Below, in pieces: positions 1 to 64,000 of a stretch of DNA of 64,000 bases. The stretch lies in the NCBI GenBank assembly GCA_022239325.1, contig JAKOGP010000001.1, positions 518,870 through 582,869 on the forward strand, in the 5' to 3' direction. Source of the stretch: Flavobacteriaceae bacterium LSUCC0859. Its GTDB lineage: Bacteria; Bacteroidota; Bacteroidia; Flavobacteriales; Flavobacteriaceae. A model generated the notes under the pieces. That model did not search any database. It saw only the letters and a list, made by a program, of their open reading frames with translations, and was not told the origin of the DNA. The first letter of the stretch is position 1; the number at the start of each line of letters is the position of its first letter. Both the position numbers and the translations under genes were made by a program.

Positions 1-1002
1 TTTATCTCTTCTGTATTTAGCTCCTTTGCCTTTTTTAGATTTACCCTGTAATTTCTCTAGGGTTTCTCTCACCTGCTTTTGTACCTCTTCCTCTGTAGGC
101 TCTACTTTTGGTGCGTTACTAAAGCGGTTTCCAGCGGCTGCTTTTCCTCTTGGGCCTGTCCCTTTGGGTCTAGGCGCGCCTGGTTTTGCTGCTCCAGCTG
201 CAGAACCAGTTGTCACAATACGCCTGCGGCGTTTTTTGTGATCTGCGTCTGCATTGGAAGAAGCCACGGGCTTTTTCTTGGGCTTATTAAACTGGGAGAG
301 ATCTATTTTGTCTCCCATGATTTTAGGGCCAGATAATTTTTTATATTGAGTAGTAATAGCTCCTGTTGGGGCGTCTGCCTCTTTGGGCTGCTCTGTTAAG
401 ATACCAGCGGCTGGCTCAGGGGCAGCAGTTTCCTGCTTTGCAGCTGGTTTTTCTTCAGTCTCTTTGGTAGGCTTGGTTTCTGCTACTGGCTCTTTAGGGG
501 CCTGAGCTACAATTTTTAGTCCGGCTGCCTTGGGCGCACTTGCCTTTACTACTTCTGTTTGAGCTGATTTTTTTGGCGCTTCTGGTTTTGGCGCTTCCGC
601 TTTTTCCTCGGACACTTCTGCAGCAGGAACTGGCTTTTCTGCACCTTTCAAGTCTATCTTACCCACCATGGTAGGTCCAGATAAGGCTCCTTTAGCTTTA
701 ATCACTTCTGCAGCCTTTGCTTCTCTTGCCAAACGTCTTTCCTCCTGCTCTTTTTCAAGCTCTTCTCTAATGGCCTCTTTTTCTTTTCTCTTCTCTTCGC
801 CTACTTCCTTAGAAGCAACTTTCTTGCTCATATCCGTCTGGAACTGATCCAAAAGAACCTGATACACCTCATCTGAAATCTTTGTAGTAGGCCTTGCCTC
901 TACCGTGTGCCCTTTGGACGCAAGGAAGTCTACTGCCCTATCCAGTGAAATGTTCAGTTCTCTAAGAACCTTATTAAGCCTAATGGTTGCATTCTCTGCC
1001 AT
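1..1002 (-). CDS. infB: Translation initiation factor IF-2, N-terminal part (cut by window edge)
   Basis: IF-2 is the GTPase that delivers initiator tRNA to the 30S subunit. Only the first 334 residues lie here. Residues 1-50 (MAENATIRLNKVLREL, then SLDRAVDFLASKG) form the IF2_N helical domain. They are followed by a long Lys/Ala/Glu/Pro-rich linker that ends in basic runs such as KKRRRR and KSKKGKGAKYRRDK. The GTPase domain would lie off the left edge. The ATG at 1002 is the only start that gives the conserved IF-2 N-terminus. It lies 98 bp downstream of nusA, the usual nusA-infB order. The call rests on the N-terminal motif plus synteny. Confidence 0.93.
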   Translation of the reverse strand, partial: MAENATIRLNKVLRELNISLDRAVDFLASKGHTVEARPTTKISDEVYQVLLDQFQTDMSKKVASKEVGEEKRKEKEAIREELEKEQEERRLAREAKAAEVIKAKGALSGPTMVGKIDLKGAEKPVPAAEVSEEKAEAPKPEAPKKSAQTEVVKASAPKAAGLKIVAQAPKEPVAETKPTKETEEKPAAKQETAAPEPAAGILTEQPKEADAPTGAITTQYKKLSGPKIMGDKIDLSQFNKPKKKPVASSNADADHKKRRRRIVTTGSAAGAAKPGAPRPKGTGPRGKAAAGNRFSNAPKVEPTEEEVQKQVRETLEKLQGKSKKGKGAKYRRDK

Positions 1003-1100
1003 ATAAAAAATTTGTGCTTACTAGTAATTTCTGTGCTAATATAAATAATGCAAATAGCTTCTGGGATATAATCCGCTAATTATTTGCAGCATTAGATTGC

Positions 1101-2333
1101 TTATTCTTCTAACTCTTCTCTTAGAATTCTAATGACATCTAAGATGGTTTCTTCTTCTAAATCTGTTCTTTTTACCAAGTCATCTGCGTCGTGCTCCAGT
1201 ACAGATCTGGCGGTATCTAATCCAATTTTACTAAACTCTTCAATAATCCAAGCTTCTATCTCATCTGAGAATTCTGTAAGCTCTACATCTTCCTCTACGC
1301 CTTCTCTAAAGACATCTATCTCATATCCGGTTAATTGGCCTGCCAATCTAATGTTATGCCCTCCACGGCCTATGGCCTTAGACACTTCCTCAGGTTTTAA
1401 ATATACCTGAGCCGTCATTTTCTCGTCGTCTAGCTTTACAGAAGACACCCTAGCTGGGCTCAAGGCTCTGGTTACCAATAAGGTAGGATTAGTGGTCCAA
1501 TTAATTACGTCTATGTTTTCATTGCCCAATTCCTTCACAATACCGTGAATTCTTGAACCTTTCATACCCACACAGGCACCCACAGGGTCAATACGGTCAT
1601 CATATGAATCTACGGCTACCTTGGCTTTTTCGCCTGGGATACGTACCGCCTTTTTAATAGTGATAAGACCGTCAAAAACCTCGGGAATTTCCTGGAAGAA
1701 CAACTGCTCTAAGAAAAGCGGTGAGGTTCTACTCATAATAATGGCAGGCTTATTTCCTTTGAGCTCTACACTTTCAATAATCCCCCTTACATTGTCTCCT
1801 TTTCTAAAGAAATCTGCTGGTATTTGCTTGTCTTTTGGCAAGATAATCTCGTTCCCTTCGTCGTCTAGCAAAATAATAGCCTGATGTCTAATATGGTGTA
1901 CCTCTGCCGTGTAAATCTCTCCTTCAAGCTCTTTAAACTGCTTGTAGATGGTAGTGTTGTCGTGCTCGTGAATTTTAGCAATTAGGTTCTGACGCAGTGC
2001 TAAAATAGCTCTTCTCCCAAGATCTATGAGCTTCACTTCCTCAGACACATCTTCTCCAACTTCAAAGTCTGGCTCAATTTTTCTAGCCTCCGTGATAGAG
2101 ATTTCTTCATTTGGATCCATCACATCTCCGTCTTCTACCACAATTCGGTTTCTCCAAATCTCCAAATCCCCTTTGTCTGGGTTTATAATGATGTCAAAGT
2201 TGTCATCTGAACCAAATTTTTTCTTGAGAGCACTTCTAAAAACCTCTTCCAAAATGGCCATGAGGGTTACTCTATCTATAAATTTGTCGTCTTTAAACTC
2301 TGAAAAAGATTCAATAAGCGCAATATTCTCCAT
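1101..2333 (-). CDS. nusA: Transcription termination/antitermination factor NusA
   Basis: NusA binds RNA polymerase and nascent RNA and controls pausing, intrinsic termination and antitermination. The 410 residues show the N-terminal polymerase-binding domain (about 1-125), an S1 domain (about 133-200, starting GEIYTAEVH), KH1 with GACVGMKGSRI (about 250) and KH2 with AIGRGGHNIRLAGQLTGYEIDV (GxGG loop, about 315-340). An acidic C-terminus holds one helix-hairpin-helix-like unit (SKIGLDTARSVLEHD). The two extra acidic repeats of enterobacterial NusA are absent, which is usual outside proteobacteria. It lies 11 bp after rimP and is probably in one operon with rimP and infB. Confidence 0.97.
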   Translation of the reverse strand: MENIALIESFSEFKDDKFIDRVTLMAILEEVFRSALKKKFGSDDNFDIIINPDKGDLEIWRNRIVVEDGDVMDPNEEISITEARKIEPDFEVGEDVSEEVKLIDLGRRAILALRQNLIAKIHEHDNTTIYKQFKELEGEIYTAEVHHIRHQAIILLDDEGNEIILPKDKQIPADFFRKGDNVRGIIESVELKGNKPAIIMSRTSPLFLEQLFFQEIPEVFDGLITIKKAVRIPGEKAKVAVDSYDDRIDPVGACVGMKGSRIHGIVKELGNENIDVINWTTNPTLLVTRALSPARVSSVKLDDEKMTAQVYLKPEEVSKAIGRGGHNIRLAGQLTGYEIDVFREGVEEDVELTEFSDEIEAWIIEEFSKIGLDTARSVLEHDADDLVKRTDLEEETILDVIRILREELEE

Positions 2334-2344
2334 CTTGCTTTCTA

Positions 2345-2806
2345 TTAAAATTTAATATTCACTTTAGCTTCTATAATATCTGTATAGGCAATTTCTTGCT
2401 CTTTGGTCACAGTCACTTTTCCCTTGCCAATCGGTTTTGGCTCTCTGGCCTTCCACTGAAGGCTAATGCCGTGCTCGTCTGCATGCATCAAATTTCCCTC
2501 TACCGTTTCACTAGCAGTTCTCACAGAGAGACTGCGGCCTATATTTTTTACATACTGCCTAGGCATGAGAAGTGGCGCAGAGGCTCCTGCAGAGGCTACC
2601 TCCAAACCAAAATCAACCTCCTCTCGATCTAGATTATGTTCTATGGCCCTACTGATGTTCATGCAATCCTGTAGGGTCACCCCATGGTCTCCGTCTAGGG
2701 TTACCAGAATTTTATGATCTGCACTGATTTTAAAATCAATCAAAAACAAGGAAGGATTTTCTTCCAAGGCGGTGTGCAATAAATCTGTTACCTGCTGTTT
2801 AAACAT
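2345..2806 (-). CDS. rimP: Ribosome maturation factor RimP
   Basis: RimP (YhbC/DUF150) assists maturation of the 30S subunit. The 153-residue protein starts MFKQQVTDLL and has the N-terminal alpha/beta domain with DCMNISRAIEHNLD (about residues 55-70) and DFGLEVASAGASAPL, a variant of the family's LEVSSPG motif. The C-terminal SH3-like domain covers about 90-150. The frame stays open upstream to 3007, but that stretch contains a hairpin, a promoter and tRNA-Gln, so the ATG at 2806 is the start. It is the first protein gene of rimP-nusA-infB, and the hairpin at 2821-2849 lies just upstream. Confidence 0.95.
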   Translation of the reverse strand: MFKQQVTDLLHTALEENPSLFLIDFKISADHKILVTLDGDHGVTLQDCMNISRAIEHNLDREEVDFGLEVASAGASAPLLMPRQYVKNIGRSLSVRTASETVEGNLMHADEHGISLQWKAREPKPIGKGKVTVTKEQEIAYTDIIEAKVNIKF

Positions 2807-2820
2807 AAAATAAGGGTAAT

Positions 2821-2849
2821 AAAAGAGGGGACTAACGGTCCCCTCTTTT
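2821..2849 (-). promoter_or_regulatory. Terminator-like hairpin in the rimP-nusA-infB leader (candidate attenuator)
   Basis: A perfect 12-bp inverted repeat (2821-2832 and 2838-2849) with a 5-nt loop. On the minus strand the 3' arm ends in four T, followed by ATTA. It lies downstream of the -7 element at 2871-2878 and 14 bp before the rimP ATG, so any transcript from that promoter must pass through it. No rightward gene ends nearby, so it does not serve the plus strand. An attenuator fits because the operon encodes NusA, which acts on hairpin-dependent termination. A backup terminator for tRNA-Gln read-through is the alternative. Confidence 0.6.
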
Positions 2850-2870
2850 TCCTTTTCATTTAATTCGCCA

Positions 2871-2900
2871 CAAATATACAACAATTTAGGCATTGTGCAA
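2871..2900 (-). promoter_or_regulatory. Promoter of rimP-nusA-infB
   Basis: Minus-strand TTG (2898-2900), a 19-bp spacer and TATATTTG (2871-2878): an exact match to the Bacteroidota consensus TTG-N19-TAnnTTTG. It lies between the tRNA-Gln terminator and the leader hairpin. Transcription would start near 2864, giving a leader of about 58 nt. Confidence 0.65.
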
Positions 2901-2903
2901 TAA

Positions 2904-2930
2904 AAAACCCAAAGCCATGCTTCGGGTTTT
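2904..2930 (-). terminator. Intrinsic terminator after tRNA-Gln
   Basis: Stem AACCCGAAGC / GCTTTGGGTT (minus strand, one mismatch) with a 3-nt loop and a following T6 run. It lies 4 bp past the 3' end of tRNA-Gln and separates the tRNA transcript from the rimP operon. Confidence 0.75.
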
Positions 2931-2934
2931 TTTG

Positions 2935-3006
2935 TTGGTCTACTAGGACTCGAACCTAGAACGACTGGACCAAAACCAGCTGTGTTGCCAATTACACCAT
3001 AGACCA
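2935..3006 (-). tRNA. tRNA-Gln(UUG)
   Basis: A 72-nt cloverleaf. The acceptor stem TGGTCTA pairs perfectly with TAGACCA, and the discriminator is A. The anticodon arm GCTGG-TTTTGGT-CCAGT gives anticodon TTG, and the T-arm contains GGTTCGAGTCC. CCA is not encoded. It has its own promoter and terminator. In E. coli a tRNA (metY) precedes rimP-nusA-infB; here a different tRNA takes that position. Confidence 0.95.
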
Positions 3007-3024
3007 CTACCGTATAAGAGGCTG

Positions 3025-3054
3025 CAAATTTAATACAAAGTTTTTGTTATCCAA
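3025..3054 (-). promoter_or_regulatory. Promoter of tRNA-Gln
   Basis: Minus-strand TTG (3052-3054), a 19-bp spacer and TAAATTTG (3025-3032): a perfect Bacteroidota promoter. Transcription would start near 3018, about 12 nt before the mature tRNA 5' end. Confidence 0.65.
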
Positions 3055-3157
3055 ACCTTTTTTTGAATAAATCTATTGGCAAAGGTTTAACAATAAAAAT
3101 GAGGCATAATCATTATAATTAGTAATTTCGTTTTTTCGTTAACTAATTACAATACGC

Positions 3158-6100
3158 ATGTTTGCAAAAGACTTTGCTCTCTGGGACCGCCGTTTGGGTT
3201 GGGCCTGTTTCTTTATAGCACTTACTACCTATGCCCTTACTGTAGAACCCACAGGAAGTTTCTGGGACGCTGGGGAATATATTGCCACAGCAGCTAAGTT
3301 GCAAATTGGGCATCCGCCAGGGGCGCCATTATTACAGATGATTGGTGCCTTTTTTGCCATGTTTGCATTAGAGCCCACTCAAATTGCCAGAATGGTGAAC
3401 TATGTGTCTGGAGTGTCCTCTGCCTTTACCATCTTATTTATGTTTTGGACCCTCACTAATCTACTGAGAAAACTCATTGGCAGCTCCAAAGAAATGACCA
3501 ATGCCCAAGCCATTGCAATACTTGGAAGTGGCATTGTAGGGGCTTTAGCCTTTACCTATTCAGATAGTTTTTGGTTTAACGCGGTAGAAACAGAAGTGTA
3601 CGCCATGGCAAGTCTTATCATGGCATTGCTCCTTTGGATGGGTCTCAAATGGACAGACCATATAGAGGAGCCCAGAGGAGATCGATGGCTCATAGCCATC
3701 TCATTTGTAGTAGGTCTTACTTTTGGTATTCAATTTATGGGCTTTCTAGCTATACCCTCTGTAGGCTTACTGTATTTCTTTAAAAAATACAAAACCACTA
3801 CGGTCAAAAACTTTTTAGTAGCCAACATCTTAGTGGTAACCCTTCTCATGCTGGTTTATAAATTTTCACTCACCTATGTGCTCCAACTATTTGGTTGGTC
3901 TGAGGTGTTTTTTGTAAATAATTTTGGCCTCCCATTTAACAGTGGATCCATAATTATGGGATTGGTATTTATTGGAGTCTTTTATTACGCCTTAAAATAC
4001 ACCCGCTCTAAAAATTTAGTGGGTGCCAACACGGTAGTACTCTCCCTCATGTTTCTCATTTTAGGATTCTCCAGCTGGCTCATGCTTCCCATTAGAGCCA
4101 ATGCCGGAGTAATCATTAACGAAAATGACCCTTCAGACGCTAGATCTTTATTGGCTTATTACAACAGAGAGCAGTACCCAGGGGTAGACAGCCCATTTTA
4201 CGGCGCCTATTTTTCCAATGCGTTTAGTGGCACCGCCATAGACAAAGACGACAAGCCCAAATACGAAAAGGACGAAAAAACCGGGACCTACGTAATTGTG
4301 AATAATTACAAAGGGGCCTTACAGGGGTCCGACCCAAAGCATATGGGGCTTCTGCCCAGAATGTGGAGTGAGCAACACGCAGAAAATTACATGCGCTACT
4401 ACGGTCCACTAGAATTTAGAATTAAGAGCGAATACCTTGGAAGCGAAGAGCTCAAGACCACTGTTGGCCAATTTAAAAATGGCCTGGCAAAGGGAGAAAT
4501 TGACGAGGCTGGCTACATTTCTTTTCTCAGAGAGTTTAGAGATTATATAGAGGTGCTACCGCCTAGTATTTTAGATAACATACGCTATATGATAGACTTC
4601 CAATTTAACTATATGTATTGGCGCTATTTTATGTGGAATTTTAGCGGGAAACAAGACGATATTCAAGGCCGCTATGACAATCACGGAAACTGGATCAGCG
4701 GATTTTCTTTCATAGACAATCCCAGGCTAGGACCACAGGAAAATCTTCCCTCTGATATTAAAAACAACAAAGGGAGAAACACCTATTACCTGCTGCCCTT
4801 TTTACTTGGTTTAATTGGAATTATATTTCAATTTAGAAAAGATCGCAAACAGTTTTGGGTGCTTTTAGTATTTTTCCTCTTTACAGGATTAGCTATTCAA
4901 TTTTACACCAACCCTTATATATTCCAACCCAGAGAGAGAGACTATTCATTGGTGGGATCTTTCTATATTTTTGCCCTTTGGATTGGCTTGGGAGTGTATG
5001 GATTGTATGACGAATTGTCTGGCTTCATTAAAAAGAATTGGCTTTCTCCAATCGTAGTGGCAGCATGCTTCTTAGCAGTTCCAGTACTTATGGGTTTTCA
5101 AAACTGGGACGACCACGACCGCTCTAACAGAAGAACAGCTCAAAGTACCGCAAAGGCCTACTTGAACTCTACGCAAAAAGACGCAGGTGCCATACTATTT
5201 ACCATTGGCGACAATGACACCTTCCCACTTTGGTACGCCCAAGAAATTGAGGGCTACCGCACCGACGTGAGAGTAATTAACACCAGCTTATTTGCTACAG
5301 ACTGGTATATAGACCAAATGAAACGCAAGGCCTACAGCTCAGACCCCATTCCTTCACAGCTTACTCATGATCTGTATCATTACGGCAGCAGAGACGCCAT
5401 TTATTTCCAAGAGGTAACAGACAAGCGCTGGGACATTAAGGACTTTATTAGCTGGGTGGGTAGCGACAAACCGCAGACCAAATTCAAGTATTTATTAGGG
5501 GCCCAAGGGGCCGATCTGAGCCAATATTCAGACGCTAACCTAGATATTGTTTACTACCCCACCAATAAGATTAGAGTACCAGTAAACAAAGAAAACGTGT
5601 TGGCTAGCGGCCTTGTGAAAGCAAAGGACAGCGCCCTTATTGTAGACTATATAGACATAGATTTACCTAGGTCTGCCCTACCTAAAAACAGGCTGCTCAT
5701 GCTAGACCTATTGGCCAACAACGACTGGAAGAGACCCATCTACTTTTCAGGAGGTAGTTTTGAGGCTGGGGAGTATCTATGGCTCAAAGATTACTTACAA
5801 TTAGACGGTCTGGTTTACAAATTAGTGCCCATTAAAACCAAATATGAAAGTGTGTTTGAAATGGGACGTATAGACACCGAGCTTATGGCTGAGATTGTCA
5901 AAAGCTGGGATTGGGGAAATGCTGGAGACCCAGACGTATATTTAGACACACAAACTAGAATTCAAGGGCTTTCCTTTAGAAGTAATATAGCCCGTTTAAT
6001 AGAAACCCAAATTGCAGAAAACAAACTCTCTGAGGCCAAAGAAATATTAGACCTCACCATGGAGAACTTACCTGTAAAAGGCTTTGATTATTACAATTTT

Positions 6101-6451
6101 GTAGTGCCATTCATAGAGGGCTATTACGCAGTGGGTGCAACCCAGGAGGCCAGGGCTATTTTCTATGAGCTCAAAACCATTTATCAAGAGCACCTAAACT
6201 ACTATGCCTTTATGGACGTAGCCAGTCAATACGATCACATTCAAGATATTATTGAAAACCTAGAAGGCTACCGCAGAATATTAGATGTACTCTCTGCCGG
6301 AGACCAACAAGAAGTTACCCAAAGGGAACGGGATGAATTTGAAGGCTTTATGGACAAGTTTTCCCACTTTTATGAAGGCATGGAAACACAACCCACAGCA
6401 GACCCAGATCTCCCATTAGAGGGCTTAGAAGTGGTGCCTCTTGAAAATTAA
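3158..6451 (+). CDS. DUF2723 membrane protein (GT117/TMEM260-like, putative protein O-glycosyltransferase)
   Basis: A 1097-residue integral membrane protein. The first ~200 residues match the DUF2723 pattern: WDAGEYIATAAKLQIGHPPGAP near residue 40 places an acidic pair in the first extracytoplasmic loop, as in GT-C glycosyltransferases that use lipid-linked sugars. About ten hydrophobic segments follow to about residue 650. The remaining soluble domain has helical repeat-like segments near 930-1010. The family is widespread in Bacteroidota, and its human member TMEM260 is a protein O-mannosyltransferase. Transfer of a sugar to exported proteins is inferred; sugar and acceptor are unknown. It is monocistronic, with a strong terminator 22 bp after the stop. 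An 8-bp inverted repeat (3116-3123, 3142-3149) precedes the start. Confidence 0.88.
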   Translation: MFAKDFALWDRRLGWACFFIALTTYALTVEPTGSFWDAGEYIATAAKLQIGHPPGAPLLQMIGAFFAMFALEPTQIARMVNYVSGVSSAFTILFMFWTLTNLLRKLIGSSKEMTNAQAIAILGSGIVGALAFTYSDSFWFNAVETEVYAMASLIMALLLWMGLKWTDHIEEPRGDRWLIAISFVVGLTFGIQFMGFLAIPSVGLLYFFKKYKTTTVKNFLVANILVVTLLMLVYKFSLTYVLQLFGWSEVFFVNNFGLPFNSGSIIMGLVFIGVFYYALKYTRSKNLVGANTVVLSLMFLILGFSSWLMLPIRANAGVIINENDPSDARSLLAYYNREQYPGVDSPFYGAYFSNAFSGTAIDKDDKPKYEKDEKTGTYVIVNNYKGALQGSDPKHMGLLPRMWSEQHAENYMRYYGPLEFRIKSEYLGSEELKTTVGQFKNGLAKGEIDEAGYISFLREFRDYIEVLPPSILDNIRYMIDFQFNYMYWRYFMWNFSGKQDDIQGRYDNHGNWISGFSFIDNPRLGPQENLPSDIKNNKGRNTYYLLPFLLGLIGIIFQFRKDRKQFWVLLVFFLFTGLAIQFYTNPYIFQPRERDYSLVGSFYIFALWIGLGVYGLYDELSGFIKKNWLSPIVVAACFLAVPVLMGFQNWDDHDRSNRRTAQSTAKAYLNSTQKDAGAILFTIGDNDTFPLWYAQEIEGYRTDVRVINTSLFATDWYIDQMKRKAYSSDPIPSQLTHDLYHYGSRDAIYFQEVTDKRWDIKDFISWVGSDKPQTKFKYLLGAQGADLSQYSDANLDIVYYPTNKIRVPVNKENVLASGLVKAKDSALIVDYIDIDLPRSALPKNRLLMLDLLANNDWKRPIYFSGGSFEAGEYLWLKDYLQLDGLVYKLVPIKTKYESVFEMGRIDTELMAEIVKSWDWGNAGDPDVYLDTQTRIQGLSFRSNIARLIETQIAENKLSEAKEILDLTMENLPVKGFDYYNFVVPFIEGYYAVGATQEARAIFYELKTIYQEHLNYYAFMDVASQYDHIQDIIENLEGYRRILDVLSAGDQQEVTQRERDEFEGFMDKFSHFYEGMETQPTADPDLPLEGLEVVPLEN

Positions 6452-6473
6452 ATCCAGCACAAAAGCACATCAT

Positions 6474-6507
6474 AAAAAAACCGCCAGGGTACCCTGGCGG
6501 TTTTTTT
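6474..6507 (+). terminator. Strong bidirectional intrinsic terminator
   Basis: A 20-bp perfect palindrome (6481-6500, CCGCCAGGG arms) flanked by A7 and T7. It terminates the DUF2723 gene and could work on either strand. Confidence 0.9.
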
Positions 6508-6535
6508 ATACAAAATATTGTTACTAACTGCATTT

Positions 6536-6649
6536 ATGTTCACTACGGGTAGCGGATCTAGAGAAACTTCTGAGATATTAATGTTCTCTGGGATAGGACA
6601 GCTAATTTTATTTTACTTCCTTCTTTTTTGGTTTTATAAAAAGAAATAA
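6536..6649 (+). CDS. Possible 37-residue single-span membrane protein
   Basis: ATG at 6536 to TAA at 6649 encodes a peptide with a polar N-terminus (MFTTGSGSRETSE), one hydrophobic segment (about residues 15-34) and a basic tail FYKKK. That is the topology of a small inner-membrane protein: N-out, positive inside. It stands alone between a terminator and the convergent thioredoxin-like gene. I see no clear promoter or ribosome-binding site, and no family is recognised. It could be a chance frame. Confidence 0.35.
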   Translation: MFTTGSGSRETSEILMFSGIGQLILFYFLLFWFYKKK

Positions 6650-6710
6650 GAAAAATGGATGACACCTTCAGGAAAAGGCTCTTATTGCTACACAAATAAA
6701 GGCCTTTTTT

Positions 6711-7010
6711 CTATGAGGCGTACTCCTCTATAATTCCCATCAGGGTATTGGCGTCTTGTTCCCCGCTTTGTCGCCAGACCATCTCGCCTGCTTTGTAAAT
6801 CATCAGGGTAGGGAGTGTACTTACACGGAGGGCCTGTGCCAAGTCCTTGTTTTTGTCTGCGTCTATTTTGATTACTTTTCCTTTGTCTCCAAGGGCAGCT
6901 GCCACATCTCTGAGCACCTCGTGCATGGCTTGTGAAGGCTCGTCCCATTCGGTGTAGAAATCTATCAGAACAGGTACTTGTAAATCAATTAATTCGCCAA
7001 ATTTTGACAT
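6711..7010 (-). CDS. Thioredoxin-fold protein lacking the CxxC active site
   Basis: 99 residues with the thioredoxin layout: beta strand VLIDFYTEW, DADKNKDLAQALRVSTLPTLMIYKAGE with the conserved cis-proline TLPT, and a C-terminal helix. Where thioredoxin has WCGPC the sequence reads WDEPS, so both catalytic cysteines are gone, and no cysteine is present anywhere in the protein. It cannot do dithiol-disulfide exchange. A scaffold or chaperone role is possible but inferred. ATG at 7010 is preferred over the in-frame GTG one codon upstream. It has its own promoter at 7033-7061. Confidence 0.85.
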   Translation of the reverse strand: MSKFGELIDLQVPVLIDFYTEWDEPSQAMHEVLRDVAAALGDKGKVIKIDADKNKDLAQALRVSTLPTLMIYKAGEMVWRQSGEQDANTLMGIIEEYAS

Positions 7011-7032
7011 CACATTGAATTAAATATATATT

Positions 7033-7061
7033 CAAATGTAGTAAAAAAACCTAAATGACAA
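7033..7061 (-). promoter_or_regulatory. Promoter of the thioredoxin-like gene
   Basis: Minus-strand TTG (7059-7061), an 18-bp spacer and TACATTTG (7033-7040), in the gap after the phosphoesterase gene. The predicted leader is about 15 nt. Confidence 0.6.
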
Positions 7062-7062
7062 C

Positions 7063-8283
7063 TTATGTAGCCTTTTTAAGGGTAATTACAGTAATTTCTG
7101 GCCAGATCCCTACCCTTCCCGGGTAACCTAAAAATCCAAAGCCACGGTTTACATTAATGTATTGCCCCATAGATTCATAAATACCCGCCCAGTAGGTATA
7201 GCGCCATTTAACAGGGCTCCATTTAATCCAACCTGGAATTTCTATACCAAACTGCATGCCGTGGGTATGGCCACTTAAGGTGAGGTGAAAATGCTGTGGA
7301 TGGTCTTTTACTTGAAATTCCCAATGAGAGGGGTCATGAGATAGTAAGATTTTAAAATCTTCGGGCCCTACGCCAGAGATGGCTTTATTTAAATCGCCTG
7401 CTTTTTTAAAACCCCCTTGCCCCCAATTCTCTACTCCAACCAGGGCCAACCTTTGGCCATCTTTTTCTAGATAACGATGCTCGTTTAAAATGAGATCAAA
7501 ACCCATTTCTTTTTGGATGGATTTTAGTCTATTTAAATTAGCTTCTTTTTCTGCCTCAGAGTTCCAGGCTACATAGTCTCCATAGTCGTGATTTCCCAGT
7601 ACTGAAAATTTACCATCTGCTGCCTGTAAGGAACCAAACATCTCCTTCCAAGGCTCCATTTCACTGGCTTTATTATTCACCATGTCGCCAGTAAAAAATA
7701 TGGCATCTGAAGCCTGCTGGTTAATGAGATCTATGCCGTATTGTATTTTTGTAGCATTGTCAAAGCTACCAGAGTGAATGTCTGAAATCTGGGTAATTTT
7801 ATAGCCGTCAAAAGCCTCTGGCAAATCCTCAAAACTAAGCTCGTATTTTAAAACTTTATAGCGGTATTTTCCCTGAAACATCCCATACAAAAGAGCACCA
7901 AAAGGCAGCGCAGCTAGTCCTAAAGCCAGGGCACTGATAAATTTTCTACGAGAGGGAAGTGCTGCGGTCTGCTCTGGGTTTATTAGTTTCATAATTGCGG
8001 CCCACAACAGCCTAAAAACGTCTTCAAATAACAAGAAAAAAACCACTCCCAAACTAAAGAGAAACCAACTTCCCACAAATCCCATGGCATAGGATTTATA
8101 GATATTCATATCTCTAAATTCTGAAGAGACAAGGGTAAATTGAAAGATAAAGAAACCCAATACAAGAATGGCAGAAGCCATGTACATCTGGGCAAACAAT
8201 GGATTTCTAAAAGAGGTTTTAAAGGCTTGAAAACAATACCAGGCCAAGCCCATATATAGGGCTGCAAACACCAACCAACGCAT
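7063..8283 (-). CDS. Membrane-anchored calcineurin-like metallophosphoesterase (YkuE-type)
   Basis: 406 residues. The first ~135 contain four or five hydrophobic segments. The rest is a metallophosphoesterase domain with the metal-binding series ISDIHSG (about 167), GDMVNN (about 199), GNHDYG (about 232), LLSHDPSHW (about 315) and SGHTHGMQ (about 338). This layout is that of the YkuE/LpxG-like group, some of whose members act on lipid or nucleotide pyrophosphates; the substrate here cannot be read from the sequence. A sequence TATCTTTG at 8297-8304 (minus) could be its -7 element, although no good -33 is visible. Confidence 0.88.
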   Translation of the reverse strand: MRWLVFAALYMGLAWYCFQAFKTSFRNPLFAQMYMASAILVLGFFIFQFTLVSSEFRDMNIYKSYAMGFVGSWFLFSLGVVFFLLFEDVFRLLWAAIMKLINPEQTAALPSRRKFISALALGLAALPFGALLYGMFQGKYRYKVLKYELSFEDLPEAFDGYKITQISDIHSGSFDNATKIQYGIDLINQQASDAIFFTGDMVNNKASEMEPWKEMFGSLQAADGKFSVLGNHDYGDYVAWNSEAEKEANLNRLKSIQKEMGFDLILNEHRYLEKDGQRLALVGVENWGQGGFKKAGDLNKAISGVGPEDFKILLSHDPSHWEFQVKDHPQHFHLTLSGHTHGMQFGIEIPGWIKWSPVKWRYTYWAGIYESMGQYINVNRGFGFLGYPGRVGIWPEITVITLKKAT

Positions 8284-8344
8284 AAGTGATTTTTCACAAA
8301 GATATTAAATCTTAGACGGACGAATGCTGCGGGAGAGCTTCATT

Positions 8345-9088
8345 TTACATCTTATCTTGCGGTGGGTCACTCAGCACACGGAGAAGGCTTTCCAACTGGC
8401 TCTGTTGGCTCACAAAACGCTTGGTGTCTGAAAGCATGGCTGGGCTATTCATACTTACCTTTGGAGCCGTGGATAAAAAGGGCACTGCCCCTACTGCAGA
8501 GAGATGTAGGGCTTTAAATCCCTCGGACTTGAATGTATGGGCATTGGCTGCATTTACACCACTTCCTGGCATGATCTCTACACCGCTATCCATAGCCAAC
8601 AATTTCTTTAACAAAGGGAGGCCTTCTGCCGCAGTGGGAGCGGCTCCTGAACTTAACAAAGTATGTACGCCCATAGCAGACAAAGCCTCCAGAGTTTGCT
8701 GCGGTTGTTGCACCCAATCAAAGGCCCTGTGAAAGCTAAAGCAACCGGGCCCAGCAGCAGCTACCAACTCCTGAGTTCTTTCTATGTCTAGGCTTAAATC
8801 TGAATGCAACACTCCAGACACTACCCCCTCAAAACCGAGACCGACACAATGAGAAACATCGGCCAGCATGGCCTTAAACTCCTCTGAACTGTAGGTAAAA
8901 TCTCCCTCTCTGGGCCTAATAAGCACCCGAGTTGGGGTGTAGATCTCTTCCAAATATGTTTCCAAAAGACCTCTCGAAGGGGTAAGCCCACCCAAAGGGA
9001 GCCCCACACAAAATTCTATCCTATGCACTCCAGCTGCTTGAGCTGCCTGGGCAGACGCTATGGAGTTACAGCAAGCTTCTACAATCAT
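8345..9088 (-). CDS. cutC: CutC family protein
   Basis: A 247-residue TIM-barrel protein with the CutC pattern: MIVEACCNSIASA at the N-terminus, HRIEFCVGLPLGGLTPSRG (residues 23-41), VLIRPREGDFTYS, FHRAFDW and EIMPGSGVNAAN. CutC was named for copper homeostasis in E. coli, but its biochemical role is unsettled. The frame opens at 9118, but a -7-like element TATATTTG (9095-9102, minus) lies inside that extension and the family begins at MIVEACC, so ATG 9088 is the start. Transcription from that element would begin only about 3 nt upstream, making the mRNA nearly leaderless. Confidence 0.92.
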   Translation of the reverse strand: MIVEACCNSIASAQAAQAAGVHRIEFCVGLPLGGLTPSRGLLETYLEEIYTPTRVLIRPREGDFTYSSEEFKAMLADVSHCVGLGFEGVVSGVLHSDLSLDIERTQELVAAAGPGCFSFHRAFDWVQQPQQTLEALSAMGVHTLLSSGAAPTAAEGLPLLKKLLAMDSGVEIMPGSGVNAANAHTFKSEGFKALHLSAVGAVPFLSTAPKVSMNSPAMLSDTKRFVSQQSQLESLLRVLSDPPQDKM

Positions 9089-9153
9089 ATTACACAAATA
9101 TAAGGGAAAGGTTTCCATTTAAATCTGTATTTTTATGCTTCTAAGATTTTCAG

Positions 9154-9285
9154 ATGAGATACCTCTTTATTGCTTTGGGCTGCGCGGCTATCATAGGCCT
9201 TATAAAATACTGGATCCCCATGATAGACGCCATAATATCTTTTCTTGAAAAGGCATGGAAAAAAATGACTCACCAAAAAAAGTAA
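9154..9285 (+). CDS. Possible 43-residue membrane peptide upstream of glycosylasparaginase
   Basis: ATG 9154 to TAA 9285. Residues 2-20 are hydrophobic (RYLFIALGCAAIIGLIKYW) and the C-terminus is basic (KAWKKMTHQKK). The stop lies 6 bp before the start of the next gene, a spacing that suggests translational coupling. No family is recognised; the support is topology and spacing only. Confidence 0.4.
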   Translation: MRYLFIALGCAAIIGLIKYWIPMIDAIISFLEKAWKKMTHQKK

Positions 9286-9291
9286 ACCTCT

Positions 9292-10284
9292 ATGCAACGC
9301 AGAAAATTTTTAAAAAATGTAGGGCTAGGAGCCACCGCTGTAGCTGCTACTCCTGTGATGGCTAAAGACCATCCGAGCGATTTGAATAGCTCAAAAAATA
9401 AATGGGTTAAGCCACAGATCAAGCCCCTTACTATTTGTACTTGGAACTTTCACAGGGCTACAGCCAAAGCATGGGAAGTACTACAGGCAGGAGGCAAAGC
9501 GCTTGACGCAGTGGAACAGGGTGTGATGATAGAAGAAGCAGACCTGAGCAATCAAACTGTTGGCAGGGGAGGCCGGCCAGATCGGGATGGTTTTGTGACC
9601 CTAGACGCCTGTATTATGGACCCCAAAGGAAACTGTGGTGCGGTGGTCTATTTGAAAAATATTGGCCACCCCATTCAGGTAGCCAGAAAGGTCATGGAAG
9701 AGACCCCTCACGTCATGCTAGCCGGAGAGGGTGCAGAGCAATTTGCCTATGAAATGGGCTTTAAAAAAGAAAACCTCCTTACCCCTCAATCCAAAGCAGA
9801 ATGGGAAGCCTGGAAGGTGACCTCTCAATACAAACCCATTATTAATATTGAAAATCACGACACTATTGGCATGTTGGCCATAGACCAATTTGGAGATATT
9901 TCTGGAGCCTGCACCACCTCTGGTATGGCTTATAAAATGGCCGGACGCGTGGGAGACTCTCCACTAATTGGGGCTGGACTCTTTGTAGACAATGAAATAG
10001 GAGGCGCTACTGCTACAGGCGTGGGAGAAGAAGTGGTAAAAACCGTGGGTAGCTTTTTGATAGTAGAACTTATGAGACAAGGAAAAAGCCCTCAAGAAGC
10101 CTGTGAGGAAGCCGTAATGCGTATTGTGAAAAAAAATCGGGAATACGCCAATTTTCAAGTGGGTTTCATAGCCTTAAACAAAGCAGGAGAAACAGGAGCC
10201 TACTGCATTCACCCGGGGTTCTCTTACAGCTACTACGATCAGAGTGGCCAAGAAAATAGACCGGCTGCTTCTTATACCGAATAA
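9292..10284 (+). CDS. N4-(beta-N-acetylglucosaminyl)-L-asparaginase (glycosylasparaginase), exported
   Basis: An Ntn-hydrolase that cleaves the GlcNAc-Asn bond of N-glycan remnants, or related isoaspartyl bonds. The 330-residue precursor starts with a Tat-type signal (RRKFLK followed by a hydrophobic stretch and PVMA). The autoprocessing site is HDTIGM, with Thr191 as the predicted catalytic N-terminal nucleophile of the beta chain. Downstream are the family motifs TSGMAYKMAGRVGDSPLIGAG and GGATATGVGEEV. The closest characterised type is the flavobacterial (Elizabethkingia) enzyme. A periplasmic location is inferred from the Tat signal. A 6-bp inverted repeat (10292-10306) lies just after the gene. 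Confidence 0.93.
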   Translation: MQRRKFLKNVGLGATAVAATPVMAKDHPSDLNSSKNKWVKPQIKPLTICTWNFHRATAKAWEVLQAGGKALDAVEQGVMIEEADLSNQTVGRGGRPDRDGFVTLDACIMDPKGNCGAVVYLKNIGHPIQVARKVMEETPHVMLAGEGAEQFAYEMGFKKENLLTPQSKAEWEAWKVTSQYKPIINIENHDTIGMLAIDQFGDISGACTTSGMAYKMAGRVGDSPLIGAGLFVDNEIGGATATGVGEEVVKTVGSFLIVELMRQGKSPQEACEEAVMRIVKKNREYANFQVGFIALNKAGETGAYCIHPGFSYSYYDQSGQENRPAASYTE

Positions 10285-10325
10285 CAAATACTACAGCCTA
10301 TGGCTGTCAAAATCTAATATACCTA

Positions 10326-13175
10326 ATGTCCAAAAAAAGACTTTTTCTCTTAGACGCCTACGCCTTAATATTTAGAGGCTATTACGCCCTTATCAAAAAT
10401 CCAAGAATAAACTCCAAAGGGGAAGATACCTCTGCCATTATGGGCTTTATGAATTCCCTTTTTGACGTCATAAAAAGAGAAAAACCAGACCACCTAGCCG
10501 TTTGTTTTGACAAAGGGGGGAGCACGGAGCGCACCGAAATTTTTCCAGAGTACAAGGCCAACCGAGCAGAAACTCCAGACGCTATTAGACTTGCGGTTCC
10601 CTATATACAAGAGATTTTGAAGGCCATGCACATTCCTGTAGTCATTCAGGAAGGCATGGAGGCAGACGACATTATTGGCACCCTGGCCAAGCAAGCAGAA
10701 AAACAAGATTATCAAGTTTTTATGGTAACTCCCGACAAAGATTTTGGACAGCTGGTTTCTGAAAATATTTTCATGTACCGCCCTGCCAGGATGGGCAATG
10801 GCATAGAGATATGGGGCATACCCGAAATTCAAAAAAGATTTGGCGTAGAAAGACCAGAGCAGGTGATAGATTATTTGGGTATGATGGGAGACGCCAGTGA
10901 CAACATTCCGGGACTACCTGGTGTGGGAGAAAAAACAGCTAAAAAGTTCTTGGCAGAATTTGGCAGCATGGAAAATTTATTGGCCAACACCCACCTGCTC
11001 AAAGGAAAAATGAAGGAGAAGGTGTCTGAAAATGCCGCCTTAGGTTTGTTGTCCAAACAATTAGCCACCATTAATATTCACTGTGATGTGACATTTAATG
11101 AGACCGCCTACGAACTCTCTACCCCGGACAGTGAAAAGGTGCAAGCCATCTTTGAAACACTTGAATTTAGAAGGCTCACAGAGCAATTTTTAAAAATATT
11201 TTTCGGTCCTAAAGAGCCGCAAACCCCTGCAGAGCGCCCTCAGGAAGCGGCAGCCAATGCTTCTGATGATAAAAAAGCCAATACCCCCACCGCTGGTAGC
11301 GGACAATTTGGTTTGTTTGACACAGATGCCAATGGCGAAGCAGGCGGCACTATTTTTTCCAGCAGACAAAACATCAGTACGGTAAGCCACCATTATCAGT
11401 TGGTTACCCCAGGACTTGGAATGAGCCTGTTTATTGAAAAGCTCCTGCAACAAAATTCCGTTTGCTTTGACACTGAAACCACGAGCTTAGACCCTCTGGA
11501 GGCTCATTTAGTTGGGATAGCCTTTAGCTGGGAAGCCCATAAAGGGTATTATATCTCCATTCCTGAAGACCGGGACCAAGCAAATAAAATACTAGCAGAT
11601 CTAAAGCCATTCTTTGAAAACAAAACCATTGAAAAAATAGGGCAAAATCTAAAATATGACCTCAAGGTACTAAGCCAATATGAGATTGAAATTCTAGGTC
11701 CGATTTTTGACACCATGCTGGCGCATTATCTCATAAACCCAGACATGAGACACAATATGCAGGTACTTTCAGAGACCTATCTCAATTATACACCCATACC
11801 TATTGAACAGCTCATTGGAAAAGGGAAAAGTAAAATTAGCATGCGTGAGGTACCCTTAGAACAACAAACAGAGTACGCTGCAGAAGACGCAGACATAACT
11901 TTTCAGCTGGCCCAACAGTTTAGACCAGAGCTACAGGCTGCCGGGAATGAAAGCTTGTTCCTAGACATAGAAATCCCATTAGTTCGTGTATTGGCTGCCA
12001 TGGAGCTGGAGGGCATTCAATTGGACGTTCCTTTTTTAGAAAGTCTACAAGCAGCCTTAGAAAGCGATATAGACCAATTGGAACAGCGCATATACCATGC
12101 TGCAGGGGAGTCTTTTAATATTGCTTCCCCCAAACAATTGGGCGACATTTTATTTGGCAAACTCAAGCTGGTAGAAAAACCTAAAAAAACCAAAACAGGT
12201 CAGTATTCCACAGCAGAAGACGTGCTCTCCTATTTGGCTAAAGAACATCCTATTATTAGTGATGTTCTTGAGTACCGCGGGCTAAGTAAACTCAAAAGCA
12301 CTTATGTAGACGCCTTACCGCTGCAGGTATCTAAAAAAACGGGGCGGGTGCATACAGATTATATGCAGACCGTTGCAGCCACAGGAAGACTGAGCAGCAA
12401 CAATCCCAACTTACAAAATATCCCTATTAGAACGGAGCGGGGCAGGCAGGTGAGAAAGGCCTTTGTTCCAAAAGACCAAGATCATGTTTTACTCGCGGCA
12501 GATTACTCTCAAATAGAACTTAGAATAATTGCAGCCCTAAGTGAAGAAGACCATATGATTGCAGCCTTTAAGGAAGGAGCAGACATTCATGCTACTACCG
12601 CTGCTACCGTTTTTGGAGTGCCCCTGGAAGCCGTTACTCGGGAGCAAAGAAGCCATGCCAAGACGGTTAATTTTGGAATTATATACGGTGTTTCTGCCTT
12701 TGGGCTAAGTAATCAAACAGATCTAAGCCGGGCAGAAGCCAAAGAACTCATAGACACCTATTACGAAAGTTATCCAAAGCTCAAGGCCTATATGAACCAG
12801 CAGGTAAATATCGCCAGAGAACAGGGCTTTGTAGAGACTGTTTTGGGACGCAGACGCTACCTCAAAGACATCAATGCCAACAATGCTATTGTTAGAGGCG
12901 CTGCAGAGAGAAATGCTGTAAACGCTCCCATCCAGGGGTCTGCTGCAGACATTATTAAGCTGGCCATGATAGAAATTCACAAGCAAATGAAACAGGCAAA
13001 TATGCGCTCTAAAATGCTCTTGCAGGTGCATGATGAACTGGTCTTTGACGCCTACAAACCAGAATTAGATGCCTTGAAAAGTTTGGTGCGTACCGCTATG
13101 GAAAACGCCTATAAACTCTCCGTTCCTCTGTCTGTAGACATGGGAGTAGGAGCGCACTGGTTAGAAGCCCATTAG
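10326..13175 (+). CDS. polA: DNA polymerase I
   Basis: 949 residues carrying all three PolA activities. The 5'-3' nuclease domain (1-290) begins LFLLDAYALIFRGYYAL and includes the helix-hairpin-helix GLPGVGEKTAKKFL. A 3'-5' exonuclease domain (about 370-560) keeps the metal residues: FDTET (Asp382, Glu384), GQNLKYDL and YAAEDAD. The polymerase domain has motif A AADYSQIELRI, the O-helix RSHAKTVNFGIIYG and motif C QVHDELV (about residue 903). Proofreading therefore looks intact, unlike many PolA proteins that have lost it. An Ala/Pro-rich linker (about 297-345) separates nuclease and exonuclease. The role is Okazaki-fragment processing and repair. Confidence 0.97.
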   Translation: MSKKRLFLLDAYALIFRGYYALIKNPRINSKGEDTSAIMGFMNSLFDVIKREKPDHLAVCFDKGGSTERTEIFPEYKANRAETPDAIRLAVPYIQEILKAMHIPVVIQEGMEADDIIGTLAKQAEKQDYQVFMVTPDKDFGQLVSENIFMYRPARMGNGIEIWGIPEIQKRFGVERPEQVIDYLGMMGDASDNIPGLPGVGEKTAKKFLAEFGSMENLLANTHLLKGKMKEKVSENAALGLLSKQLATINIHCDVTFNETAYELSTPDSEKVQAIFETLEFRRLTEQFLKIFFGPKEPQTPAERPQEAAANASDDKKANTPTAGSGQFGLFDTDANGEAGGTIFSSRQNISTVSHHYQLVTPGLGMSLFIEKLLQQNSVCFDTETTSLDPLEAHLVGIAFSWEAHKGYYISIPEDRDQANKILADLKPFFENKTIEKIGQNLKYDLKVLSQYEIEILGPIFDTMLAHYLINPDMRHNMQVLSETYLNYTPIPIEQLIGKGKSKISMREVPLEQQTEYAAEDADITFQLAQQFRPELQAAGNESLFLDIEIPLVRVLAAMELEGIQLDVPFLESLQAALESDIDQLEQRIYHAAGESFNIASPKQLGDILFGKLKLVEKPKKTKTGQYSTAEDVLSYLAKEHPIISDVLEYRGLSKLKSTYVDALPLQVSKKTGRVHTDYMQTVAATGRLSSNNPNLQNIPIRTERGRQVRKAFVPKDQDHVLLAADYSQIELRIIAALSEEDHMIAAFKEGADIHATTAATVFGVPLEAVTREQRSHAKTVNFGIIYGVSAFGLSNQTDLSRAEAKELIDTYYESYPKLKAYMNQQVNIAREQGFVETVLGRRRYLKDINANNAIVRGAAERNAVNAPIQGSAADIIKLAMIEIHKQMKQANMRSKMLLQVHDELVFDAYKPELDALKSLVRTAMENAYKLSVPLSVDMGVGAHWLEAH

Positions 13176-13239
13176 ACAGAACAAAAGCAAATTTAAATAG
13201 GGGGTTAAGCCCTCTAAGTAGCACATGCCTTTGTGATTT

Positions 13240-15879
13240 CTATCTGGCAAACCTATAGGTGGCCTTGATTAAAAAAGTGTTGTCTAATTGTTGTCCTAAA
13301 ATTTGATCTCTCAGACTATAGCCCAGTCTATCCAATGGATTGGCAGCACCGGTAGCACCCTGTGCCCAGACTAAAAACAACTCAGACCCCGGAATATATT
13401 CCCACCGCACCACTAAATTAGATCGGAATTGAACAAAGGAGAAATCGGGATCTGAAAAAGAAAAATCCGTCTGGCCATTGGAGGCTAGATCTACAGAATA
13501 ACGATTGCCCTCTTTTTGAATCTGATCCTCTGCAAACCAGGCTACCCTATTGTTTAATTTTTCTGCGGTAGCGTCTGTTACATAATTGTACCGATCAAAA
13601 ATACCATTGGCTATAAAAGGCTGGCCGTAGTATTGCAGGGTGAGGTTGGGATTAATGGTATAGTTTAAACGCAAAGAGGCCACAAAAGAGGTTTGATCTA
13701 TAGCTGCAGTAATATAATAAGGCGTCTGCCCTACCTTAGCCTGAGTCACATATTGGGTTCGCGCCGGATTGAGTTCATACTCCAAGTCTAATGACATGCT
13801 AAAGGCGTCTGTAGGTACGTACCTAAATCCAAATTCATAGCGGTCTAAGGAGAAATTGTCCTCTGCCGCCTGACTCTTCACATAGCCCATACGGGCAGAA
13901 AACTTTTTCCTGTCGTCAGAACCAACAAAGGCAAATAAAAAGTTCTCCTCTGAGAAACGCCATCTAGGGCCTCCCCTGAGATAGGCATTAATGAAAATTC
14001 TGGGTTTATGGGTGAGGCCCACATCAAAATTCCAGTTGTTGGTAAAGTTCACCCCGGTCCTAAAGTCGTATTGAATACGGTTCCAATTCCCTTGAAAATC
14101 ATAGGTGCTGCTTTGACTAAATCTGAGTTCTGCACTTCTGTACCAGGAGGTAGGCTTCTGAAAATCTGCTCTTAGATTTGCGAATTGCCTAATAAGATCC
14201 GTTTCCCTAAGAAAGCCAACGTCATTGAGTTCCAACTCAGGAGAGCGCCAATTCCCGCCCATACTGTATTGCCAAACACCAGCACCTTTTCCGTACACCA
14301 ACTTCCCTCCCGTTCCGGTAAGTGCAGTTTTGTTGGGGTCTACAGACACATGAGTAGCGTCTGAACGCTGGAAGAGGCGAGTAATGCTTTGCTGGGTGGC
14401 AAGAATAGCCTCTGGACTTCCTTCTACCCTACTCCCAATCACATTCCCTTCAATATAATAGGTGCGGTCTTTCCATTGATGCAAAAAATCAATCCCACCG
14501 GAATAGGCTGCCGTATGAAGGGAACTAGCCAATGCCTCTTTTTTTCTGTGGGTAGCCGTAAACATACCCCCTAAAAAGGACATTCTGTTATTAAAGTCTT
14601 TCTGGGCCCTTGCCACCATATAATTGGTCATTGGCTCCACTAGGGTTTCACTCAGATTACCATCTTGGTTTATTTGGGCATTCATGCCGCTGGTTACAGA
14701 CTCGAGCAAGCCCAGTGACCAGCCGTTTTTAGTTTTACCAGAAAATTTAGCCGCCCCTAAAATAGTAGTGTTTGTAGGCTTGTCTATGTAGGCGCCCTCG
14801 GGCGCCGATGCTCCTATCTGCGGACTCCGACCAATCCTTCTAGAGTAAAACAAATTGTCATTTCCGTTGGCAAATCTAAAGTCAAAAATATTCTTATTCT
14901 CCACAAAAAATGGGCGCTGCTCCCTAAAGAAAATCTGGAAACCATCTAAGGCAATAGCTCCCGGGTCTGCCTCTACCTGACCAAAATCTGGGTTCACTGT
15001 AAGGTCTAGGGTCAGGTCATTGGTAATTCCTATTTTAGCATCTAATCCCACATTGAGTTGGGAGTCTCTACCATCTTTAAAAGGGTTTCCAGGACTGGCT
15101 GGGTAGGTGTCGTACTGACCCACCGTAAAGGGCTGTATTTCTAGTTGTCTTTGAGGGGCAATATCTATGAGTCCTCTAAGCGTTCCAAATTCACTAACCA
15201 TACCAGGTGCGTTTTGTGGAATTCTATCCCAAGCAGAACGTTCCTGTTCCCGGAACAACATCCTGGAGAGTTGCAAACCCCAAAACTGTTCCTTGGCGTT
15301 ACCGAACTTTAACTGAGTAAAGGGTATTTTCATTTCTGCTGTCCAGCCTTGTTGGTCTATATGAGTAGCTACGTACCATATGGGGTTCCAGGAGTCGTCC
15401 CAGTTACCGCCATTTTCTGACACAAACTCATCTCCTTTTACTCCAGCAGCAGTTACAGAAAAAGCAAAGGCAGTTCGCTTGTCTAAATAGCTGTCCAAAA
15501 TAAAGGCTATACGATCTCCTTGGAAACCATCTCTTCTGGAAAGTCTTTTTTCAATTAAATGGGGCTGGGTGTCAAAACAACGCACCGCCACATAAAGAAA
15601 CTTATTGTCGTAAGCAATTTTGAATTGGGTCTGTTGTGCAGGTGGGGTGTTTTCATCTGGCATTTGCTCAATAAAATCTCCAGCCCATGGCACGATGTCC
15701 CATAAAGACTCTTGAATGAGACCGTCTATATCTGGCGCTTTACCTTTGGGCAGACGTTGTGTGGTGTAGGTTTTATTGTCAAATTTAGTAGTGGGACCTG
15801 GCATGGAGTTGGTCTCGAGTTGCTGGGCTGCTATGAGAAGAGAAAAAAGGGAAAAGAAAGCAAATAAGATAGGTCTCAT
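13240..15879 (-). CDS. CBM9-like / DUF5916 outer-membrane protein
   Basis: 879 residues with a signal peptide (MRPILFAFFSLFSLLIAAQ). The N-terminal ~200 residues form a carbohydrate-binding family 9-like module (PDIDGLIQESLWDIVPWAGDF, then GWTAEMKIPFTQLKF). From about residue 230 a DUF5916 region follows, with alternating aromatic strands, ending in FLIKATYRFAR, whose last aromatic-containing strand is typical of an outer-membrane beta barrel. The architecture is common in Bacteroidota and no biochemical function is established for it. No TonB-type plug or SusD partner is adjacent. It is flanked by opposite-strand genes and is monocistronic. Confidence 0.88.
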   Translation of the reverse strand: MRPILFAFFSLFSLLIAAQQLETNSMPGPTTKFDNKTYTTQRLPKGKAPDIDGLIQESLWDIVPWAGDFIEQMPDENTPPAQQTQFKIAYDNKFLYVAVRCFDTQPHLIEKRLSRRDGFQGDRIAFILDSYLDKRTAFAFSVTAAGVKGDEFVSENGGNWDDSWNPIWYVATHIDQQGWTAEMKIPFTQLKFGNAKEQFWGLQLSRMLFREQERSAWDRIPQNAPGMVSEFGTLRGLIDIAPQRQLEIQPFTVGQYDTYPASPGNPFKDGRDSQLNVGLDAKIGITNDLTLDLTVNPDFGQVEADPGAIALDGFQIFFREQRPFFVENKNIFDFRFANGNDNLFYSRRIGRSPQIGASAPEGAYIDKPTNTTILGAAKFSGKTKNGWSLGLLESVTSGMNAQINQDGNLSETLVEPMTNYMVARAQKDFNNRMSFLGGMFTATHRKKEALASSLHTAAYSGGIDFLHQWKDRTYYIEGNVIGSRVEGSPEAILATQQSITRLFQRSDATHVSVDPNKTALTGTGGKLVYGKGAGVWQYSMGGNWRSPELELNDVGFLRETDLIRQFANLRADFQKPTSWYRSAELRFSQSSTYDFQGNWNRIQYDFRTGVNFTNNWNFDVGLTHKPRIFINAYLRGGPRWRFSEENFLFAFVGSDDRKKFSARMGYVKSQAAEDNFSLDRYEFGFRYVPTDAFSMSLDLEYELNPARTQYVTQAKVGQTPYYITAAIDQTSFVASLRLNYTINPNLTLQYYGQPFIANGIFDRYNYVTDATAEKLNNRVAWFAEDQIQKEGNRYSVDLASNGQTDFSFSDPDFSFVQFRSNLVVRWEYIPGSELFLVWAQGATGAANPLDRLGYSLRDQILGQQLDNTFLIKATYRFAR

Positions 15880-16009
15880 AGATAGAAGCTTAACATGAAG
15901 CGCTAAAAATAAGGTGCTATTTTCAAACCCAGGGTGGCTTGCTAAATTTTAACAAATCATTGGGAAATAAAAAAATGAACTTTTTAATAAAATAATCAAA
16001 AAAGAGCAT

Positions 16010-16039
16010 TTGGAATTCAACTAATTAGTTGTACATTTG
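16010..16039 (+). promoter_or_regulatory. Promoter and 5' hairpin of rplM-rpsI
   Basis: TTG (16010-16012), a 19-bp spacer and TACATTTG (16032-16039). A short hairpin, CCCGA/TCGGG with a 3-nt loop (16043-16055), lies at the predicted 5' end of the ~40-nt leader. Confidence 0.7.
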
Positions 16040-16086
16040 CAGCCCGATTATCGGGAAAATAGTGTTTAATCAATAAAAATAAGACT

Positions 16087-16542
16087 GTGGACACATTAAG
16101 TTACAAGACTGTTTCTGCCAACAAGGCAACAGTTAACAAACAGTGGGTACTGGTAGATGCAGAAGGACAAACTTTAGGCCGTTTGGCTTCTAAGGTTGCT
16201 ATTATGCTAAGAGGTAAAAACAAACCTAATTATACTCCTCACGTAGATTGTGGAGATAACGTAATAGTTATTAATGCAGAGAAAATTACCATGACTGGTA
16301 ACAAAATGCAGACCAAAACTTACATTAGACACACTGGGTATCCTGGAGGTCAGCGTTCTTTAACAGCGGCAGAATTGATTGTAAAAAAACCAATAGGTCT
16401 TGTAGAGAAAGCAGTGAAAGGGATGTTGCCTAAAAATAAATTAGGAGCAGATCTTTTTAGAAATCTAAAAGTATATGAAGGTGCCTCTCACAACCAAGAA
16501 GCGCAAAAACCTGTAGCAATTAACTTAGAATCATTTAAGTAA
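16087..16542 (+). CDS. rplM: Large-subunit ribosomal protein uL13
   Basis: 151 residues with the L13 signature [29 protein letters not shown] (about 32-60) and HTGYPGG. The start is GTG at 16087, giving [13 protein letters not shown], the usual flavobacterial N-terminus; no ATG is available nearby. The stop codon overlaps the rpsI ATG by one base (TAATG), so the two genes are translationally coupled, as is usual for L13-S9. Confidence 0.97.
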
Positions 16543-16928
16543 TGGAAGTAATTCACAAAATCGGAAGAAGAAAAACAGCAGTAGCTCGTGTATACCTTAC
16601 ACCTGGTAATGGTTCAGTAACCATTAACAAAAGAGATCTAGCGAACTATTTCCCTACAGCTACCTTGCAATATAAAGTACAGCAGCCTTTTGCCCTTACA
16701 GGAACAGAAGGCGCTTATGACGTAAAAGTGAATGTTTATGGCGGTGGTATCACTGGGCAAGCAGAAGCTGTACGTCTAGCAATATCTAGAGCTTTATGCG
16801 ACATAGATGCAGAGAACAGAAGCACTCTTAAACCTGAAGGATTACTCACAAGAGATCCAAGAATGGTAGAGCGTAAGAAATTCGGACAGAAGAAAGCCCG
16901 TAAGAAATTCCAGTTCTCTAAACGTTAA
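16542..16928 (+). CDS. rpsI: Small-subunit ribosomal protein uS9
   Basis: 128 residues. It begins [19 protein letters not shown] and ends in the basic tail [24 protein letters not shown], whose final Lys-Arg reaches the P-site tRNA. The [19 protein letters not shown] motif (about 65-84) is present. The length is normal. It forms a two-gene operon with rplM, ending at the hairpins at 16945-17003. Confidence 0.97.
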
Positions 16929-16944
16929 TCGTTTACAAAAAATT

Positions 16945-17003
16945 AAGGCCTTGTTCGCAAGGCCTTTATACGTTCTTAAAAGCAAGCTCCCATCTCAGGG
17001 AGC
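16945..17003 (+). terminator. Tandem hairpins after rpsI
   Basis: The first hairpin has a 9-bp stem AAGGCCTTG/CAAGGCCTT closed by a TTCG loop (16945-16966), followed only by TATA. The second has GCTCCC/GGGAGC (16986-17003), followed by CCTTTATTAT. Neither has a long T run. Together they probably end the rplM-rpsI transcript, but termination may be incomplete. Confidence 0.55.
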
Positions 17004-17020
17004 CCTTTATTATAAACATG

Positions 17021-17076
17021 TTGTTATCTGGAACATCCAGAAACTAGTTTAGCATCTAAATGTAGCGCAAGCTGCA
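17021..17076 (+). promoter_or_regulatory. Putative rpsB promoter and leader hairpins
   Basis: TTG (17021-17023), a 21-bp spacer and TAGTTTAG (17045-17052, one mismatch to TAnnTTTG). Just after the expected start site is a 6-bp stem TGTAGC/GCTGCA (one G-U pair) capped by a GCAA tetraloop (17061-17076). A second perfect hairpin, TCTGGA/TCCAGA (17027-17041), lies within the spacer. A leader element for S2 autoregulation is possible but inferred. Confidence 0.4.
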
Positions 17077-17110
17077 TTGCTAATCCAACAGAAAGTAAAC
17101 TAAGTAAAAA

Positions 17111-18076
17111 ATGGCAAACAAGATTGAAGTAAAAGACCTATTAGAGGCAGGGGTGCATTTTGGTCACCTTACAAGAAAGTGGAACCCAAGCATGGCTCCT
17201 TACATCTACATGGAGCGTAATGGTATTCACGTAATTAACCTTTACAAAACAGCTGCTAAGTTAGAAGAAGCTAACGAAGCATTAAAAAAGATTGCTGCTT
17301 CTGGCAGAAAAATTCTTTTTGTAGCTACCAAAAAACAAGCCAAAGATATTGTTGCAGAAAAAGCAGCAAAAGTAAACATGCCTTACATCACTGAAAGATG
17401 GCCAGGGGGTATGCTAACAAACTTTGTGACCATTAGAAAAGCGGTTAAAAAAATGGCTACTATAGACCGCATGAAGAAAGACGGTACCTTTTTAACTCTT
17501 TCTAAAAAAGAGCGTCTACAGGTAGACCGTTTAAGAGCTAAACTAGAAAAAAACTTAGGGTCTATCTCAGACATGACTCGCCTTCCTGGTGCTTTGTTTA
17601 TTGTAGATACTATGAGAGAGCACATTGCGGTGAAAGAAGCTTTAAAGCTTAACATCCCAATATTTGCTATGGTAGACACCAACTCAGATCCAAAGCCTAT
17701 AGATTTCGTAATTCCTTCTAATGACGACGCCTCTAAGTCTATTGAAGCTATTTTGGCTCATGTAACCGACGCCGTTGCAGAAGGTTTAACAGAGAGAAAA
17801 TCTGAAAAAACTGCAGAGAAAGAAGGAGCTTCAGAAGCTACTGCTCCTGCAAAAGAAGCCGCAACAGCTAAGGAAGCTACCCCTGCTAAAGAGAAGGCTG
17901 CCCCTGCTAAGGAAGCTACTCCTGCTAAGGAGGAGGCTGCTACCAAAGAGGCCGCTCCTGCTACTGAAGATTTAAACAGTAAAACTGTTGCTGAATTAAA
18001 AGAAATGGCTACTGCAAAAGGCATTGAAGGATTGTCTTCAATGAAAAAAGCAGATTTAATAGCTGCATTAAGTTAA
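17111..18076 (+). CDS. rpsB: Small-subunit ribosomal protein uS2 with a C-terminal Rho-N/SAP-like extension
   Basis: 321 residues; a typical bacterial S2 has about 230-260. Residues 1-225 are a normal S2 (EAGVHFGHLTRKWNPSMAPYIY, FVATKKQAKDIV, ERWPGGMLTNF, IPIFAMVDTNSDP). From about 230 the chain becomes a low-complexity Ala/Lys/Glu/Pro tract with repeated APAKEA/TPAKEE units. It ends in a ~35-residue module (TVAELKEMATAKGIEGLSSMKKADLIAAL) that resembles the Rho N-terminal/SAP-like helix-extended-loop-helix. The frame is continuous and the module keeps its hydrophobic pattern, so it is not a frameshift product. Binding of RNA by the module is inferred. Confidence 0.95.
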   Translation: MANKIEVKDLLEAGVHFGHLTRKWNPSMAPYIYMERNGIHVINLYKTAAKLEEANEALKKIAASGRKILFVATKKQAKDIVAEKAAKVNMPYITERWPGGMLTNFVTIRKAVKKMATIDRMKKDGTFLTLSKKERLQVDRLRAKLEKNLGSISDMTRLPGALFIVDTMREHIAVKEALKLNIPIFAMVDTNSDPKPIDFVIPSNDDASKSIEAILAHVTDAVAEGLTERKSEKTAEKEGASEATAPAKEAATAKEATPAKEKAAPAKEATPAKEEAATKEAAPATEDLNSKTVAELKEMATAKGIEGLSSMKKADLIAALS

Positions 18077-18098
18077 TCCAAAGAAAATAAAAAGAATC

Positions 18099-18923
18099 AT
18101 GGCAAATATTACTGCTGCAGAAGTAAACAAATTAAGACAAACTACCGGTGCCGGTATGATGGACTGTAAAAAAGCCTTAGTAGAAGCTGAGGGTAACTTT
18201 GACACAGCTATAGAAATTTTAAGAAAAAAGGGTCAAAAAGTAGCGGCTAACAGAGCAGACAGAGAGTCTACTGAAGGTGCAGCTATTGCGGTTCTAAATG
18301 CAGACAATACTACTGGTGTAGCGGTGTCTTTAAACTGCGAAACAGACTTTGTTGCTAAGAATGACTCTTTCGTAGCCTTGGCTACTGAATTGGCCTCTTT
18401 AGCACTTAACTTTGACAGTAAAGAAGCATTTTTGGCTGCAGACTTTAAAGGAATGACAGTTCAAGAAAAATTGACAGAGCAGACAGGAGTGATTGGTGAA
18501 AAAATTGAAATAGGTGGCTTTGAAAAATTAAGCGCACCATTCGTAGGAAGCTATATTCACGCTGGAAACAAAATTGCTACATTAGTAGGTCTTTCTGCTG
18601 CAGTTTCTGGAGCAGACGTAATTGCAAAGGATGTAGCTATGCAGGCTGCTGCTATGAACCCTGTCGCTTTAAATGAAGACGGTGTAGACCAATCAATTAT
18701 AGATAAAGAAGTGGAAATTGCCAAAGACCAACTGCGTCAGGAAGGCAAGCCAGAAGCTATGTTAGACAACATTGCTAAAGGTAAAATCAAAAGATTTATG
18801 AAAGATAATACTTTGGTAAACCAAGACTTTATTAAAGATTCTAAAATGAGTGTTGCCCAGTATGTAAAAACTGGAGATGCTTCTTTAGAAGTAGTTTCTT
18901 TTGCAAGAGTTGCATTGGGATAA
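18099..18923 (+). CDS. tsf: Elongation factor Ts
   Basis: 274 residues. EF-Ts is the nucleotide exchange factor of EF-Tu. The N-terminal UBA-like domain has EVNKLRQTTGAGMMDCKKALVEAEGNFDTAIEILRKKG (residues 7-44). The core contains the EF-Tu-contacting NCETDFVAKND (about 78-88) and YIHAGNKIATLVGL. It follows rpsB by 22 bp, the usual rpsB-tsf operon, and is followed by a strong terminator. Confidence 0.97.
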   Translation: MANITAAEVNKLRQTTGAGMMDCKKALVEAEGNFDTAIEILRKKGQKVAANRADRESTEGAAIAVLNADNTTGVAVSLNCETDFVAKNDSFVALATELASLALNFDSKEAFLAADFKGMTVQEKLTEQTGVIGEKIEIGGFEKLSAPFVGSYIHAGNKIATLVGLSAAVSGADVIAKDVAMQAAAMNPVALNEDGVDQSIIDKEVEIAKDQLRQEGKPEAMLDNIAKGKIKRFMKDNTLVNQDFIKDSKMSVAQYVKTGDASLEVVSFARVALG

Positions 18924-18942
18924 ACTTCGATACATAACTTTT

Positions 18943-18977
18943 AAAAACCCGCGTTCTAAGAACGCGGGTTTTTTTTT
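18943..18977 (+). terminator. Intrinsic terminator of rpsB-tsf
   Basis: A perfect stem with AAAAACCCGCGTTCT as left arm and its exact complement after a very short loop, then a T run to 18977. Strong in the + direction. Confidence 0.92.
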
Positions 18978-19019
18978 GAAGGGATGTCTCTATACCCTTC
19001 ATGCCTAAATAAATTTGAT

Positions 19020-19027
19020 TATTTTTG
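19020..19027 (+). promoter_or_regulatory. Putative -7 element of pyrH-frr
   Basis: TATTTTTG matches TAnnTTTG. The -33 position (19 bp upstream) reads TTC rather than TTG. It lies 19 bp before the pyrH ATG, which rules out the longer frame that opens at 18984. Confidence 0.45.
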
Positions 19028-19046
19028 TCACACTAAGCCCTTACAC

Positions 19047-19754
19047 ATGCCATACAAAAGAATATTACTCAAATTAAGTGGAGAAGCCCTAATGGGTGAC
19101 AAACAATACGGAATAGACCCTGAGCGTATTGCAGACTACGCCAATGAGATTAAAACTGTGGTAGACAAGGGCATAGAAGTTGCTATTGTTATCGGAGGCG
19201 GTAATATCTTTAGAGGGGTTGCAGGTGCTAGCAAAGGAATGGACAGGGTGCAAGGAGACCATATGGGTATGCTGGCAACCGTTATTAATGGGCTGGCCCT
19301 ACAAGGAGCCCTAGAAGAAAAAAATATCCAAACACGCCTACAGTCTGCCATTCAAATAAATGAGGTAGCAGAGCCCTTTATTAGAAGGCGCGCCATGAGA
19401 CACCTAGAGAAAGGTAGGGTTGTTATTTTTGGTGGTGGCACTGGTAATCCATACTTTACTACAGACTCTGCAGCAGTACTTAGAGCCATAGAAATAGAAG
19501 CAGACGTTATCCTAAAGGGAACTCGTGTAGACGGCATTTACAGTTCAGACCCTGAAAAAGATGAATCTGCCACAAAATTTGAGAGTATTTCTTTTAAAGA
19601 AGTACTGTCTAAAGGTCTTAAAGTAATGGACACCACTGCTTTTACACTGAGCCAAGAAAACAAATTGCCCATCGTGGTTTTTGATATGAATAAAAAAGGC
19701 AACCTACTTAAAATTGTCTCCGGAGAGGCCATTGGAACGGTTGTGAACTTATAG
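19047..19754 (+). CDS. pyrH: Uridylate kinase (UMP kinase)
   Basis: A 235-residue bacterial-type UMP kinase of the amino-acid-kinase fold, UMP + ATP to UDP + ADP, in pyrimidine synthesis. Motifs: [15 protein letters not shown] (residues 3-17), [13 protein letters not shown] (about 48-60), [40 protein letters not shown] (about 124-148) and [16 protein letters not shown] 19047 gives the family's [12 protein letters not shown] start. frr follows 15 bp later, so the two are probably co-transcribed. Confidence 0.97.
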
Positions 19755-19769
19755 AAGAAATTTTGAGCT

Positions 19770-20324
19770 ATGAATGAAGAATTAGATTTTGTTTTAGACA
19801 GCGCCAAAGAGCTTATGAATAAGGCCATGGCACATTTAGAAAAATCATTTGCCAAAATTAGAGCTGGCAAGGCAAGCCCTATCATGCTCTCTACCGTGAT
19901 GGTAGACTATTACGGCTCTCCAACTCCGCTTTCTCAGGTGGCCAATGTGAATACCACAGACGCAAGAACCCTCTCTATACAACCCTGGGAAAAGAATATG
20001 CTTCAAGAAATTGAGCGTGCCATCATTAACTCTAATTTAGGGTTCAATCCCATGAACAATGGAGACCTCATTATTATTAACGTTCCGCCTTTGACTGAAG
20101 AGAGAAGAAGAGATCTTGTAAAACAAGCTAAAGCAGAAGCAGAAGACGCTAAGATTGGGGTAAGAAATGCCAGACAAGAAGCCAACAAAGACATTAAAGC
20201 CCTAGACCTGCCTGAAGACACAGCCAAAGATGGAGAAGCATCTGTACAAAACCTAACCAACTCTTACAGTAAAAAAATAGACGAGTTGTTAGCGGTTAAA
20301 GAGGCAGAAATCATGAAGGTATAA
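19770..20324 (+). CDS. frr: Ribosome recycling factor
   Basis: 184 residues, the normal RRF length. Domain I helices carry the conserved KIRAGKASP (about 30-38) and the C-terminal helices LTEERRRDLVKQAKAEAEDAKIGVRNARQEA. Domain II includes DYYGSPTPLSQVANV. RRF with EF-G splits post-termination ribosomes. It lies between pyrH (15 bp) and the RND exporter (19 bp). Confidence 0.97.
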   Translation: MNEELDFVLDSAKELMNKAMAHLEKSFAKIRAGKASPIMLSTVMVDYYGSPTPLSQVANVNTTDARTLSIQPWEKNMLQEIERAIINSNLGFNPMNNGDLIIINVPPLTEERRRDLVKQAKAEAEDAKIGVRNARQEANKDIKALDLPEDTAKDGEASVQNLTNSYSKKIDELLAVKEAEIMKV

Positions 20325-20343
20325 CCTACAGACAAACAGCCTC

Positions 20344-22728
20344 ATGAGCATAAAAGGGACCCGAAACTTTTGGGGCATTACAGCTAGAGTTATCTTGAGA
20401 AATAGGATACTCATACTCTGCGGGATTGCTCTATTTACTTTTTTTATGTCCATGCAATGGAAAAACATGCGTTTTTCCAATACAGAAGCGAATTTACTAC
20501 CAGATGATCACCCTGTAAACCTAGCCTATAACCGATTTGTAGCACAGTTTGGCGAGGAGGGTAACATTATTGCTATTGCCGTAAAAGACTCTTCCCTATT
20601 TGAGCTTCAAAATTTTAGGAAATGGAATAAACTAAGCAAACAATTGGCTGCTTTTCCAGAAGTGTCTATGGTGCTTTCTACGGATAATTTAAAACTCTTA
20701 GAAAAATCCAAGACATCCGATGCATTTGTCATGCTGCCATTTTTAAGCCCCAAAACCAATACACAACAAGGTTTAAATGAGGCGCTTGAGCAACTTTTCC
20801 ATGAGGAACCCTTTTATGACCAACTGCTTTTTAATAAGGAGACTGGTACTCTAAGAACCCTGGTGTATTTAGACAAGGACCTGCTAAACACCTCTGTTAG
20901 AAAAGACTTTATACTAAAGGATCTAGAAGGACTCATTGCCACCTTTGAGGCTGAGACAGACATTCAGACTCATGTTTCCGGCATGCCGTTTATTAGAACC
21001 AAAAATTCTCAAAGCATTATAGATGAGATTGGCTTATTTATTCTTGGCGCCTTGGGAGTTACCTCCCTTATTTTCTTTTTCTTTTTCAGAAGCATAAGAG
21101 CTACTTTAATTTCCATGGGAGTGGTTATTATTGGGGTCATGTGGTCTTTTGGTGTTCTAGGGCTTTTAGAATATGAAATTACAGTGCTCACTGCACTTAT
21201 TCCCCCGCTAATAATCGTTATAGGTATTCCAAACTGTATTTTTTTAATTAACAAATACCAACAAGAAGCTCAAAAACACGGCAACAAGGCTTTATCTCTC
21301 CAAAGGGTGATTTCTAAAATAGGAAATGCCACCCTAATGACCAATATCACCACTGCCTCTGGCTTTGCTACTTTTATTATTACTGAAAGTAGTCTCTTAA
21401 AGGAATTTGGTGTAGTGGCCTCCATTAATATTATTGGAATATTTATTTTGTCGCTGCTTGTCATACCCATTGTGTATTCCTTTATGCCCATGCCCAATGA
21501 CAAGCATCTTAGACATCTCAATAAAAAATGGGTAGATCGTTTTGTAGCCGGTATGGAAGGGATTGTAAAAGAAAAAAGAATTGGAGTTTATATAGTTTCT
21601 GTACTCTTACTAGCCCTAAGCATTATTGGTATTTATCAAATTAAAACCTCTGGAAGTCCTATAGAAGACATGCCCAAAGACAAGACCTTCTATAAAGACA
21701 TTCGCTTTTTTGAGCAAGAGTTCCATGCAGTCATGCCCATTGAAATTTTGATAGACACCAAAAGGCCTAATGGGGTCTTAAAAGCTTCTTCCTTAAAGCA
21801 GCTAGACGCACTGAGCAAATACATAGAGGAAACACCTGAGTTGTCCAAGCCTATCTCCGTGGTGAATTTGGTTAAATATTCTAAACAGGCCTACTACAAC
21901 AAACTGCCTAAGTACTATCAGCTACCTACCAATCAGGAGCGTAGTTTTATTTTGACTACCGCCCAAAACTCTACAAGCAACAACAATTTACTTGAAAATT
22001 TTACTGATAGTACCGGGCAAATTGCTAGAATTTCTACTGCCATAAAAGATGTAAAAACAGATCAGATGGAGGCTATAGAAGCCAATCTTTTGAGTGAAAT
22101 AAACAAACTTTTTCCCAGCGATAGGTACGAGGTACTACTCACTGGAAAGGCCTTGTTATTTTTAAAAGGCACCAAGTACCTCATAAAAAATCTGATTATG
22201 TCTTTGGCATTGGCTATTTTTTTAATTGCCCTGTTCATGGCCTATCTCTTTAGGTCTTTTAGAATGATTCTTATTTCTTTAATTCCAAACCTGCTCCCTC
22301 TTTTAGTCACAGCAGGTCTTATGGGCTTTTTAGGGGTTCCCATTAAACCTTCTACCATCTTAGTGTTTAGTATTGCTTTTGGAATATCTGTAGACGACAC
22401 CATACACTTTTTAGCCAAGTACAGGCAAGAGCTTATGGCCAACAAATGGCGTATTAAACCCTCTGTATATGCCGCACTGAAAGAAACAGGGGTAAGTATG
22501 TTTTACACCTCTATTGTGTTGTTTTTTGGCTTCTCTGTCTTTACCCTTTCCAGTTTTGGAGGAACTATTGCCTTAGGGGGACTGGTTTCTGCCACCCTAC
22601 TTTTTGCCATGCTATCTAATCTCATATTGCTTCCCTCCCTGCTGCTATCTTTAGAAAAAAGCATAGCCAATAAAAAAACATTAAAAAAGCCACATATAGA
22701 TATTTTACCAAAAGAAAGTGAAACTTAA
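20344..22728 (+). CDS. RND/MMPL-family exporter (Patched-like)
   Basis: 794 residues with the duplicated RND layout: a TM helix at about 18-36, a large periplasmic domain, five TM helices (about 222-385), a second signal-anchor-like helix (about 415), a second periplasmic domain, and five TM helices (about 617-770). The second half has the sterol-sensing-domain-like GISVDDTIHFLAKYR (about 680) and the first ENITTASGFATF-like TNITTASGFATF. The size and single-chain arrangement suit the lipid/hydrophobe-exporting MMPL group rather than the AcrB type; no membrane fusion protein is adjacent. The substrate is unknown. It is probably read through from pyrH-frr. Confidence 0.88.
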   Translation: MSIKGTRNFWGITARVILRNRILILCGIALFTFFMSMQWKNMRFSNTEANLLPDDHPVNLAYNRFVAQFGEEGNIIAIAVKDSSLFELQNFRKWNKLSKQLAAFPEVSMVLSTDNLKLLEKSKTSDAFVMLPFLSPKTNTQQGLNEALEQLFHEEPFYDQLLFNKETGTLRTLVYLDKDLLNTSVRKDFILKDLEGLIATFEAETDIQTHVSGMPFIRTKNSQSIIDEIGLFILGALGVTSLIFFFFFRSIRATLISMGVVIIGVMWSFGVLGLLEYEITVLTALIPPLIIVIGIPNCIFLINKYQQEAQKHGNKALSLQRVISKIGNATLMTNITTASGFATFIITESSLLKEFGVVASINIIGIFILSLLVIPIVYSFMPMPNDKHLRHLNKKWVDRFVAGMEGIVKEKRIGVYIVSVLLLALSIIGIYQIKTSGSPIEDMPKDKTFYKDIRFFEQEFHAVMPIEILIDTKRPNGVLKASSLKQLDALSKYIEETPELSKPISVVNLVKYSKQAYYNKLPKYYQLPTNQERSFILTTAQNSTSNNNLLENFTDSTGQIARISTAIKDVKTDQMEAIEANLLSEINKLFPSDRYEVLLTGKALLFLKGTKYLIKNLIMSLALAIFLIALFMAYLFRSFRMILISLIPNLLPLLVTAGLMGFLGVPIKPSTILVFSIAFGISVDDTIHFLAKYRQELMANKWRIKPSVYAALKETGVSMFYTSIVLFFGFSVFTLSSFGGTIALGGLVSATLLFAMLSNLILLPSLLLSLEKSIANKKTLKKPHIDILPKESET

Positions 22729-22738
22729 GTGTTTAAAC

Positions 22739-22746
22739 TATCTTTG
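22739..22746 (+). promoter_or_regulatory. Putative -7 element of asnS
   Basis: TATCTTTG, an exact match to TAnnTTTG, 28 bp before the asnS ATG. No TTG is found at the expected distance, so support is partial. Confidence 0.4.
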
Positions 22747-22774
22747 TTTTTTAACTGAATTGGAATAAAAAAAC

Positions 22775-24208
22775 ATGACTACACCCAGAATTAAAACTGT
22801 TTTAAATGATACAAACCCACTAACAGAAGTCACTGTAAAAGGATGGGTAAGAAGTTTTAGAAGCAATCGTTTTATTGCTCTTAATGACGGATCTTGTTTA
22901 GAAAACCTCCAATGTGTGATAGATTTTGAATCTTTTGAGGAGGGATTACTTAAAAAAATCAGTACTGGTGCTGCACTGGAAGTATCTGGAACTCTGCAAG
23001 AGAGCCAAGGAAAAGGACAGAGGGTAGAGGTCCAAGCCAAAGAGGTCATTGTATTAGGAGAAGCAGACCCAGAAACATACCCCATACAACCCAAAAAACA
23101 CTCTCTTGAATTTTTACGTGCCAATGCACATCTGAGAGTGAGAACAAATACCTTTAGTGCTGTTATGAGATTGAGATCTGCCTTGTCTTTTGCAGTGCAC
23201 CAATACTTTAGAAAGGAAGGTTTTAATTATGTACATACACCTATCATAACGGGTTCAGACGCAGAGGGAGCTGGCGAAATGTTTAGAGTCTCTACTCTAG
23301 ATCCAAAAGCACCACCACTCACTGCCTCGGGAACTGTAGACCACAGTGAAGATTTTTTTGGTAAGGAAACCAATCTCACCGTTTCTGGACAATTAGAAGC
23401 AGAAACCTACGCCATGGCGCTGGGAAAAGTATATACCTTTGGGCCTACTTTTAGAGCAGAAAATTCGAATACATCTAGACATTTAGCAGAGTTTTGGATG
23501 ATAGAACCCGAAATGGCTTTTTATGACCTAGACGCCAATATGGATGTAGCAGAAGACTTCATAAAAAACGTTTTAAGCTATGTTTTAGAACATTGTGAGG
23601 AAGACCTTTTATTTCTAGAAAAACGCTTGTTAGATGAGGAAAAACAAAAACCTCAAAACCAGCGAAGTGAAATGCCTCTTATAGAAAAGCTTCGTTTTGT
23701 AGTAGATCAAAATTTTGTGAGACTCAGCTACACAGAAGCCATAGAAATTTTACAAAACAGCACCCCAAATAAAAAGAAAAAATTTAAATATCCTATTACT
23801 GGATGGGGTGCAGATTTACAGTCTGAACACGAGAGATATTTGGTAGAGCAACACTTTAAATGCCCAGTTATTTTATTTGACTACCCTGCAGACATAAAAG
23901 CTTTTTATATGCGCCTTAACGAAGACAAAAAAACCGTAAGGGCTATGGATATACTGTTTCCAGGTATTGGTGAAATAGTTGGAGGCTCACAGAGAGAAGA
24001 GCGGTTAGATGTTTTAGAGGCTAGAATGCAAGCCATGGGAGTAGACGAAAAGGAACTTTGGTGGTATAAAGATCTCAGAAAATACGGTTCTGCTGTTCAT
24101 TCAGGATTTGGACTAGGATTTGAAAGACTGGTGCTGTTTGCTAGTGGTATGGGTAACATTAGGGACGTCATCCCTTTCCCTAGAACACCACAGAACGCGG
24201 AATTTTAA
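22775..24208 (+). CDS. asnS: Asparaginyl-tRNA synthetase
   Basis: 477 residues, class IIb. The N-terminal OB-fold anticodon-binding domain (about 15-105) begins [20 protein letters not shown]. Motif 2 is [21 protein letters not shown] (about 227-247) and motif 3 is [16 protein letters not shown] (about 445-460). The AsnRS-type [22 protein letters not shown] separates it from AspRS. Asparagine is thus charged directly onto its tRNA. Confidence 0.97.
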
Positions 24209-24263
24209 TTTTTTAAACTAAAATACTTTCTGTAATTTAAGGTATTGAATAGTCCTAACTATA

Positions 24264-25727
24264 ATGCTAAAACAATATCTTCAATTTAAACTTTCTCAAA
24301 AGCTATCTCCACAACAGATTCAGCTTATGAAGCTCATTCAATTGCCTACCCAGGCATTTGAACAACGCCTTCGTCAGGAATTAGAAGACAATCCTGCATT
24401 AGAAACTGGCAAAGAGATGTTAGACGGTGCTGAAGACGCCTATGAAGACCAGTATGAGGACGAGTACAAGGAAGACACGGAACACATAGACACAGAAGAC
24501 ATAAATATTGACGAATACCTCAGTGACGACGAAATTCCCGACTACAGAACCCAAACTAATAATTACTCAGAGGACAGCGACGACAAAACCATTCCCTATG
24601 CTGCTGGCACCTCCTTTTATCAGCACTTATTAGCCCAGTTACAACAGCAATTTATATCCGAAGACCACTGGGGGATTGCAGAATTTCTCATAGGAAGCAT
24701 AGATGAGACTGGGTATATTAGAAGACCATTAGAAGACCTGGTAGACGACCTTGCTTTTACAGAAAACATCACAACTTCCCTACAAGAACTCAAAACCATA
24801 CTTAAAGACATACAGCAGTTAGACCCTCCAGGTGTGGGAGCTACCAGTTTAGAGGAGTGTTTATTACTCCAATTAGAAAGAAAAGAGCCAAGCCCACCTG
24901 TGAAACACGCCATAGAACTGCTTTCAAAATCTTTTGACGCCTTTTCTAAAAAACATTACAGCAAACTCATCGCAAAGCATGGGCTATCTGAAAATGAGCT
25001 AAAAGAAGCCATAGGAGTGATAGAAAAATTAAACCCAAAACCGGGAAGTGCCTTTTCAGATGGCAGTAAAATAATATCTCATATTGTTCCAGACTTCCAG
25101 CTAAAAATAGTAGACGGTGAATTGGAGCTACAGCTCAACGGTCGTAACGCACCAGAGCTTCATATATCAAGGTCATATAACAATATGCTGGCTGGTTATA
25201 AAGAAAGTAAGCAAAAAACAGCAGCTCAGAAGGAAACTGTTAGTTTTATAAAACAAAAACTAGATGCCGCTAAATGGTTTATAGAAGCCATTAAACAAAG
25301 GCAACAAACACTTTATCTCACCATGGGAGCCATCATAGACTTCCAAGAGGAATATTTTTTGACAGGAGACGAGCGCAAACTAAAACCCATGATCTTAAAA
25401 GATATTGCAGATAAAATAGACATGGACATATCTACAGTTTCTAGGGTGGCCAACAGCAAATACATAGACACCCCATACGGCACTAAACTGGTTAAAAGTT
25501 ATTTTTCAGAGGGCATGAAAAATGAAAAGGGAGAAGATGTCTCTACCCGAGAAATTAAAAAAATAGTTCAAAATTTAATACAAAAGGAAGACAAGAAGAA
25601 ACCTGTAACCGACGACAAACTAGCTGCCTTATTAAAAGAGAAAGGCTACCCCATAGCCAGAAGAACAGTAGCCAAATACAGAGAACAACTAGACATTCCT
25701 GTTGCTAGACTACGAAAAAAGATATAA
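24264..25727 (+). CDS. rpoN: RNA polymerase sigma-54 factor
   Basis: 487 residues. Region I (1-50) is Gln/Leu-rich (LKQYLQFKLSQKLSPQQIQLMKLIQLPTQAF) and contacts enhancer-binding ATPases. An acidic region II spans about 50-110. The core-binding domain contains LDPPGVGA. The HTH at about 370-400 has KDIADKIDMDISTVSRVANSKYI. The RpoN box at 461-470 reads ARRTVAKYRE. No sigma-54 activator gene is visible in this window. A clean terminator follows. Confidence 0.97.
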   Translation: MLKQYLQFKLSQKLSPQQIQLMKLIQLPTQAFEQRLRQELEDNPALETGKEMLDGAEDAYEDQYEDEYKEDTEHIDTEDINIDEYLSDDEIPDYRTQTNNYSEDSDDKTIPYAAGTSFYQHLLAQLQQQFISEDHWGIAEFLIGSIDETGYIRRPLEDLVDDLAFTENITTSLQELKTILKDIQQLDPPGVGATSLEECLLLQLERKEPSPPVKHAIELLSKSFDAFSKKHYSKLIAKHGLSENELKEAIGVIEKLNPKPGSAFSDGSKIISHIVPDFQLKIVDGELELQLNGRNAPELHISRSYNNMLAGYKESKQKTAAQKETVSFIKQKLDAAKWFIEAIKQRQQTLYLTMGAIIDFQEEYFLTGDERKLKPMILKDIADKIDMDISTVSRVANSKYIDTPYGTKLVKSYFSEGMKNEKGEDVSTREIKKIVQNLIQKEDKKKPVTDDKLAALLKEKGYPIARRTVAKYREQLDIPVARLRKKI

Positions 25728-25743
25728 ACCTTAACCATAGGTC

Positions 25744-25782
25744 AAAAAAAAAGCCGAGCTAGATAGCTCGGCTTTTTTTTTT
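25744..25782 (+). terminator. Bidirectional intrinsic terminator between rpoN and exbD
   Basis: Stem AAGCCGAGCT / AGCTCGGCTT with a 4-nt loop, preceded by a long A run and followed by T10. It serves rpoN on the + strand and the convergent exbB operon on the - strand. Confidence 0.92.
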
Positions 25783-25795
25783 AGTATACTAACTG

Positions 25796-26278
25796 TTATT
25801 GTAAGTTTCTAAAAGCATCACCTTCATAGGTGGTGTAATTTACCTTTAGAGCATTTACCTTTCTAAGCTCCAACTTAATGTCAGATATAATACCCATATT
25901 GGCATTCTTATCTACCTTAAGTGCAGTGGTCAAAACATTCTGGAGCTCTTGTGGCTTTTTAGCGCGCTCTTGAAGAATGTAATCGCCAACATCAGAAGCG
26001 TTGGCAAACTTGTCGTTCAATTGTATTTTAGTCTCTGTTCCAAAAGTTTTTTGATACTCCTGAGTAGGGGCACCAGCGTAGATGTATATAATTCTATCTT
26101 TCTTTTCTAACTTTTTAATCTCGTTAGCGTTAGGTAGAATATTGTCTACTTTTAAGGAACTGTCCTTCATTACGGTAACCGTCATGAAAAAGAACAAAAG
26201 CATGAATACAATATCTGGTAAAGAAGCTGTAGAAACAGCTGGTACTTCACCGTCTTTCTTTTTACTAAATTTAGACAT
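25796..26278 (-). CDS. exbD: ExbD/TolR family biopolymer transport protein (second copy)
   Basis: 160 residues: a short cytoplasmic N-terminus (KKKDGEVPAVSTASLPDIVFMLLFFFMTVTVM) with the ExbD aspartate inside the single TM helix (Asp22 of SLPDIVF), then a periplasmic domain. ExbD with ExbB uses the proton gradient to energise TonB or a related periplasmic partner. It is the last of four co-directional genes; the next gene upstream ends 23 bp before it. Two different ExbD proteins in one operon is a Bacteroidota pattern. Confidence 0.93.
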   Translation of the reverse strand: MSKFSKKKDGEVPAVSTASLPDIVFMLLFFFMTVTVMKDSSLKVDNILPNANEIKKLEKKDRIIYIYAGAPTQEYQKTFGTETKIQLNDKFANASDVGDYILQERAKKPQELQNVLTTALKVDKNANMGIISDIKLELRKVNALKVNYTTYEGDAFRNLQ

Positions 26279-26301
26279 ATGATATGATTTTAGCTTTGTT
26301 A

Positions 26302-26922
26302 TTAATTACTTGATGTTTCCGCTTCTGAGAATTTCTGTGGAAATAAATCTTGAATGGTTTTCACCTTTTCCTTAAGATCGTCTTTCACACTGGCAGGGGT
26401 CTCAGGGTTTAAGTAAGCCGCTTCCATGTCTGTAAAGTCGCGACGGTACAAGCGCTGAGCCTCTCTGTTTCTCAAATCATTATAAGCTCCTACAATCTCG
26501 TTTTGAACGGTAATGTAAGTCCCATAAGGGGTTTCTCTGTCATTCTTTAAAGAAATAATTGCTTTGGAAGGGTTGTCTGAAGAAGAAGAATTTCTAGCTC
26601 CCTGACAATAGTTGCAATAGTCTGGAGTTCCCGAAGGTGCTCCTCCATTGTCTAAAAACAACATTGCTTTTTCTCTCAATTGAGAGATTTCTAACAACTC
26701 TTCATCTGCAAATAATTGACCATTTTTATTAATAATCACTTCAAAGATGTTTTTTTGTTTGATGACCACGTCTGTCTCTGGCGGCTCAATAGGTGGCAAC
26801 ATTCTATCTAAACCTGCATCTGTTTCTATAGTGGTAGTCACTAAGAAAAAGATAAGCAGCAAGAAAGCAATGTCTGCCATAGATCCGGCATTAACTTCTG
26901 GTGGCGCTCCTCTTTTTGGCAT
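26302..26922 (-). CDS. exbD: ExbD/TolR family biopolymer transport protein (first copy, long form)
   Basis: 206 residues. The N-terminal TM helix has NAGSMADIAFLLLIFFLVTTTI with the functional Asp in MADIAF (Asp17). The periplasmic domain is longer than usual and contains a CNYC motif (about residue 102) followed by a Ser-rich stretch. The CxxC may form a structural disulfide in the periplasm (inference). It lies 11 bp after the 147-residue membrane protein gene and 23 bp before the second exbD. Confidence 0.93.
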   Translation of the reverse strand: MPKRGAPPEVNAGSMADIAFLLLIFFLVTTTIETDAGLDRMLPPIEPPETDVVIKQKNIFEVIINKNGQLFADEELLEISQLREKAMLFLDNGGAPSGTPDYCNYCQGARNSSSSDNPSKAIISLKNDRETPYGTYITVQNEIVGAYNDLRNREAQRLYRRDFTDMEAAYLNPETPASVKDDLKEKVKTIQDLFPQKFSEAETSSN

Positions 26923-26933
26923 AATGCAGTTTT

Positions 26934-27377
26934 TTATTTAGTGAAAAATCTCTTTATTCCTGGAACTACCATGAGCAATACAGCTACTATGGTCAGTAAG
27001 AAAAACATATTTAATCCCATTCCAATGTTTTTAACTGTAGCCTCTGTAGTGGGATTGCCATTGTCTGCCATAGCAGCCAAATCAATATCCGTACCAGAAG
27101 CTGCAATATAAGAAACAAGCACTAAGGCTAAGAAACCTCCAATAGAAAACATCGCTTTCTTAAGGCTCTCTTTGGTGGAGAAAAGTTTTTTAAAGGCAAA
27201 AAAGAAACTAAATACAACTGCAACAGCGAGAAGTAAATAAGTGATTGAAAACATTAAGCTCATGGCTGTACTATTGACAGCCTCAGAAGCTGGAGCATCT
27301 GCGCTTGGCAATTGGAACCACAATACAGCTCCAAGGGCGCCAAAAACGACCAATGCGATTTTTAATATTTTATGCAT
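26934..27377 (-). CDS. Four-span membrane protein of the exbB operon, unknown function
   Basis: 147 residues with four predicted TM helices: about 5-22, 40-65, 78-95 and 120-140. After the first helix there is a short extracytoplasmic stretch (PSADAPASEAVNS). No catalytic motif is seen. It lies between exbB (27 bp upstream) and the first exbD (11 bp downstream). That position suggests it is part of or assembles with the ExbB-ExbD motor, but this is inferred from context only. Confidence 0.8.
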   Translation of the reverse strand: MHKILKIALVVFGALGAVLWFQLPSADAPASEAVNSTAMSLMFSITYLLLAVAVVFSFFFAFKKLFSTKESLKKAMFSIGGFLALVLVSYIAASGTDIDLAAMADNGNPTTEATVKNIGMGLNMFFLLTIVAVLLMVVPGIKRFFTK

Positions 27378-27404
27378 AACGTTGCGTATTTAAATAGGTT
27401 CTTA

Positions 27405-28133
27405 TTATTTTTTGATGTCTACCAACATGTCTATCAATGCGATAGAAGAGTCTTCCATATCATTTACAATTCCGTCAATCTTAGCGATAATGTAGTTGTA
27501 AAAAATCTGAAGAATAATAGCCGTAATAAGACCAAATACCGTTGTTAAAAGTGCTACCTGGATGTCACCTGCAATTAGAGAGGCAGATAAGTTACCTACA
27601 GCTGCAATTTTCTGGAAGGCCTGGATCATACCAATTACCGTACCCATGAAACCAAGCATTGGTGCAATAGCAATAAATAAAGACAACCAAGAAACGTTTT
27701 TCTCTAATTGTCCCATTTGAACACCACCGTAAGCTACCACTGCTTTTTCAGCAGACTCTACACTTTCGCCAGCTCTGTCTAATCCTTGGTAAAAGATAGA
27801 AGCAACAGGTCCTTTTGTGTCTCTACATAAATCTTTAGCTGCTTCTACACCACCAGATTTTAAGGCAGCTTCTACAGCTTCTTTAAGTTTAGTTGTATTG
27901 GTTGTAGCCATATTTAAAAAGATAATTCTTTCAATAGCTACGGCTAATCCTAAGATTAAACATAACAAAACAATCCCCATGAAGGAAGCACCCCCTTGGA
28001 TAAATTGCTCTTTTAAAACTTGTGTAAAACCTTTAGCAGCAGCATCGTCTTGAATTAATGTAACCGCACTTGCAGTATTTGTACCTAATACAAATAACCC
28101 AGACATAGCTAGGATAGAGAATGATCTTTTCAT
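27405..28133 (-). CDS. exbB: ExbB/TolQ/MotA proton-channel family protein
   Basis: 242 residues. An N-terminal signal-like helix (MKRSFSILAMSGLFVLGTNTASA) precedes the three ExbB TM helices: about 48-68, 150-175 and 190-215. The conserved block is APMLGFMGTVIGMIQAFQKIA followed by AGDIQVALLTTVFGLITAIILQIFYNYI. It forms the pentameric channel around the ExbD dimer. It is the first gene of exbB-X-exbD-exbD. I saw no convincing promoter in the 78 bp between it and tRNA-Ser. Confidence 0.95.
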   Translation of the reverse strand: MKRSFSILAMSGLFVLGTNTASAVTLIQDDAAAKGFTQVLKEQFIQGGASFMGIVLLCLILGLAVAIERIIFLNMATTNTTKLKEAVEAALKSGGVEAAKDLCRDTKGPVASIFYQGLDRAGESVESAEKAVVAYGGVQMGQLEKNVSWLSLFIAIAPMLGFMGTVIGMIQAFQKIAAVGNLSASLIAGDIQVALLTTVFGLITAIILQIFYNYIIAKIDGIVNDMEDSSIALIDMLVDIKK

Positions 28134-28211
28134 TTTTTAAAAACTTAAATTTAGTTAGTTAATGGGTTAAAGATAAAAAAAAATTATAATTATAAAACTA
28201 AAACTTGTTAG

Positions 28212-28299
28212 CAGAGAGGAAGGGATTCGAACCCTCGAAACACTTTTGATGTTTACACGCTTTCCAGGCGTGCGCCTTCGACCGCTCGGCCACCTCTCT
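28212..28299 (-). tRNA. tRNA-Ser(GGA)
   Basis: An 88-nt type II tRNA. The acceptor stem AGAGAGG/CCTCTCT is perfect, with discriminator G. The anticodon arm CACGC-CTGGAAA-GCGTG gives anticodon GGA. A long variable arm (TAAACATCAAAAGTGTTTCG region) and a T-arm GGGTTCGAATCCC follow. CCA is not encoded. Confidence 0.95.
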
Positions 28300-28364
28300 A
28301 GGGTTGTTTTAGGGAGGCCAAATAACGAAAAAAAAGCTAATTAATAAAATTTAAGTCGTTAATT

Positions 28365-29390
28365 TTATTGCATTTCTCCACGAAGAGCGGTCTCAAAAAT
28401 TGTTTTGAAAGAAGTGGTAGAAACCCCACTTCCCAACAGATACATTAATTTAGCCAAAGCAGCTTCTGTGCTAATATCCTTACCGTTAATCAATTGGATG
28501 TTTTCCAAGGCCAAACTACTTTCATAATGCCCCATAAGTACACTGCCCCCGGAGCACTGTGTTACGTTCACAATAATCAGACCATTTTTTACAGCCTGAG
28601 AAAGCAATTGAAGGAACCAATCGCCCGTTGGAGCGTTTCCAGCCCCATAAGTTTCCATCACTAGGGCTTTTAAACCTGGAGTTTTAAGAACGCTTTCCAC
28701 AAATGCAGCAGAAATCCCTGGAAATAATTTCAGGACCCCCACCGCTGGGTCCATTTTTTTATGACACTGAAGAGCTTTGCCTTTTTTTGGTCGCAACAGC
28801 AAATGCTTAGACACCTCTAAGGAGACTCCGGACTCTGCTAAAGGCGGGTAGTTTAGGGAATTAAAGGCTTGGAAATGAGCCGCATTTATCTTGGTTGTTC
28901 TATTGCCCCGGTACAACTTATATTCAAAATAAAGACAAACCTCGGTAATTAATGAAACTCCCTTTTCTTGAAGCGCAGCGAGTTGGATAGAGGTAATCAG
29001 GTTTTCTTTGGCGTCTGTTCTCAAATCTCCAATAGGAAGCTGGGAGCCTGTAAATATAACAGGCTTGGCCAAATGCTCTAGCATAAAACTCAGAGCAGCC
29101 GCAGAATAACTCATGGTGTCACTGCCGTGTAGCACCACAAAACCGTCATAGCTAGCATACGAACCCTCAATAATCTCTACCATCTGCACCCAATGAGAAA
29201 CAGACATGTCGCTCGAGTCTATAGGGGTTTCAAAGGAGACCGTTTCTGTGTCGCAATCCAGTAGCTTGAGCTCAGGAATTTGCTCTGCCATAGCCTCAAA
29301 ATTAAAAGCTTTTAAAGTACCGGTCTCTGGCTGCTTCACCATGCCTATGGTCCCACCAGTGTATATAAGGAGTATGCGTGGTCTTTTCAT
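28365..29390 (-). CDS. ansA: Type I (cytoplasmic) L-asparaginase
   Basis: 341 residues; L-asparagine to aspartate and ammonia. The first active-site Thr is in YTGGTIGMV (about residue 12) and the second catalytic set is VLHGSDTMSYSAAALSFML (about 84-102). VIFTGSQLPI and the C-terminal IVNVTQCSGGSV are also family motifs. No signal peptide is present, so it is the cytoplasmic type. ATG 29390 is preferred to the in-frame TTG at 29396. It follows tatD by 12 bp and may end the sucA-sucB-tatD-ansA transcription unit. Confidence 0.94.
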   Translation of the reverse strand: MKRPRILLIYTGGTIGMVKQPETGTLKAFNFEAMAEQIPELKLLDCDTETVSFETPIDSSDMSVSHWVQMVEIIEGSYASYDGFVVLHGSDTMSYSAAALSFMLEHLAKPVIFTGSQLPIGDLRTDAKENLITSIQLAALQEKGVSLITEVCLYFEYKLYRGNRTTKINAAHFQAFNSLNYPPLAESGVSLEVSKHLLLRPKKGKALQCHKKMDPAVGVLKLFPGISAAFVESVLKTPGLKALVMETYGAGNAPTGDWFLQLLSQAVKNGLIIVNVTQCSGGSVLMGHYESSLALENIQLINGKDISTEAALAKLMYLLGSGVSTTSFKTIFETALRGEMQ

Positions 29391-29402
29391 ACCCAAAGGT
29401 AC

Positions 29403-30170
29403 TTAAATTCCAAAAACGTTTTTAGAATTTTGTGTGGTATGCGCTGCAATATCGGCCAAGGATTGGCCAGTAAGTTCAGATAAACGCTCGGCTACCTTAA
29501 TCAGATAGGCAGACTCATTTCTTTTTCCTCTGTATGGGACAGGCGCCAAATAGGGTGCGTCTGTTTCCAGCACCAAATGCGAGAGTTCTATTTGATTCAT
29601 AAAACGGTCCAAGCCTCCATTTTTAAAGGTAAGTACACCACCAATTCCCAGCTTCATATTGTAAGATATGGCTCGCAAAGCCTGTTCATGAGTTCCGCTA
29701 AAGCAATGAAAAATTCCACGAAGCAAAGGACCTTTGTGAGCTTCTAGCACCTCAAAAACCTCGTCAAAGGCATCTCTACAATGTATCACTATTGGCAGAT
29801 TACGGGCCTTAGCCCAAGAAATCTGTGTGTCAAATGCGGCTTGTTGCTGGGCTAAAAAGCTGCGATCCCAGTAGAGATCTATCCCAATTTCTCCCACAGC
29901 CACACAGGCGTCTGAATCTAAAAAAGACTCTAAAATAGAAAGCTCTTCTAGGTAGTTTTCCTTTACATGGGTGGGGTGCAAGCCGCTCATCAAATACATA
30001 TGCTCCGGATAGGCTGCTTTAAGTGCACGCATTCCAGAAATGGAAGAGACGTCAATGGCCGGTATAAAAAACCGACGCACTCCCGCCTCTATAGCATTTG
30101 CGATCACCTGTTCTCTGTCTGCGTCAAAAGCGTCGCTATACAGATGGGTATGGGTGTCTGTAAAAATCAC
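29403..30170 (-). CDS. tatD: TatD family metal-dependent DNase
   Basis: 255-residue TIM-barrel hydrolase. Metal ligands: TDTHTHLY (HxH, residues 4-11), GEIGIDLYW (Glu), PIVIHCRDA (His) and IFHCFSG (His), with LVLETDAPYLAP (Asp) near 208. TatD proteins have 3'-5' exonuclease activity and are not part of the Tat translocon. The start is GTG at 30170, overlapping the sucB stop by one base (TAGTG), so it is coupled to sucB. Confidence 0.93.
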   Translation of the reverse strand: MIFTDTHTHLYSDAFDADREQVIANAIEAGVRRFFIPAIDVSSISGMRALKAAYPEHMYLMSGLHPTHVKENYLEELSILESFLDSDACVAVGEIGIDLYWDRSFLAQQQAAFDTQISWAKARNLPIVIHCRDAFDEVFEVLEAHKGPLLRGIFHCFSGTHEQALRAISYNMKLGIGGVLTFKNGGLDRFMNQIELSHLVLETDAPYLAPVPYRGKRNESAYLIKVAERLSELTGQSLADIAAHTTQNSKNVFGI

Positions 30171-31399
30171 TAAAGCTCTAAAGCTTTTTTCTGATCCCCA
30201 TCCATGAGGAATGTTGTTGGGTCTTCTAGGGCCTCTTTCACAGCAACTAGGAATCCAACAGACTCTTTGCCGTCAATAATTCTATGGTCATAAGAAAGTG
30301 CTACATACATAATAGGAGCTACTACAATCTCTCCGTTTTTAACTACCGGACGTTCTACAATATTGTGCATTCCTAATATGGCAGACTGCGGCGGGTTTAT
30401 AATAGGTGTAGACAACATAGATCCAAACACCCCACCATTGGTAATGGTAAAGGTACCACCCGTCATTTCATCTACAGTAATCTCTCCTTCTCTAGCCCTT
30501 ATAGCTAGGCGCTTTACCTCTGCTTCTACCCCTCTAAAACTCAGGTTCTCTGCATTTCTAATCACGGGTACCATGAGACCTTTGGGACCAGAAACCGCGA
30601 TAGATATGTCACAGAAATCATAAGTGATCATCTCTTTGTCGTCTATCATAGAATTCACAGCGGGATACATTTCTAAGGCGCGGATAACCGCTTTGGTAAA
30701 AAAGGACATAAAGCCCAATCCTACCCCGTGTTTCTCTGCAAAGGCTTCTTTATATTGTTTTCTCAGTTCAAAAATAGGTCCCATGTCTACCTCGTTAAAG
30801 GTGGTGAGCATGGCTGTCTCATTTTTAGCAGCCACCAAACGTTCTGCCACTTTTCTTCGGAGCATAGAAAGCTTACTTCTAGACTGAGAACGGGCTCCCC
30901 CAGAAGCAGACCCCATAGAAGGAACTGCCTTTATAGCGTCTTCTTTGGTAACCCTACCATCTTTTCCAGTACCTTTCACGGCAGAAGCTTCCATGCCTTT
31001 CTCTGCTAAAATCTTTTTTGCCGCTGGCGATGCGGTCCCACTGGCATAGGTCTTTACTTCTTCTTTGGCTGGCGCCGATGCTGGAGCTGCGGCTTTTTGA
31101 ACAGCTACTTCCTTTGCAGGTGCTGCTACAGCCTCTGCGGAGTTTGCTCCCTCTGGCTTAGTTGCCGTAGTGTCTATCAAACACACAACTGCACCCACTT
31201 CTACAGCGTCTCCCTCTTCTGCCTTTAGGGTAATCACTCCACTCATTTCTGCGGGTAACTCTAAGGTAGCTTTGTCAGAGTCTACTTCTGCAATGGCCTG
31301 ATCCTTTTCTACATAGTCACCGTCTTGTACTAACCAAGTGGCTATTTCAACTTCTGTAATGGATTCCCCTGGAGAGGGCACTTTCATTTCTAAAATCAT
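30170..31399 (-). CDS. sucB: 2-oxoglutarate dehydrogenase E2 (dihydrolipoamide succinyltransferase)
   Basis: 409 residues; the core acyltransferase of the OGDH complex in the TCA cycle. An N-terminal lipoyl domain (1-76) carries the lipoylated lysine in [12 protein letters not shown] (Lys43). An Ala/Pro linker and peripheral-subunit-binding domain ([34 protein letters not shown], about 121-155) follow. The catalytic domain (180-409) ends with [18 protein letters not shown], containing the active-site HxxxDG. It lies 24 bp after sucA. Confidence 0.97.
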
Positions 31400-31423
31400 G
31401 GGTTCTAATTTTATAAGGTCTTC

Positions 31424-34201
31424 TTATTTTGTTCTTATCATATTGTCTTTGCTCGGGTCAAAAACATAGTCTATTACTTCTTGGTGTCTGCGTTTAGATC
31501 TCACCGCACTTCCAGCTGCTGGAGAAGCGTAGAAACGTCTAGAGGCTACTCTAAACTTTTGAGCCTGTGGTAGGTGCATGAGTAAATGACTCCATGCTCC
31601 CATGTTTCTTGGTTCCTCCTGAGCCCAAACCACATCTGTAGCTCCGCTATACTTTTTCAATACCGCTTCTATTTGCGTTTGAGGGAGTGGAAATAATTGT
31701 TCCACACGAACCAGCGCAACATCTGTTCTTGCCGCAGTGTCTCTGGCCTCTAATAAATCATAATAAAATTTACCCGTACAAAACACTAAAGTTTTAACCT
31801 CTTTGGTCTTGGCCTGGGAGTCATCTATTAACTCCTGAAAATGGCCTTGGGCAAAATCTTCTATAGGAGAAACTGCTTTGGGGTGTCTAAGTAAACTTTT
31901 AGGTGTAAATACCACCAATGGCTTTCTGTAATTGGCCTTCATTTGTCTTCTGAGCAAATGAAACATATTGGCCGGCGTAGTCACATCTGCCACAAACATA
32001 TTATCCTTAGCACAGAGCTGTAAATAACGCTCCATTCTAGCAGAGGAGTGTTCTGCACCCTGGCCTTCATACCCGTGAGGTAACAACATCACAAGACCAT
32101 TTTGCAATTTCCATTTGTCTTCTGCAGCGGAGATGTACTGATCTATCATGATCTGTGCCCCATTGCTAAAGTCCCCAAATTGAGCCTCCCAAATGGTTAG
32201 GGTATTAGGACTGGCCATAGCATAGCCGTAGTCAAAACCTACTACTCCATACTCTGAGAGCAGGGAGTTAAAAATATGGAATTTCCCTTGGGAGTCCGAA
32301 AGCTCATTGAGCAATACAACTTCTTCTTCGCTAGACTCTACTTTCAGAACGGCATGGCGATGAGAAAAGGTGCCTCTCTCTACGTCCTGGCCAGATATTC
32401 TCACGTCAAAACCTTCTTTTAACAAGGAACCATAGGCTAGTAATTCTCCCATAGCCCAATCCAAGGCATTGTTTTCAAAAACCATTTTGTGCCTATCTGC
32501 AATAAGCTTGTCTATCTTTCTAAGGAATTTTTTATCTGCAGGCAGTGCTGTGATTATTTTAGCAATCTCATGCAAAGCTTTTTTATCGTAGGCTGTTTTA
32601 ACTATTTGAGCCATGGTGTCTTCTTGAGCAGGGCTTAAGTTTTCCCAAGCCTTAGACATAAATGGTGTAATTACCGTTTTGTCTTCTTTTCTAGAGTCTT
32701 CTAGCTCCTCTTCTAAAGTGGCCTTGTACTGCTGTTCTAATTCCTGAACGAAGGTATTATCTATGACCCCTTCTGACAATAATTTAGCCGCGTAAATATC
32801 TCTAGGATTTTGGTGCTTAGCAATGGCCTTGTATAATTTAGGCTGTGTGAACCTAGGCTCGTCTCCCTCATTGTGACCATATTTTCTATACCCCAACAAA
32901 TCTATAAACACATCTCTTTGAAAGCGCATTCTATATTCCAGTGCAAATAGTGAGGCGTGCACCACAGCCTCTACGTCGTCTGAGTTTACGTGTAAGACCG
33001 GGCTTAGAGTTACTTTACCTACATCAGTACAATAGGTAGAAGACCTAGCGTCTAAATAGTTGGTGGTAAATCCAATTTGATTGTTTACTACTATATGTAT
33101 GGTCCCATGGGTTTTATAGCCATCTAATTGGGCCATTTGCACCAGCTCATACACCAAACCTTGGCCTGCAATGGCGGCGTCTCCATGAACTACAATAGGG
33201 AGTACTTTTGAAAAATCATCTGTGTAATAATTATCTTGCTTTGCTCTCGCAATTCCCTCCACTACGGCTCCTACCGTCTCTAAGTGAGAGGGGTTGGGGG
33301 CAATATTCATCGTGATTTTATTGCCGTTGTCAGACATCCTATCAGAGGTCCAGCCCAAGTGATATTTCACATCTCCGTCAAAAACTGTCTGCTCGTAGTC
33401 CTTGCCGTCAAACTCACTAAATATATCCTTAGCAGATTTTCCAAATATGTTTGTCAGTACATTTAAACGTCCCCTGTGGGCCATTCCCATAACAAACTCT
33501 GCTACTCCCTTAGCTGCAGCTGCTTCTACTATAGCGTCCAACGCAGGAATTAAGGATTCATTTCCCTCTAGAGAGAAACGCTTTTGACCCACGTATTTGG
33601 TATGCAAAAAAGTCTCAAAACTCACTGCTTGAGTCAGTTTTTTAAGGATGTGTTTCTTTTGTTCTACACTGTAATTTGGGTGATTATCATTAACATTCAA
33701 CCAATTTTGTATCCATTCTACACGCTCCGGCTTTCTAATATACATATACTCTACTCCTATGGCGTCACAGTATATATTTTCTAAATGTTTGATAATCTCA
33801 GACAAAGACGCCGCCCCAATTCCTATAATTTCTCCTGCAGAAAAAACGGTGTTCAGGTCTTCTTGGGACAAACCAAAACTTTCTAGGGATAAGCTAGGCG
33901 TATAGGTTCTTCTCTCTCTAACCGGGTTGGTTTTTGTAAAAAGATGTCCCCTGCTTCTGTAGCCGTCTATCAGGCGAATCACTTGAAATTCTTTCTGTAA
34001 AGACTGTGGCATTTCATCGCCTTGGGCCACGGCAATAACTTCTTCTGTTAGTGAAGAGGCAGAGACGTCTGAACCAAAGTCATAGCCTTGGAAAAAAGCC
34101 CGCCAAGAAGGCTCTACACTATCTGGATTTTTAAGGTATTTGTCGTACAGGTCCGCAAAAAATGAAGTATGAGCGGCGTTTAGAAAGGAATATGGGTCCA
34201 T
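31424..34201 (-). CDS. sucA: 2-oxoglutarate dehydrogenase E1
   Basis: 925 residues; thiamine-diphosphate-dependent decarboxylation of 2-oxoglutarate. The N-terminal segment (YSFLNAAHTSFFADLYDKYLKNPDSVEPSWRAFF) docks to E2. ThDP/substrate motifs include FVMGMAHRGRLNVL, GDAAIAGQGLVYE (about 343-355), VNNQIGFTT, YRKYGHNEGDEPRFTQP and, in the pyrimidine-binding half, RGTFSHRHAV. The length is normal. A -7-like TATTTTTG (34239-34246, minus) with no good -33 lies 38 bp upstream. Confidence 0.97.
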   Translation of the reverse strand: MDPYSFLNAAHTSFFADLYDKYLKNPDSVEPSWRAFFQGYDFGSDVSASSLTEEVIAVAQGDEMPQSLQKEFQVIRLIDGYRSRGHLFTKTNPVRERRTYTPSLSLESFGLSQEDLNTVFSAGEIIGIGAASLSEIIKHLENIYCDAIGVEYMYIRKPERVEWIQNWLNVNDNHPNYSVEQKKHILKKLTQAVSFETFLHTKYVGQKRFSLEGNESLIPALDAIVEAAAAKGVAEFVMGMAHRGRLNVLTNIFGKSAKDIFSEFDGKDYEQTVFDGDVKYHLGWTSDRMSDNGNKITMNIAPNPSHLETVGAVVEGIARAKQDNYYTDDFSKVLPIVVHGDAAIAGQGLVYELVQMAQLDGYKTHGTIHIVVNNQIGFTTNYLDARSSTYCTDVGKVTLSPVLHVNSDDVEAVVHASLFALEYRMRFQRDVFIDLLGYRKYGHNEGDEPRFTQPKLYKAIAKHQNPRDIYAAKLLSEGVIDNTFVQELEQQYKATLEEELEDSRKEDKTVITPFMSKAWENLSPAQEDTMAQIVKTAYDKKALHEIAKIITALPADKKFLRKIDKLIADRHKMVFENNALDWAMGELLAYGSLLKEGFDVRISGQDVERGTFSHRHAVLKVESSEEEVVLLNELSDSQGKFHIFNSLLSEYGVVGFDYGYAMASPNTLTIWEAQFGDFSNGAQIMIDQYISAAEDKWKLQNGLVMLLPHGYEGQGAEHSSARMERYLQLCAKDNMFVADVTTPANMFHLLRRQMKANYRKPLVVFTPKSLLRHPKAVSPIEDFAQGHFQELIDDSQAKTKEVKTLVFCTGKFYYDLLEARDTAARTDVALVRVEQLFPLPQTQIEAVLKKYSGATDVVWAQEEPRNMGAWSHLLMHLPQAQKFRVASRRFYASPAAGSAVRSKRRHQEVIDYVFDPSKDNMIRTK

Positions 34202-34238
34202 GTATATGGGGATAGCTATCTTTTACACAAAATTTATT

Positions 34239-34246
34239 CAAAAATA
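34239..34246 (-). promoter_or_regulatory. Putative -7 element of sucA-sucB
   Basis: Minus-strand TATTTTTG matches TAnnTTTG, 38 bp before the sucA ATG. The sequence 19 bp upstream is GGG, not TTG. Confidence 0.4.
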
Positions 34247-34327
34247 CAACATTTGCCTAATTACACCCGCAGCTTTAGATCATAATTATAAAAAATCACG
34301 AAAACGTTCTCTAAAATTATCATTCTA

Positions 34328-35629
34328 CTAATAATCCCTCAAAACTTCCTTGTTTTCTTGTTTAAACACCTGGCCTTCTTTCATGACAAAGACCACATTT
34401 TCAAGACTTTCTATCTGTTTCTCTGGATGGATGTTTACCGCAATCAGGTCTGCGATAAAACCTGCCTTGAGTTGTCCCAACTTGTCCCCATACCCAAGTA
34501 AGGAGGCATTGGTTACAGTAGCAGATTGCAGGGTCTCCATCACTGGCATACCTGCCTCATGCATAAACCTAAATTCCTTAGCATTGTCTCCGTGAGGAGA
34601 CACTCCAGCATCTGTTCCAAAGGCAATTTTAACTCCTTTCTTGTAGGCTTTTGCAAAAGTCACCTGACTCATAGGGCCAATCTCCAGGGCTTTTTTGGCA
34701 ATAACTTCAGGGAAATATCCTGGAATGGCCGCATTGGCTGCTGCAGCCTTACCTGCAGAAATGGTAGGCACCAAATAGGTGTCGTGTTTCACCATAAGAT
34801 CCATAGTGGCAGCCTCCATTAGGGTGCCGTGTTCTATGGTTTTTATGCCAGCCACCACAGCCCTTCTCATGCCCTCATCTCCATGAGCGTGGGCTGCTGT
34901 AAGCATGTGATAATCTTTAGCTGTTTGTACCACCGCAGCTAGTTCTTCTTCTGTAAACTGAGCGTTCTGCCCATTTTTTGCTACACTGAGCACCCCACCT
35001 GTAGCTGTAATTTTTATGACATCTGCCCCATCTTTATAGCGCTGTCTTACTGCTTTTCTAGCGTCTGCTGCAGAGTTCACCACTCCTTCTCTAGGACCTG
35101 GGTCTCCCATGAGGTCATAGCTCCTACCATTAGAAGGGTCTGCATGCCCGCCCGTGGTGCCAATAGCCTTACCAGCAGTGAAAATTCTCGGGCCTACCAC
35201 AATCCCTTTGGCAATGGCATTTCTCAGAGCTATGTTCACCCCACTACCCCCTAAATCTCTTACCGTAGTAAAACCAGCCATGAGGGTTCTTTTGGCGTAA
35301 ACAGTAGCCCCAAAAGCCACATCTGCCTCGTTCTCTGTAAACCTATTCATATAGGTTTTGGGGTTAGACTCGTGCTCTATGTGTACATGCATATCTATAA
35401 ATCCAGGCATCACTACCTGCCCTTTTAAGTCAATGGTCTGGTCCTTTGGAGTCCCGGCTACAAAACCATCCAAAACCGCTTCTATTTTCTGACCATCTAC
35501 CACAATGGTTTTCTGACTGTAGGTTTTTCCCTTGGCCATATCTATCATCTGACCACATTGTACATAGATTTTTTGAGCAGAAAGCGCCATGCTAGACATA
35601 AAAAATGTCGCTAGAAGTAATTTTTTCAT
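34328..35629 (-). CDS. Secreted amidohydrolase (Xaa-Pro dipeptidase/imidazolonepropionase-like)
   Basis: 433 residues with a signal peptide (MKKLLLATFFMSSMALSAQ). Metal-dependent hydrolase motifs in order: VMPGFIDMHVHIEH (HxH, about 74-87), GADVIKITATGGV (Lys, position of the carbamylated lysine), TAAHAHGDEGMRRAV (about 244), TIEHGTLM (about 262) and IAFGTDAGVSPHG (Asp, about 340). This subgroup includes prolidase-like enzymes acting on Xaa-Pro dipeptides, but the substrate is not determined here. A periplasmic location is inferred from the signal. Confidence 0.9.
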   Translation of the reverse strand: MKKLLLATFFMSSMALSAQKIYVQCGQMIDMAKGKTYSQKTIVVDGQKIEAVLDGFVAGTPKDQTIDLKGQVVMPGFIDMHVHIEHESNPKTYMNRFTENEADVAFGATVYAKRTLMAGFTTVRDLGGSGVNIALRNAIAKGIVVGPRIFTAGKAIGTTGGHADPSNGRSYDLMGDPGPREGVVNSAADARKAVRQRYKDGADVIKITATGGVLSVAKNGQNAQFTEEELAAVVQTAKDYHMLTAAHAHGDEGMRRAVVAGIKTIEHGTLMEAATMDLMVKHDTYLVPTISAGKAAAANAAIPGYFPEVIAKKALEIGPMSQVTFAKAYKKGVKIAFGTDAGVSPHGDNAKEFRFMHEAGMPVMETLQSATVTNASLLGYGDKLGQLKAGFIADLIAVNIHPEKQIESLENVVFVMKEGQVFKQENKEVLRDY

Positions 35630-35755
35630 AAGGTGTGATGTTTTAGGTTGGTTTATTTAAAATACATGCAAGAAGCCACACAGATTTCTTACACAATACA
35701 TATAAAAAAGGGGGATTGCGATAAAAATTCAGCGATGCTACCCACATCTAATGTA

Positions 35756-36772
35756 CTAAGATAGTAATTTTTGCTCCCATGCCCAGGCAGAGGCCATGGC
35801 TTCTTCTAAAGAAAAACGTGCCCGCCATCCCAAAACCTCTTCTGCTTTCTGGGTATGGGCAAAAGCTGCAGTAACATCGCCCGGTCTGGGCGCAGCCCAG
35901 ACATAGGGCAAAGACTGGCCAGACACCTTTTCAAAGGCTGTGATTACTTCCAATACAGAACTGCCCTTGCCTGTGCCTACATTAAACACCTCAAAGGCCA
36001 GCTCTTGTTTTTTTTGGAGCAACCTATTTAGGGCGGCTATATGTGCTTCTGCTAGGTCTACCACATGAATATAATCTCTAATACAAGTGCCGTCTGGGGT
36101 GGGATAGTCCTTGCCAAAAACAGACAAATGAGGGCGTTTTCCTACCCCTGTCTGGGTAATGAAGGGGACTAAATTTTGCGGGACACCTAGGGGCAGTTCC
36201 CCTATAAGAGCAGAAGGGTGGGCCCCTATGGGGTTAAAATACCTCAGCGAACTCACTTTAAAATCTGGTTGGGCCGCACAGACATCCTGAAGAATTTCCT
36301 CGCCTATTTGTTTGGTATTTCCATAAGGAGACATGGCTTGGAGCACAGGAGCTGTTTCCCGGATGGGCAATTCTGCCGCCTGGCCATATACCGTACAAGA
36401 AGAGCTAAATATAAAAGCAGGATTGTAATCTGAGCATGCTTGAAGCAAATACACTAAAGCATTTAAATTGTTCCTGTAGTAGTCTAGGGGCTTTTCTACA
36501 GATTCTCCCACAGCTTTAAAGGCGGCAAAATGAATAACCCCCTCAATATTGGGATGTGCGTCAAAAATTTGTTTGGCAGCCAAGGGATCTCTTAGATCCA
36601 ATTCCAAAAAGACAGGGGTCTGAGCGGTGATTTTTTGTATCCCTACCAAAACCTCCTCACTGCTATGGATTAGATTGTCTACAATAACAACCTCATGACC
36701 GGTTTCTAAAAGGGAAACTACCGTATGAGAACCAATATACCCTAAGCCTCCTGTGACTAATATTTTTGCCAT
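35756..36772 (-). CDS. galE: UDP-glucose 4-epimerase
   Basis: 338-residue extended short-chain dehydrogenase. NAD-binding GGLGYIGSHTV (residues 8-18), catalytic Ser-Thr in FSSSCTVYG (about 121-129) and YxxxK as YGNTKQIGEEI (about 150). The SDR-GalE substrate motif YFNPIGAHPSALIGE is present. It interconverts UDP-glucose and UDP-galactose for surface polysaccharide. It lies 60 bp after the DegT gene, with which it may be transcribed. Confidence 0.95.
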   Translation of the reverse strand: MAKILVTGGLGYIGSHTVVSLLETGHEVVIVDNLIHSSEEVLVGIQKITAQTPVFLELDLRDPLAAKQIFDAHPNIEGVIHFAAFKAVGESVEKPLDYYRNNLNALVYLLQACSDYNPAFIFSSSCTVYGQAAELPIRETAPVLQAMSPYGNTKQIGEEILQDVCAAQPDFKVSSLRYFNPIGAHPSALIGELPLGVPQNLVPFITQTGVGKRPHLSVFGKDYPTPDGTCIRDYIHVVDLAEAHIAALNRLLQKKQELAFEVFNVGTGKGSSVLEVITAFEKVSGQSLPYVWAAPRPGDVTAAFAHTQKAEEVLGWRARFSLEEAMASAWAWEQKLLS

Positions 36773-36832
36773 GATGTATTTTTTACTCTCTTTTTATGCA
36801 CTAAGAACCGCTATTTGCAACTCCCTTTTATC

Positions 36833-37987
36833 TTATGCTTTTAAGTAGTCTAAAATGGATTGGGTTATAAATTTAATTTGCTCGGCGTCTAATTCTGTGT
36901 GCATGGGAAGGGAGATCACCTGCTCACTCAGTTCATTGGTCACTTTAAAATCAGATTCTTTATAATCTGGTCTGTTATAGGCTTTCTGACGGTGCAAAGG
37001 AATGGGATAATACACCCCACAAGGAATTTGCAAAGCCGCCAAATGGGCCACCAATCCGTCTCTTTTACCATTTAATACTTTTAGGGTATACTGATGAAAT
37101 ACATGGCAGTCACAGCTTTCACAGATACCTTCACAGCCGTTTACGGTGGTTGGAAGCTCCAAGTCTTTTTGCCCAGCCAAGGCCATATTATAAGCTTTAG
37201 CTGCTTGGCGTCTGGCAGCATTATAGCCATCTAATTTTGGTAATTTGGTATTTAAAACTGCCGCCTGCAGAGAATCTAATCTGGAATTGACACCCACCAC
37301 GTCGTGATGATATCGTTCGTACATTCCATGATTTACAATACCCCTAAGGGTGTGCGCTAAAGCATCGTCATTAGTAAAGAGTGCGCCCCCATCTCCATAG
37401 CAACCCAAGTTTTTAGAAGGGAAAAAAGAGGTGGCTCCAACATGACCCATACTACCTGCCATTTTCTTAGTTCCGTCTGTGGCTGTAAAAGTAGCACCTA
37501 TAGCTTGGGCGTTATCTTCAATCACAAATAGACCGTGTTGCTCCGCCAAGGCCATGAGAGGTTCCATTGGGGCACATTGCCCAAAGAGATGCACCGGAAC
37601 TATGGCTTTTGTTTTGGAGGTAATGGCCTTTTCAACCGCCTTGGGATCTATCATAAAAGTGTCTGGCAAGACATCTACCAAAACCGGTGTAAGCCCTAAA
37701 AGAGCAATTACTTCTACGGTAGCTGCAAAGGTGAAATCTGCAGTGATCACCTCATCTCCGGGTTGCAAACCCAAGCCCATCATAGCAATCTGCAGGGCGT
37801 CTGTTCCATTGGCACAGGGAATTACATGCTTCACTCCCAGATATTCTTCAAGTGATTTTTGAAACTCATGGACCTGTGGTCCATTAATAAAAGAAGCTCC
37901 AGACAACACCTCACTAAAGCGCTCATTCACTTCTTTTTCTATGGATTGGTACTGACCTTGAAGGTCTACCATTTGTATTTTTTTCAT
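36833..37987 (-). CDS. DegT/DnrJ/EryC1/StrS family PLP-dependent sugar aminotransferase
   Basis: 384 residues. The PLP-lysine is in TSFFPSKNLGCYGDGGALF (Lys about 188). VIPCANGTDALQIAMMGLGLQPGDEVITADFTFAAT (about 54-90) and EDNAQAIGA (Asp/Gln pair) are family motifs. Such enzymes add an amino group to nucleotide keto-sugars for LPS or capsule. A four-Cys segment, NGCEGICESCDCH (about 283-295), is unusual but recurs in some Bacteroidota members. The neighbours galE and the Kdo transferase support a role in surface glycans. Confidence 0.92.
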   Translation of the reverse strand: MKKIQMVDLQGQYQSIEKEVNERFSEVLSGASFINGPQVHEFQKSLEEYLGVKHVIPCANGTDALQIAMMGLGLQPGDEVITADFTFAATVEVIALLGLTPVLVDVLPDTFMIDPKAVEKAITSKTKAIVPVHLFGQCAPMEPLMALAEQHGLFVIEDNAQAIGATFTATDGTKKMAGSMGHVGATSFFPSKNLGCYGDGGALFTNDDALAHTLRGIVNHGMYERYHHDVVGVNSRLDSLQAAVLNTKLPKLDGYNAARRQAAKAYNMALAGQKDLELPTTVNGCEGICESCDCHVFHQYTLKVLNGKRDGLVAHLAALQIPCGVYYPIPLHRQKAYNRPDYKESDFKVTNELSEQVISLPMHTELDAEQIKFITQSILDYLKA

Positions 37988-38088
37988 AAATATAATGTCC
38001 TACTTTACAGTCTCAAAAGTACAAAAAATACCCCCCAGAGAAGCAGGTTGAAAGAAAGAAACGTATTTTAGCGTCAAACTGAACTTCA

Positions 38089-39354
38089 TTGAGCATCTTA
38101 TACCAATTTATTGTCACACTCAGTCAGGGAATTTTACCTATTGCAGCCTTATTTAGCTCCAAAATAAAAAAATTTCACAGTGGCAGAAAAGAAGTATTTA
38201 AACAGCTCAAAAAAGAGCTAGATCCCCGTAAAAAAACCCTGTGGCTACACGCCGCCTCTTTAGGGGAATACGAGCAGGGGGTTCCCGTTTTAGAAGCCCT
38301 GCGCCAAGCCTACCCCAAACATCAAATCTTAGTGAGTTTTTTCTCCCCATCTGGTTATGAGATTAGAAAAAACAGCACTTTAGCAGACTGTGTTTGCTAC
38401 CTTCCCATAGATAGCTTTAAAAATGCCAGACGCTTTATAAGACATATTAATCCCAGCCTGGCCCTTTTTGTGAAATATGAAGTATGGCCCAATTATATGC
38501 TGGCCCTTCAAGAAGCAGCTGTTCCATCTATTTTATTTTCAGGGATTTTCAGACCATCTCAAATTTATTTTAAATGGTATGGCGGGCTCATGCGAGAGAG
38601 CCTACAGGGCTTTAGCAAAATTCTTGTTCAAGACTCAGACTCCATAAAAGCATTAGCTGGTATTGGAATATCTAACACAGCCCTCACGGGCGATACCCGC
38701 TTTGACCGAGTTCACAGCCTCTCCTTACGTCCCAATGCCCTGCCCACAAACTTAGAAACCCTCATTCAAAACTTTATAGGGCAAACCCCTTGCATGGTCG
38801 CAGGCAGTGTTTGGCCAGAGGATCTAGAAGTCTTAGCCCCTGCGCTAGCACAACACCCCAATTCTCTTAAAATTATTTTAGCACCTCATAAAGTAGACCC
38901 TTCGCATATAGCCTCCCTGGTAGGCCTTCTTCCTGAAACACTCATAGAAACAAGCTGCTTGCTATCCAAGGCTTCTGTAAACCATATCTCAAAGGCTAAT
39001 ATTCTAATTGTAGATCAAATAGGTATATTAAACAGCCTTTACCCTTTGGCACAAATGGCATTTATAGGAGGTGGTTTTAAAACAGGGCTCCACAACACCC
39101 TGGAGGCTGCCGTTTACGGAATTCCTTTGGCCATTGGCCCAGACTTTAACCGCTTTAAAGAGGCCGTAGAACTTGTAGAGCTAGGTGGGGCATATGTGGT
39201 AAATAATTCTACGGATGCAGCTCAATTTTTAGAGCGAGCAAGTGAGAGGAACTACCAAAAAGAAGTTTATGACATTCAAAAGAAATACCTAGCTTCACAG
39301 TTGGGCAGCACACAAAAAATTATGCGAGAAATTAAACATATGATCACAGAATAA
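38089..39354 (+). CDS. waaA: 3-deoxy-D-manno-octulosonic acid (Kdo) transferase
   Basis: 421-residue GT30 family enzyme that adds Kdo to lipid A precursor at the inner membrane. An N-terminal membrane anchor (residues 3-20) is followed by KKTLWLHAASLGEYEQGVPVLEAL (the catalytic Glu is in SLGEYEQG) and VSFFSPSGYE. The C-terminal half has MVAGSVWPEDLEVL, APHKVDPSHI, AFIGGGFKTGLHNTLEAAVYGIPLAIGP and FKEAVELVELGGAY. The only upstream start that keeps the anchor is TTG at 38089; no ATG is nearby. It is divergent from the DegT gene. Confidence 0.93.
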   Translation: MSILYQFIVTLSQGILPIAALFSSKIKKFHSGRKEVFKQLKKELDPRKKTLWLHAASLGEYEQGVPVLEALRQAYPKHQILVSFFSPSGYEIRKNSTLADCVCYLPIDSFKNARRFIRHINPSLALFVKYEVWPNYMLALQEAAVPSILFSGIFRPSQIYFKWYGGLMRESLQGFSKILVQDSDSIKALAGIGISNTALTGDTRFDRVHSLSLRPNALPTNLETLIQNFIGQTPCMVAGSVWPEDLEVLAPALAQHPNSLKIILAPHKVDPSHIASLVGLLPETLIETSCLLSKASVNHISKANILIVDQIGILNSLYPLAQMAFIGGGFKTGLHNTLEAAVYGIPLAIGPDFNRFKEAVELVELGGAYVVNNSTDAAQFLERASERNYQKEVYDIQKKYLASQLGSTQKIMREIKHMITE

Positions 39355-39410
39355 TTTTTATAGATTTACACCGTCCCCCTTTGAAATTATAACCCAATAC
39401 ACAGAAAAAC

Positions 39411-39493
39411 CCTCTAAGCCATATATATAATAGCCTAACCACAGAAATACTCACTCACACAAACAGACACCAAGACGCATCCTCTAAGCCATA
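39411..39493. repeat. 13-bp direct repeat pair upstream of the sugar transporter
   Basis: CCTCTAAGCCATA occurs at 39411-39423 and again at 39481-39493, exactly 70 bp apart, inside the 164-bp gap between waaA and the MFS gene. The second copy ends 25 bp before the MFS ATG. The gap is A/C-rich with no clear hairpin. The copies could be regulator sites or a small duplication. Confidence 0.5.
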
Positions 39494-39518
39494 CCTACAA
39501 ACCAAGCCATTCTAAATT

Positions 39519-40868
39519 ATGAGTAAACCTTTAAAAGCCCAACAAACATCTAAAATTTTTAAATTTTCATTAATTACCGCCTTAGCCGGTTTCCTATTTG
39601 GTTTTGACACGGTCGTGATATCTGGGGCAGACCAAAAACTTCAGGCGCTTTGGGGTACCTCCGACAGTTTTCACGGTTGGGTAGTCATGGGCATGGCGCT
39701 TTGGGGTACCGTAGTGGGAGCGCTTTTTGGAGGTTTTCCAACAGACAGATGGGGGAGGAAGAAAACCCTTTTTTGGATAGGCATTCTGTATTCGGTGTCT
39801 GCCATAGGTTCTGCCCTAGCCAATGACCCCCTGAGCTTTGCTTTTTTTAGATTTTTGGGTGGAATAGGTGTTGGTGTTTCTACCATAGCCGCACCAGCGT
39901 ATATTTCGGAAATAGCACCTGCAAAAGACCGTGGACGTTTGGTAGGCATGTACCAATTCATGCTAGTTTTTGGAATTATGATTGCCTTTTTATCTAACTA
40001 TTTGCTCAGTGGCAGCTCTGAGAATGACTGGCGCTGGATGATGGGCGTAGAGGCATTCCCAGCCACATTATACACCATTTTTATTATGGCAGTACCAAAA
40101 AGCCCTCGTTGGCTGGTACTCCAGAACAGGCATCAGGAGGCAGAGGACTCTCTAAAACAAATAGGTTCAGATGAGGTTATTGCCTCTTTCACTACCCCTG
40201 TAAAAGGAACCCAATCAAATGCTAAGGCCTCTGAAAATATCTGGATGAAAAAATATAGATTCCCACTCCTATTGGCATTCCTAATTGCCTTTTTTAATCA
40301 ATTCTCTGGAATTAACGCCTTTTTATACTATGCTCCCAGAATTTTTGAGGAGGCTGGCTTGGGAGAAAGCACCGCCCTATTAAGCTCTATTGGAATTGGA
40401 GCTACCAACCTACTCTTCACTTTTGTTGGCATTTATCTCATAGACAAGTTGGGTAGAAGACAACTCATGTATATAGGTTCTTTAGGCTATATTCTGTCAT
40501 TGAGTTTGGTAGCAGCAGCCTTTTATTTGGAATGGACAGGTATGGCAGTTCCTGCCTTTTTGTTTTTATTCATAGCGTCTCATGCCATAGGGCAGGGTGC
40601 TATTATTTGGGTGTTTATTTCAGAGGTTTTCCCCAACCATCTCAGGGGAGCAGGACAGTCATTTGGCACCTCTACCCACTGGGTTTTGGCGGCAATTATT
40701 CCCTCTATGGTACCCTGGTTGTTTGGAACTATTGGTGCGGCACCGGTCTTTGCCTTCTTTGCCTTTATGATGGTTTTACAGCTGCTGTTTGTTCACTTCA
40801 TAATGCCAGAAACCAAAGGGGTTTCGTTAGAAGATCTAGAAAAAACCTTGTCCAAAAAAACACCTTAA
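39519..40868 (+). CDS. MFS sugar porter (sugar:H+ symporter family)
   Basis: 449 residues, twelve TM helices. Signature motifs of the sugar-porter family: FLFGFDTVVISGAD (TM1), DRWGRKKTLF (loop 2-3), PRWLVLQNRHQEAEDSL, NQFSGINAFLYYAPRIFEEAG (TM7, QxxGxN-type), DKLGRRQLMYIG (loop 8-9) and the C-terminal PETKGVSLEDLE. It imports a hexose or pentose, probably by proton symport; the exact sugar cannot be told. It stands alone and converges on sua5 with only 5 bp between stops. Confidence 0.93.
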   Translation: MSKPLKAQQTSKIFKFSLITALAGFLFGFDTVVISGADQKLQALWGTSDSFHGWVVMGMALWGTVVGALFGGFPTDRWGRKKTLFWIGILYSVSAIGSALANDPLSFAFFRFLGGIGVGVSTIAAPAYISEIAPAKDRGRLVGMYQFMLVFGIMIAFLSNYLLSGSSENDWRWMMGVEAFPATLYTIFIMAVPKSPRWLVLQNRHQEAEDSLKQIGSDEVIASFTTPVKGTQSNAKASENIWMKKYRFPLLLAFLIAFFNQFSGINAFLYYAPRIFEEAGLGESTALLSSIGIGATNLLFTFVGIYLIDKLGRRQLMYIGSLGYILSLSLVAAAFYLEWTGMAVPAFLFLFIASHAIGQGAIIWVFISEVFPNHLRGAGQSFGTSTHWVLAAIIPSMVPWLFGTIGAAPVFAFFAFMMVLQLLFVHFIMPETKGVSLEDLEKTLSKKTP

Positions 40869-40873
40869 TCGCA

Positions 40874-41827
40874 CTACTTTTGTGAGGCTCTGTACAATTT
40901 GTCATGGATGGCCCTACCTATACCATGAGAAGGTAGCTGCTCTGCAAAAATGAGATCTAAACCCAAAGCATCCAATTCATAGAGAAATCTATACAGGTTT
41001 TTGGCGGCCTCTTCTAGACTGCCCAAAGGGCTCAATATTCTTTGATTTTCAGGATTTATATAAGGATTTGTAGCCCTAAAATTTAAAAACCCTATCCTGA
41101 GATTTTGCTCTTGTGCAGCCTTAAATGCTTTGTCATCATAAAAATAAAGAGGTGTATGAGGCGCGTAGTGTTTTAAGAACATTCCTGGACTCTCAGGAAC
41201 CGCCGCATGGGTATGTTCTACAATCTTTTGTCCTAAAAATGCACTGAGCAACTCTTTAGAAAGCACACCGTGCCTGTACAATAAAATTTCAGACCCTTTA
41301 AAGCCAAGAATGGTAGATTCCAATCCTGATTCGCAGGGACCCCCATCTAATACATAAGGACTTTTCTCGCCAAAAGACGCTTGAACATGTGCTTTACAGG
41401 TGGGGCTTATGTGGTTAGAGGTATTGGCGCTGGGGGCCACAAGCGGAAAATCTAAAGCTTCTAATAAACTCAAAGTAAGCGGATGATTGGGCACACGCAC
41501 CCCAACCGTATTTTTATGAGCAGAAACTATGTCTGGAACACGGTCTTGTTTCTCAAGAACTAAAGTTAGTGGACCAGGCCAGAATTTCTCTGCGAGCCTG
41601 TAGGCCTGCTCTGGAATATTTTGGGCTACCTCGTCTAAATACGCTCTACTTTTTATATGAACAATCAGCGGGTTGTTACTAGGCCTACCTTTGAGTTCAT
41701 ATATTTTTTTTACCGCTGTTGTAGAGTAGGCATTGCCAGCCAATCCGTATACTGTCTCGGTGGGAATGGCTACCAATTTTTCATTTTCTAATAATTCCTT
41801 GGCCTTTTTGATAGCTTTACTTTGCAT
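40874..41827 (-). CDS. sua5: L-threonylcarbamoyladenylate synthase (Sua5, two-domain form)
   Basis: 317 residues. The N-terminal YrdC domain (1-200) has AIPTETVYGLAGNAYS, KGRPSNNPLIVHI, WPGPLTLVLEK, VGVRVPNHPL and PLVAPSANTSNHISPT. A linker with ESPGMFLKHYAPHTPLYFY leads to the C-terminal Sua5 domain (about 225-317). It makes threonylcarbamoyl-AMP for the t6A37 modification of ANN-decoding tRNAs. The long form replaces the short TsaC of enterobacteria. Confidence 0.95.
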   Translation of the reverse strand: MQSKAIKKAKELLENEKLVAIPTETVYGLAGNAYSTTAVKKIYELKGRPSNNPLIVHIKSRAYLDEVAQNIPEQAYRLAEKFWPGPLTLVLEKQDRVPDIVSAHKNTVGVRVPNHPLTLSLLEALDFPLVAPSANTSNHISPTCKAHVQASFGEKSPYVLDGGPCESGLESTILGFKGSEILLYRHGVLSKELLSAFLGQKIVEHTHAAVPESPGMFLKHYAPHTPLYFYDDKAFKAAQEQNLRIGFLNFRATNPYINPENQRILSPLGSLEEAAKNLYRFLYELDALGLDLIFAEQLPSHGIGRAIHDKLYRASQK

Positions 41828-41893
41828 GCTTTTACTGTGGAATTTCTATGGTGGAAATATAATCATATCATCCGTCTCCATTGCTGTAAAAAT

Positions 41894-41926
41894 AAAAAAA
41901 GCCGCTTCGATTTCGAAGCGGCTTTT
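41894..41926 (-). terminator. Intrinsic terminator after tRNA-Leu
   Basis: AAAAGCCGCTTCGA (41897-41910) and its exact complement (41913-41926), with the A run at 41894-41900 giving T7 on the minus strand. It lies 7 bp past the tRNA-Leu 3' end. Confidence 0.88.
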
Positions 41927-41933
41927 ACTTTTG

Positions 41934-42015
41934 TACAGGCGGAGAGACTCGAACTCTCACACCTCGCGGCACTAGATCCTAAGTCTAGCGTGTCTACCAA
42001 TTCCACCACGCCTGC
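41934..42015 (-). tRNA. tRNA-Leu(UAG)
   Basis: An 82-nt type II tRNA. The acceptor GCAGGCG pairs with CGCCTGT (first pair G-U), discriminator A. The D-arm has TGGTGGAATTGGTAGACAC. The anticodon arm CTAGA-CTTAGGA-TCTAG gives anticodon TAG. A short variable arm and a T-arm AGAGTTCGAGTCTCT follow. CCA is not encoded. A possible -7 element TATATTTG lies at 42026-42033 (minus). Confidence 0.95.
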
Positions 42016-42108
42016 AAAAGGAGTGCAAATATAATGCAAAATTTCAATATTAAAAGGGCTATACTTTAAAAAGTACTTTTTGTAGCTTTACAATGAAAAA
42101 AAAGCCGA

Positions 42109-43497
42109 ATGATAGATCCAAAATCGTACATAGAAGAACATAAGGAACGCCTTTTAGAGGAACTCTTTAGTTTGCTACAAATACCCTCTGTAAGTGCAGA
42201 CCCTGCGTATAAAGACCAAGTATTAGAGGGCGCCCAGTCCGTGGCTCAATTCTTATCGGCCGCAGGCCTAGAAAATACTAAAATTCATTCTACCCAGGGG
42301 CATCCCATTGTATACGCAGATAAAATCATAAACCCTGAGCTACCCACTGTGCTAGTTTACGGTCATTACGACGTACAACCTCCAGACCCTATAGATCTGT
42401 GGGACTCCGAGCCTTTTAATCCTGTGATTAAAGAGACAGAAATTCACCCAGAGGGGGCCATTTTTGCCAGAGGCGCCTGTGACGACAAAGGTCAGATGTT
42501 CATGCATATTAAAGCTATTGAATACCTCATCCAAACAGACCAGCTGCCCTGTAATGTGAAATTTATGATAGAAGGGGAAGAAGAAGTGGGTAGCAACAAT
42601 TTGGTGCCTTTTGTTAAGGAGAATAAGGCCTTATTAGAAAATGATGTAATCCTTATTTCAGATACAGGTATGATTGCTAAGGACACCCCTTCTATTACCA
42701 CAGGCCTAAGGGGTTTGAGTTATGTAGAAGTCTGCGTTACTGGACCTAATAGAGACCTACACTCCGGTTTATATGGGGGTGCAGTAGCTAATCCTATTAA
42801 TATTTTGAGCAAAATGATTGCCAGCTTGCACGACCAAGACAATCGGATTTGCATTCCAGGCTTTTATGATCGTGTAGAAGAACTGTCTGCAGCGGAGCGT
42901 GCGGCTATGGCCAAAGCACCCTTTAATCTTTCGGATTACGAAAAGGCTCTAGATATCGAAAGCGTTTATGGAGAAAAGGACTACAGCACCAATGAAAGGA
43001 ATAGCATAAGACCTACCCTAGACGTAAATGGTATTTGGGGGGGCTATATTGGAGAAGGTGCAAAGACGGTAATCCCTTCTAAAGCCTACGCTAAAATATC
43101 AATGAGATTGGTTCCCAATCAAAATTGGGAGGAAATTACCCAACTATTTAAGTCTCATTTTGAGTCTATTGCACCCAAAGGAGTTCGGGTAAGTGTGACG
43201 CCTCACCACGGGGGGCAGGGCTATGTGACTCCAACCCATCACAGGGGGTATATGGCAGCGGCAGCCGCATACAAACAAAGTTTTGGGAAAGAACCTATTC
43301 CCCAAAGAAGCGGGGGTAGCATTCCTATTGTGGCTTTATTTGAAGAAGTGTTAGGTAGTAAATCTGTCCTTATGGGATTTGGATTAGACTCAGACGCCAT
43401 TCACTCTCCAAATGAACATTTTGGCGTGTGGAACTACCTGAAAGGTATAGAAACCATTCCTTATTTTTATGAGCATTTCACAGCACTAAATTCTTAA
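42109..43497 (+). CDS. M20 family dipeptidase
   Basis: 462-residue zinc peptidase of the M20A/C type (carnosinase/PepV-like). Ligand motifs: VLVYGHYDVQPPDP (His, Asp; about 81-94), ARGACDDKGQMFMHI (Asp about 125), MIEGEEEVGSNN (catalytic Glu-Glu about 157), LISDTGM (Asp) and SDAIHSPNEHFGVWN near the C-terminus (His about 438). The dimerisation lid spans about 205-320 (RDLHSGLYGGAVANP). The cytoplasmic hydrolysis of dipeptides is inferred from the family. Confidence 0.93.
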   Translation: MIDPKSYIEEHKERLLEELFSLLQIPSVSADPAYKDQVLEGAQSVAQFLSAAGLENTKIHSTQGHPIVYADKIINPELPTVLVYGHYDVQPPDPIDLWDSEPFNPVIKETEIHPEGAIFARGACDDKGQMFMHIKAIEYLIQTDQLPCNVKFMIEGEEEVGSNNLVPFVKENKALLENDVILISDTGMIAKDTPSITTGLRGLSYVEVCVTGPNRDLHSGLYGGAVANPINILSKMIASLHDQDNRICIPGFYDRVEELSAAERAAMAKAPFNLSDYEKALDIESVYGEKDYSTNERNSIRPTLDVNGIWGGYIGEGAKTVIPSKAYAKISMRLVPNQNWEEITQLFKSHFESIAPKGVRVSVTPHHGGQGYVTPTHHRGYMAAAAAYKQSFGKEPIPQRSGGSIPIVALFEEVLGSKSVLMGFGLDSDAIHSPNEHFGVWNYLKGIETIPYFYEHFTALNS

Positions 43498-43597
43498 AGG
43501 AGCATATTCCTGATTTGGGGAAAAAGGCGTAATTACTTAGAAAGTAGCGCTGTGATAGCTAGGTTAAAACCATTCTGCAGCTTTGTGAACAGCTTTT

Positions 43598-43750
43598 TTA
43601 ATTTTGCTGTTCAGGCTGCATGGGTGTATCTAAAATAGAGAGGGTCATGGTGCCTTCCTCAATGCTCACACTGCACAATTTGTACACCTTTTGGTGATTG
43701 TCTTTGGTAAGGATACCTTTAAATTTAGTGGCTACTGTAGGTACATTCAT
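43598..43750 (-). CDS. Possible 50-residue protein of unknown function
   Basis: ATG 43750 to TAA 43598 encodes a soluble, balanced sequence starting MNVPTVATKFKGILTKDN and ending LDTPMQPEQQN. It is the most protein-like frame in the otherwise gene-free 43498-43921 gap. An 8-bp inverted repeat TGAACAGC/GCTGTTCA (43586-43593, 43606-43613) spans its stop codon. No family is recognised. I see nothing else in this gap. Confidence 0.42.
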   Translation of the reverse strand: MNVPTVATKFKGILTKDNHQKVYKLCSVSIEEGTMTLSILDTPMQPEQQN

Positions 43751-43921
43751 GACTTATAATTTTTTTAAAATTACAAGCTATGTAATAGTAAGTGGGGCAA
43801 AGAAGGACGTTTGGTCCTTTTATTTTGGTAAATACGCTCTTCATTTCGATGAACGGTTATTGGCAACCACTCATCTAAAAAAGACTCGATTAAATGCAGA
43901 TTAAAATATTAATGTGTTGAT

Positions 43922-44632
43922 TTAAAGCAAATTAAGCCTCCTTATAAGCTCCGGCCTATTCGAGCGACTGATAGGAATGACATTTTTTTCTATCAAAACT
44001 GAATTGTCTTCAATGTCAATTATCTTTGTGAAGTTTATAATGTAAGACCTATGGGTTTGAAGAAAAATATTATCAGGAAGTTTGTCTTTAATCTTTTTTA
44101 AAGTAGAGTGAACGACATACATTTCTTTATGTGTTTTCACATCTATATAATCTCCTTTGGCCTTTATAAACAAGATGTCGTCAAATTTAAGCTTGGTGAG
44201 TCTCCTATCTATATTTATGTATAAATCATTACCAGGAAGCTGTCCGCTTAAAATATCATGAGGTATAGAAGGGGACCTTCGCAAAGTATTTTTAAGCTTT
44301 TGAATAGATTTATTAAATCTCTCCTGTGAAATGGGTTTTACTAAGTAATCTGATATGGCCTCATATTCATAAGCTTCTATGGCTTTACTTTTATCTGAAG
44401 TAATGAGCACTATCTTGGCTGCATTGTTTATAGTTTGTACAAAATCAAACCCAGTAAATCCCGGCATATGAATATCTAAAAAGATCACATCTACGGTTTG
44501 CTGGTTTAGAAATTTAATGGCTTCTATGGCACTTGAAAACTCTTCTATGATATCTAAGTCTTCAATTCCATCGCATAACTGTCTCACTACCAGTCTCGCA
44601 GATTCTTGATCGTCTACAATAATACAGTTCAT
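43922..44632 (-). CDS. LytTR-type DNA-binding response regulator
   Basis: 236 residues. A receiver domain (1-120) has the acidic pair DDQ at 7-8, phosphoacceptor Asp53 in IFLDIHMP, switch Thr/Ser in LITSD and Lys in YLVKP. The LytTR domain (about 135-232) has DDILFIKAKGDYIDVKTHKEMYVVHSTLKKIKDKLP and IFLQTHRSYIINFTKI. LytTR binds direct-repeat DNA. It is the last gene of the H-NOX/kinase cluster and the only one with a DNA-binding domain, so it is the probable transcriptional output. Its targets are not evident here. Confidence 0.94.
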   Translation of the reverse strand: MNCIIVDDQESARLVVRQLCDGIEDLDIIEEFSSAIEAIKFLNQQTVDVIFLDIHMPGFTGFDFVQTINNAAKIVLITSDKSKAIEAYEYEAISDYLVKPISQERFNKSIQKLKNTLRRSPSIPHDILSGQLPGNDLYINIDRRLTKLKFDDILFIKAKGDYIDVKTHKEMYVVHSTLKKIKDKLPDNIFLQTHRSYIINFTKIIDIEDNSVLIEKNVIPISRSNRPELIRRLNLL

Positions 44633-44644
44633 TTAATATTCCTT

Positions 44645-44992
44645 TTAACAACGGCTAACAGCCTCCATAAATCTATCTTTTTGAAGTGGTTTTACCAAAT
44701 AATCTACCACCAAATCAAAGTCATAAGCTGTGAGTGCCATATTTTTATCTGAGGTAGTTAACACCACTTTTGGGCTTGGCTTTAGAGCCTCTAGAAATGT
44801 AAATCCATTCATTTCAGGCAGATGAATATCTAAAAATAATATATCTACATCTTGTCTTATATTTAAAAAATCTAAGGCCTCTTGGGCAGAGGTAAAGGCT
44901 CCAACAACAGATAATCCCTCTATTTGAGCCGCTAAAAAACGGACCACCTCAATGGCTGCCAAATCATCCTCTACAATTACACATTTTTTCAT
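44645..44992 (-). CDS. Receiver-only response regulator
   Basis: 115 residues, one receiver domain: acidic pair EDD at 8-10, Asp55 in LFLDIHLPEMNGF, TTSD switch and YLVKP. It resembles the receiver of the neighbouring LytTR regulator (shared FLDIH, TSDK and DYLVKP blocks), so the two may be a local duplication. The stop follows the end of the domain directly and only 12 bp separate it from the next start, so no LytTR remnant is left. It starts 1 bp after the Hpt stop. It may be a phosphate sink or act through protein contacts. Confidence 0.92.
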   Translation of the reverse strand: MKKCVIVEDDLAAIEVVRFLAAQIEGLSVVGAFTSAQEALDFLNIRQDVDILFLDIHLPEMNGFTFLEALKPSPKVVLTTSDKNMALTAYDFDLVVDYLVKPLQKDRFMEAVSRC

Positions 44993-44993
44993 A

Positions 44994-45311
44994 TTATAAG
45001 CTTTTAATAAAATGAGTCATTTGTTCTAAAACCTCTGCAAAGGCTTGGTGTCTCATATGGCTACCCTGCTTTAGTTCCTCCTCGTAATCTTGAGCGAGCT
45101 CATAGCCAGCCTCCATACCCAACATACTAATTTTATTTTTAAGCTTATGAACCATCTCTGCAGTTTCTAGATGGTTGCTAGATTGATAAGAGGTTAGGTA
45201 AGCTTTTTTCTCTAAAGGAAACTCCTCTTTAATAATAAGAATGAGTTTTTTTTTAAATAAAATGTCGTCTCCTGCTAGATCCTCTATATAATTTAGGTTG
45301 GGCTGGTTCAT
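44994..45311 (-). CDS. Histidine phosphotransfer (Hpt) protein
   Basis: 105-residue helical protein with the Hpt motif AEMVHKLKNKISMLGM; His55 is the predicted phospho-acceptor and Lys58 the conserved HxxK lysine. No other domain is present. It lies between the PAS kinase (29 bp upstream) and a receiver-only gene (1 bp downstream). This suggests a relay kinase - receiver - Hpt - receiver; since the kinase has no receiver of its own, one of the stand-alone receivers would have to fill that step. Confidence 0.9.
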   Translation of the reverse strand: MNQPNLNYIEDLAGDDILFKKKLILIIKEEFPLEKKAYLTSYQSSNHLETAEMVHKLKNKISMLGMEAGYELAQDYEEELKQGSHMRHQAFAEVLEQMTHFIKSL

Positions 45312-45340
45312 AGCTTCTGTTTTATAAAATTACGAATAAC

Positions 45341-47347
45341 TTATGAAATTTGTTTTTTAATGCTAAAGTAAAATGTGGTTCCCTTGTCGGGTTCACTCTC
45401 TAGAGAAATACTCCCTTTGTGGTTTTGCACTACCTTCTTTACAATGGAGAGACCTATACCTGTAGAGGATGGATTGTCTCCCAAAGACTGAAAAACGTCA
45501 AATATTTTCTGATGGTATTCTTTTTTAATCCCTTTACCATTATCTGTAACAGAAAAATTCCAAAATTCTGCACTGTCCTCAAAGCCAATTTCTATAGTCC
45601 CAGCCGCTTTGTCATTATAAGTAATGGCATTGTTCAATAGGTTTTGAAATAGCTGCTGTATTTGAGTCCGATCTGCTTTAATTTTCGGTAGCTCGCTGTC
45701 CAAATGCAATGAGATGTGTTGTGGCCAATAAATAGAACTTTTTATCTCTTCTATAAGGGGGGCAATATCAAAGACACTAAAGACATTTTTGTGTGAGCCT
45801 ACACTAGAATATTTTAAAATCCCCGTAATGAGCTTATCCATGACCGTAATTTTATCCTGCATGAGCGCTAATTGTGTGAGCCCTTCTGGCCCTAATTTGT
45901 CTTTGTAATCCTCTTCCAACCAGGAAGCCAAAGCACTTATGCTTCTCAGTGGAGACTTTAGGTCATGAGACACCACATGAGCATACTCTTGCAAACCAAT
46001 ATTACTTTGCTCTAGCTCTTGTAACAAAACTTCCTTTTGCAAAGCCAATTCATGCTGCTTGGTAATATCTAAATGAATGCCAATAGACCCTATTACTTGA
46101 CCCTTCTGGTCATATCTTGGGGCACCACTAATAAGCCATCGATCTTTTGCTCCTTGTTTGGTGGTCACGTTAACCTCATAGGTGTCTGAAATTCCCTGCA
46201 GTCTTTTTACTTGGTGTTTTTCCACAATAGTAGGGTCGGAGACTTTTAAAAGTTGGGCTAATTTTTTACCCAAAAGTTCCTCTTCTGAGTACCCACTAAG
46301 GGCACAAAAACTTTTATTGACCAATTGTACTCGGTCTTCATTATCTACCTCTACCAATCCTAAGTTCATATTGGCGATAATGCTTGAATACTTTTCTTTT
46401 TGTGCTTTAAGACTGTCTTTATATTTCTTTCTAATGGTAATATCTGAGTACACCCATAAATGACCCTTATAGGCCTCTCCGCTAAAAATAGGAATAAAAT
46501 CTCTTTGCAAAACCGTGCCTGAAACAGTTAATAGCTCGTCTCCGATGACTGTTTTTTTATCCCTGAGTATCTGTTCAATTCTCTTGACAAATCCCTCAGG
46601 ATCTTTAAAAAACATCTTAGACTGTTCTGCAGCTCCTGAACAATCTATTCCCACCATTTCCTGTGGGGTCCCAGGCATGCCAAACATTTCACAAAAAATT
46701 GGATTTGTGAGTGCTATTTTCCTGTTTTCATCCTCTAATAGCACCCCAAATTGCAGGTTTGAAATAACCGTTGCCAATCTGTTTTGAGAGTCTTCCAAAG
46801 CAATTTTTTGTTGGTCTAACAAGCGAGCCACCTCCTCTTCCATGGAAATATCTCTCAATACCCCTTGTGCCGCGATAGGCTCTCCATGAACATTATAAAC
46901 TATATTAGCGTTCACTTGTACAAAACATTCTTCTCCAGTCTTAAGTTTTATTTTTGTCTTGAAGTTTTTTATAATTCCTATCTCTTGTAACAGTTGGAAA
47001 GACTGCAGGGCCTCCATGAGATAGTCTTGGTGCACCAATTGGGCGGCATAGAAGTCTTCCCGATCTATGTCATACTGCAAAAATTCCTTGGCAGCAGAAT
47101 TCATTTTAACCACCTTACCCTCTAGGTTAATGACCAAATAAGGGTCTGGTATATTAAAAAACACCCCTTCCAATTCTGAGGTTTTCTCTTGGAGTAAATG
47201 GTTTAACCGGTTGTTGTCTTCGCGCAAATAATGCTGCACATCATAGAGCTCTTTTGATTTTTGCTCTAAAATTTTTTCGGCCTGTTTTCTGGCTTGAACC
47301 TGTCTTTCAAGCGCTCTTTTAAGTATTTCTATCTCAGAATTAGGCAT
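45341..47347 (-). CDS. Multi-PAS histidine kinase partnered with H-NOX
   Basis: 668 residues, no TM helix or signal peptide, so cytoplasmic. A coiled coil (about 3-60) is followed by three PAS/PAC modules (about 62-170, 185-305 and 318-432). The HisKA dimerisation domain has EYAHVVSHDLKSPLRSI with phospho-acceptor His461, and the HATPase domain (about 540-668) has NNAITYND (N box), VTDNGKGI (G1) and STGIGLSIVKKV (G2). The ATG lies inside the H-NOX gene: the overlap is ATGCCTAA, 8 bp, which indicates tight coupling and direct partnership. Control of the kinase by H-NOX is inferred from known H-NOX/kinase pairs (e.g. Shewanella, Vibrio). Confidence 0.93.
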   Translation of the reverse strand: MPNSEIEILKRALERQVQARKQAEKILEQKSKELYDVQHYLREDNNRLNHLLQEKTSELEGVFFNIPDPYLVINLEGKVVKMNSAAKEFLQYDIDREDFYAAQLVHQDYLMEALQSFQLLQEIGIIKNFKTKIKLKTGEECFVQVNANIVYNVHGEPIAAQGVLRDISMEEEVARLLDQQKIALEDSQNRLATVISNLQFGVLLEDENRKIALTNPIFCEMFGMPGTPQEMVGIDCSGAAEQSKMFFKDPEGFVKRIEQILRDKKTVIGDELLTVSGTVLQRDFIPIFSGEAYKGHLWVYSDITIRKKYKDSLKAQKEKYSSIIANMNLGLVEVDNEDRVQLVNKSFCALSGYSEEELLGKKLAQLLKVSDPTIVEKHQVKRLQGISDTYEVNVTTKQGAKDRWLISGAPRYDQKGQVIGSIGIHLDITKQHELALQKEVLLQELEQSNIGLQEYAHVVSHDLKSPLRSISALASWLEEDYKDKLGPEGLTQLALMQDKITVMDKLITGILKYSSVGSHKNVFSVFDIAPLIEEIKSSIYWPQHISLHLDSELPKIKADRTQIQQLFQNLLNNAITYNDKAAGTIEIGFEDSAEFWNFSVTDNGKGIKKEYHQKIFDVFQSLGDNPSSTGIGLSIVKKVVQNHKGSISLESEPDKGTTFYFSIKKQIS

Positions 47348-47882
47348 GGGAAACTACCGTAAATTTAACCTCACTTCCGTCTTCTTTTAATATCTCAAAC
47401 TGCACATTCACCTCTTCCTTATAATGTTCAAAAGCACTCACAATAAGACCGTGCGCCAAACTGTATAAACCCCTTGCAGACTTGTAAACCATAACAAGTT
47501 TAAATTCTGATTTTTCTAAAATTAAGAAGGAAGGTAGTGCTGCATCTGGATACAGCTTTTTAACATGAACGTGAATGTGATCTTCTATGGCTGCAATTAA
47601 AGGCATTGGTTTTTTATAGCTGCGTATAATTTCTGGATGAGCTATTCTTAGGCTATTAAATAAATACAATCCAAACACATACAATAGTTCTTGAATGTCT
47701 TTAGAAACCACCTCTCCCAATGCTACCAATAAGGAAAGTATTTCGTTAAATTCGTAAGTACCCACAGAAGTATATACCCCATCGGAAACTCCCTCAGACT
47801 TCTGAATAATCTCGTCTACTACCGCTAAGCCATAATAGTCCTCAACCATGTCTAAAAACTCGGTAAAAATAATGCCCTTCAT
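47340..47882 (-). CDS. H-NOX (heme NO-binding) sensor protein
   Basis: 180 residues, a stand-alone H-NOX domain. It begins MKGIIFTEFLDMVEDYYG and has YTSVGTYEF, the heme segment IEDHIHVHVKKLYPDAALPSF and YKSARGL. By alignment with soluble guanylate cyclase beta-1, His104 is the proximal heme ligand, Pro117 the heme-distorting proline and Tyr133/Ser135/Arg137 the propionate-binding YxSxR. The position of the O2-stabilising distal Tyr of Thermoanaerobacter H-NOX falls on Leu142, so it is predicted to bind NO rather than O2 (inference). It is directly upstream of and overlapping the kinase gene, with its own promoter at 47901-47930. Confidence 0.94.
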   Translation of the reverse strand: MKGIIFTEFLDMVEDYYGLAVVDEIIQKSEGVSDGVYTSVGTYEFNEILSLLVALGEVVSKDIQELLYVFGLYLFNSLRIAHPEIIRSYKKPMPLIAAIEDHIHVHVKKLYPDAALPSFLILEKSEFKLVMVYKSARGLYSLAHGLIVSAFEHYKEEVNVQFEILKEDGSEVKFTVVSHA

Positions 47883-47900
47883 ACTATAAGATTTGGACTT

Positions 47901-47930
47901 CTAAAATAGCGCATATGTATTCAAAGCCAA
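47901..47930 (-). promoter_or_regulatory. Promoter of the H-NOX/kinase operon
   Basis: Minus-strand TTG (47928-47930), a 19-bp spacer and TATTTTAG (47901-47908, one mismatch). The predicted leader is only about 12 nt. No Fnr-like palindrome is present at the position seen in usp, ccoI and ccoS. Confidence 0.55.
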
Positions 47931-47967
47931 TAAAATTGTTGTGAAACGCTTTTATTTGTATGTGAAC

Positions 47968-48369
47968 CTATTTAGGCTTCACTAATTCATTGTGTTTCCA
48001 ATAGGCCAAAATGACTTCTATTTTAGTAATGTAATCCTCGTACTTTAAAGGCTTAAGTAGGTACCCAGCTACGCCAAGCGCATAGGCTTCTTTAAGATCT
48101 TTCTCGTTCACTGATGTGGTAAGCACTACCGTTGGAAGGTATTTCAAACGATCTGAGTTGCGCAAAACTCTTAAAAATTCAAGACCATTCATCTTTGGCA
48201 TATTGAGGTCTAACAAAAGTAAATCTGGTAATTTATGGGCACCCAAATAAGTTAGAGCCTCCTCTCCATTCCCTGCCTCTACCACTTCGTGTTCCTGACC
48301 TAATTTGGCAATACTCCTATTGAGTTTTAAAACCTCAATATGGTCGTCTTCTATCAGTAAAATGGTCAT
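47968..48369 (-). CDS. Receiver-only response regulator (Rcp1-like)
   Basis: 133 residues, single receiver domain with acidic pair EDD at 7-9, Asp54 in LLLLDLNMPKMNGLEFL, TTS switch and YLLKPLKYED. The insertion between the phosphorylation site and beta-4 (RNSDRLKYLPTVV) places it with Rcp1-like regulators rather than with the LytTR-associated receivers downstream. It lies 85 bp upstream of the H-NOX gene, same strand. It could supply the intermediate receiver of the phosphorelay. Confidence 0.92.
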   Translation of the reverse strand: MTILLIEDDHIEVLKLNRSIAKLGQEHEVVEAGNGEEALTYLGAHKLPDLLLLDLNMPKMNGLEFLRVLRNSDRLKYLPTVVLTTSVNEKDLKEAYALGVAGYLLKPLKYEDYITKIEVILAYWKHNELVKPK

Positions 48370-48398
48370 GGCTACGAGATTTTTTTATCTATATTTTT

Positions 48399-48431
48399 TA
48401 AAAATACGGTTTAAAACACCACAAATAACAA
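48399..48431 (-). promoter_or_regulatory. Putative promoter of the receiver gene
   Basis: Minus-strand TTG (48429-48431), a 22-bp spacer and TATTTTTA (48399-48406, one mismatch). The spacer is at the long end of the accepted range. Confidence 0.35.
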
Positions 48432-48448
48432 TGGGGATAAAAAATAGA

Positions 48449-49222
48449 TTATCTGTTTAAAAAATCAGACGAACTGTCTAACATTTTGTATAAGAACACC
48501 GAGCTTGGACTGGCGTCGTTTACAAAAGGAGCCAAACCAAATTGTAAGGCGTAGCGACCGTCCTCAATTTTTGAAGGCACAAAAATAAACTCCGTAATAG
48601 TAGCCTGGGTTCTCAAAACACCTCCTACATCCCAAAAAGCCCTATGCGCCAACAGAGCTCCTCCGTCTTCTTTTTTGTCTATGGAGGGCAGGTCTATCAA
48701 CACATGCTTTACCCCCCATTCTCTAATACATACTGCCGCAGCTTCTGTTAAGTAAGGCGGATTGCTATGACTGTAATTTTGTTGCTTTTTTATCTCTGGA
48801 TTGGGAAGGGTTCGGATAATCAGGGCCTCAGCAGGGGCTTTATCCTTTAGTGCTTTAGATAAAACTTCCTCTGAAATAATCAGATCGTTTCCAACATTTT
48901 GAGGCCCCACACTTACCAGAATCGCCTCAAAAAAAAATTGAGACATGCTTTGCATAATTTTATAATCTCCCTCTATAATATGGCCCACACATTCTGTGTG
49001 GGTCCCATGGGCATGAGGATTAAACATAATGTCATTAAAATTAATGGCGGCTCCCTGTGACACACTTCCAATAAAATTGCCATTTTTATGCGGAATTATA
49101 GACGGCGGCGACAGATACCAAGCACCCAATCGCTGTTCATTTTCTATAGGTAAGTGAATGCCCATTGGGCGGCTTAAATCTATTTTTTTTAGTCCAGAGC
49201 TGGTTTCAATATATGCTTTCAT
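48449..49222 (-). CDS. Cyclase-family (kynurenine formamidase-like) metal hydrolase
   Basis: 257 residues with the cyclase-family metal motif NPHAHGTHTECVGHI (HxGTHxE, about 70-84). The family usually has HxGTHxDxPxH, so here Glu replaces Asp and the following Pro-His pair is CVGHI. Later motifs are LIIRTLPNP and HVLIDLPSIDKKEDGGALLAHRAFW. Members hydrolyse N-formylkynurenine, isatin or related amides; the substrate here is unknown. It lies 4 bp after hemW, so it is probably in the same transcript. Confidence 0.87.
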   Translation of the reverse strand: MKAYIETSSGLKKIDLSRPMGIHLPIENEQRLGAWYLSPPSIIPHKNGNFIGSVSQGAAINFNDIMFNPHAHGTHTECVGHIIEGDYKIMQSMSQFFFEAILVSVGPQNVGNDLIISEEVLSKALKDKAPAEALIIRTLPNPEIKKQQNYSHSNPPYLTEAAAVCIREWGVKHVLIDLPSIDKKEDGGALLAHRAFWDVGGVLRTQATITEFIFVPSKIEDGRYALQFGLAPFVNDASPSSVFLYKMLDSSSDFLNR

Positions 49223-49226
49223 AGGG

Positions 49227-50387
49227 TCAATCTATATAAAATAAGTGCGCCGCCAATCCGTCTGTAAAAAATTGAGCTTGAGGAGCGGCCTTCAGCACCC
49301 CATTTTTATCCAATAGGAGTTGTCCGTTGCGAATTTTTTCTTGTGCTTCTTTTAATAGATACTCGCTAAAAGAGTGGCCAAATAGGGTAGAAATTTGTTC
49401 TGTGGAGATTCCTTTTGAGGTTCTCAGGTTTGTCATCACAAATTCATTATAACGCGCTCCAATACTCAGCGTTTCTCTTGTAGAAGGTAAGTTGTTTTCA
49501 GAAAGACTTTGAATGTATTTTGTGTTATTTGAAATATTCCACGAACGTTCTTTTCCGTTATAAGAATGGGCAGAAGGCCCAATTCCTATATATGACATAC
49601 CCTGCCAGTACCCACTGTTATTAACGGCGGCGTATCCTGGTAGTGAAAAATTGGAAAATTCATAATGGGTATATCCCGCCCTTTTCAAACTGTTTTTTAA
49701 ATAATCGTACTCCTCTGCTGCTTTTTGCTCACTGAGTGGCATAATCTTACCGGAATTTATTTGATGAAAAAGAGCCGTCTTGGGTTCTACGGTAAGTGCG
49801 TAACAAGAGATGTGCTTGGGAGAATAGCTCAGTGCAGTGTCTATATCTGACTGCCAAACTTCAGATACACCCTCCTTTACATCTGGTTGTAGCCCTGAAT
49901 TCTCTGGAATTCCATAAATAAGATCTATAGAATAATTTGAAAAATATTGAGACACCCAATCCATAGATTGTTTGGCCTGTAAATTATTATGCGCTCTATT
50001 CATGAATTTTAATGCCTTAGGGTTAAAAGATTGCACCCCCAAACTAATCCTATTGACAAGGGTTTCGGATAGCTCTTTTACATAGGCTTCAGATAAGTCG
50101 TCTGGATTGGCTTCCAGTGTAATTTCTGCCTTTGGAGACAGCTCATAATAAAGAGACACTTTTTCAAGTAGGCTATTAATGTCCCTATGAGATAACAAAG
50201 AAGGCGTACCCCCACCCAAATACACAGAACCAACAACAAGCCCTTTAAACTCAGATTTTCTAAGGAGCAATTCTTTCTCTAAAGCCTCCAATAACTGTTT
50301 TTTCATTTTTAAAGAGGTAGAAAAATGAAAGTCACAATAATGACAGGCCTGCTTACAAAATGGGATATGAATATATATTCCGCTCAT
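49227..50387 (-). CDS. hemW: HemW-type radical SAM protein (heme chaperone)
   Basis: 386 residues. It starts GIYIHIPFCKQACHYCDFHF: the radical-SAM cluster motif CxxxCxYC plus the following Phe-His of HemW; true HemN has CxxxCxYCxC. It also has GGGTPSLLS, ITLEANPDDLSE, RISLGVQSFNPKALKFMNRAHN, IDLIYGIPEN and YIGIGPSAHSYNG. HemW inserts or transfers heme rather than oxidising coproporphyrinogen. It lies 7 bp after ruvC, within 2 kb of the heme-dependent H-NOX gene and near the cbb3 oxidase cluster. Confidence 0.94.
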   Translation of the reverse strand: MSGIYIHIPFCKQACHYCDFHFSTSLKMKKQLLEALEKELLLRKSEFKGLVVGSVYLGGGTPSLLSHRDINSLLEKVSLYYELSPKAEITLEANPDDLSEAYVKELSETLVNRISLGVQSFNPKALKFMNRAHNNLQAKQSMDWVSQYFSNYSIDLIYGIPENSGLQPDVKEGVSEVWQSDIDTALSYSPKHISCYALTVEPKTALFHQINSGKIMPLSEQKAAEEYDYLKNSLKRAGYTHYEFSNFSLPGYAAVNNSGYWQGMSYIGIGPSAHSYNGKERSWNISNNTKYIQSLSENNLPSTRETLSIGARYNEFVMTNLRTSKGISTEQISTLFGHSFSEYLLKEAQEKIRNGQLLLDKNGVLKAAPQAQFFTDGLAAHLFYID

Positions 50388-50394
50388 TTACATG

Positions 50395-50949
50395 CTATTT
50401 TTTTATGCGCTTTTCATTCTGACTGACAAAAGCACCCCAACCAGAATATGATTTTTCTCCCACCACTTGAGCAGAATTGTAAAAATGACAGACTGCGGCA
50501 GCCAAGCCATCTGTACTGTCTAAATTTTTTGGAAGAGTTTTTAGTTGCAACAAGCTTTGAAGCATTTTAGCTACCTGTTCTTTAGAAGCGTTTCCATTAC
50601 CTGTGATGGCCATTTTTATCTTCTTTGGCAAGTATTCCGTAATAGGCACTTCTCTAGATAAAGCAGCAGCCATAGCCACCCCTTGAGCCCTCCCCAACTT
50701 TAACATAGACTGTACATTTTTTCCAAAGAAAGGGGCCTCAATAGCCACCTCGTCTGGGTGGTAGGTATCTATAAGCTCCACGGTTCTTTCAAATATTAAT
50801 TTTAATTTGGTGTAAGGGTCTGTGTATTTTTGTAGCAGCAATTCATTCATTTGAATAAAGGTCATTTTTGGACCTACTACTTTTATGAGCCCAAACCCCA
50901 TAATAGTAGTCCCTGGATCTATACCGAGTATAATTTTTTCTTTTGCCAA
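50395..50949 (-). CDS. ruvC: Holliday junction resolvase RuvC
   Basis: 184-residue RNase H-fold endonuclease. Catalytic acids: Asp11 in ILGIDPGTTIMGFG, Glu in EVAIEAPFFGKNVQSMLKLGRAQG (about 70) and the Asp pair in NLDSTDGLAAAVCHFY (about 142-145). It cuts Holliday junctions delivered by RuvAB. The start is TTG at 50949, directly after the TAA of the upstream lipoprotein gene, with no ATG nearby in frame; the encoded N-terminus AKEKIILGID is typical for the family. Confidence 0.95.
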   Translation of the reverse strand: MAKEKIILGIDPGTTIMGFGLIKVVGPKMTFIQMNELLLQKYTDPYTKLKLIFERTVELIDTYHPDEVAIEAPFFGKNVQSMLKLGRAQGVAMAAALSREVPITEYLPKKIKMAITGNGNASKEQVAKMLQSLLQLKTLPKNLDSTDGLAAAVCHFYNSAQVVGEKSYSGWGAFVSQNEKRIKK

Positions 50950-51426
50950 TTAATCTAAATGAATTTCTAAGGGGATTAGATATTGAGTAGCCACCGGAAT
51001 TCCTTGTTTCAAGGCGGGACTAATAGACTCTAATTGCTGCATGGCTTTAGACAGTTCTGCAAAAAAAAGCGCCTCAGTAGCCGTTTCAGAACGGTTGTTA
51101 TTTTTATCTGAAAGGAGACATTGCCCCTGAGCATCTACAATAATCGACAAGGTATAGCTACCAGAAATTACCAGGCTGTCTACCCTTCCTAATTGCTCAA
51201 TAAGCTGGCCTAATTCCTGAGTCAAGACTTGCTCAAAACACTGCTTCTGATTTTGCTTAGAAGCGGTCTCGTCACAGTTTTTAAAAAGTGGAAACTGGTC
51301 TACAGTTTCCCAATCCATAGCCTGTAGTTCCCTATTTACATATTGGCTGCGCAAGGTTTCTTTAGGAACAAACCAGTCACAAGCACCCATTAAAAGGGCT
51401 AGGAATATATAAGGCCATTTTCGCAT
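50950..51426 (-). CDS. Small lipoprotein with a TonB-C-like end
   Basis: 158 residues. The signal peptide with lipobox LMGAC (Cys16) predicts a lipoprotein. The body is helical and polar. The C-terminal third (SGSYTLSIIVDAQGQC, then ALKQGIPVATQYLIPLEIHLD) resembles the TonB C-terminal domain found in many short Bacteroidota proteins, but the TonB membrane helix and Pro-rich spacer are missing. It lies immediately upstream of ruvC (0 bp gap). The function is unknown. Confidence 0.78.
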   Translation of the reverse strand: MRKWPYIFLALLMGACDWFVPKETLRSQYVNRELQAMDWETVDQFPLFKNCDETASKQNQKQCFEQVLTQELGQLIEQLGRVDSLVISGSYTLSIIVDAQGQCLLSDKNNNRSETATEALFFAELSKAMQQLESISPALKQGIPVATQYLIPLEIHLD

Positions 51427-51513
51427 GAGTTCAAAGGTAGGGGAAAAAACTCATTTTCTTTCGGTGTATAAATTAAGACAACTATTGTAACTTTAAACAA
51501 AATTAGCTAACCC

Positions 51514-52023
51514 ATGGACCTCCTACTTATTTTACTTGCAATGCTGTGTCTAATCCTGGGTGTCATTGGTAGTTTTGTTCCGGTGCTTCCGGGGCCACCA
51601 CTGAGTTGGATTGGACTGCTTCTTTTACAATGCACCTCTGCTGCTCCATTTAATTATTGGTTTTTAGGAAGTACCGCCCTCATTGCTCTAGGGGCCACGG
51701 CACTAGACTATTACCTTCCGGCATTGGGCACCAAAAAATATGGAGGCTCCAAAAAAGGGGTTTGGGGCGCTATTCTAGGGTTGCTCTTTGCCTTATTTTT
51801 CCCCATTCTTGGACCTTTTGGGTTCTTAATATGGCCTTTTGTTGGCGCCTTTGCAGGAGAAATGAGTCATCAGAAAAACCAATCCCAAGCCTTTAGAGCT
51901 GCATTGGGCTCATTTATGGGCTTTCTAGCAGGCACCCTTTTAAAACTCCTTATTAGTTTGGCTTATTCGGGACTTTTTGCACAACAGCTTTGGAGGTATA
52001 GAGATGTAATTTTTAGCCTCTAA
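51514..52023 (+). CDS. DUF456 membrane protein
   Basis: 169 residues with four or five TM helices and the DUF456 pattern: an N-terminal LCLILGVIGSFVPVLPGPPLSWIGLLLL (residues 12-39), a glycine-rich loop KKYGGSKKGVWGAILGLL, then FGFLIWPFVGAFAGEM. Small-residue-rich helices resemble Gly-zipper proteins. The function is unknown. It is monocistronic, divergent from the lipoprotein-ruvC-hemW group. Confidence 0.87.
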   Translation: MDLLLILLAMLCLILGVIGSFVPVLPGPPLSWIGLLLLQCTSAAPFNYWFLGSTALIALGATALDYYLPALGTKKYGGSKKGVWGAILGLLFALFFPILGPFGFLIWPFVGAFAGEMSHQKNQSQAFRAALGSFMGFLAGTLLKLLISLAYSGLFAQQLWRYRDVIFSL

Positions 52024-52101
52024 TACAGCAGCGGCAAATTCGAAGCAGTTAACGAATGTTTTTTTGGACCTTAAAACACTCAAACCAGAACCTTATTGTA
52101 T

Positions 52102-52194
52102 AAAAAAAGCCTTCCAATTGGAAAGCCTTTCATTGGTTGGACAGCCTCGCTGTCACAACACGGCCTTAACACAGGGTTAAGACACAACACAACA
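52102..52194 (-). ncRNA. Candidate small RNA (or structured 3' UTR of usp), three hairpins
   Basis: In minus-strand order: hairpin CTTAAC/GTTAAG (52165-52181), hairpin GACAGC/GCTGTC with a 3-nt loop (52140-52154), then a terminator stem (52102-52130) whose ten pairs include two G-U and which ends in T7. A promoter-like CTG-N19-TATATTTG lies directly upstream (52198-52227). There is no open frame of any length. It could be an independent RNA of about 93 nt or the processed 3' end of the usp mRNA, whose stop is at 52259. The rest of the gap (52024-52101) shows nothing. Confidence 0.55.
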
Positions 52195-52197
52195 GGG

Positions 52198-52227
52198 CAA
52201 ATATAAGAAAGCTTTTCATAAAAACAG
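52198..52227 (-). promoter_or_regulatory. Promoter-like element of the candidate small RNA
   Basis: Minus-strand CTG (52225-52227, one mismatch to TTG), a 19-bp spacer and an exact TATATTTG (52198-52205). The 19-bp spacer equals that of the tRNA-Gln, rimP and rplM promoters. Confidence 0.5.
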
Positions 52228-52258
52228 CCCTAGCAATCTATTTTAATCCCTAAAAAGT

Positions 52259-53215
52259 CTACGAGTGCCTAATGGTGTTTGGTAGTTGGCTTTCTTTTTT
52301 AGGGGATTTAAAATCTTTGCGTTGCTTGCCGTAACTGTTATGAGTCATGGATAATTCCGGTAAAACAACCAAGGGACTGCTGCTTATTCTGAGTAGCTTT
52401 TTAGCAATAGCTTCCTTGGAAAGCCCCTCTATAAAGGAGTGGTGATAGTTTAAAAAAGCCATGAGATGTATGCCGTTTTCTTCTATGAATGTACCCAAAC
52501 TCCGAGCGATATTATGAATACCTAGTATCCTGTGCTCCTCAAAAGACAGCTCTGCCAGGTAATTGTGTAACATTCGAATATTAAATTGCTGTGCCGCTGA
52601 GGGTAATTTAGAATCGTCTTTCACCTGAACAATTTGAATACTGGCTTTAAAGTCTTTGGCCAAACCAATGAGTGGGGCTAATTCTGCGGCAGCGAAAAAC
52701 CTGCTAAAATCAGTCGCAAATGCAAAGGATGTGGGCCGCTCAAAGACCACCTTCTCTGGAACCGCAAGAATGGGTATTTGTACCCCAGCTTTTATGAGTT
52801 TTAGTGTTTGGGATCCCATGAAAACCGAGGCTAAACCACTATGCCCTTTACTGCCCATAACAAGAAGGTCATATTTTTTCTCACTCACAGCCTCTATGGT
52901 CGCAGGTACTATTAAATTAAATGAATGCGCTGCACTAAAGCTGTGAGAGACGGAAGCACCCTTAGATTTCGCACATGAAAGTTGTGCGCTAAGCCCCTTT
53001 TTTGCAGCCACCAAGGCCAGGTCTTCCAAAGCGTCTGAGGCTATACTCGATGCCATAAAACGGCTTTGAATAATAGCAGGTGTATAGAGGTGTAGCAGGT
53101 GAAAATGGGTAGGAACCTCTTTAAATATGAACTGAGCATATTCCAAGGCTTTGTATGCCGATGGAGAAAAATCAGTTAAAACTAATATGCTTTTTTTTGA
53201 GATAGATGCTGTCAT
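52259..53215 (-). CDS. Tandem universal stress protein (two Usp domains)
   Basis: 318 residues: two UspA folds (about 7-157 and 162-290). The first contains ILVLTDFSPSAYKALEYAQ and the ATP-loop-like VMGSKGHSGLASVFMGSQTLKLI, close to the GxxGHxGxxxxxxGS(x) motif. The second has FAFATDFSRFFAAAELAPLI and keeps less of the loop (NYHHSFIEGLSKEAIAKKLL). A basic C-terminal tail follows. Usp proteins of this type often belong to low-oxygen regulons. An Fnr-like box and promoter (53235-53278) directly precede it. Confidence 0.92.
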   Translation of the reverse strand: MTASISKKSILVLTDFSPSAYKALEYAQFIFKEVPTHFHLLHLYTPAIIQSRFMASSIASDALEDLALVAAKKGLSAQLSCAKSKGASVSHSFSAAHSFNLIVPATIEAVSEKKYDLLVMGSKGHSGLASVFMGSQTLKLIKAGVQIPILAVPEKVVFERPTSFAFATDFSRFFAAAELAPLIGLAKDFKASIQIVQVKDDSKLPSAAQQFNIRMLHNYLAELSFEEHRILGIHNIARSLGTFIEENGIHLMAFLNYHHSFIEGLSKEAIAKKLLRISSSPLVVLPELSMTHNSYGKQRKDFKSPKKESQLPNTIRHS

Positions 53216-53234
53216 TTGCTGCAGTATGAAAAGA

Positions 53235-53278
53235 CAAAACTAGCAGCGAGCAGGACCCAAAACAATGACAAATATCAG
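53235..53278 (-). promoter_or_regulatory. Fnr-like box and promoter of usp
   Basis: Minus strand: box CTGAT-ATTT-GTCAT (53265-53278), TTG (53263-53265), a 20-bp spacer and TAGTTTTG (53235-53242). The box centre is 33 bp from the -7 centre, which puts the box near -41 from the expected start: class II activator geometry. The TGA of the box is also the stop codon of the fnr-type gene (53275-53277). Confidence 0.7.
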
Positions 53279-53958
53279 TTTTGTGTAAGCTGCTCCATTT
53301 TTTTTTCATCTGCCACCCCAATTTTCTTCCCAGAACTGTAAATGAGCCCTTGCTTTTTAAACTCTGAAATCATTCGAATAGCAGACTCTGTAGCCGTCCC
53401 AACAATATCTGCCAGGTCTTCTCTAGAAAGGGTAATGCTGAGAAAACCATCTGAGTCTGTTCCAAAGGTCTGGTGCAAATACAAAAAAGTAGCAGCCAGC
53501 CTCTGTTTTACGGTCTTCTGAGACATATTCACAATAACCTCGTCTGCAGCCTTTAAATCATGAGCCATATGGCGGAGCACCTCTACAGCAAAATCCGGGT
53601 TGTTCTGTAAAGTTTTAGCAATATGGTCTTTTGAAATAAAACAAACTTCCATGTCTGCTACAGCTTTTGCCGTGAGATTGGCCTGCTCTTCAGCAACCAG
53701 AGATCTCTGCCCCAAAAGCTCTCCTTTACTAGCCATCTTAACAATCTGGTTTTTTCCATTGGCACTGAGCTTGGAGAGTAAAGAAACTCCATCTTTCACA
53801 CAATACACTCCATGGAGTTGGTCTCCCTCTGAGAAAAGGATCTCTCCTTTTTTAATTTGCTTAATTTGCTTGGAATCTGAAACCGATTTAAGTTCCTCTT
53901 TGCTCATCGCTCTGAGGGAATTAAACTGGCGTACAATACAATTTTCACAACGGCTCAT
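53275..53958 (-). CDS. Crp/Fnr family transcriptional regulator
   Basis: 227 residues from ATG 53958. The N-terminus has MSRCENCIVRQFNSL, with Cys4 and Cys7. A cyclic-nucleotide-binding-like beta roll covers about 25-115 (KKGEILFSEGDQLHGVYCVKDG, with another Cys). A long dimer helix precedes a winged HTH (about 160-220) whose recognition helix reads TATESAIRMISEF. The Glu and Arg equivalent to E209 and R213 of E. coli Fnr are kept, while S212 is Ile. An ATG at 53964 is an alternative; the frame upstream to 54036 overlaps the divergent promoter and is not part of the gene. Whether it holds an Fe-S cluster is uncertain. Confidence 0.92.
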   Translation of the reverse strand: MSRCENCIVRQFNSLRAMSKEELKSVSDSKQIKQIKKGEILFSEGDQLHGVYCVKDGVSLLSKLSANGKNQIVKMASKGELLGQRSLVAEEQANLTAKAVADMEVCFISKDHIAKTLQNNPDFAVEVLRHMAHDLKAADEVIVNMSQKTVKQRLAATFLYLHQTFGTDSDGFLSITLSREDLADIVGTATESAIRMISEFKKQGLIYSSGKKIGVADEKKMEQLTQN

Positions 53959-54038
53959 GCCCATAACTTTTGTGATATAAAAATACAAAATCCAGTGGCA
54001 TGCTGTTAGATTTTGTAAATAAATCCAGAAAAACAAAA

Positions 54039-54082
54039 CTGATAATTGTCATAGAAAGTAAGAGTCTTGCTGTTTTTCTTTG
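54039..54082 (+). promoter_or_regulatory. Fnr-like box and promoter of ccoI
   Basis: Box CTGAT-AATT-GTCAT (54039-54052), one base different from the usp box. A -7-like TTTCTTTG (54075-54082, one mismatch) is centred exactly 33 bp downstream. The -33 position is TAG, poor, as expected for an activator-dependent promoter. The box lies in the ccoI/fnr divergent region and could also affect fnr. Confidence 0.65.
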
Positions 54083-54086
54083 TGAT

Positions 54087-56519
54087 ATGCAAAAATCTGC
54101 CTCCAAAAAAGCGCCTACAAAAACCAACACATGCTTTCACTGTGCAGACCCCTGTGGGGATCAAAAAATTAACTATGACAACAAATACTTTTGCTGCCAA
54201 GGATGCAAAACCGTCTACCAGCTTTTTGTTCAGAATGAGATGGAGACTTTTTATGAACTTCAAAGCAATCCAGGCCATACTCCAAAGGAAGTGGGTGGGA
54301 AGTACGACTATTTACGTACTGAGTCTATTGCTCAAAAGCTCCTGAGTTTTTCCAGTGACACCCATGCCATTGTATCTCTCTACATTCCAGCCATTCATTG
54401 CAGCTCCTGTATCTGGCTCTTAGAAAACCTGAGCAAACTCCAAAAAGGCGTGCTTCAGTCTGAGGTGAACTTTCCAAAGAAAACGGTTCAAATTCAGTAT
54501 TATCCAAAGGAGACCAATCTATATGAGTTGGTCATGTTGCTCAGCCACATAGGTTATGAACCTTATATTAGCTTAGATAAAGACCCACAAAAAAAGCCAC
54601 CCAAAGACCGAAGCCTAATCTATAAACTCGGTTTGGCCGGCTTTGCCTTTGGCAATATTATGTTTCTCTCTTTTCCTGAGTATTTTGAAACTTCAGAATT
54701 TTGGTTGGACCAATACAAAGGGTTGTTTAGAGGCCTCACTTTATTGTTTTCACTCCCGGTGGTGGGCTATGCAGCTACCGATTATTTAAAGAGTGCCTAC
54801 AAGGGGCTCAGGGCCAAACATCTAAACATAGACCTGCCTATTTCATTAGGGATTATTGCTCTTTTTACACGTTCTGTAACAGACATACTCATGGGCTGGG
54901 GACCTGGGTTTTTAGACAGCCTCTCTGGCCTAATTTTCTTCTTATTGTTAGGGAAATTTTTTCAGCAAAAAACCTATCAGCACCTCTCTTTTGAGAGAGA
55001 CTACACCGCCTACTTTCCCATGGCGGCTACCCAAATAGACTCCAATGGAAAAGAGCAACACAAACCCATTCACCAAATAGAAGAAGGAGACACCTTACTC
55101 ATTAGACATCAGGAAGTTATTCCTGTAGACGGTGTTGTAAGCCAGGGGCATGCCGCAATAGATTACAGCTATGTAAGTGGAGAGTCTACCCCCTATTCCA
55201 AGGAGGTGGGAGACGCTGTATTTGCAGGAGGCAAACAAATGGCAGCCGCCATAGAAATTACAGCCACCAAAACCGTCTCTCAAAGCTATCTGACACAATT
55301 GTGGAGCCATGCCGCCTTTAGCGGTAAAGACAAATTACCCTTTCAACACTTTACAGATCGCATATCCAAACGCTTTACCATAGCCATATTAAGTATTGCT
55401 GTAGCCGCTGGGATGGTCTGGCTGTTTCTTGAGCCAGCGCAATCCCTGCATGTCTTTACAGCGGTACTCATTGTAGCCTGTCCCTGTGCCTTGGCCTTGG
55501 CAGCCCCGTTTACCCTAGGAAATATGCTGCGAATTTACGGACGGCAAGGGCTATACCTAAAAGACATTCATGTCATAGAAAAAATAGCTGGGATAAACAG
55601 CTTTGTCTTTGACAAAACAGGCACCCTTAGCAGTACCCAAAAAAGCCACATAGAATACCATGGGGCTCCACTTCATGGTAGAGAATTAGCCCTGCTTAAA
55701 AACAGCTTTAGAAATGCCAACCACCCACTGAGCAGGACGCTGTACGATTACTTGCCAGAGGCGGCCATTCAACTGCCTATTGAATTTCACGAGATACTTG
55801 CTCAGGGGATAGAGTGTCATTTTGCCCAACATAGCGTTAAGGCAGGGGCAGCGTCTTTTACAGGCGCTACTGGGGTCCGTTTAAAAACAGCTACCCGAGT
55901 ACATATAGCCATAAACAACAAATACAAAGGATTTTATGAGTTTAAAACCCCATATAGAGTGGGTATTAGATCCCTCATTTCCAGATTGAAAAACAAGCAA
56001 ATCTATGTTTTTTCTGGAGACCAAGACACCGAAAAACAAGCACTTATAGCAATGGGTTTCCAAGCAGACCACTTGTTTTTTAACCAAAAACCAGAGGATA
56101 AACTACGGCAAATAGAACATCTCCAAAACAAGGCACGCAGGGTGATGATGGTGGGCGATGGACTCAATGACGCCGGAGCACTAGCCAAAAGCGACGTCGG
56201 TTTGGCCCTGTCAGAAGATATTGCCGTATTTACTCCAGCCTGTGATGGTATTTTAGAAGCAGGGCAATTGCTTCATTTAGACCAATTTCAAGCATCGGCC
56301 CAAAGGGCCATGAAAATTATACAATACAGTCTAATTGGCTCTCTTTGTTACAACCTCATAGGCATTGGTTTTGCTGTGAGTGGCCACCTAGAACCCGTAG
56401 TAGCAGCTATTCTCATGCCGCTCAGCGCCATTAGCATAGTGGGGTATACCACCTTGGCTACCCATAGGATAGGTAAAAAACTCCAAGCCCTTAAAAGTCA
56501 ATCACCACTCCAAAACTAG
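54087..56519 (+). CDS. ccoI: cbb3 oxidase copper-transporting P1B-type ATPase CcoI
   Basis: 810 residues. N-terminal Cys-rich segment (TCFHCADPCGD, YFCCQGCKTVYQLF), then an HMA-like domain with HCSSCIWLLENL (about 110). Eight TM helices follow, with the copper motif ACPCALALAAP (Cys465, Cys467), phosphorylation motif DKTGT (Asp509) and hinge GDGLNDAGAL (about 690). The Cys-rich N-terminus is the mark of the CcoI/FixI group, which supplies copper for cbb3 oxidase assembly. ATG 54087 is chosen because the frame upstream overlaps the Fnr-like promoter. Its 3' end overlaps the convergent receptor gene by 29 bp. Confidence 0.95.
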   Translation: MQKSASKKAPTKTNTCFHCADPCGDQKINYDNKYFCCQGCKTVYQLFVQNEMETFYELQSNPGHTPKEVGGKYDYLRTESIAQKLLSFSSDTHAIVSLYIPAIHCSSCIWLLENLSKLQKGVLQSEVNFPKKTVQIQYYPKETNLYELVMLLSHIGYEPYISLDKDPQKKPPKDRSLIYKLGLAGFAFGNIMFLSFPEYFETSEFWLDQYKGLFRGLTLLFSLPVVGYAATDYLKSAYKGLRAKHLNIDLPISLGIIALFTRSVTDILMGWGPGFLDSLSGLIFFLLLGKFFQQKTYQHLSFERDYTAYFPMAATQIDSNGKEQHKPIHQIEEGDTLLIRHQEVIPVDGVVSQGHAAIDYSYVSGESTPYSKEVGDAVFAGGKQMAAAIEITATKTVSQSYLTQLWSHAAFSGKDKLPFQHFTDRISKRFTIAILSIAVAAGMVWLFLEPAQSLHVFTAVLIVACPCALALAAPFTLGNMLRIYGRQGLYLKDIHVIEKIAGINSFVFDKTGTLSSTQKSHIEYHGAPLHGRELALLKNSFRNANHPLSRTLYDYLPEAAIQLPIEFHEILAQGIECHFAQHSVKAGAASFTGATGVRLKTATRVHIAINNKYKGFYEFKTPYRVGIRSLISRLKNKQIYVFSGDQDTEKQALIAMGFQADHLFFNQKPEDKLRQIEHLQNKARRVMMVGDGLNDAGALAKSDVGLALSEDIAVFTPACDGILEAGQLLHLDQFQASAQRAMKIIQYSLIGSLCYNLIGIGFAVSGHLEPVVAAILMPLSAISIVGYTTLATHRIGKKLQALKSQSPLQN

Positions 56520-58983
56520 GAATGGCTGCACCAGCGCTTTGCTCAATTTCTATGAGACTTCTCGGGCTAAGCGGCATGCCGTTGGCGTCCCGGGAAAGTC
56601 CGTATGTAGGCGGCTGTGGATTGCTAGAGCCTAGGGCATTTTGTACTTCTACGAAAAAATTAAAAGACCATTTTTCATAATACCATTTCTTGTCAAATCT
56701 AAAGTCTAACTGGCTAAAAGGCGCCAGTTTTTCACTACCCAGCGCATTGTAATCCAATATAATCTCAGGGTAAAAAGCCGTAGTTTGGGCTACATCTGTA
56801 GGCACATATGGCGTGGCAGCAGCATAGCGAAAACGGCTACTCACCTCCCAATTTTTTGGCAATTTATAGCCTGTGGTAAAAGACGCCAGATGCCTACTAT
56901 CCCATACAGAAGGCCTAAACACCTCTGGATCTAAGCCACTAAAAGTAGAATAGAAATAAGTGTAGGAGAAAATTCCAAAGAATTTCTGGGTGAGTTTTTG
57001 TTGCCAGAGTAGCTCCAGCCCATAGGCTTTTCCTTTTCCAACAGAGGCAATGGCCTCGTTGCCAAGTACCTCAAATCCCGCACCTTTATTGGCTATGGAA
57101 ACGCCGTCTGCCACAGAAACTGGATAGTCTGAATAGTATTTATAAAATCCCTCTAGGGACAATCTAGCAGCTGGGTTTAGTATTTTTTCTACCCCCAACA
57201 CCAAATGAGAAGAACGGGTGTAATCCAGATTTTGGTTTACCAATTCCTGTGTTTGGTCTCTGTATCCCAACATGGTGTAAGGTGGTATTTTATAGTATAT
57301 TCCAGCGGTACCGTTGAGCTTCCAACTAGGTGCTAACGCATAGGAGGCAGAGAGTCTGGGAGAGAGTGTTTTTAGCAGGGAACTCCCTTTAGTAAAGCTG
57401 TCTGCGTCTGCGCGCAGGCCAAGAGATACAGACAAACGGTCTTCAAAAAAATCTCTGGAGCCCTGACCAAAAAACCCATAATTATAAAAATCTAAGTCCG
57501 TGTTGTAGGTATATGCTGGGCGGCTACTGAGGGTGGTGTTTTCATAAAGGGCACGCTGCAAATGTAATCCATAGCTCCATTTCCATTCCCCTTCAAAGCT
57601 GGTTACTGTGGCCCTGAGTTTGGTTTCAGACTCCAGGGCGTCATTTTGAAACCTGAGATCTTCTTGGGTGTCGTTGTCATTATACTGGCTAAAGGTATTC
57701 CACAAACTGTTGTTACTCAGACTAAGCTCCATAAATCCAGAACGCTCCTTAAATCTCCTCTTCCAAGTAGCTCCAATGGTATTGGTGTTTTGAAAGATCA
57801 CAGGCACCTGGTCAAAGGTAGCAATCTGTTCTGGGGTATAGTCTGCTGTGGGAGGGATAACCGTAAACTTATCTATACTCCCCAGACCTATAAATGAAAG
57901 GCTATTGTAGGCGTCTATCTTGTGATTTAATTTGTATTGATAGTCCCAGTAATCTGGTCTAAACGGCAGTCCAATGAGCTCAAACAAAAACTGCAAATAG
58001 GAGCGGCGTACAGAGAGCAGAAGGTCTGTTTTAGGTGCAGCTCCTGCTGCCTTGTCTGCTTTTCCTCTAGCTTTACTGCGCAAAGGGGTGTCTATGGTTA
58101 CGGCCGCCTCTGAAGCACTCAATCTAAAATTAGCTGCAAATCCGTTGGGGTTGGCATCTCTTTGGCTAAACTGTAGCACTCCCGAGAGCGGGTTGTTGTA
58201 TTGGGCCCCAAAGGCCGATGCTGAAAGTCTAACGTCTGAAATGAAGGATACATTAAGCATACCTACCGGACCTCCAGAACTCCCCTGGGTACTAAAATGG
58301 TTAATATTAGGTATTTCTATGCCATCTAAGTAATACACCACCTCATTAGAAGCGCCTCCTCTAATAATAAGGTCATTTCTAAAACCTCCAATGGAGGGAG
58401 ATACACCCGGAAGGGTCTGTGCCACCTGAACCACGTCATTGTTTGCACCTGGATAAGAGGCTATTTCTACCGCAGAAAGAGACTGGGTAGAAAGCGGTGT
58501 TTCTTTGGGGCGGTTTATAGGACTCAGAGCCACTACTGCCTCCTCTAAACTTTCTGAGGCTTCTTCTAATATAAAATTCAAAGGAGGGGTTCCAACAGGT
58601 TTAATTTGAAAATTAAAAACTGTTTGGGTTTTAAACCCCAAATAACTGGCCTGAACGGTATAGGAACCAGGGGGGATATTTTCTATGAGGTATCGGCCAT
58701 TTTCGTTAGAAATGGCCCCAAAAGAAGTACCTTCTAACACCACGGTAGCTCCGAAGAGTGGGTTTTGGGCGGGATCTAGAATTTGGCCAGAAAGCGAAGC
58801 TGTGGCCCTAGGAGTACTGCTCTTTTCTAAAACCAAGGCAGCGGCCGGAGAGGGAACCCTTGGTCCAGTAGATGTTTGAGTGCTTAGGGCTTGACCGTTT
58901 TGGGTCTGTAAATTGTTGTTTTGAGCCCAACTAAAAATGGGCCATAGGGCCCACAACAGCCCCATCCATATGGTTTTTTTCAT
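56491..58983 (-). CDS. TonB-dependent outer-membrane receptor with carboxypeptidase-regulatory-like domain
   Basis: 830 residues. Signal peptide (MKKTIWMGLLWALWPIFSWAQ), then a CarboxypepD_reg-like domain (about 63-145: LSGQILDPAQNPLFGATVVLEGT, PPGSYTVQASYLGFKTQ). The plug domain follows (VVQVAQTLPGVSPSIGGFRNDLIIRGGASNEVVYYLDGIEIPNINHF, about 180-226). The rest is a beta barrel. No SusD gene is adjacent, so it is not a glycan-type SusCD pair. It sits between ccoI and ccoS on the opposite strand and overlaps ccoI tail to tail. Metal uptake for oxidase assembly is conceivable from context only. Confidence 0.92.
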   Translation of the reverse strand: MKKTIWMGLLWALWPIFSWAQNNNLQTQNGQALSTQTSTGPRVPSPAAALVLEKSSTPRATASLSGQILDPAQNPLFGATVVLEGTSFGAISNENGRYLIENIPPGSYTVQASYLGFKTQTVFNFQIKPVGTPPLNFILEEASESLEEAVVALSPINRPKETPLSTQSLSAVEIASYPGANNDVVQVAQTLPGVSPSIGGFRNDLIIRGGASNEVVYYLDGIEIPNINHFSTQGSSGGPVGMLNVSFISDVRLSASAFGAQYNNPLSGVLQFSQRDANPNGFAANFRLSASEAAVTIDTPLRSKARGKADKAAGAAPKTDLLLSVRRSYLQFLFELIGLPFRPDYWDYQYKLNHKIDAYNSLSFIGLGSIDKFTVIPPTADYTPEQIATFDQVPVIFQNTNTIGATWKRRFKERSGFMELSLSNNSLWNTFSQYNDNDTQEDLRFQNDALESETKLRATVTSFEGEWKWSYGLHLQRALYENTTLSSRPAYTYNTDLDFYNYGFFGQGSRDFFEDRLSVSLGLRADADSFTKGSSLLKTLSPRLSASYALAPSWKLNGTAGIYYKIPPYTMLGYRDQTQELVNQNLDYTRSSHLVLGVEKILNPAARLSLEGFYKYYSDYPVSVADGVSIANKGAGFEVLGNEAIASVGKGKAYGLELLWQQKLTQKFFGIFSYTYFYSTFSGLDPEVFRPSVWDSRHLASFTTGYKLPKNWEVSSRFRYAAATPYVPTDVAQTTAFYPEIILDYNALGSEKLAPFSQLDFRFDKKWYYEKWSFNFFVEVQNALGSSNPQPPTYGLSRDANGMPLSPRSLIEIEQSAGAAIPSFGVVIDF

Positions 58984-59008
58984 AGCGATTCAAAATTAAG
59001 AATAAAAG

Positions 59009-59052
59009 CTGACAAATATCATTTTTTAAGCCCCTCTAAGCGTCTAGTTTTA
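59009..59052 (+). promoter_or_regulatory. Fnr-like box and promoter of the ccoS-ccoNO-ccoQ-ccoP cluster
   Basis: Box CTGAC-AAAT-ATCAT (59009-59022; its complement reads ATGAT-ATTT-GTCAG, close to the usp box). A -7-like TAGTTTTA (59045-59052, one mismatch) is centred exactly 33 bp downstream. Predicted start near 59056, about 13 nt before the ccoS ATG. Confidence 0.68.
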
Positions 59053-59068
59053 CCAAAAATTAACCAAA

Positions 59069-59278
59069 ATGGGTGTTATTTACTTACTTCTGACTATAAG
59101 TGTGGTGGTGGCTCTTGGCTTTTTTGCTGCGTTTATTGGAGCGGTACGCCAGGGCCAGTTTGACGACCCCTATACCCCAGGAGTTCGCATGCTTTTTGAG
59201 GACGAGCTGGTAAAGCCAAACCAAGACCAAAAAGAAAATCTGGACAAAAATATCACTAAAAACAAACTCCATTCCTAA
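59069..59278 (+). CDS. ccoS: cbb3 oxidase assembly protein CcoS
   Basis: 69 residues: one N-terminal TM helix (about 3-25), then the CcoS signature GAVRQGQFDDPYTPGVRMLFED (about 27-48) and a polar tail. CcoS is needed to insert heme/copper cofactors into cbb3 oxidase. It is the first gene of the oxidase operon; ccoNO begins 5 bp after its stop. Confidence 0.95.
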   Translation: MGVIYLLLTISVVVALGFFAAFIGAVRQGQFDDPYTPGVRMLFEDELVKPNQDQKENLDKNITKNKLHS

Positions 59279-59282
59279 TCCT

Positions 59283-61457
59283 ATGGCGCAACTAGAGCAG
59301 TTTTACTACGACAATAAAATTGTCAAAAAATTTATTCAGGCTACCATTTTTTGGGGCCTTATTGGTACCCTAGTGGGACTTACCCTGGCCTTTATGTTTT
59401 TATTTCCCAATATGACAGACGGGATTTCCTGGCTCAGTTTTGGCAGGCTCAGACCACTGCATACCAATGCCGTTATTTTTGCCTTTGTGGGTAACGCTAT
59501 TTTTGCAGGGGTATATTACTCCACCCAAAGGCTGTTAAAGGCCAGAATGTTTAGTGATTTTCTGAGCCAGTTTAACTTTTGGGGGTGGCAGGCCATTATT
59601 TTGGCAGCAGCCATCACCCTTCCTCTAGGCTATACCACCTCTAAGGAATATGCAGAATTAGAGTGGCCTATAGACCTGGCCATTGCGGTGGTTTGGGTGG
59701 CTTTTGGATGGAACCTGATTGGTACCATGCTCCGAAGAAGGCAGCGCCACTTGTATGTAGCTATTTGGTTTTACCTGGCCACCTTTGTGACAGTGGCTGT
59801 GCTCCATATTTTTAATAGTTTATCCATACCTGTAGGCGCTTTAAAAAGCTATCCGGTATATGCGGGTGTTCAGGACGCTCTGGTACAATGGTGGTACGGA
59901 CACAATGCCGTAGCTTTTTTCTTAACTACGCCCTTTTTAGGTCTCATGTATTACTTTGTGCCTAAAGCTGCAGGAAGACCAGTATACTCTTACCGCCTTT
60001 CTATTGTGCATTTCTGGTCTCTGATTTTTATCTATATCTGGGCTGGACCCCACCACCTATTGTATTCTGCCTTGCCAGATTGGGCGCAAAACCTTGGGGT
60101 AGCCTTTTCCATCATGCTCATTGCCCCCTCATGGGGTGGGATGATTAATGGCCTACTCACCCTGAGGGGTGCCTGGGATAGAGTGAGAACAGACGCCACA
60201 CTAAAATTTATGGTGGTGGCTATTACAGGTTACGGGATGGCCACCTTTGAGGGGCCTATGCTGTCTTTGAAAAATGTAAATGCTATTGCCCACTTTTCAG
60301 ACTGGATTATAGCGCACGTTCACGTGGGTGCCCTGGCTTGGAATGGGTTCCTCACCTTTGGAATGATCTACTATTTAGTGCCAAAACTATTCAAAACAGA
60401 TTTGTACTCAAAGGGGTTGGCCAATGCCCACTTTTGGGTAGGAACACTAGGAATTGTGCTCTATGCATTGCCTATGTATGTAGCTGGATTTACCCAGGCA
60501 CTCATGTGGAAAGACTTTAATCCAGACGGCACCTTAGTCTATGGAAACTTTTTGGAAACCGTTCACGAGATTATCCCCATGTACTGGATGCGAGCCATTG
60601 GAGGCACCCTATACATTATTGGGATGTTCGTTATGTTGTACAACCTAGTAAAAACTGTAAAGTCGGGCTCAAAAGTAGTAGATAGTTTGGCAGAGGCTCC
60701 TGCTATGGTCTCTGTTTCTAGTAAAAGAACCTTGGGGGAGACCTTTCACAGTTGGTTGGAGAGAAAACCCATTCAACTCACCATACTGGCTACTATAGCC
60801 ATTCTCATTGGGGGGATTATTCAGATTGTTCCCACCATCTTGGTAAAATCTAATATTCCAACCATTAGCAGTGTAAAACCATACACGCCTTTGGAACTTG
60901 TAGGAAGAGATCTTTACATTAGAGAGGGCTGTGTGGGTTGTCACTCTCAGATGGTAAGACCTTTTAGATCTGAGGTAGAGCGCTATGGACCATATGCCAA
61001 AGCCGGAGAATTTGTATATGACCATCCTTTTTTATGGGGTTCTAAAAGAACCGGCCCAGACTTGTTAAGAGTGGGTGGGAAATATTCAGACAACTGGCAT
61101 TTTAATCATATGTATGACCCGCAAACTACCTCTTCTGGCTCTATCATGCCAGGGTATAAATGGATGATTACAAACAAGGACAACCGCTCAGATATTCAGA
61201 CTAAAATGAGAGCCATGGCTAGCTTAGGAGTGCCCTATACCCAAGAAGATATAGACCAAGCCTTTGAGCAAATGGAGGCTCAAGCCACCCAGATAGAACA
61301 AAATTTGTATTCAGATCCAGATTTTGTGAGTTCCTATGAGGCAGATAAGGCTGCAGCAACCGCAGCTGGAGAAACATTTATCCCTATGAAGGACCGAGAA
61401 ATAGTAGCGCTAATTGCTTACTTACAAAGACTGGGAACAGACATAAAAATTAAATAA
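59283..61457 (+). CDS. ccoNO: cbb3-type cytochrome c oxidase, fused subunits CcoN and CcoO
   Basis: 724 residues. Residues 1-480 are the CcoN heme-copper subunit: about 12 TM helices with RLRPLHTNAVIFAFVGNAIF (heme b ligand), WYGHNAVAFFLTTPFLGLMYY (Cu_B ligand and the cross-linked Tyr region), AGPHHLLYS (Cu_B histidines) and HFSDWIIAHVHVGALAWNG (heme b3/b ligands). Residues 500-724 are CcoO: a TM anchor and a monoheme cytochrome c with CVGCH (Cys550, Cys553, His554) and MPGYKW for the Met ligand. A CcoN-CcoO fusion is typical of Bacteroidota. The enzyme is a high-affinity terminal oxidase of microaerobic respiration. Confidence 0.97.
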   Translation: MAQLEQFYYDNKIVKKFIQATIFWGLIGTLVGLTLAFMFLFPNMTDGISWLSFGRLRPLHTNAVIFAFVGNAIFAGVYYSTQRLLKARMFSDFLSQFNFWGWQAIILAAAITLPLGYTTSKEYAELEWPIDLAIAVVWVAFGWNLIGTMLRRRQRHLYVAIWFYLATFVTVAVLHIFNSLSIPVGALKSYPVYAGVQDALVQWWYGHNAVAFFLTTPFLGLMYYFVPKAAGRPVYSYRLSIVHFWSLIFIYIWAGPHHLLYSALPDWAQNLGVAFSIMLIAPSWGGMINGLLTLRGAWDRVRTDATLKFMVVAITGYGMATFEGPMLSLKNVNAIAHFSDWIIAHVHVGALAWNGFLTFGMIYYLVPKLFKTDLYSKGLANAHFWVGTLGIVLYALPMYVAGFTQALMWKDFNPDGTLVYGNFLETVHEIIPMYWMRAIGGTLYIIGMFVMLYNLVKTVKSGSKVVDSLAEAPAMVSVSSKRTLGETFHSWLERKPIQLTILATIAILIGGIIQIVPTILVKSNIPTISSVKPYTPLELVGRDLYIREGCVGCHSQMVRPFRSEVERYGPYAKAGEFVYDHPFLWGSKRTGPDLLRVGGKYSDNWHFNHMYDPQTTSSGSIMPGYKWMITNKDNRSDIQTKMRAMASLGVPYTQEDIDQAFEQMEAQATQIEQNLYSDPDFVSSYEADKAAATAAGETFIPMKDREIVALIAYLQRLGTDIKIK

Positions 61458-61463
61458 TAAGCC

Positions 61464-61688
61464 ATGCTAAAATTTGCTAAAAATTATATGGAAACCATAG
61501 AAGGGGTAGCCACCTACCCGATGATTTCACTAGCCATTTTCTTTTTGTTTTTTGTGGTTTTATTTGCCTGGGTGTTTACCGCCTCTAAAGGCTATATTGC
61601 TCAAATGAGTGCCATTCCACTTGAAGAAGAGAGCAGCCTAGAAAACACCATTGATAACCCTTTAAAAAGCACGAATCATGAAAAATAA
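61464..61688 (+). CDS. ccoQ: CcoQ-like small membrane subunit
   Basis: 74 residues with one strongly hydrophobic helix (about 15-38, MISLAIFFLFFVVLFAWVF) and an acidic C-terminal tail. It has the position and size of CcoQ/FixQ, which stabilises cbb3 oxidase. Sequence identity within CcoQ is always low, so the call is mostly positional. It lies 6 bp after ccoNO and overlaps ccoP by 11 bp. Confidence 0.8.
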   Translation: MLKFAKNYMETIEGVATYPMISLAIFFLFFVVLFAWVFTASKGYIAQMSAIPLEEESSLENTIDNPLKSTNHEK

Positions 61689-62586
61689 ATTCCCCTGGTA
61701 CTTTAGAATCCCCCTCTTATTTTTTGGAATTTGGGGGCTCATGGAGTTTTTCATAGACGGTGGAGACCAACCTGCCTTTATCGCTTATCCCATTACACAA
61801 GCCTTCTTGCTTTTTATTTTGCTACTACTTATTAGTATAGAGCTTATCATAAGTGCCATTGAAAATGTCATGTTCCAAACGCTTTCTGCAGAGGCCCAGC
61901 AGCGGTACCTAAGTGCAGAAACCAAACCAATGATATCTTTTAAATGGCTCAGAAGCCTATATCTGAAGCTTTTAGGTCACGACCAAAAGCGCCCTGAGGA
62001 GGCCATTGAATTGGACCACAATTACGACGGCATTCGCGAACTAGACAACAATTTACCGCCCTGGTGGGTTTATATGTTCTATGCTACTATGCTATTTGGG
62101 GTGGTCTATTTAGTTCGTTTTCACCTAATTCATGACTACGATCAAACCCAAGAATTTGAACAAGAATTGGCCCAGGCACAAATAGATATTGAAAACTATA
62201 AAAAGACTGCAAAAAACCTGGTAGATGTGAATACGGTGAGCTTACTAACAGACGCCTCAGATCTAAAAGCAGGTAAAACCATTTTTGAAAATAATTGTGT
62301 GGCCTGTCATATGGCAGACGGTGGGGGCGGAATAGGCCCCAACCTCACAGACACACACTGGATTTTAGGGGGGGGTATAAAGAAAGTATTTGAAACTATC
62401 TCTGAAGGAGGTAGAGACGGAAAGGGCATGATTGCCTGGAAGCAAAGCCTTAAGCCTTTAGAAATGGCGCAGGTGGCCAGCTATGTCATTGGCATGCAGG
62501 GACAAACTCCTGCCAATCCAAAAGCTGCAGAAGGAGATATACTATGGCCAGAAGAGCTTCCAAGCCTTGAAAAAGCAAAGGAATAA
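61678..62586 (+). CDS. ccoP: cbb3 oxidase cytochrome c subunit CcoP (single heme motif)
   Basis: 302 residues. Three hydrophobic segments (about 10-25, 35-62 and 128-145); LPPWWVYMFYATMLFGVVYLV is the CcoP N-terminal signature. The cytochrome c domain (about 195-285) has CVACH (Cys207, Cys210, His211) and a Met ligand near GMIAWKQ. Proteobacterial CcoP carries two CxxCH motifs; only one is present here, so it is monoheme. The additional TM pair at the N-terminus is a Bacteroidota feature. Confidence 0.95.
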   Translation: MKNKFPWYFRIPLLFFGIWGLMEFFIDGGDQPAFIAYPITQAFLLFILLLLISIELIISAIENVMFQTLSAEAQQRYLSAETKPMISFKWLRSLYLKLLGHDQKRPEEAIELDHNYDGIRELDNNLPPWWVYMFYATMLFGVVYLVRFHLIHDYDQTQEFEQELAQAQIDIENYKKTAKNLVDVNTVSLLTDASDLKAGKTIFENNCVACHMADGGGGIGPNLTDTHWILGGGIKKVFETISEGGRDGKGMIAWKQSLKPLEMAQVASYVIGMQGQTPANPKAAEGDILWPEELPSLEKAKE

Positions 62587-62650
62587 GCATTCACATCTGT
62601 AGCAAACCAAAAGCTTTTTAAACACAGCAGCAGCAAGACAGACCCCTCAA

Positions 62651-64000
62651 ATGGAAGAACAGTTTAGAGACAGCATAGGAACTATTAATGAAGCAGGAAA
62701 AAGGGCTTGGGTCTATCCCAAAAAGCCTGTGGGTAGGTTCTACAATTATAGGAAATGGGTCAGTTACGGACTCCTTATTTTCTTGGTGAGTGCTCCTTTT
62801 GTGAAAATAAACGGACATCCCTTTTTAATGTTTAATGTGCTAGATCGCAGATTTAGCATTTTTAGCATTCCCTTTTGGCCACAAGATTTTCATCTCTTTG
62901 TAATAACCATGATTATAGGAGTCATTTTCATAGCACTATTCACGGTAGCTTTTGGGCGAATCTTTTGCGGTTGGATGTGCCCTCAGACTATTTTTCTAGA
63001 AATGGTTTTTAGAAGAATTGAATATTGGATTGAGGGAGATCGTGGGGCTCAAATACGTCTGGATAGACAGGCCTGGAATGCAGAAAAAATCAGAAAAAAA
63101 ACCTTGAAATGGGTTGTTTTTGCACTCATTTCTTTTCTGATTGCCAATGTGTTTTTAGCCTATCTCATAAGTAGCGACACGCTTATCCAATATATTATAG
63201 AAGGTCCTGCCAAACACCTTAACACCCTGGTGGCCTTAATCATTTTTACTGGGGTGTTCTACTTTGTATTTGCATGGTTTAGAGAACAAGTATGTATTAT
63301 TGCCTGCCCTTACGGAAGGCTCCAAGGGGTCTTATTGGATAACAAATCTGTAGTTGTAGCCTATGATCACAAAAGAGGAGAGGACATTGAAGGTAGAAAA
63401 AAGTTTAGAAAAGGAGAAAACCGAAGCCAATTGGGCTTTGGAGACTGTATAGATTGTAACCAATGTGTTCAGGTCTGCCCCACTGGCATAGACATCAGAA
63501 ATGGTACCCAATTAGAGTGTGTTAATTGTACCGCCTGCATAGACGCCTGTGACAGCATTATGGATAGTGTAGCCCTACCCAAAGGGCTTATAAGGTATAC
63601 CTCACAAGATCATATAGAAAAGAAATCTCCCTTTGTATTTTCTACGAGACTCAAGGGATATACCGCTGTGCTCTTTATTTTGATAGGGGTGCTGGTAGGC
63701 ATGCTTTTCTTAAGAAATCCGGTAGAGGCCACCATTCTCAGGTTGCCTGGACAGCTATTCGAACATAAAGAAGGGGGAATTATTTCCAATGTATATACTT
63801 ATAAATTAGTCAATAAAACGGACCAGACCATGGATTCCATCCATTTTGAACTCAAAAACAAAAAGGGACTCATTCGATTGGTTCCCGATGGTTTTGTGAC
63901 CTTAAAAGCAAACCATATGGGAGAAGGAACCCTATTCATAGAACTCCCGGAAACCCATTTGAGCGGAGATAAAAATAAACTTGAGATACTCATCTACCAG
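62651..64000 (+). CDS. ccoG: cbb3 oxidase accessory protein CcoG (cut by window edge)
   Basis: The first 450 residues; the frame continues past the right edge. A polytopic ferredoxin-like membrane protein: TM helices at about 38-55, 80-105, 155-175, 195-215 and 340-358; FCGWMCPQTIFLE between helices (CGxxCP), IIACPYGRLQGVL (CP), and two 4Fe-4S motifs CIDCNQCVQVCPTGID and CVNCTACIDACD. The Ig-like C-terminal domain is only partly present. CcoG (FixG/RdxA) is proposed to reduce copper(II) for oxidase assembly. It lies 64 bp after ccoP with no clear promoter, so read-through is likely. Confidence 0.95.
   Translation, partial: MEEQFRDSIGTINEAGKRAWVYPKKPVGRFYNYRKWVSYGLLIFLVSAPFVKINGHPFLMFNVLDRRFSIFSIPFWPQDFHLFVITMIIGVIFIALFTVAFGRIFCGWMCPQTIFLEMVFRRIEYWIEGDRGAQIRLDRQAWNAEKIRKKTLKWVVFALISFLIANVFLAYLISSDTLIQYIIEGPAKHLNTLVALIIFTGVFYFVFAWFREQVCIIACPYGRLQGVLLDNKSVVVAYDHKRGEDIEGRKKFRKGENRSQLGFGDCIDCNQCVQVCPTGIDIRNGTQLECVNCTACIDACDSIMDSVALPKGLIRYTSQDHIEKKSPFVFSTRLKGYTAVLFILIGVLVGMLFLRNPVEATILRLPGQLFEHKEGGIISNVYTYKLVNKTDQTMDSIHFELKNKKGLIRLVPDGFVTLKANHMGEGTLFIELPETHLSGDKNKLEILIYQ

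Follow-up and report, generated by a model that had tools for sequence, protein, structure and literature searches.

The 64,000-nt window of Flavobacteriaceae bacterium LSUCC0859 analysed here carries an Fnr-type regulator gene near a cbb3 oxidase cluster, and palindromic boxes upstream of usp, ccoI and ccoS raise the question of whether this regulator controls them, and from which promoter position. The regulator gene, fnr (minus strand, 53275-53964; 229 aa), was recognized by Pfam cNMP_binding and HTH_Crp_2, by invariant residues and by fold. It is flanked by usp, encoding a universal stress protein (minus, 52259-53215; Pfam Usp, 61.4 bits), and by a gene for a ccoI-type copper P-type ATPase (plus, 54087-56519; E1-E2_ATPase and ATPase-cat_bd). 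A TonB-receptor-like gene (minus, 56491-58983; Plug and CarbopepD_reg_2) is divergent from ccoS (plus, 59069-59278; FixS, 65.7 bits), which is followed on the plus strand by a fused ccoNO (59283-61457; COX1 and FixO), a small ORF assigned to the ccoQ position by location alone (61464-61688; no Pfam match) and ccoP (61678-62586; FixP_N and Cytochrome_CBB3).

Re-reading the sequence confirmed the three 14-bp palindromes that an earlier note had described: CTGATATTTGTCAT upstream of usp (minus, 53265-53278, overlapping the 3' end of the fnr ORF by 4 bp, 53275-53278), CTGATAATTGTCAT between fnr and ccoI (plus, 54039-54052) and CTGACAAATATCAT upstream of ccoS (plus, 59009-59022). The single orientation ascribed to them did not hold, as the ccoS box, viewed towards ccoS, runs opposite to the usp and ccoI boxes; the inversion is hardly important because the box is palindromic. 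We defined the gap as the number of bp from the 12-bp core TGAYnnnnRTCA to the start of the -7 8-mer, a gap of 23 corresponding to 33 bp from centre to centre. All three boxes had a -7 element at exactly this gap, TAGTTTTG for usp (minus, 53235-53242, read 53242-53235), TTTCTTTG for ccoI (plus, 54075-54082) and TAGTTTTA for ccoS (plus, 59045-59052), and for each box it was the sole gap in the 8-40 range at which at least 5 of the 6 specified -7 positions agreed with the consensus. Only the usp element was a perfect TAnnTTTG, those of ccoI and ccoS being one position off each. In a flavobacterial relative the -7 element has been mapped at -12 to -5 (PMC9723704), and by this rule the predicted starts fall at about 53230 for usp, at 54087, the A of its ATG, for ccoI, and at about 59057 for ccoS. 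The box centres would then lie at -41.5, the class II position, in agreement with the earlier placement near -41.

None of 300 dinucleotide shuffles of the window contained a box with a 5-6/6 -7 element at gap 23, which upholds the common 33-bp distance claimed before, and boxes alone averaged 0.15 strand-matches per shuffle (maximum 4). The 2.17-Mb genome had 5 matches to TGAYAWWTRTCA, 3 of them the window boxes, and 2 to the reversed pattern. In the genome scan suggested in the earlier note, loose patterns did not rise above control, with 72 matches versus 87 for the looser TGAYNNNNRTCA and 62 versus 62 for a box plus -7 element at gap 23 with ≤2 mismatches. We therefore read only the nine own-genome matches with 0 or 1 mismatch. 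Perfect matches also lay upstream of hemN and of an oxidoreductase gene whose look-alikes in three relatives carry the box, and a feoA-like site is kept only as a candidate because of 1 box mismatch and a protein scoring below its NCBIfam cut-off (27.6 versus 102 bits). Two sites were left out of the regulon, C4:476443 for wrongly oriented genes and the peroxiredoxin site C6:260738 for a broken box; the match C4:499714 falls within a QueG-like gene. Matches of the window to TGATNNAWTTNNGTCA (7 versus 14.1 expected) are irrelevant, this pattern having the wrong length and missing the boxes.

Related genomes retained both box and spacing, as the earlier note had anticipated. The same arrangement was found upstream of ccoS in 44/49 related loci (the ccoS set excludes L029 and L043, which lack the box, L057, which has two, and L038, which has no sequence upstream) and in 6 of the 7 related usp genes whose start was covered, while the box was present in all 41 related ccoI upstream regions, 35 of which had a -7 element at gap 23 when scored on TTTG only. 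When a logo was aligned on the box alone, TAnnTTTG emerged at the same place. Searching 100 genomes of the family yielded 327 matches in 79 genomes versus 21 in control (sums made partly by hand), and gap 23 accounted for 112 of the 150 matches listed, with 27 gaps allowed. Class I spacings (gaps 37-66) gave 74 matches versus 35 in control, with no more than 6 at any one gap. The signal is mainly a trait of the Flavobacteriaceae: 19 family genomes held 90 matches (control 2), whereas 179 other genomes of the phylum held 52 (control 21), 14 of them still at gap 23. The Bacteroidota-wide scope proposed earlier thus proved too broad, and its flavobacterial part stands. Some of the signal beyond the Flavobacteriaceae had another outer base (G...C), and some, in one other family, a 33-34 bp gap. 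The outer base in the 49 ccoS promoters was A (0.73) or C (0.24), rarely T (0.02), so that the boxes indeed differ from the enterobacterial TTGAT, and the CTGAT start put forward as typical is the minority form. That three look-alike palindromes arose by chance might seem to follow from there being just three sites and from the unenriched loose patterns; this is extremely improbable given the shuffles and the concentration on one gap, and conservation of the box at orthologous promoters already refutes it.

The regulator belongs to the Crp/Fnr superfamily (PF00027, 63 bits; PF13545, 56.2 bits; both past cut-off). It shares with FNR of E. coli and Aliivibrio fischeri the fold (TM 0.79-0.80), an aligned CxxC and central Cys, the recognition-helix Glu and Arg and the TGAT operator core, together with the class II box position of -41.5 and targets of the cbb3, hemN and pfl type. 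It nevertheless departs from the E. coli type, scoring 91.9 bits with PRK11161 against an NCBIfam cut-off of 228 bits. Instead of three N-terminal cysteines plus a central one, it has the CxxC and the central Cys, with Asn15 in the third position and an extra, invariant Cys55. In its recognition helix ESAIR, compared with E..SR in the E. coli type, Ile occupies the position of E. coli Ser212, the residue that reads the first T of the operator; the earlier note was correct on this replacement, which is invariant in 38/38 aligned regulators (L010, whose assigned start codon was not ATG, was left out of alignment A3). The operator likewise keeps the TGAT core of the E. coli-type TTGATnnnnATCAA with A/C in place of the outer T, and the sigma consensus is TAnnTTTG.

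Four cysteines, Cys6, Cys9, Cys55 and Cys108, are invariant in the regulator. Two N-terminal cysteines plus Cys55 and Cys108 were present in 41/41 window-type proteins, versus three N-terminal cysteines and none at position 55 in 12/12 readable members of a paralogue group (fragments L320, L322 and L325 were not counted). This reciprocal pattern, which may reflect one ancestral change, is the reason for proposing that a ligand moved. Cys55 lies on the third (inner) strand of the sensory roll and Cys108 on strand 8, and these two strands adjoin. Fe-S ligands can lie elsewhere within this protein family, as PMC3520743 describes for Bacillus Fnr, whose cluster has three C-terminal Cys and Asp141; the cysteines of the present regulator are those of the CxxC near the N-terminus and one each on strands 3 and 8. 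The best PDB match was the Porphyromonas gingivalis Crp/Fnr protein 2gau (sequence E 1.3e-24; structure TM 0.86), but the match covers query residues 21-225, past the CxxC, and 2gau has no Cys at Cys55 or Cys108. The Crp-like regulator BT4338 of Bacteroides (PMC3878776) is also a CRP-type protein of this phylum with a palindromic motif; its consensus (wwwTATGTTnTAnAACATAwww) and its sugar-use targets differ.

We put at about 88% the probability that the Fnr-type protein, whose gene lies between the usp and ccoI boxes, uses all three boxes as its operators. An Fnr orthologue was found in 57/100 family genomes, 53 of which had box promoters, and box promoters averaged 4.42 per genome with the orthologue versus 1.39 without it, a comparison that ignores phylogeny and genome size. 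Where both genes were present, fnr and ccoI were divergent within 400 bp in 34/38 loci. Box promoters also persisted in 26/43 genomes without a close orthologue (17/33 plus 9/10), and therefore another regulator can use the boxes. In such relatives the reader may be a different CRP-type regulator that shares the recognition helix, such as the fusions of a receiver, a cNMP and an HTH_Crp_2 domain whose helix reads TETAIR or TESLIR; in genome G078 the gene of such a fusion precedes a usp gene and lies amid box promoters. That a regulator of this kind, kinase-driven in the manner of FixLJ/FixK, mainly reads the boxes and leaves the cysteine-bearing Fnr a secondary role is nonetheless unlikely, as box promoters are commoner alongside the orthologue and the only other HTH_Crp_2 protein of the own genome has a different helix, lacking E..IR.

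The genes behind the boxes speak to the signal. Among 112 sequences scanned they included hemN, ccoS, usp, cytochrome c and pyruvate formate-lyase genes, the targets of an Fnr/Anr-type regulon, with hemN of the own genome included; one hibernation-factor gene, one usp and one ferredoxin gene were caught twice, so that the Pfam counts of 4, 10 and 3 for these kinds hold one repeat each. For unscanned genes, those we call hemN-like, feoB-like, sufA-like and mqo are presumed from our own reading of their N-termini. Together with conservation and spacing, these predicted targets lend strong support to a low-oxygen regulon and to the earlier proposal of a redox regulon around the cbb3 cluster with a box near -41. 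Dnr- and HcpR-type CRP/FNR proteins sense nitrogen oxides, and with an Fe-S cluster here deduced from cysteines the same regulator and operator might answer to nitric oxide or another redox cue. We hold this to be very unlikely, since the regulator has four invariant cysteines and the targets are hemN, the cbb3 oxidase and fermentation genes, not denitrification genes. In Flavobacterium psychrophilum, cbb3 is up under oxygen limitation, according to PMC9723704.

Shorter gaps of 9-11 occurred at fnr itself in many relatives, at sufA-like genes and at mqo, which puts the centre of the box between -27.5 and -29.5 (19-21 bp to the -7 centre). The divergent TonB-receptor gene of the window has a -7-like TAATTTTG (minus, 58991-58998) at gap 11 from the ccoS box (G000:C4:577860-577890), its box centre at about -29.5. 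On the fnr side of the fnr/ccoI box, no -7 element at gap 23 was present in the own species. We infer that the short-gap promoters (fnr, sufA-like, mqo and the TonB-receptor gene) are repressed.

The Fnr-operator explanation is thus favoured by exact spacing, conserved promoters, low-oxygen targets, orthologue co-occurrence, fnr-ccoI divergence and the lone other HTH_Crp_2 protein with its different helix, and weakened by the unenriched loose patterns, the score below the NCBIfam cut-off, boxes in genomes without an orthologue, four orthologue genomes without a box-promoter match and the missing gap 23 on the fnr side. Under this explanation, a drop in oxygen would lead the regulator, which probably carries an oxygen-labile Fe-S cluster ligated by Cys6, Cys9, Cys55 and Cys108, to bind [A/C]TGAYAAATRTCAT. 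With the box centre 33 bp from the -7 centre, at -41.5, it would act as a class II activator and turn on usp, the genes for the cbb3 oxidase and for assembling it (ccoI, ccoS-NO-P), and genes farther away, hemN among them; with a -7 element 9-11 bp from the box it would repress by covering the core promoter. We suggest, with moderate confidence, that this holds for Flavobacteriaceae Fnr generally: the fourth Fe-S ligand would have moved from the N-terminal loop to Cys55, the operator would be of the A/C...T form, and spacing would set the sign of control, 33 bp (-41.5) activating and 19-21 bp (-27.5 to -29.5) repressing.

In the titles and abstract openings listed by searches of the open literature we found no description of an Fnr operator for the Flavobacteriaceae, a large, little-studied family whose members include pathogens of fish and numerous bacteria of sea and soil. 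Since the fixed box-promoter distance recurs across flavobacteria, the signal predicts the low-oxygen gene set of their genomes from sequence. The window-type and paralogue regulators would provide a naturally occurring ligand swap among Fe-S oxygen sensors. The data further suggest that the class II position is retained even with a sigma factor that recognizes a different promoter, which raises the question of how an Fnr makes contact with this unusual sigma factor of the Bacteroidota.

Reading the sequence confirmed three Fnr-like palindromes with the 12-bp core TGAYnnnnRTCA (boxes), located upstream of usp (53265-53278, minus strand), ccoI (54039-54052, plus strand) and ccoS (59009-59022, plus strand). 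The genes at this right end of the window are ordered usp (-), the Fnr-type gene (-), ccoI (+) and a TonB-receptor-like gene (-), then ccoS, fused ccoNO, a small ORF at the ccoQ position and ccoP (all +), in a host genome of 2.17 Mb on 12 contigs (window, G000:C4:518870-582869). Each core is separated by a gap of 23 bp (33 bp centre to centre) from an 8-bp -7 element (TAnnTTTG): TAGTTTTG at usp, TTTCTTTG at ccoI and TAGTTTTA at ccoS. The single fixed distance proposed in the earlier note was thus upheld; among gaps 8-40, gap 23 alone matched at least five of the six -7 positions at each box, and a box with a -7 element at gap 23 arose in none of 300 dinucleotide shuffles of the window. The TonB-receptor-like gene (56491-58983) separates ccoI from ccoS here; in close relatives (loci L006, L007 and L010) the two are adjacent, within about 650 bp.

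The boxes proved to be conserved at the same genes in relatives. Genome contigs were scanned with CcoNO as the query, the best 80 of 590 matches being kept as named loci, of which 53 (L006-L057 and L071) formed the ccoS set. Exactly one TGAYnnnnRTCA lay 200-350 bp before ccoN in 49/53 loci; when these 49 ccoS promoters were aligned on the box alone, TAnnTTTG emerged at one position, and TAnnTTT[GA] stood at gap 23 in 44 of them. A box preceded usp in 6/7 covered loci, all six with TAnnTTT[GA] at gap 23, and preceded ccoI in all 41 loci in which the gene start was covered. At ccoI, TTTG occurred at gap 23 in 35/41 loci and the fuller TAnnTTT[GA] in only 2/41, the TA being mostly lost in relatives as in the window, which suggests that this promoter would depend strongly on its activator. 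The fnr and ccoI genes were divergent and <400 bp apart in 34 of the 38 loci having both, most with a box in the intergenic region. At three more distant loci (L061, L064 and L067), two palindromes lie upstream of ccoN exactly 22 bp, or two helical turns, apart.

Searching 100 Flavobacteriaceae genomes with CAAANNTA-N(10-36)-TGAYAWWTRTCA yielded 327 matches in 79 genomes, compared with 21 for the reversed pattern used as control. Gap 23 dominated: among 150 of the 327 matches listed (39 genomes), 112 had gap 23, 7 had 22, 6 had 24 and 6 had 11. Gaps 37-66 gave 74 matches versus 35 in the control, with no single gap above 6. The Bacteroidota-wide scope that had been suggested stood in the family but was much weaker elsewhere: in a phylum sample of 198 genomes, the 19 family members gave 90 matches (63 at gap 23; control 2), whereas the 179 others gave 52 (14 at gap 23; control 21). 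At several gap-23 sites beyond the family (L287, L292, L293, L295 and L302), the outer bases are G...C, GTGAY....RTCAC, hinting that the outer operator base may differ between clades. At L303-L308, from two genomes (G310 and G390) of a different family within this order, 33-35 bp separate the palindrome from TAnnTTTG, in most cases with a ATTCTAAAT/ATTTAGAAT element in the interval, and the downstream genes are, in our reading, PepSY-like and TonB-type.

As for the operator bases, the proposal that the boxes begin CTGAT rather than TTGAT held in that T was rare, but C was a minority: the base before TGAY in the 49 ccoS promoters was A (0.73), C (0.24) or T (0.02). The 112 genome-wide sites, themselves picked by pattern, gave a concordant A 0.62, C 0.24, G 0.08 and T 0.06 at the free outer base. 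RTCA was followed by T in 49/49 ccoS promoters, and a T-run continued 3' of the box (0.98, 0.94, 0.88, 0.92), occupying roughly -33 to -30, the expected place of a -33 element. The Ile noted at the position of E. coli Ser212 was present in 38/38 aligned regulators.

In the Flavobacterium psychrophilum transcriptome paper, the -7 element spans -12 to -5 (PMC9723704), which puts its centre at -8.5 and the box centre at a predicted -41.5, in agreement with the earlier placement near -41. In E. coli, the site lies at -41.5 ± 4 in 19 of the 23 FNR-activated promoters whose start is known (PMC3688515). By the same -12 to -5 rule, starts are predicted near 53230 for usp and near 59057 for ccoS. The ccoI start would fall at 54087, on the first base of the gene's sole in-frame ATG (-7 element to ATG, 54075-54089), predicting a leaderless mRNA. 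In one relative (L235), the ccoI ATG lies 23 nt past the -7 element.

Targets were defined as the first ORF of at least 60 codons (or open-ended) 3' of the -7 element at gap-23 sites, giving 112 sequences with three genes counted twice and a few sites without an ORF. Pfam assigned radical SAM (16, all with a hemN-like N-terminus), FixS (16), Usp (10), cytochrome c (8), Thioredoxin_9 (5), PFL (4), ribosome hibernation factor (4), POR (3), PTA (3) and others; the set spans 70 families, many without relation to oxygen. In the LSUCC0859 genome, gap-23 sites without mismatch precede usp, hemN (2.7 kb past the window end; TIGR00538, 406 bits against a cut-off of 325) and a pyridine-nucleotide oxidoreductase; look-alikes of this oxidoreductase gene in L120, L226 and L243 share the signal. 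Allowing one mismatch adds sites including those of ccoI and ccoS, of a feoA-like/feoB-like pair and of a 41-codon ORF for a small membrane protein. This ORF, at L138:1563-1688 (G000:C7), lies 3' of the perfect palindrome TGATATATATCA and of a gap-23 -7 element with one mismatch, and a second CRP-type gene is found about 1.5 kb upstream.

A shorter spacing was found at fnr: of the 33 box-bearing loci, 20 had a -7 element at a distance of 9-11 bp and 4 had one at gap 23; two further loci had no box. When 299 family genomes were searched at gaps 8-14, 65 of them yielded 85 matches in total (control 25), of which 29 were at gap 9, 15 at gap 10 and 19 at gap 11. The 30 loci read held 31 promoters, 7 without an ORF, leaving 24 genes: 11 fnr (10 of them 46-64% identical to the first), 3 sufA-like, 1 mqo-like, 2 PAS kinases, 1 usp, 1 ccoI and 5 others; L250 is a further short-gap mqo. 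The window holds one such case, a -7-like element of the TonB-receptor gene at gap 11 relative to the box of ccoS. Since short-gap boxes are centred at -27.5 to -29.5, over the core promoter, and expression of fnr, suf and mqo is expected to fall without oxygen, these boxes would likely repress, a reading with which usp and ccoI are not plainly consistent.

Residues 5-226 of the window's regulator align with Aliivibrio fischeri FNR, whose fold the regulator shares in its structure model (pLDDT 88). The CxxC and central Cys of A. fischeri FNR align with the regulator, whereas the third N-terminal Cys of FNR aligns with Asn15. Cys55, with C6, C9 and C108, is invariant in 38/38 aligned regulators; the model places it in the third strand of the roll and Cys108 in the last. 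CxxC, Cys55 and Cys108 occur in 41/41 proteins of this type, whereas all 12 readable family paralogues have N-terminal C-x2-C-x4-C and no Cys at position 55 (11/12 keep the central Cys). This reciprocal pattern suggests that Cys55 is a relocated ligand. That ligands can move within this protein family is illustrated by Bacillus Fnr (PMC3520743). Three-Cys paralogues (L317, L319, L321, L323, L324, L326-L328 and L330-L332) share a conserved Cys in KCKKGQQ/KCKKSQQ that the window's Fnr lacks. A literature search of mostly open-access texts turned up no description of this operator or Cys55, so an earlier report is possible. The nearest published accounts include a Bacteroides Crp-like consensus (PMC3878776), an anammox community study in which a Flavobacteriales homologue is given a carbon-sensing role (PMC8510549), and the F. 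psychrophilum transcriptome, in which cbb3 and heme genes are up under oxygen limitation and 'fnr' and 'crp' are absent from the main text (PMC9723704).

Box promoters occurred in 53 of the 57 family genomes (of 100) with an Fnr orthologue (E <= 1e-58), in 9/10 with a weaker match and in 17/33 with none at 1e-25 (57 versus 33 genomes, Fisher p about 1e-5, phylogeny and genome size uncontrolled). The sole other HTH_Crp_2 protein of LSUCC0859 has a different recognition helix. Receiver-CRP fusions of about 350 aa (L311-L316) carry an Fnr-like recognition helix without the cysteines, and in one genome (G078) such a fusion, followed by usp, sits among box promoters. With a like helix in 6/6 fusions read (domains checked for two), these proteins may serve the boxes in genomes without an Fnr orthologue.
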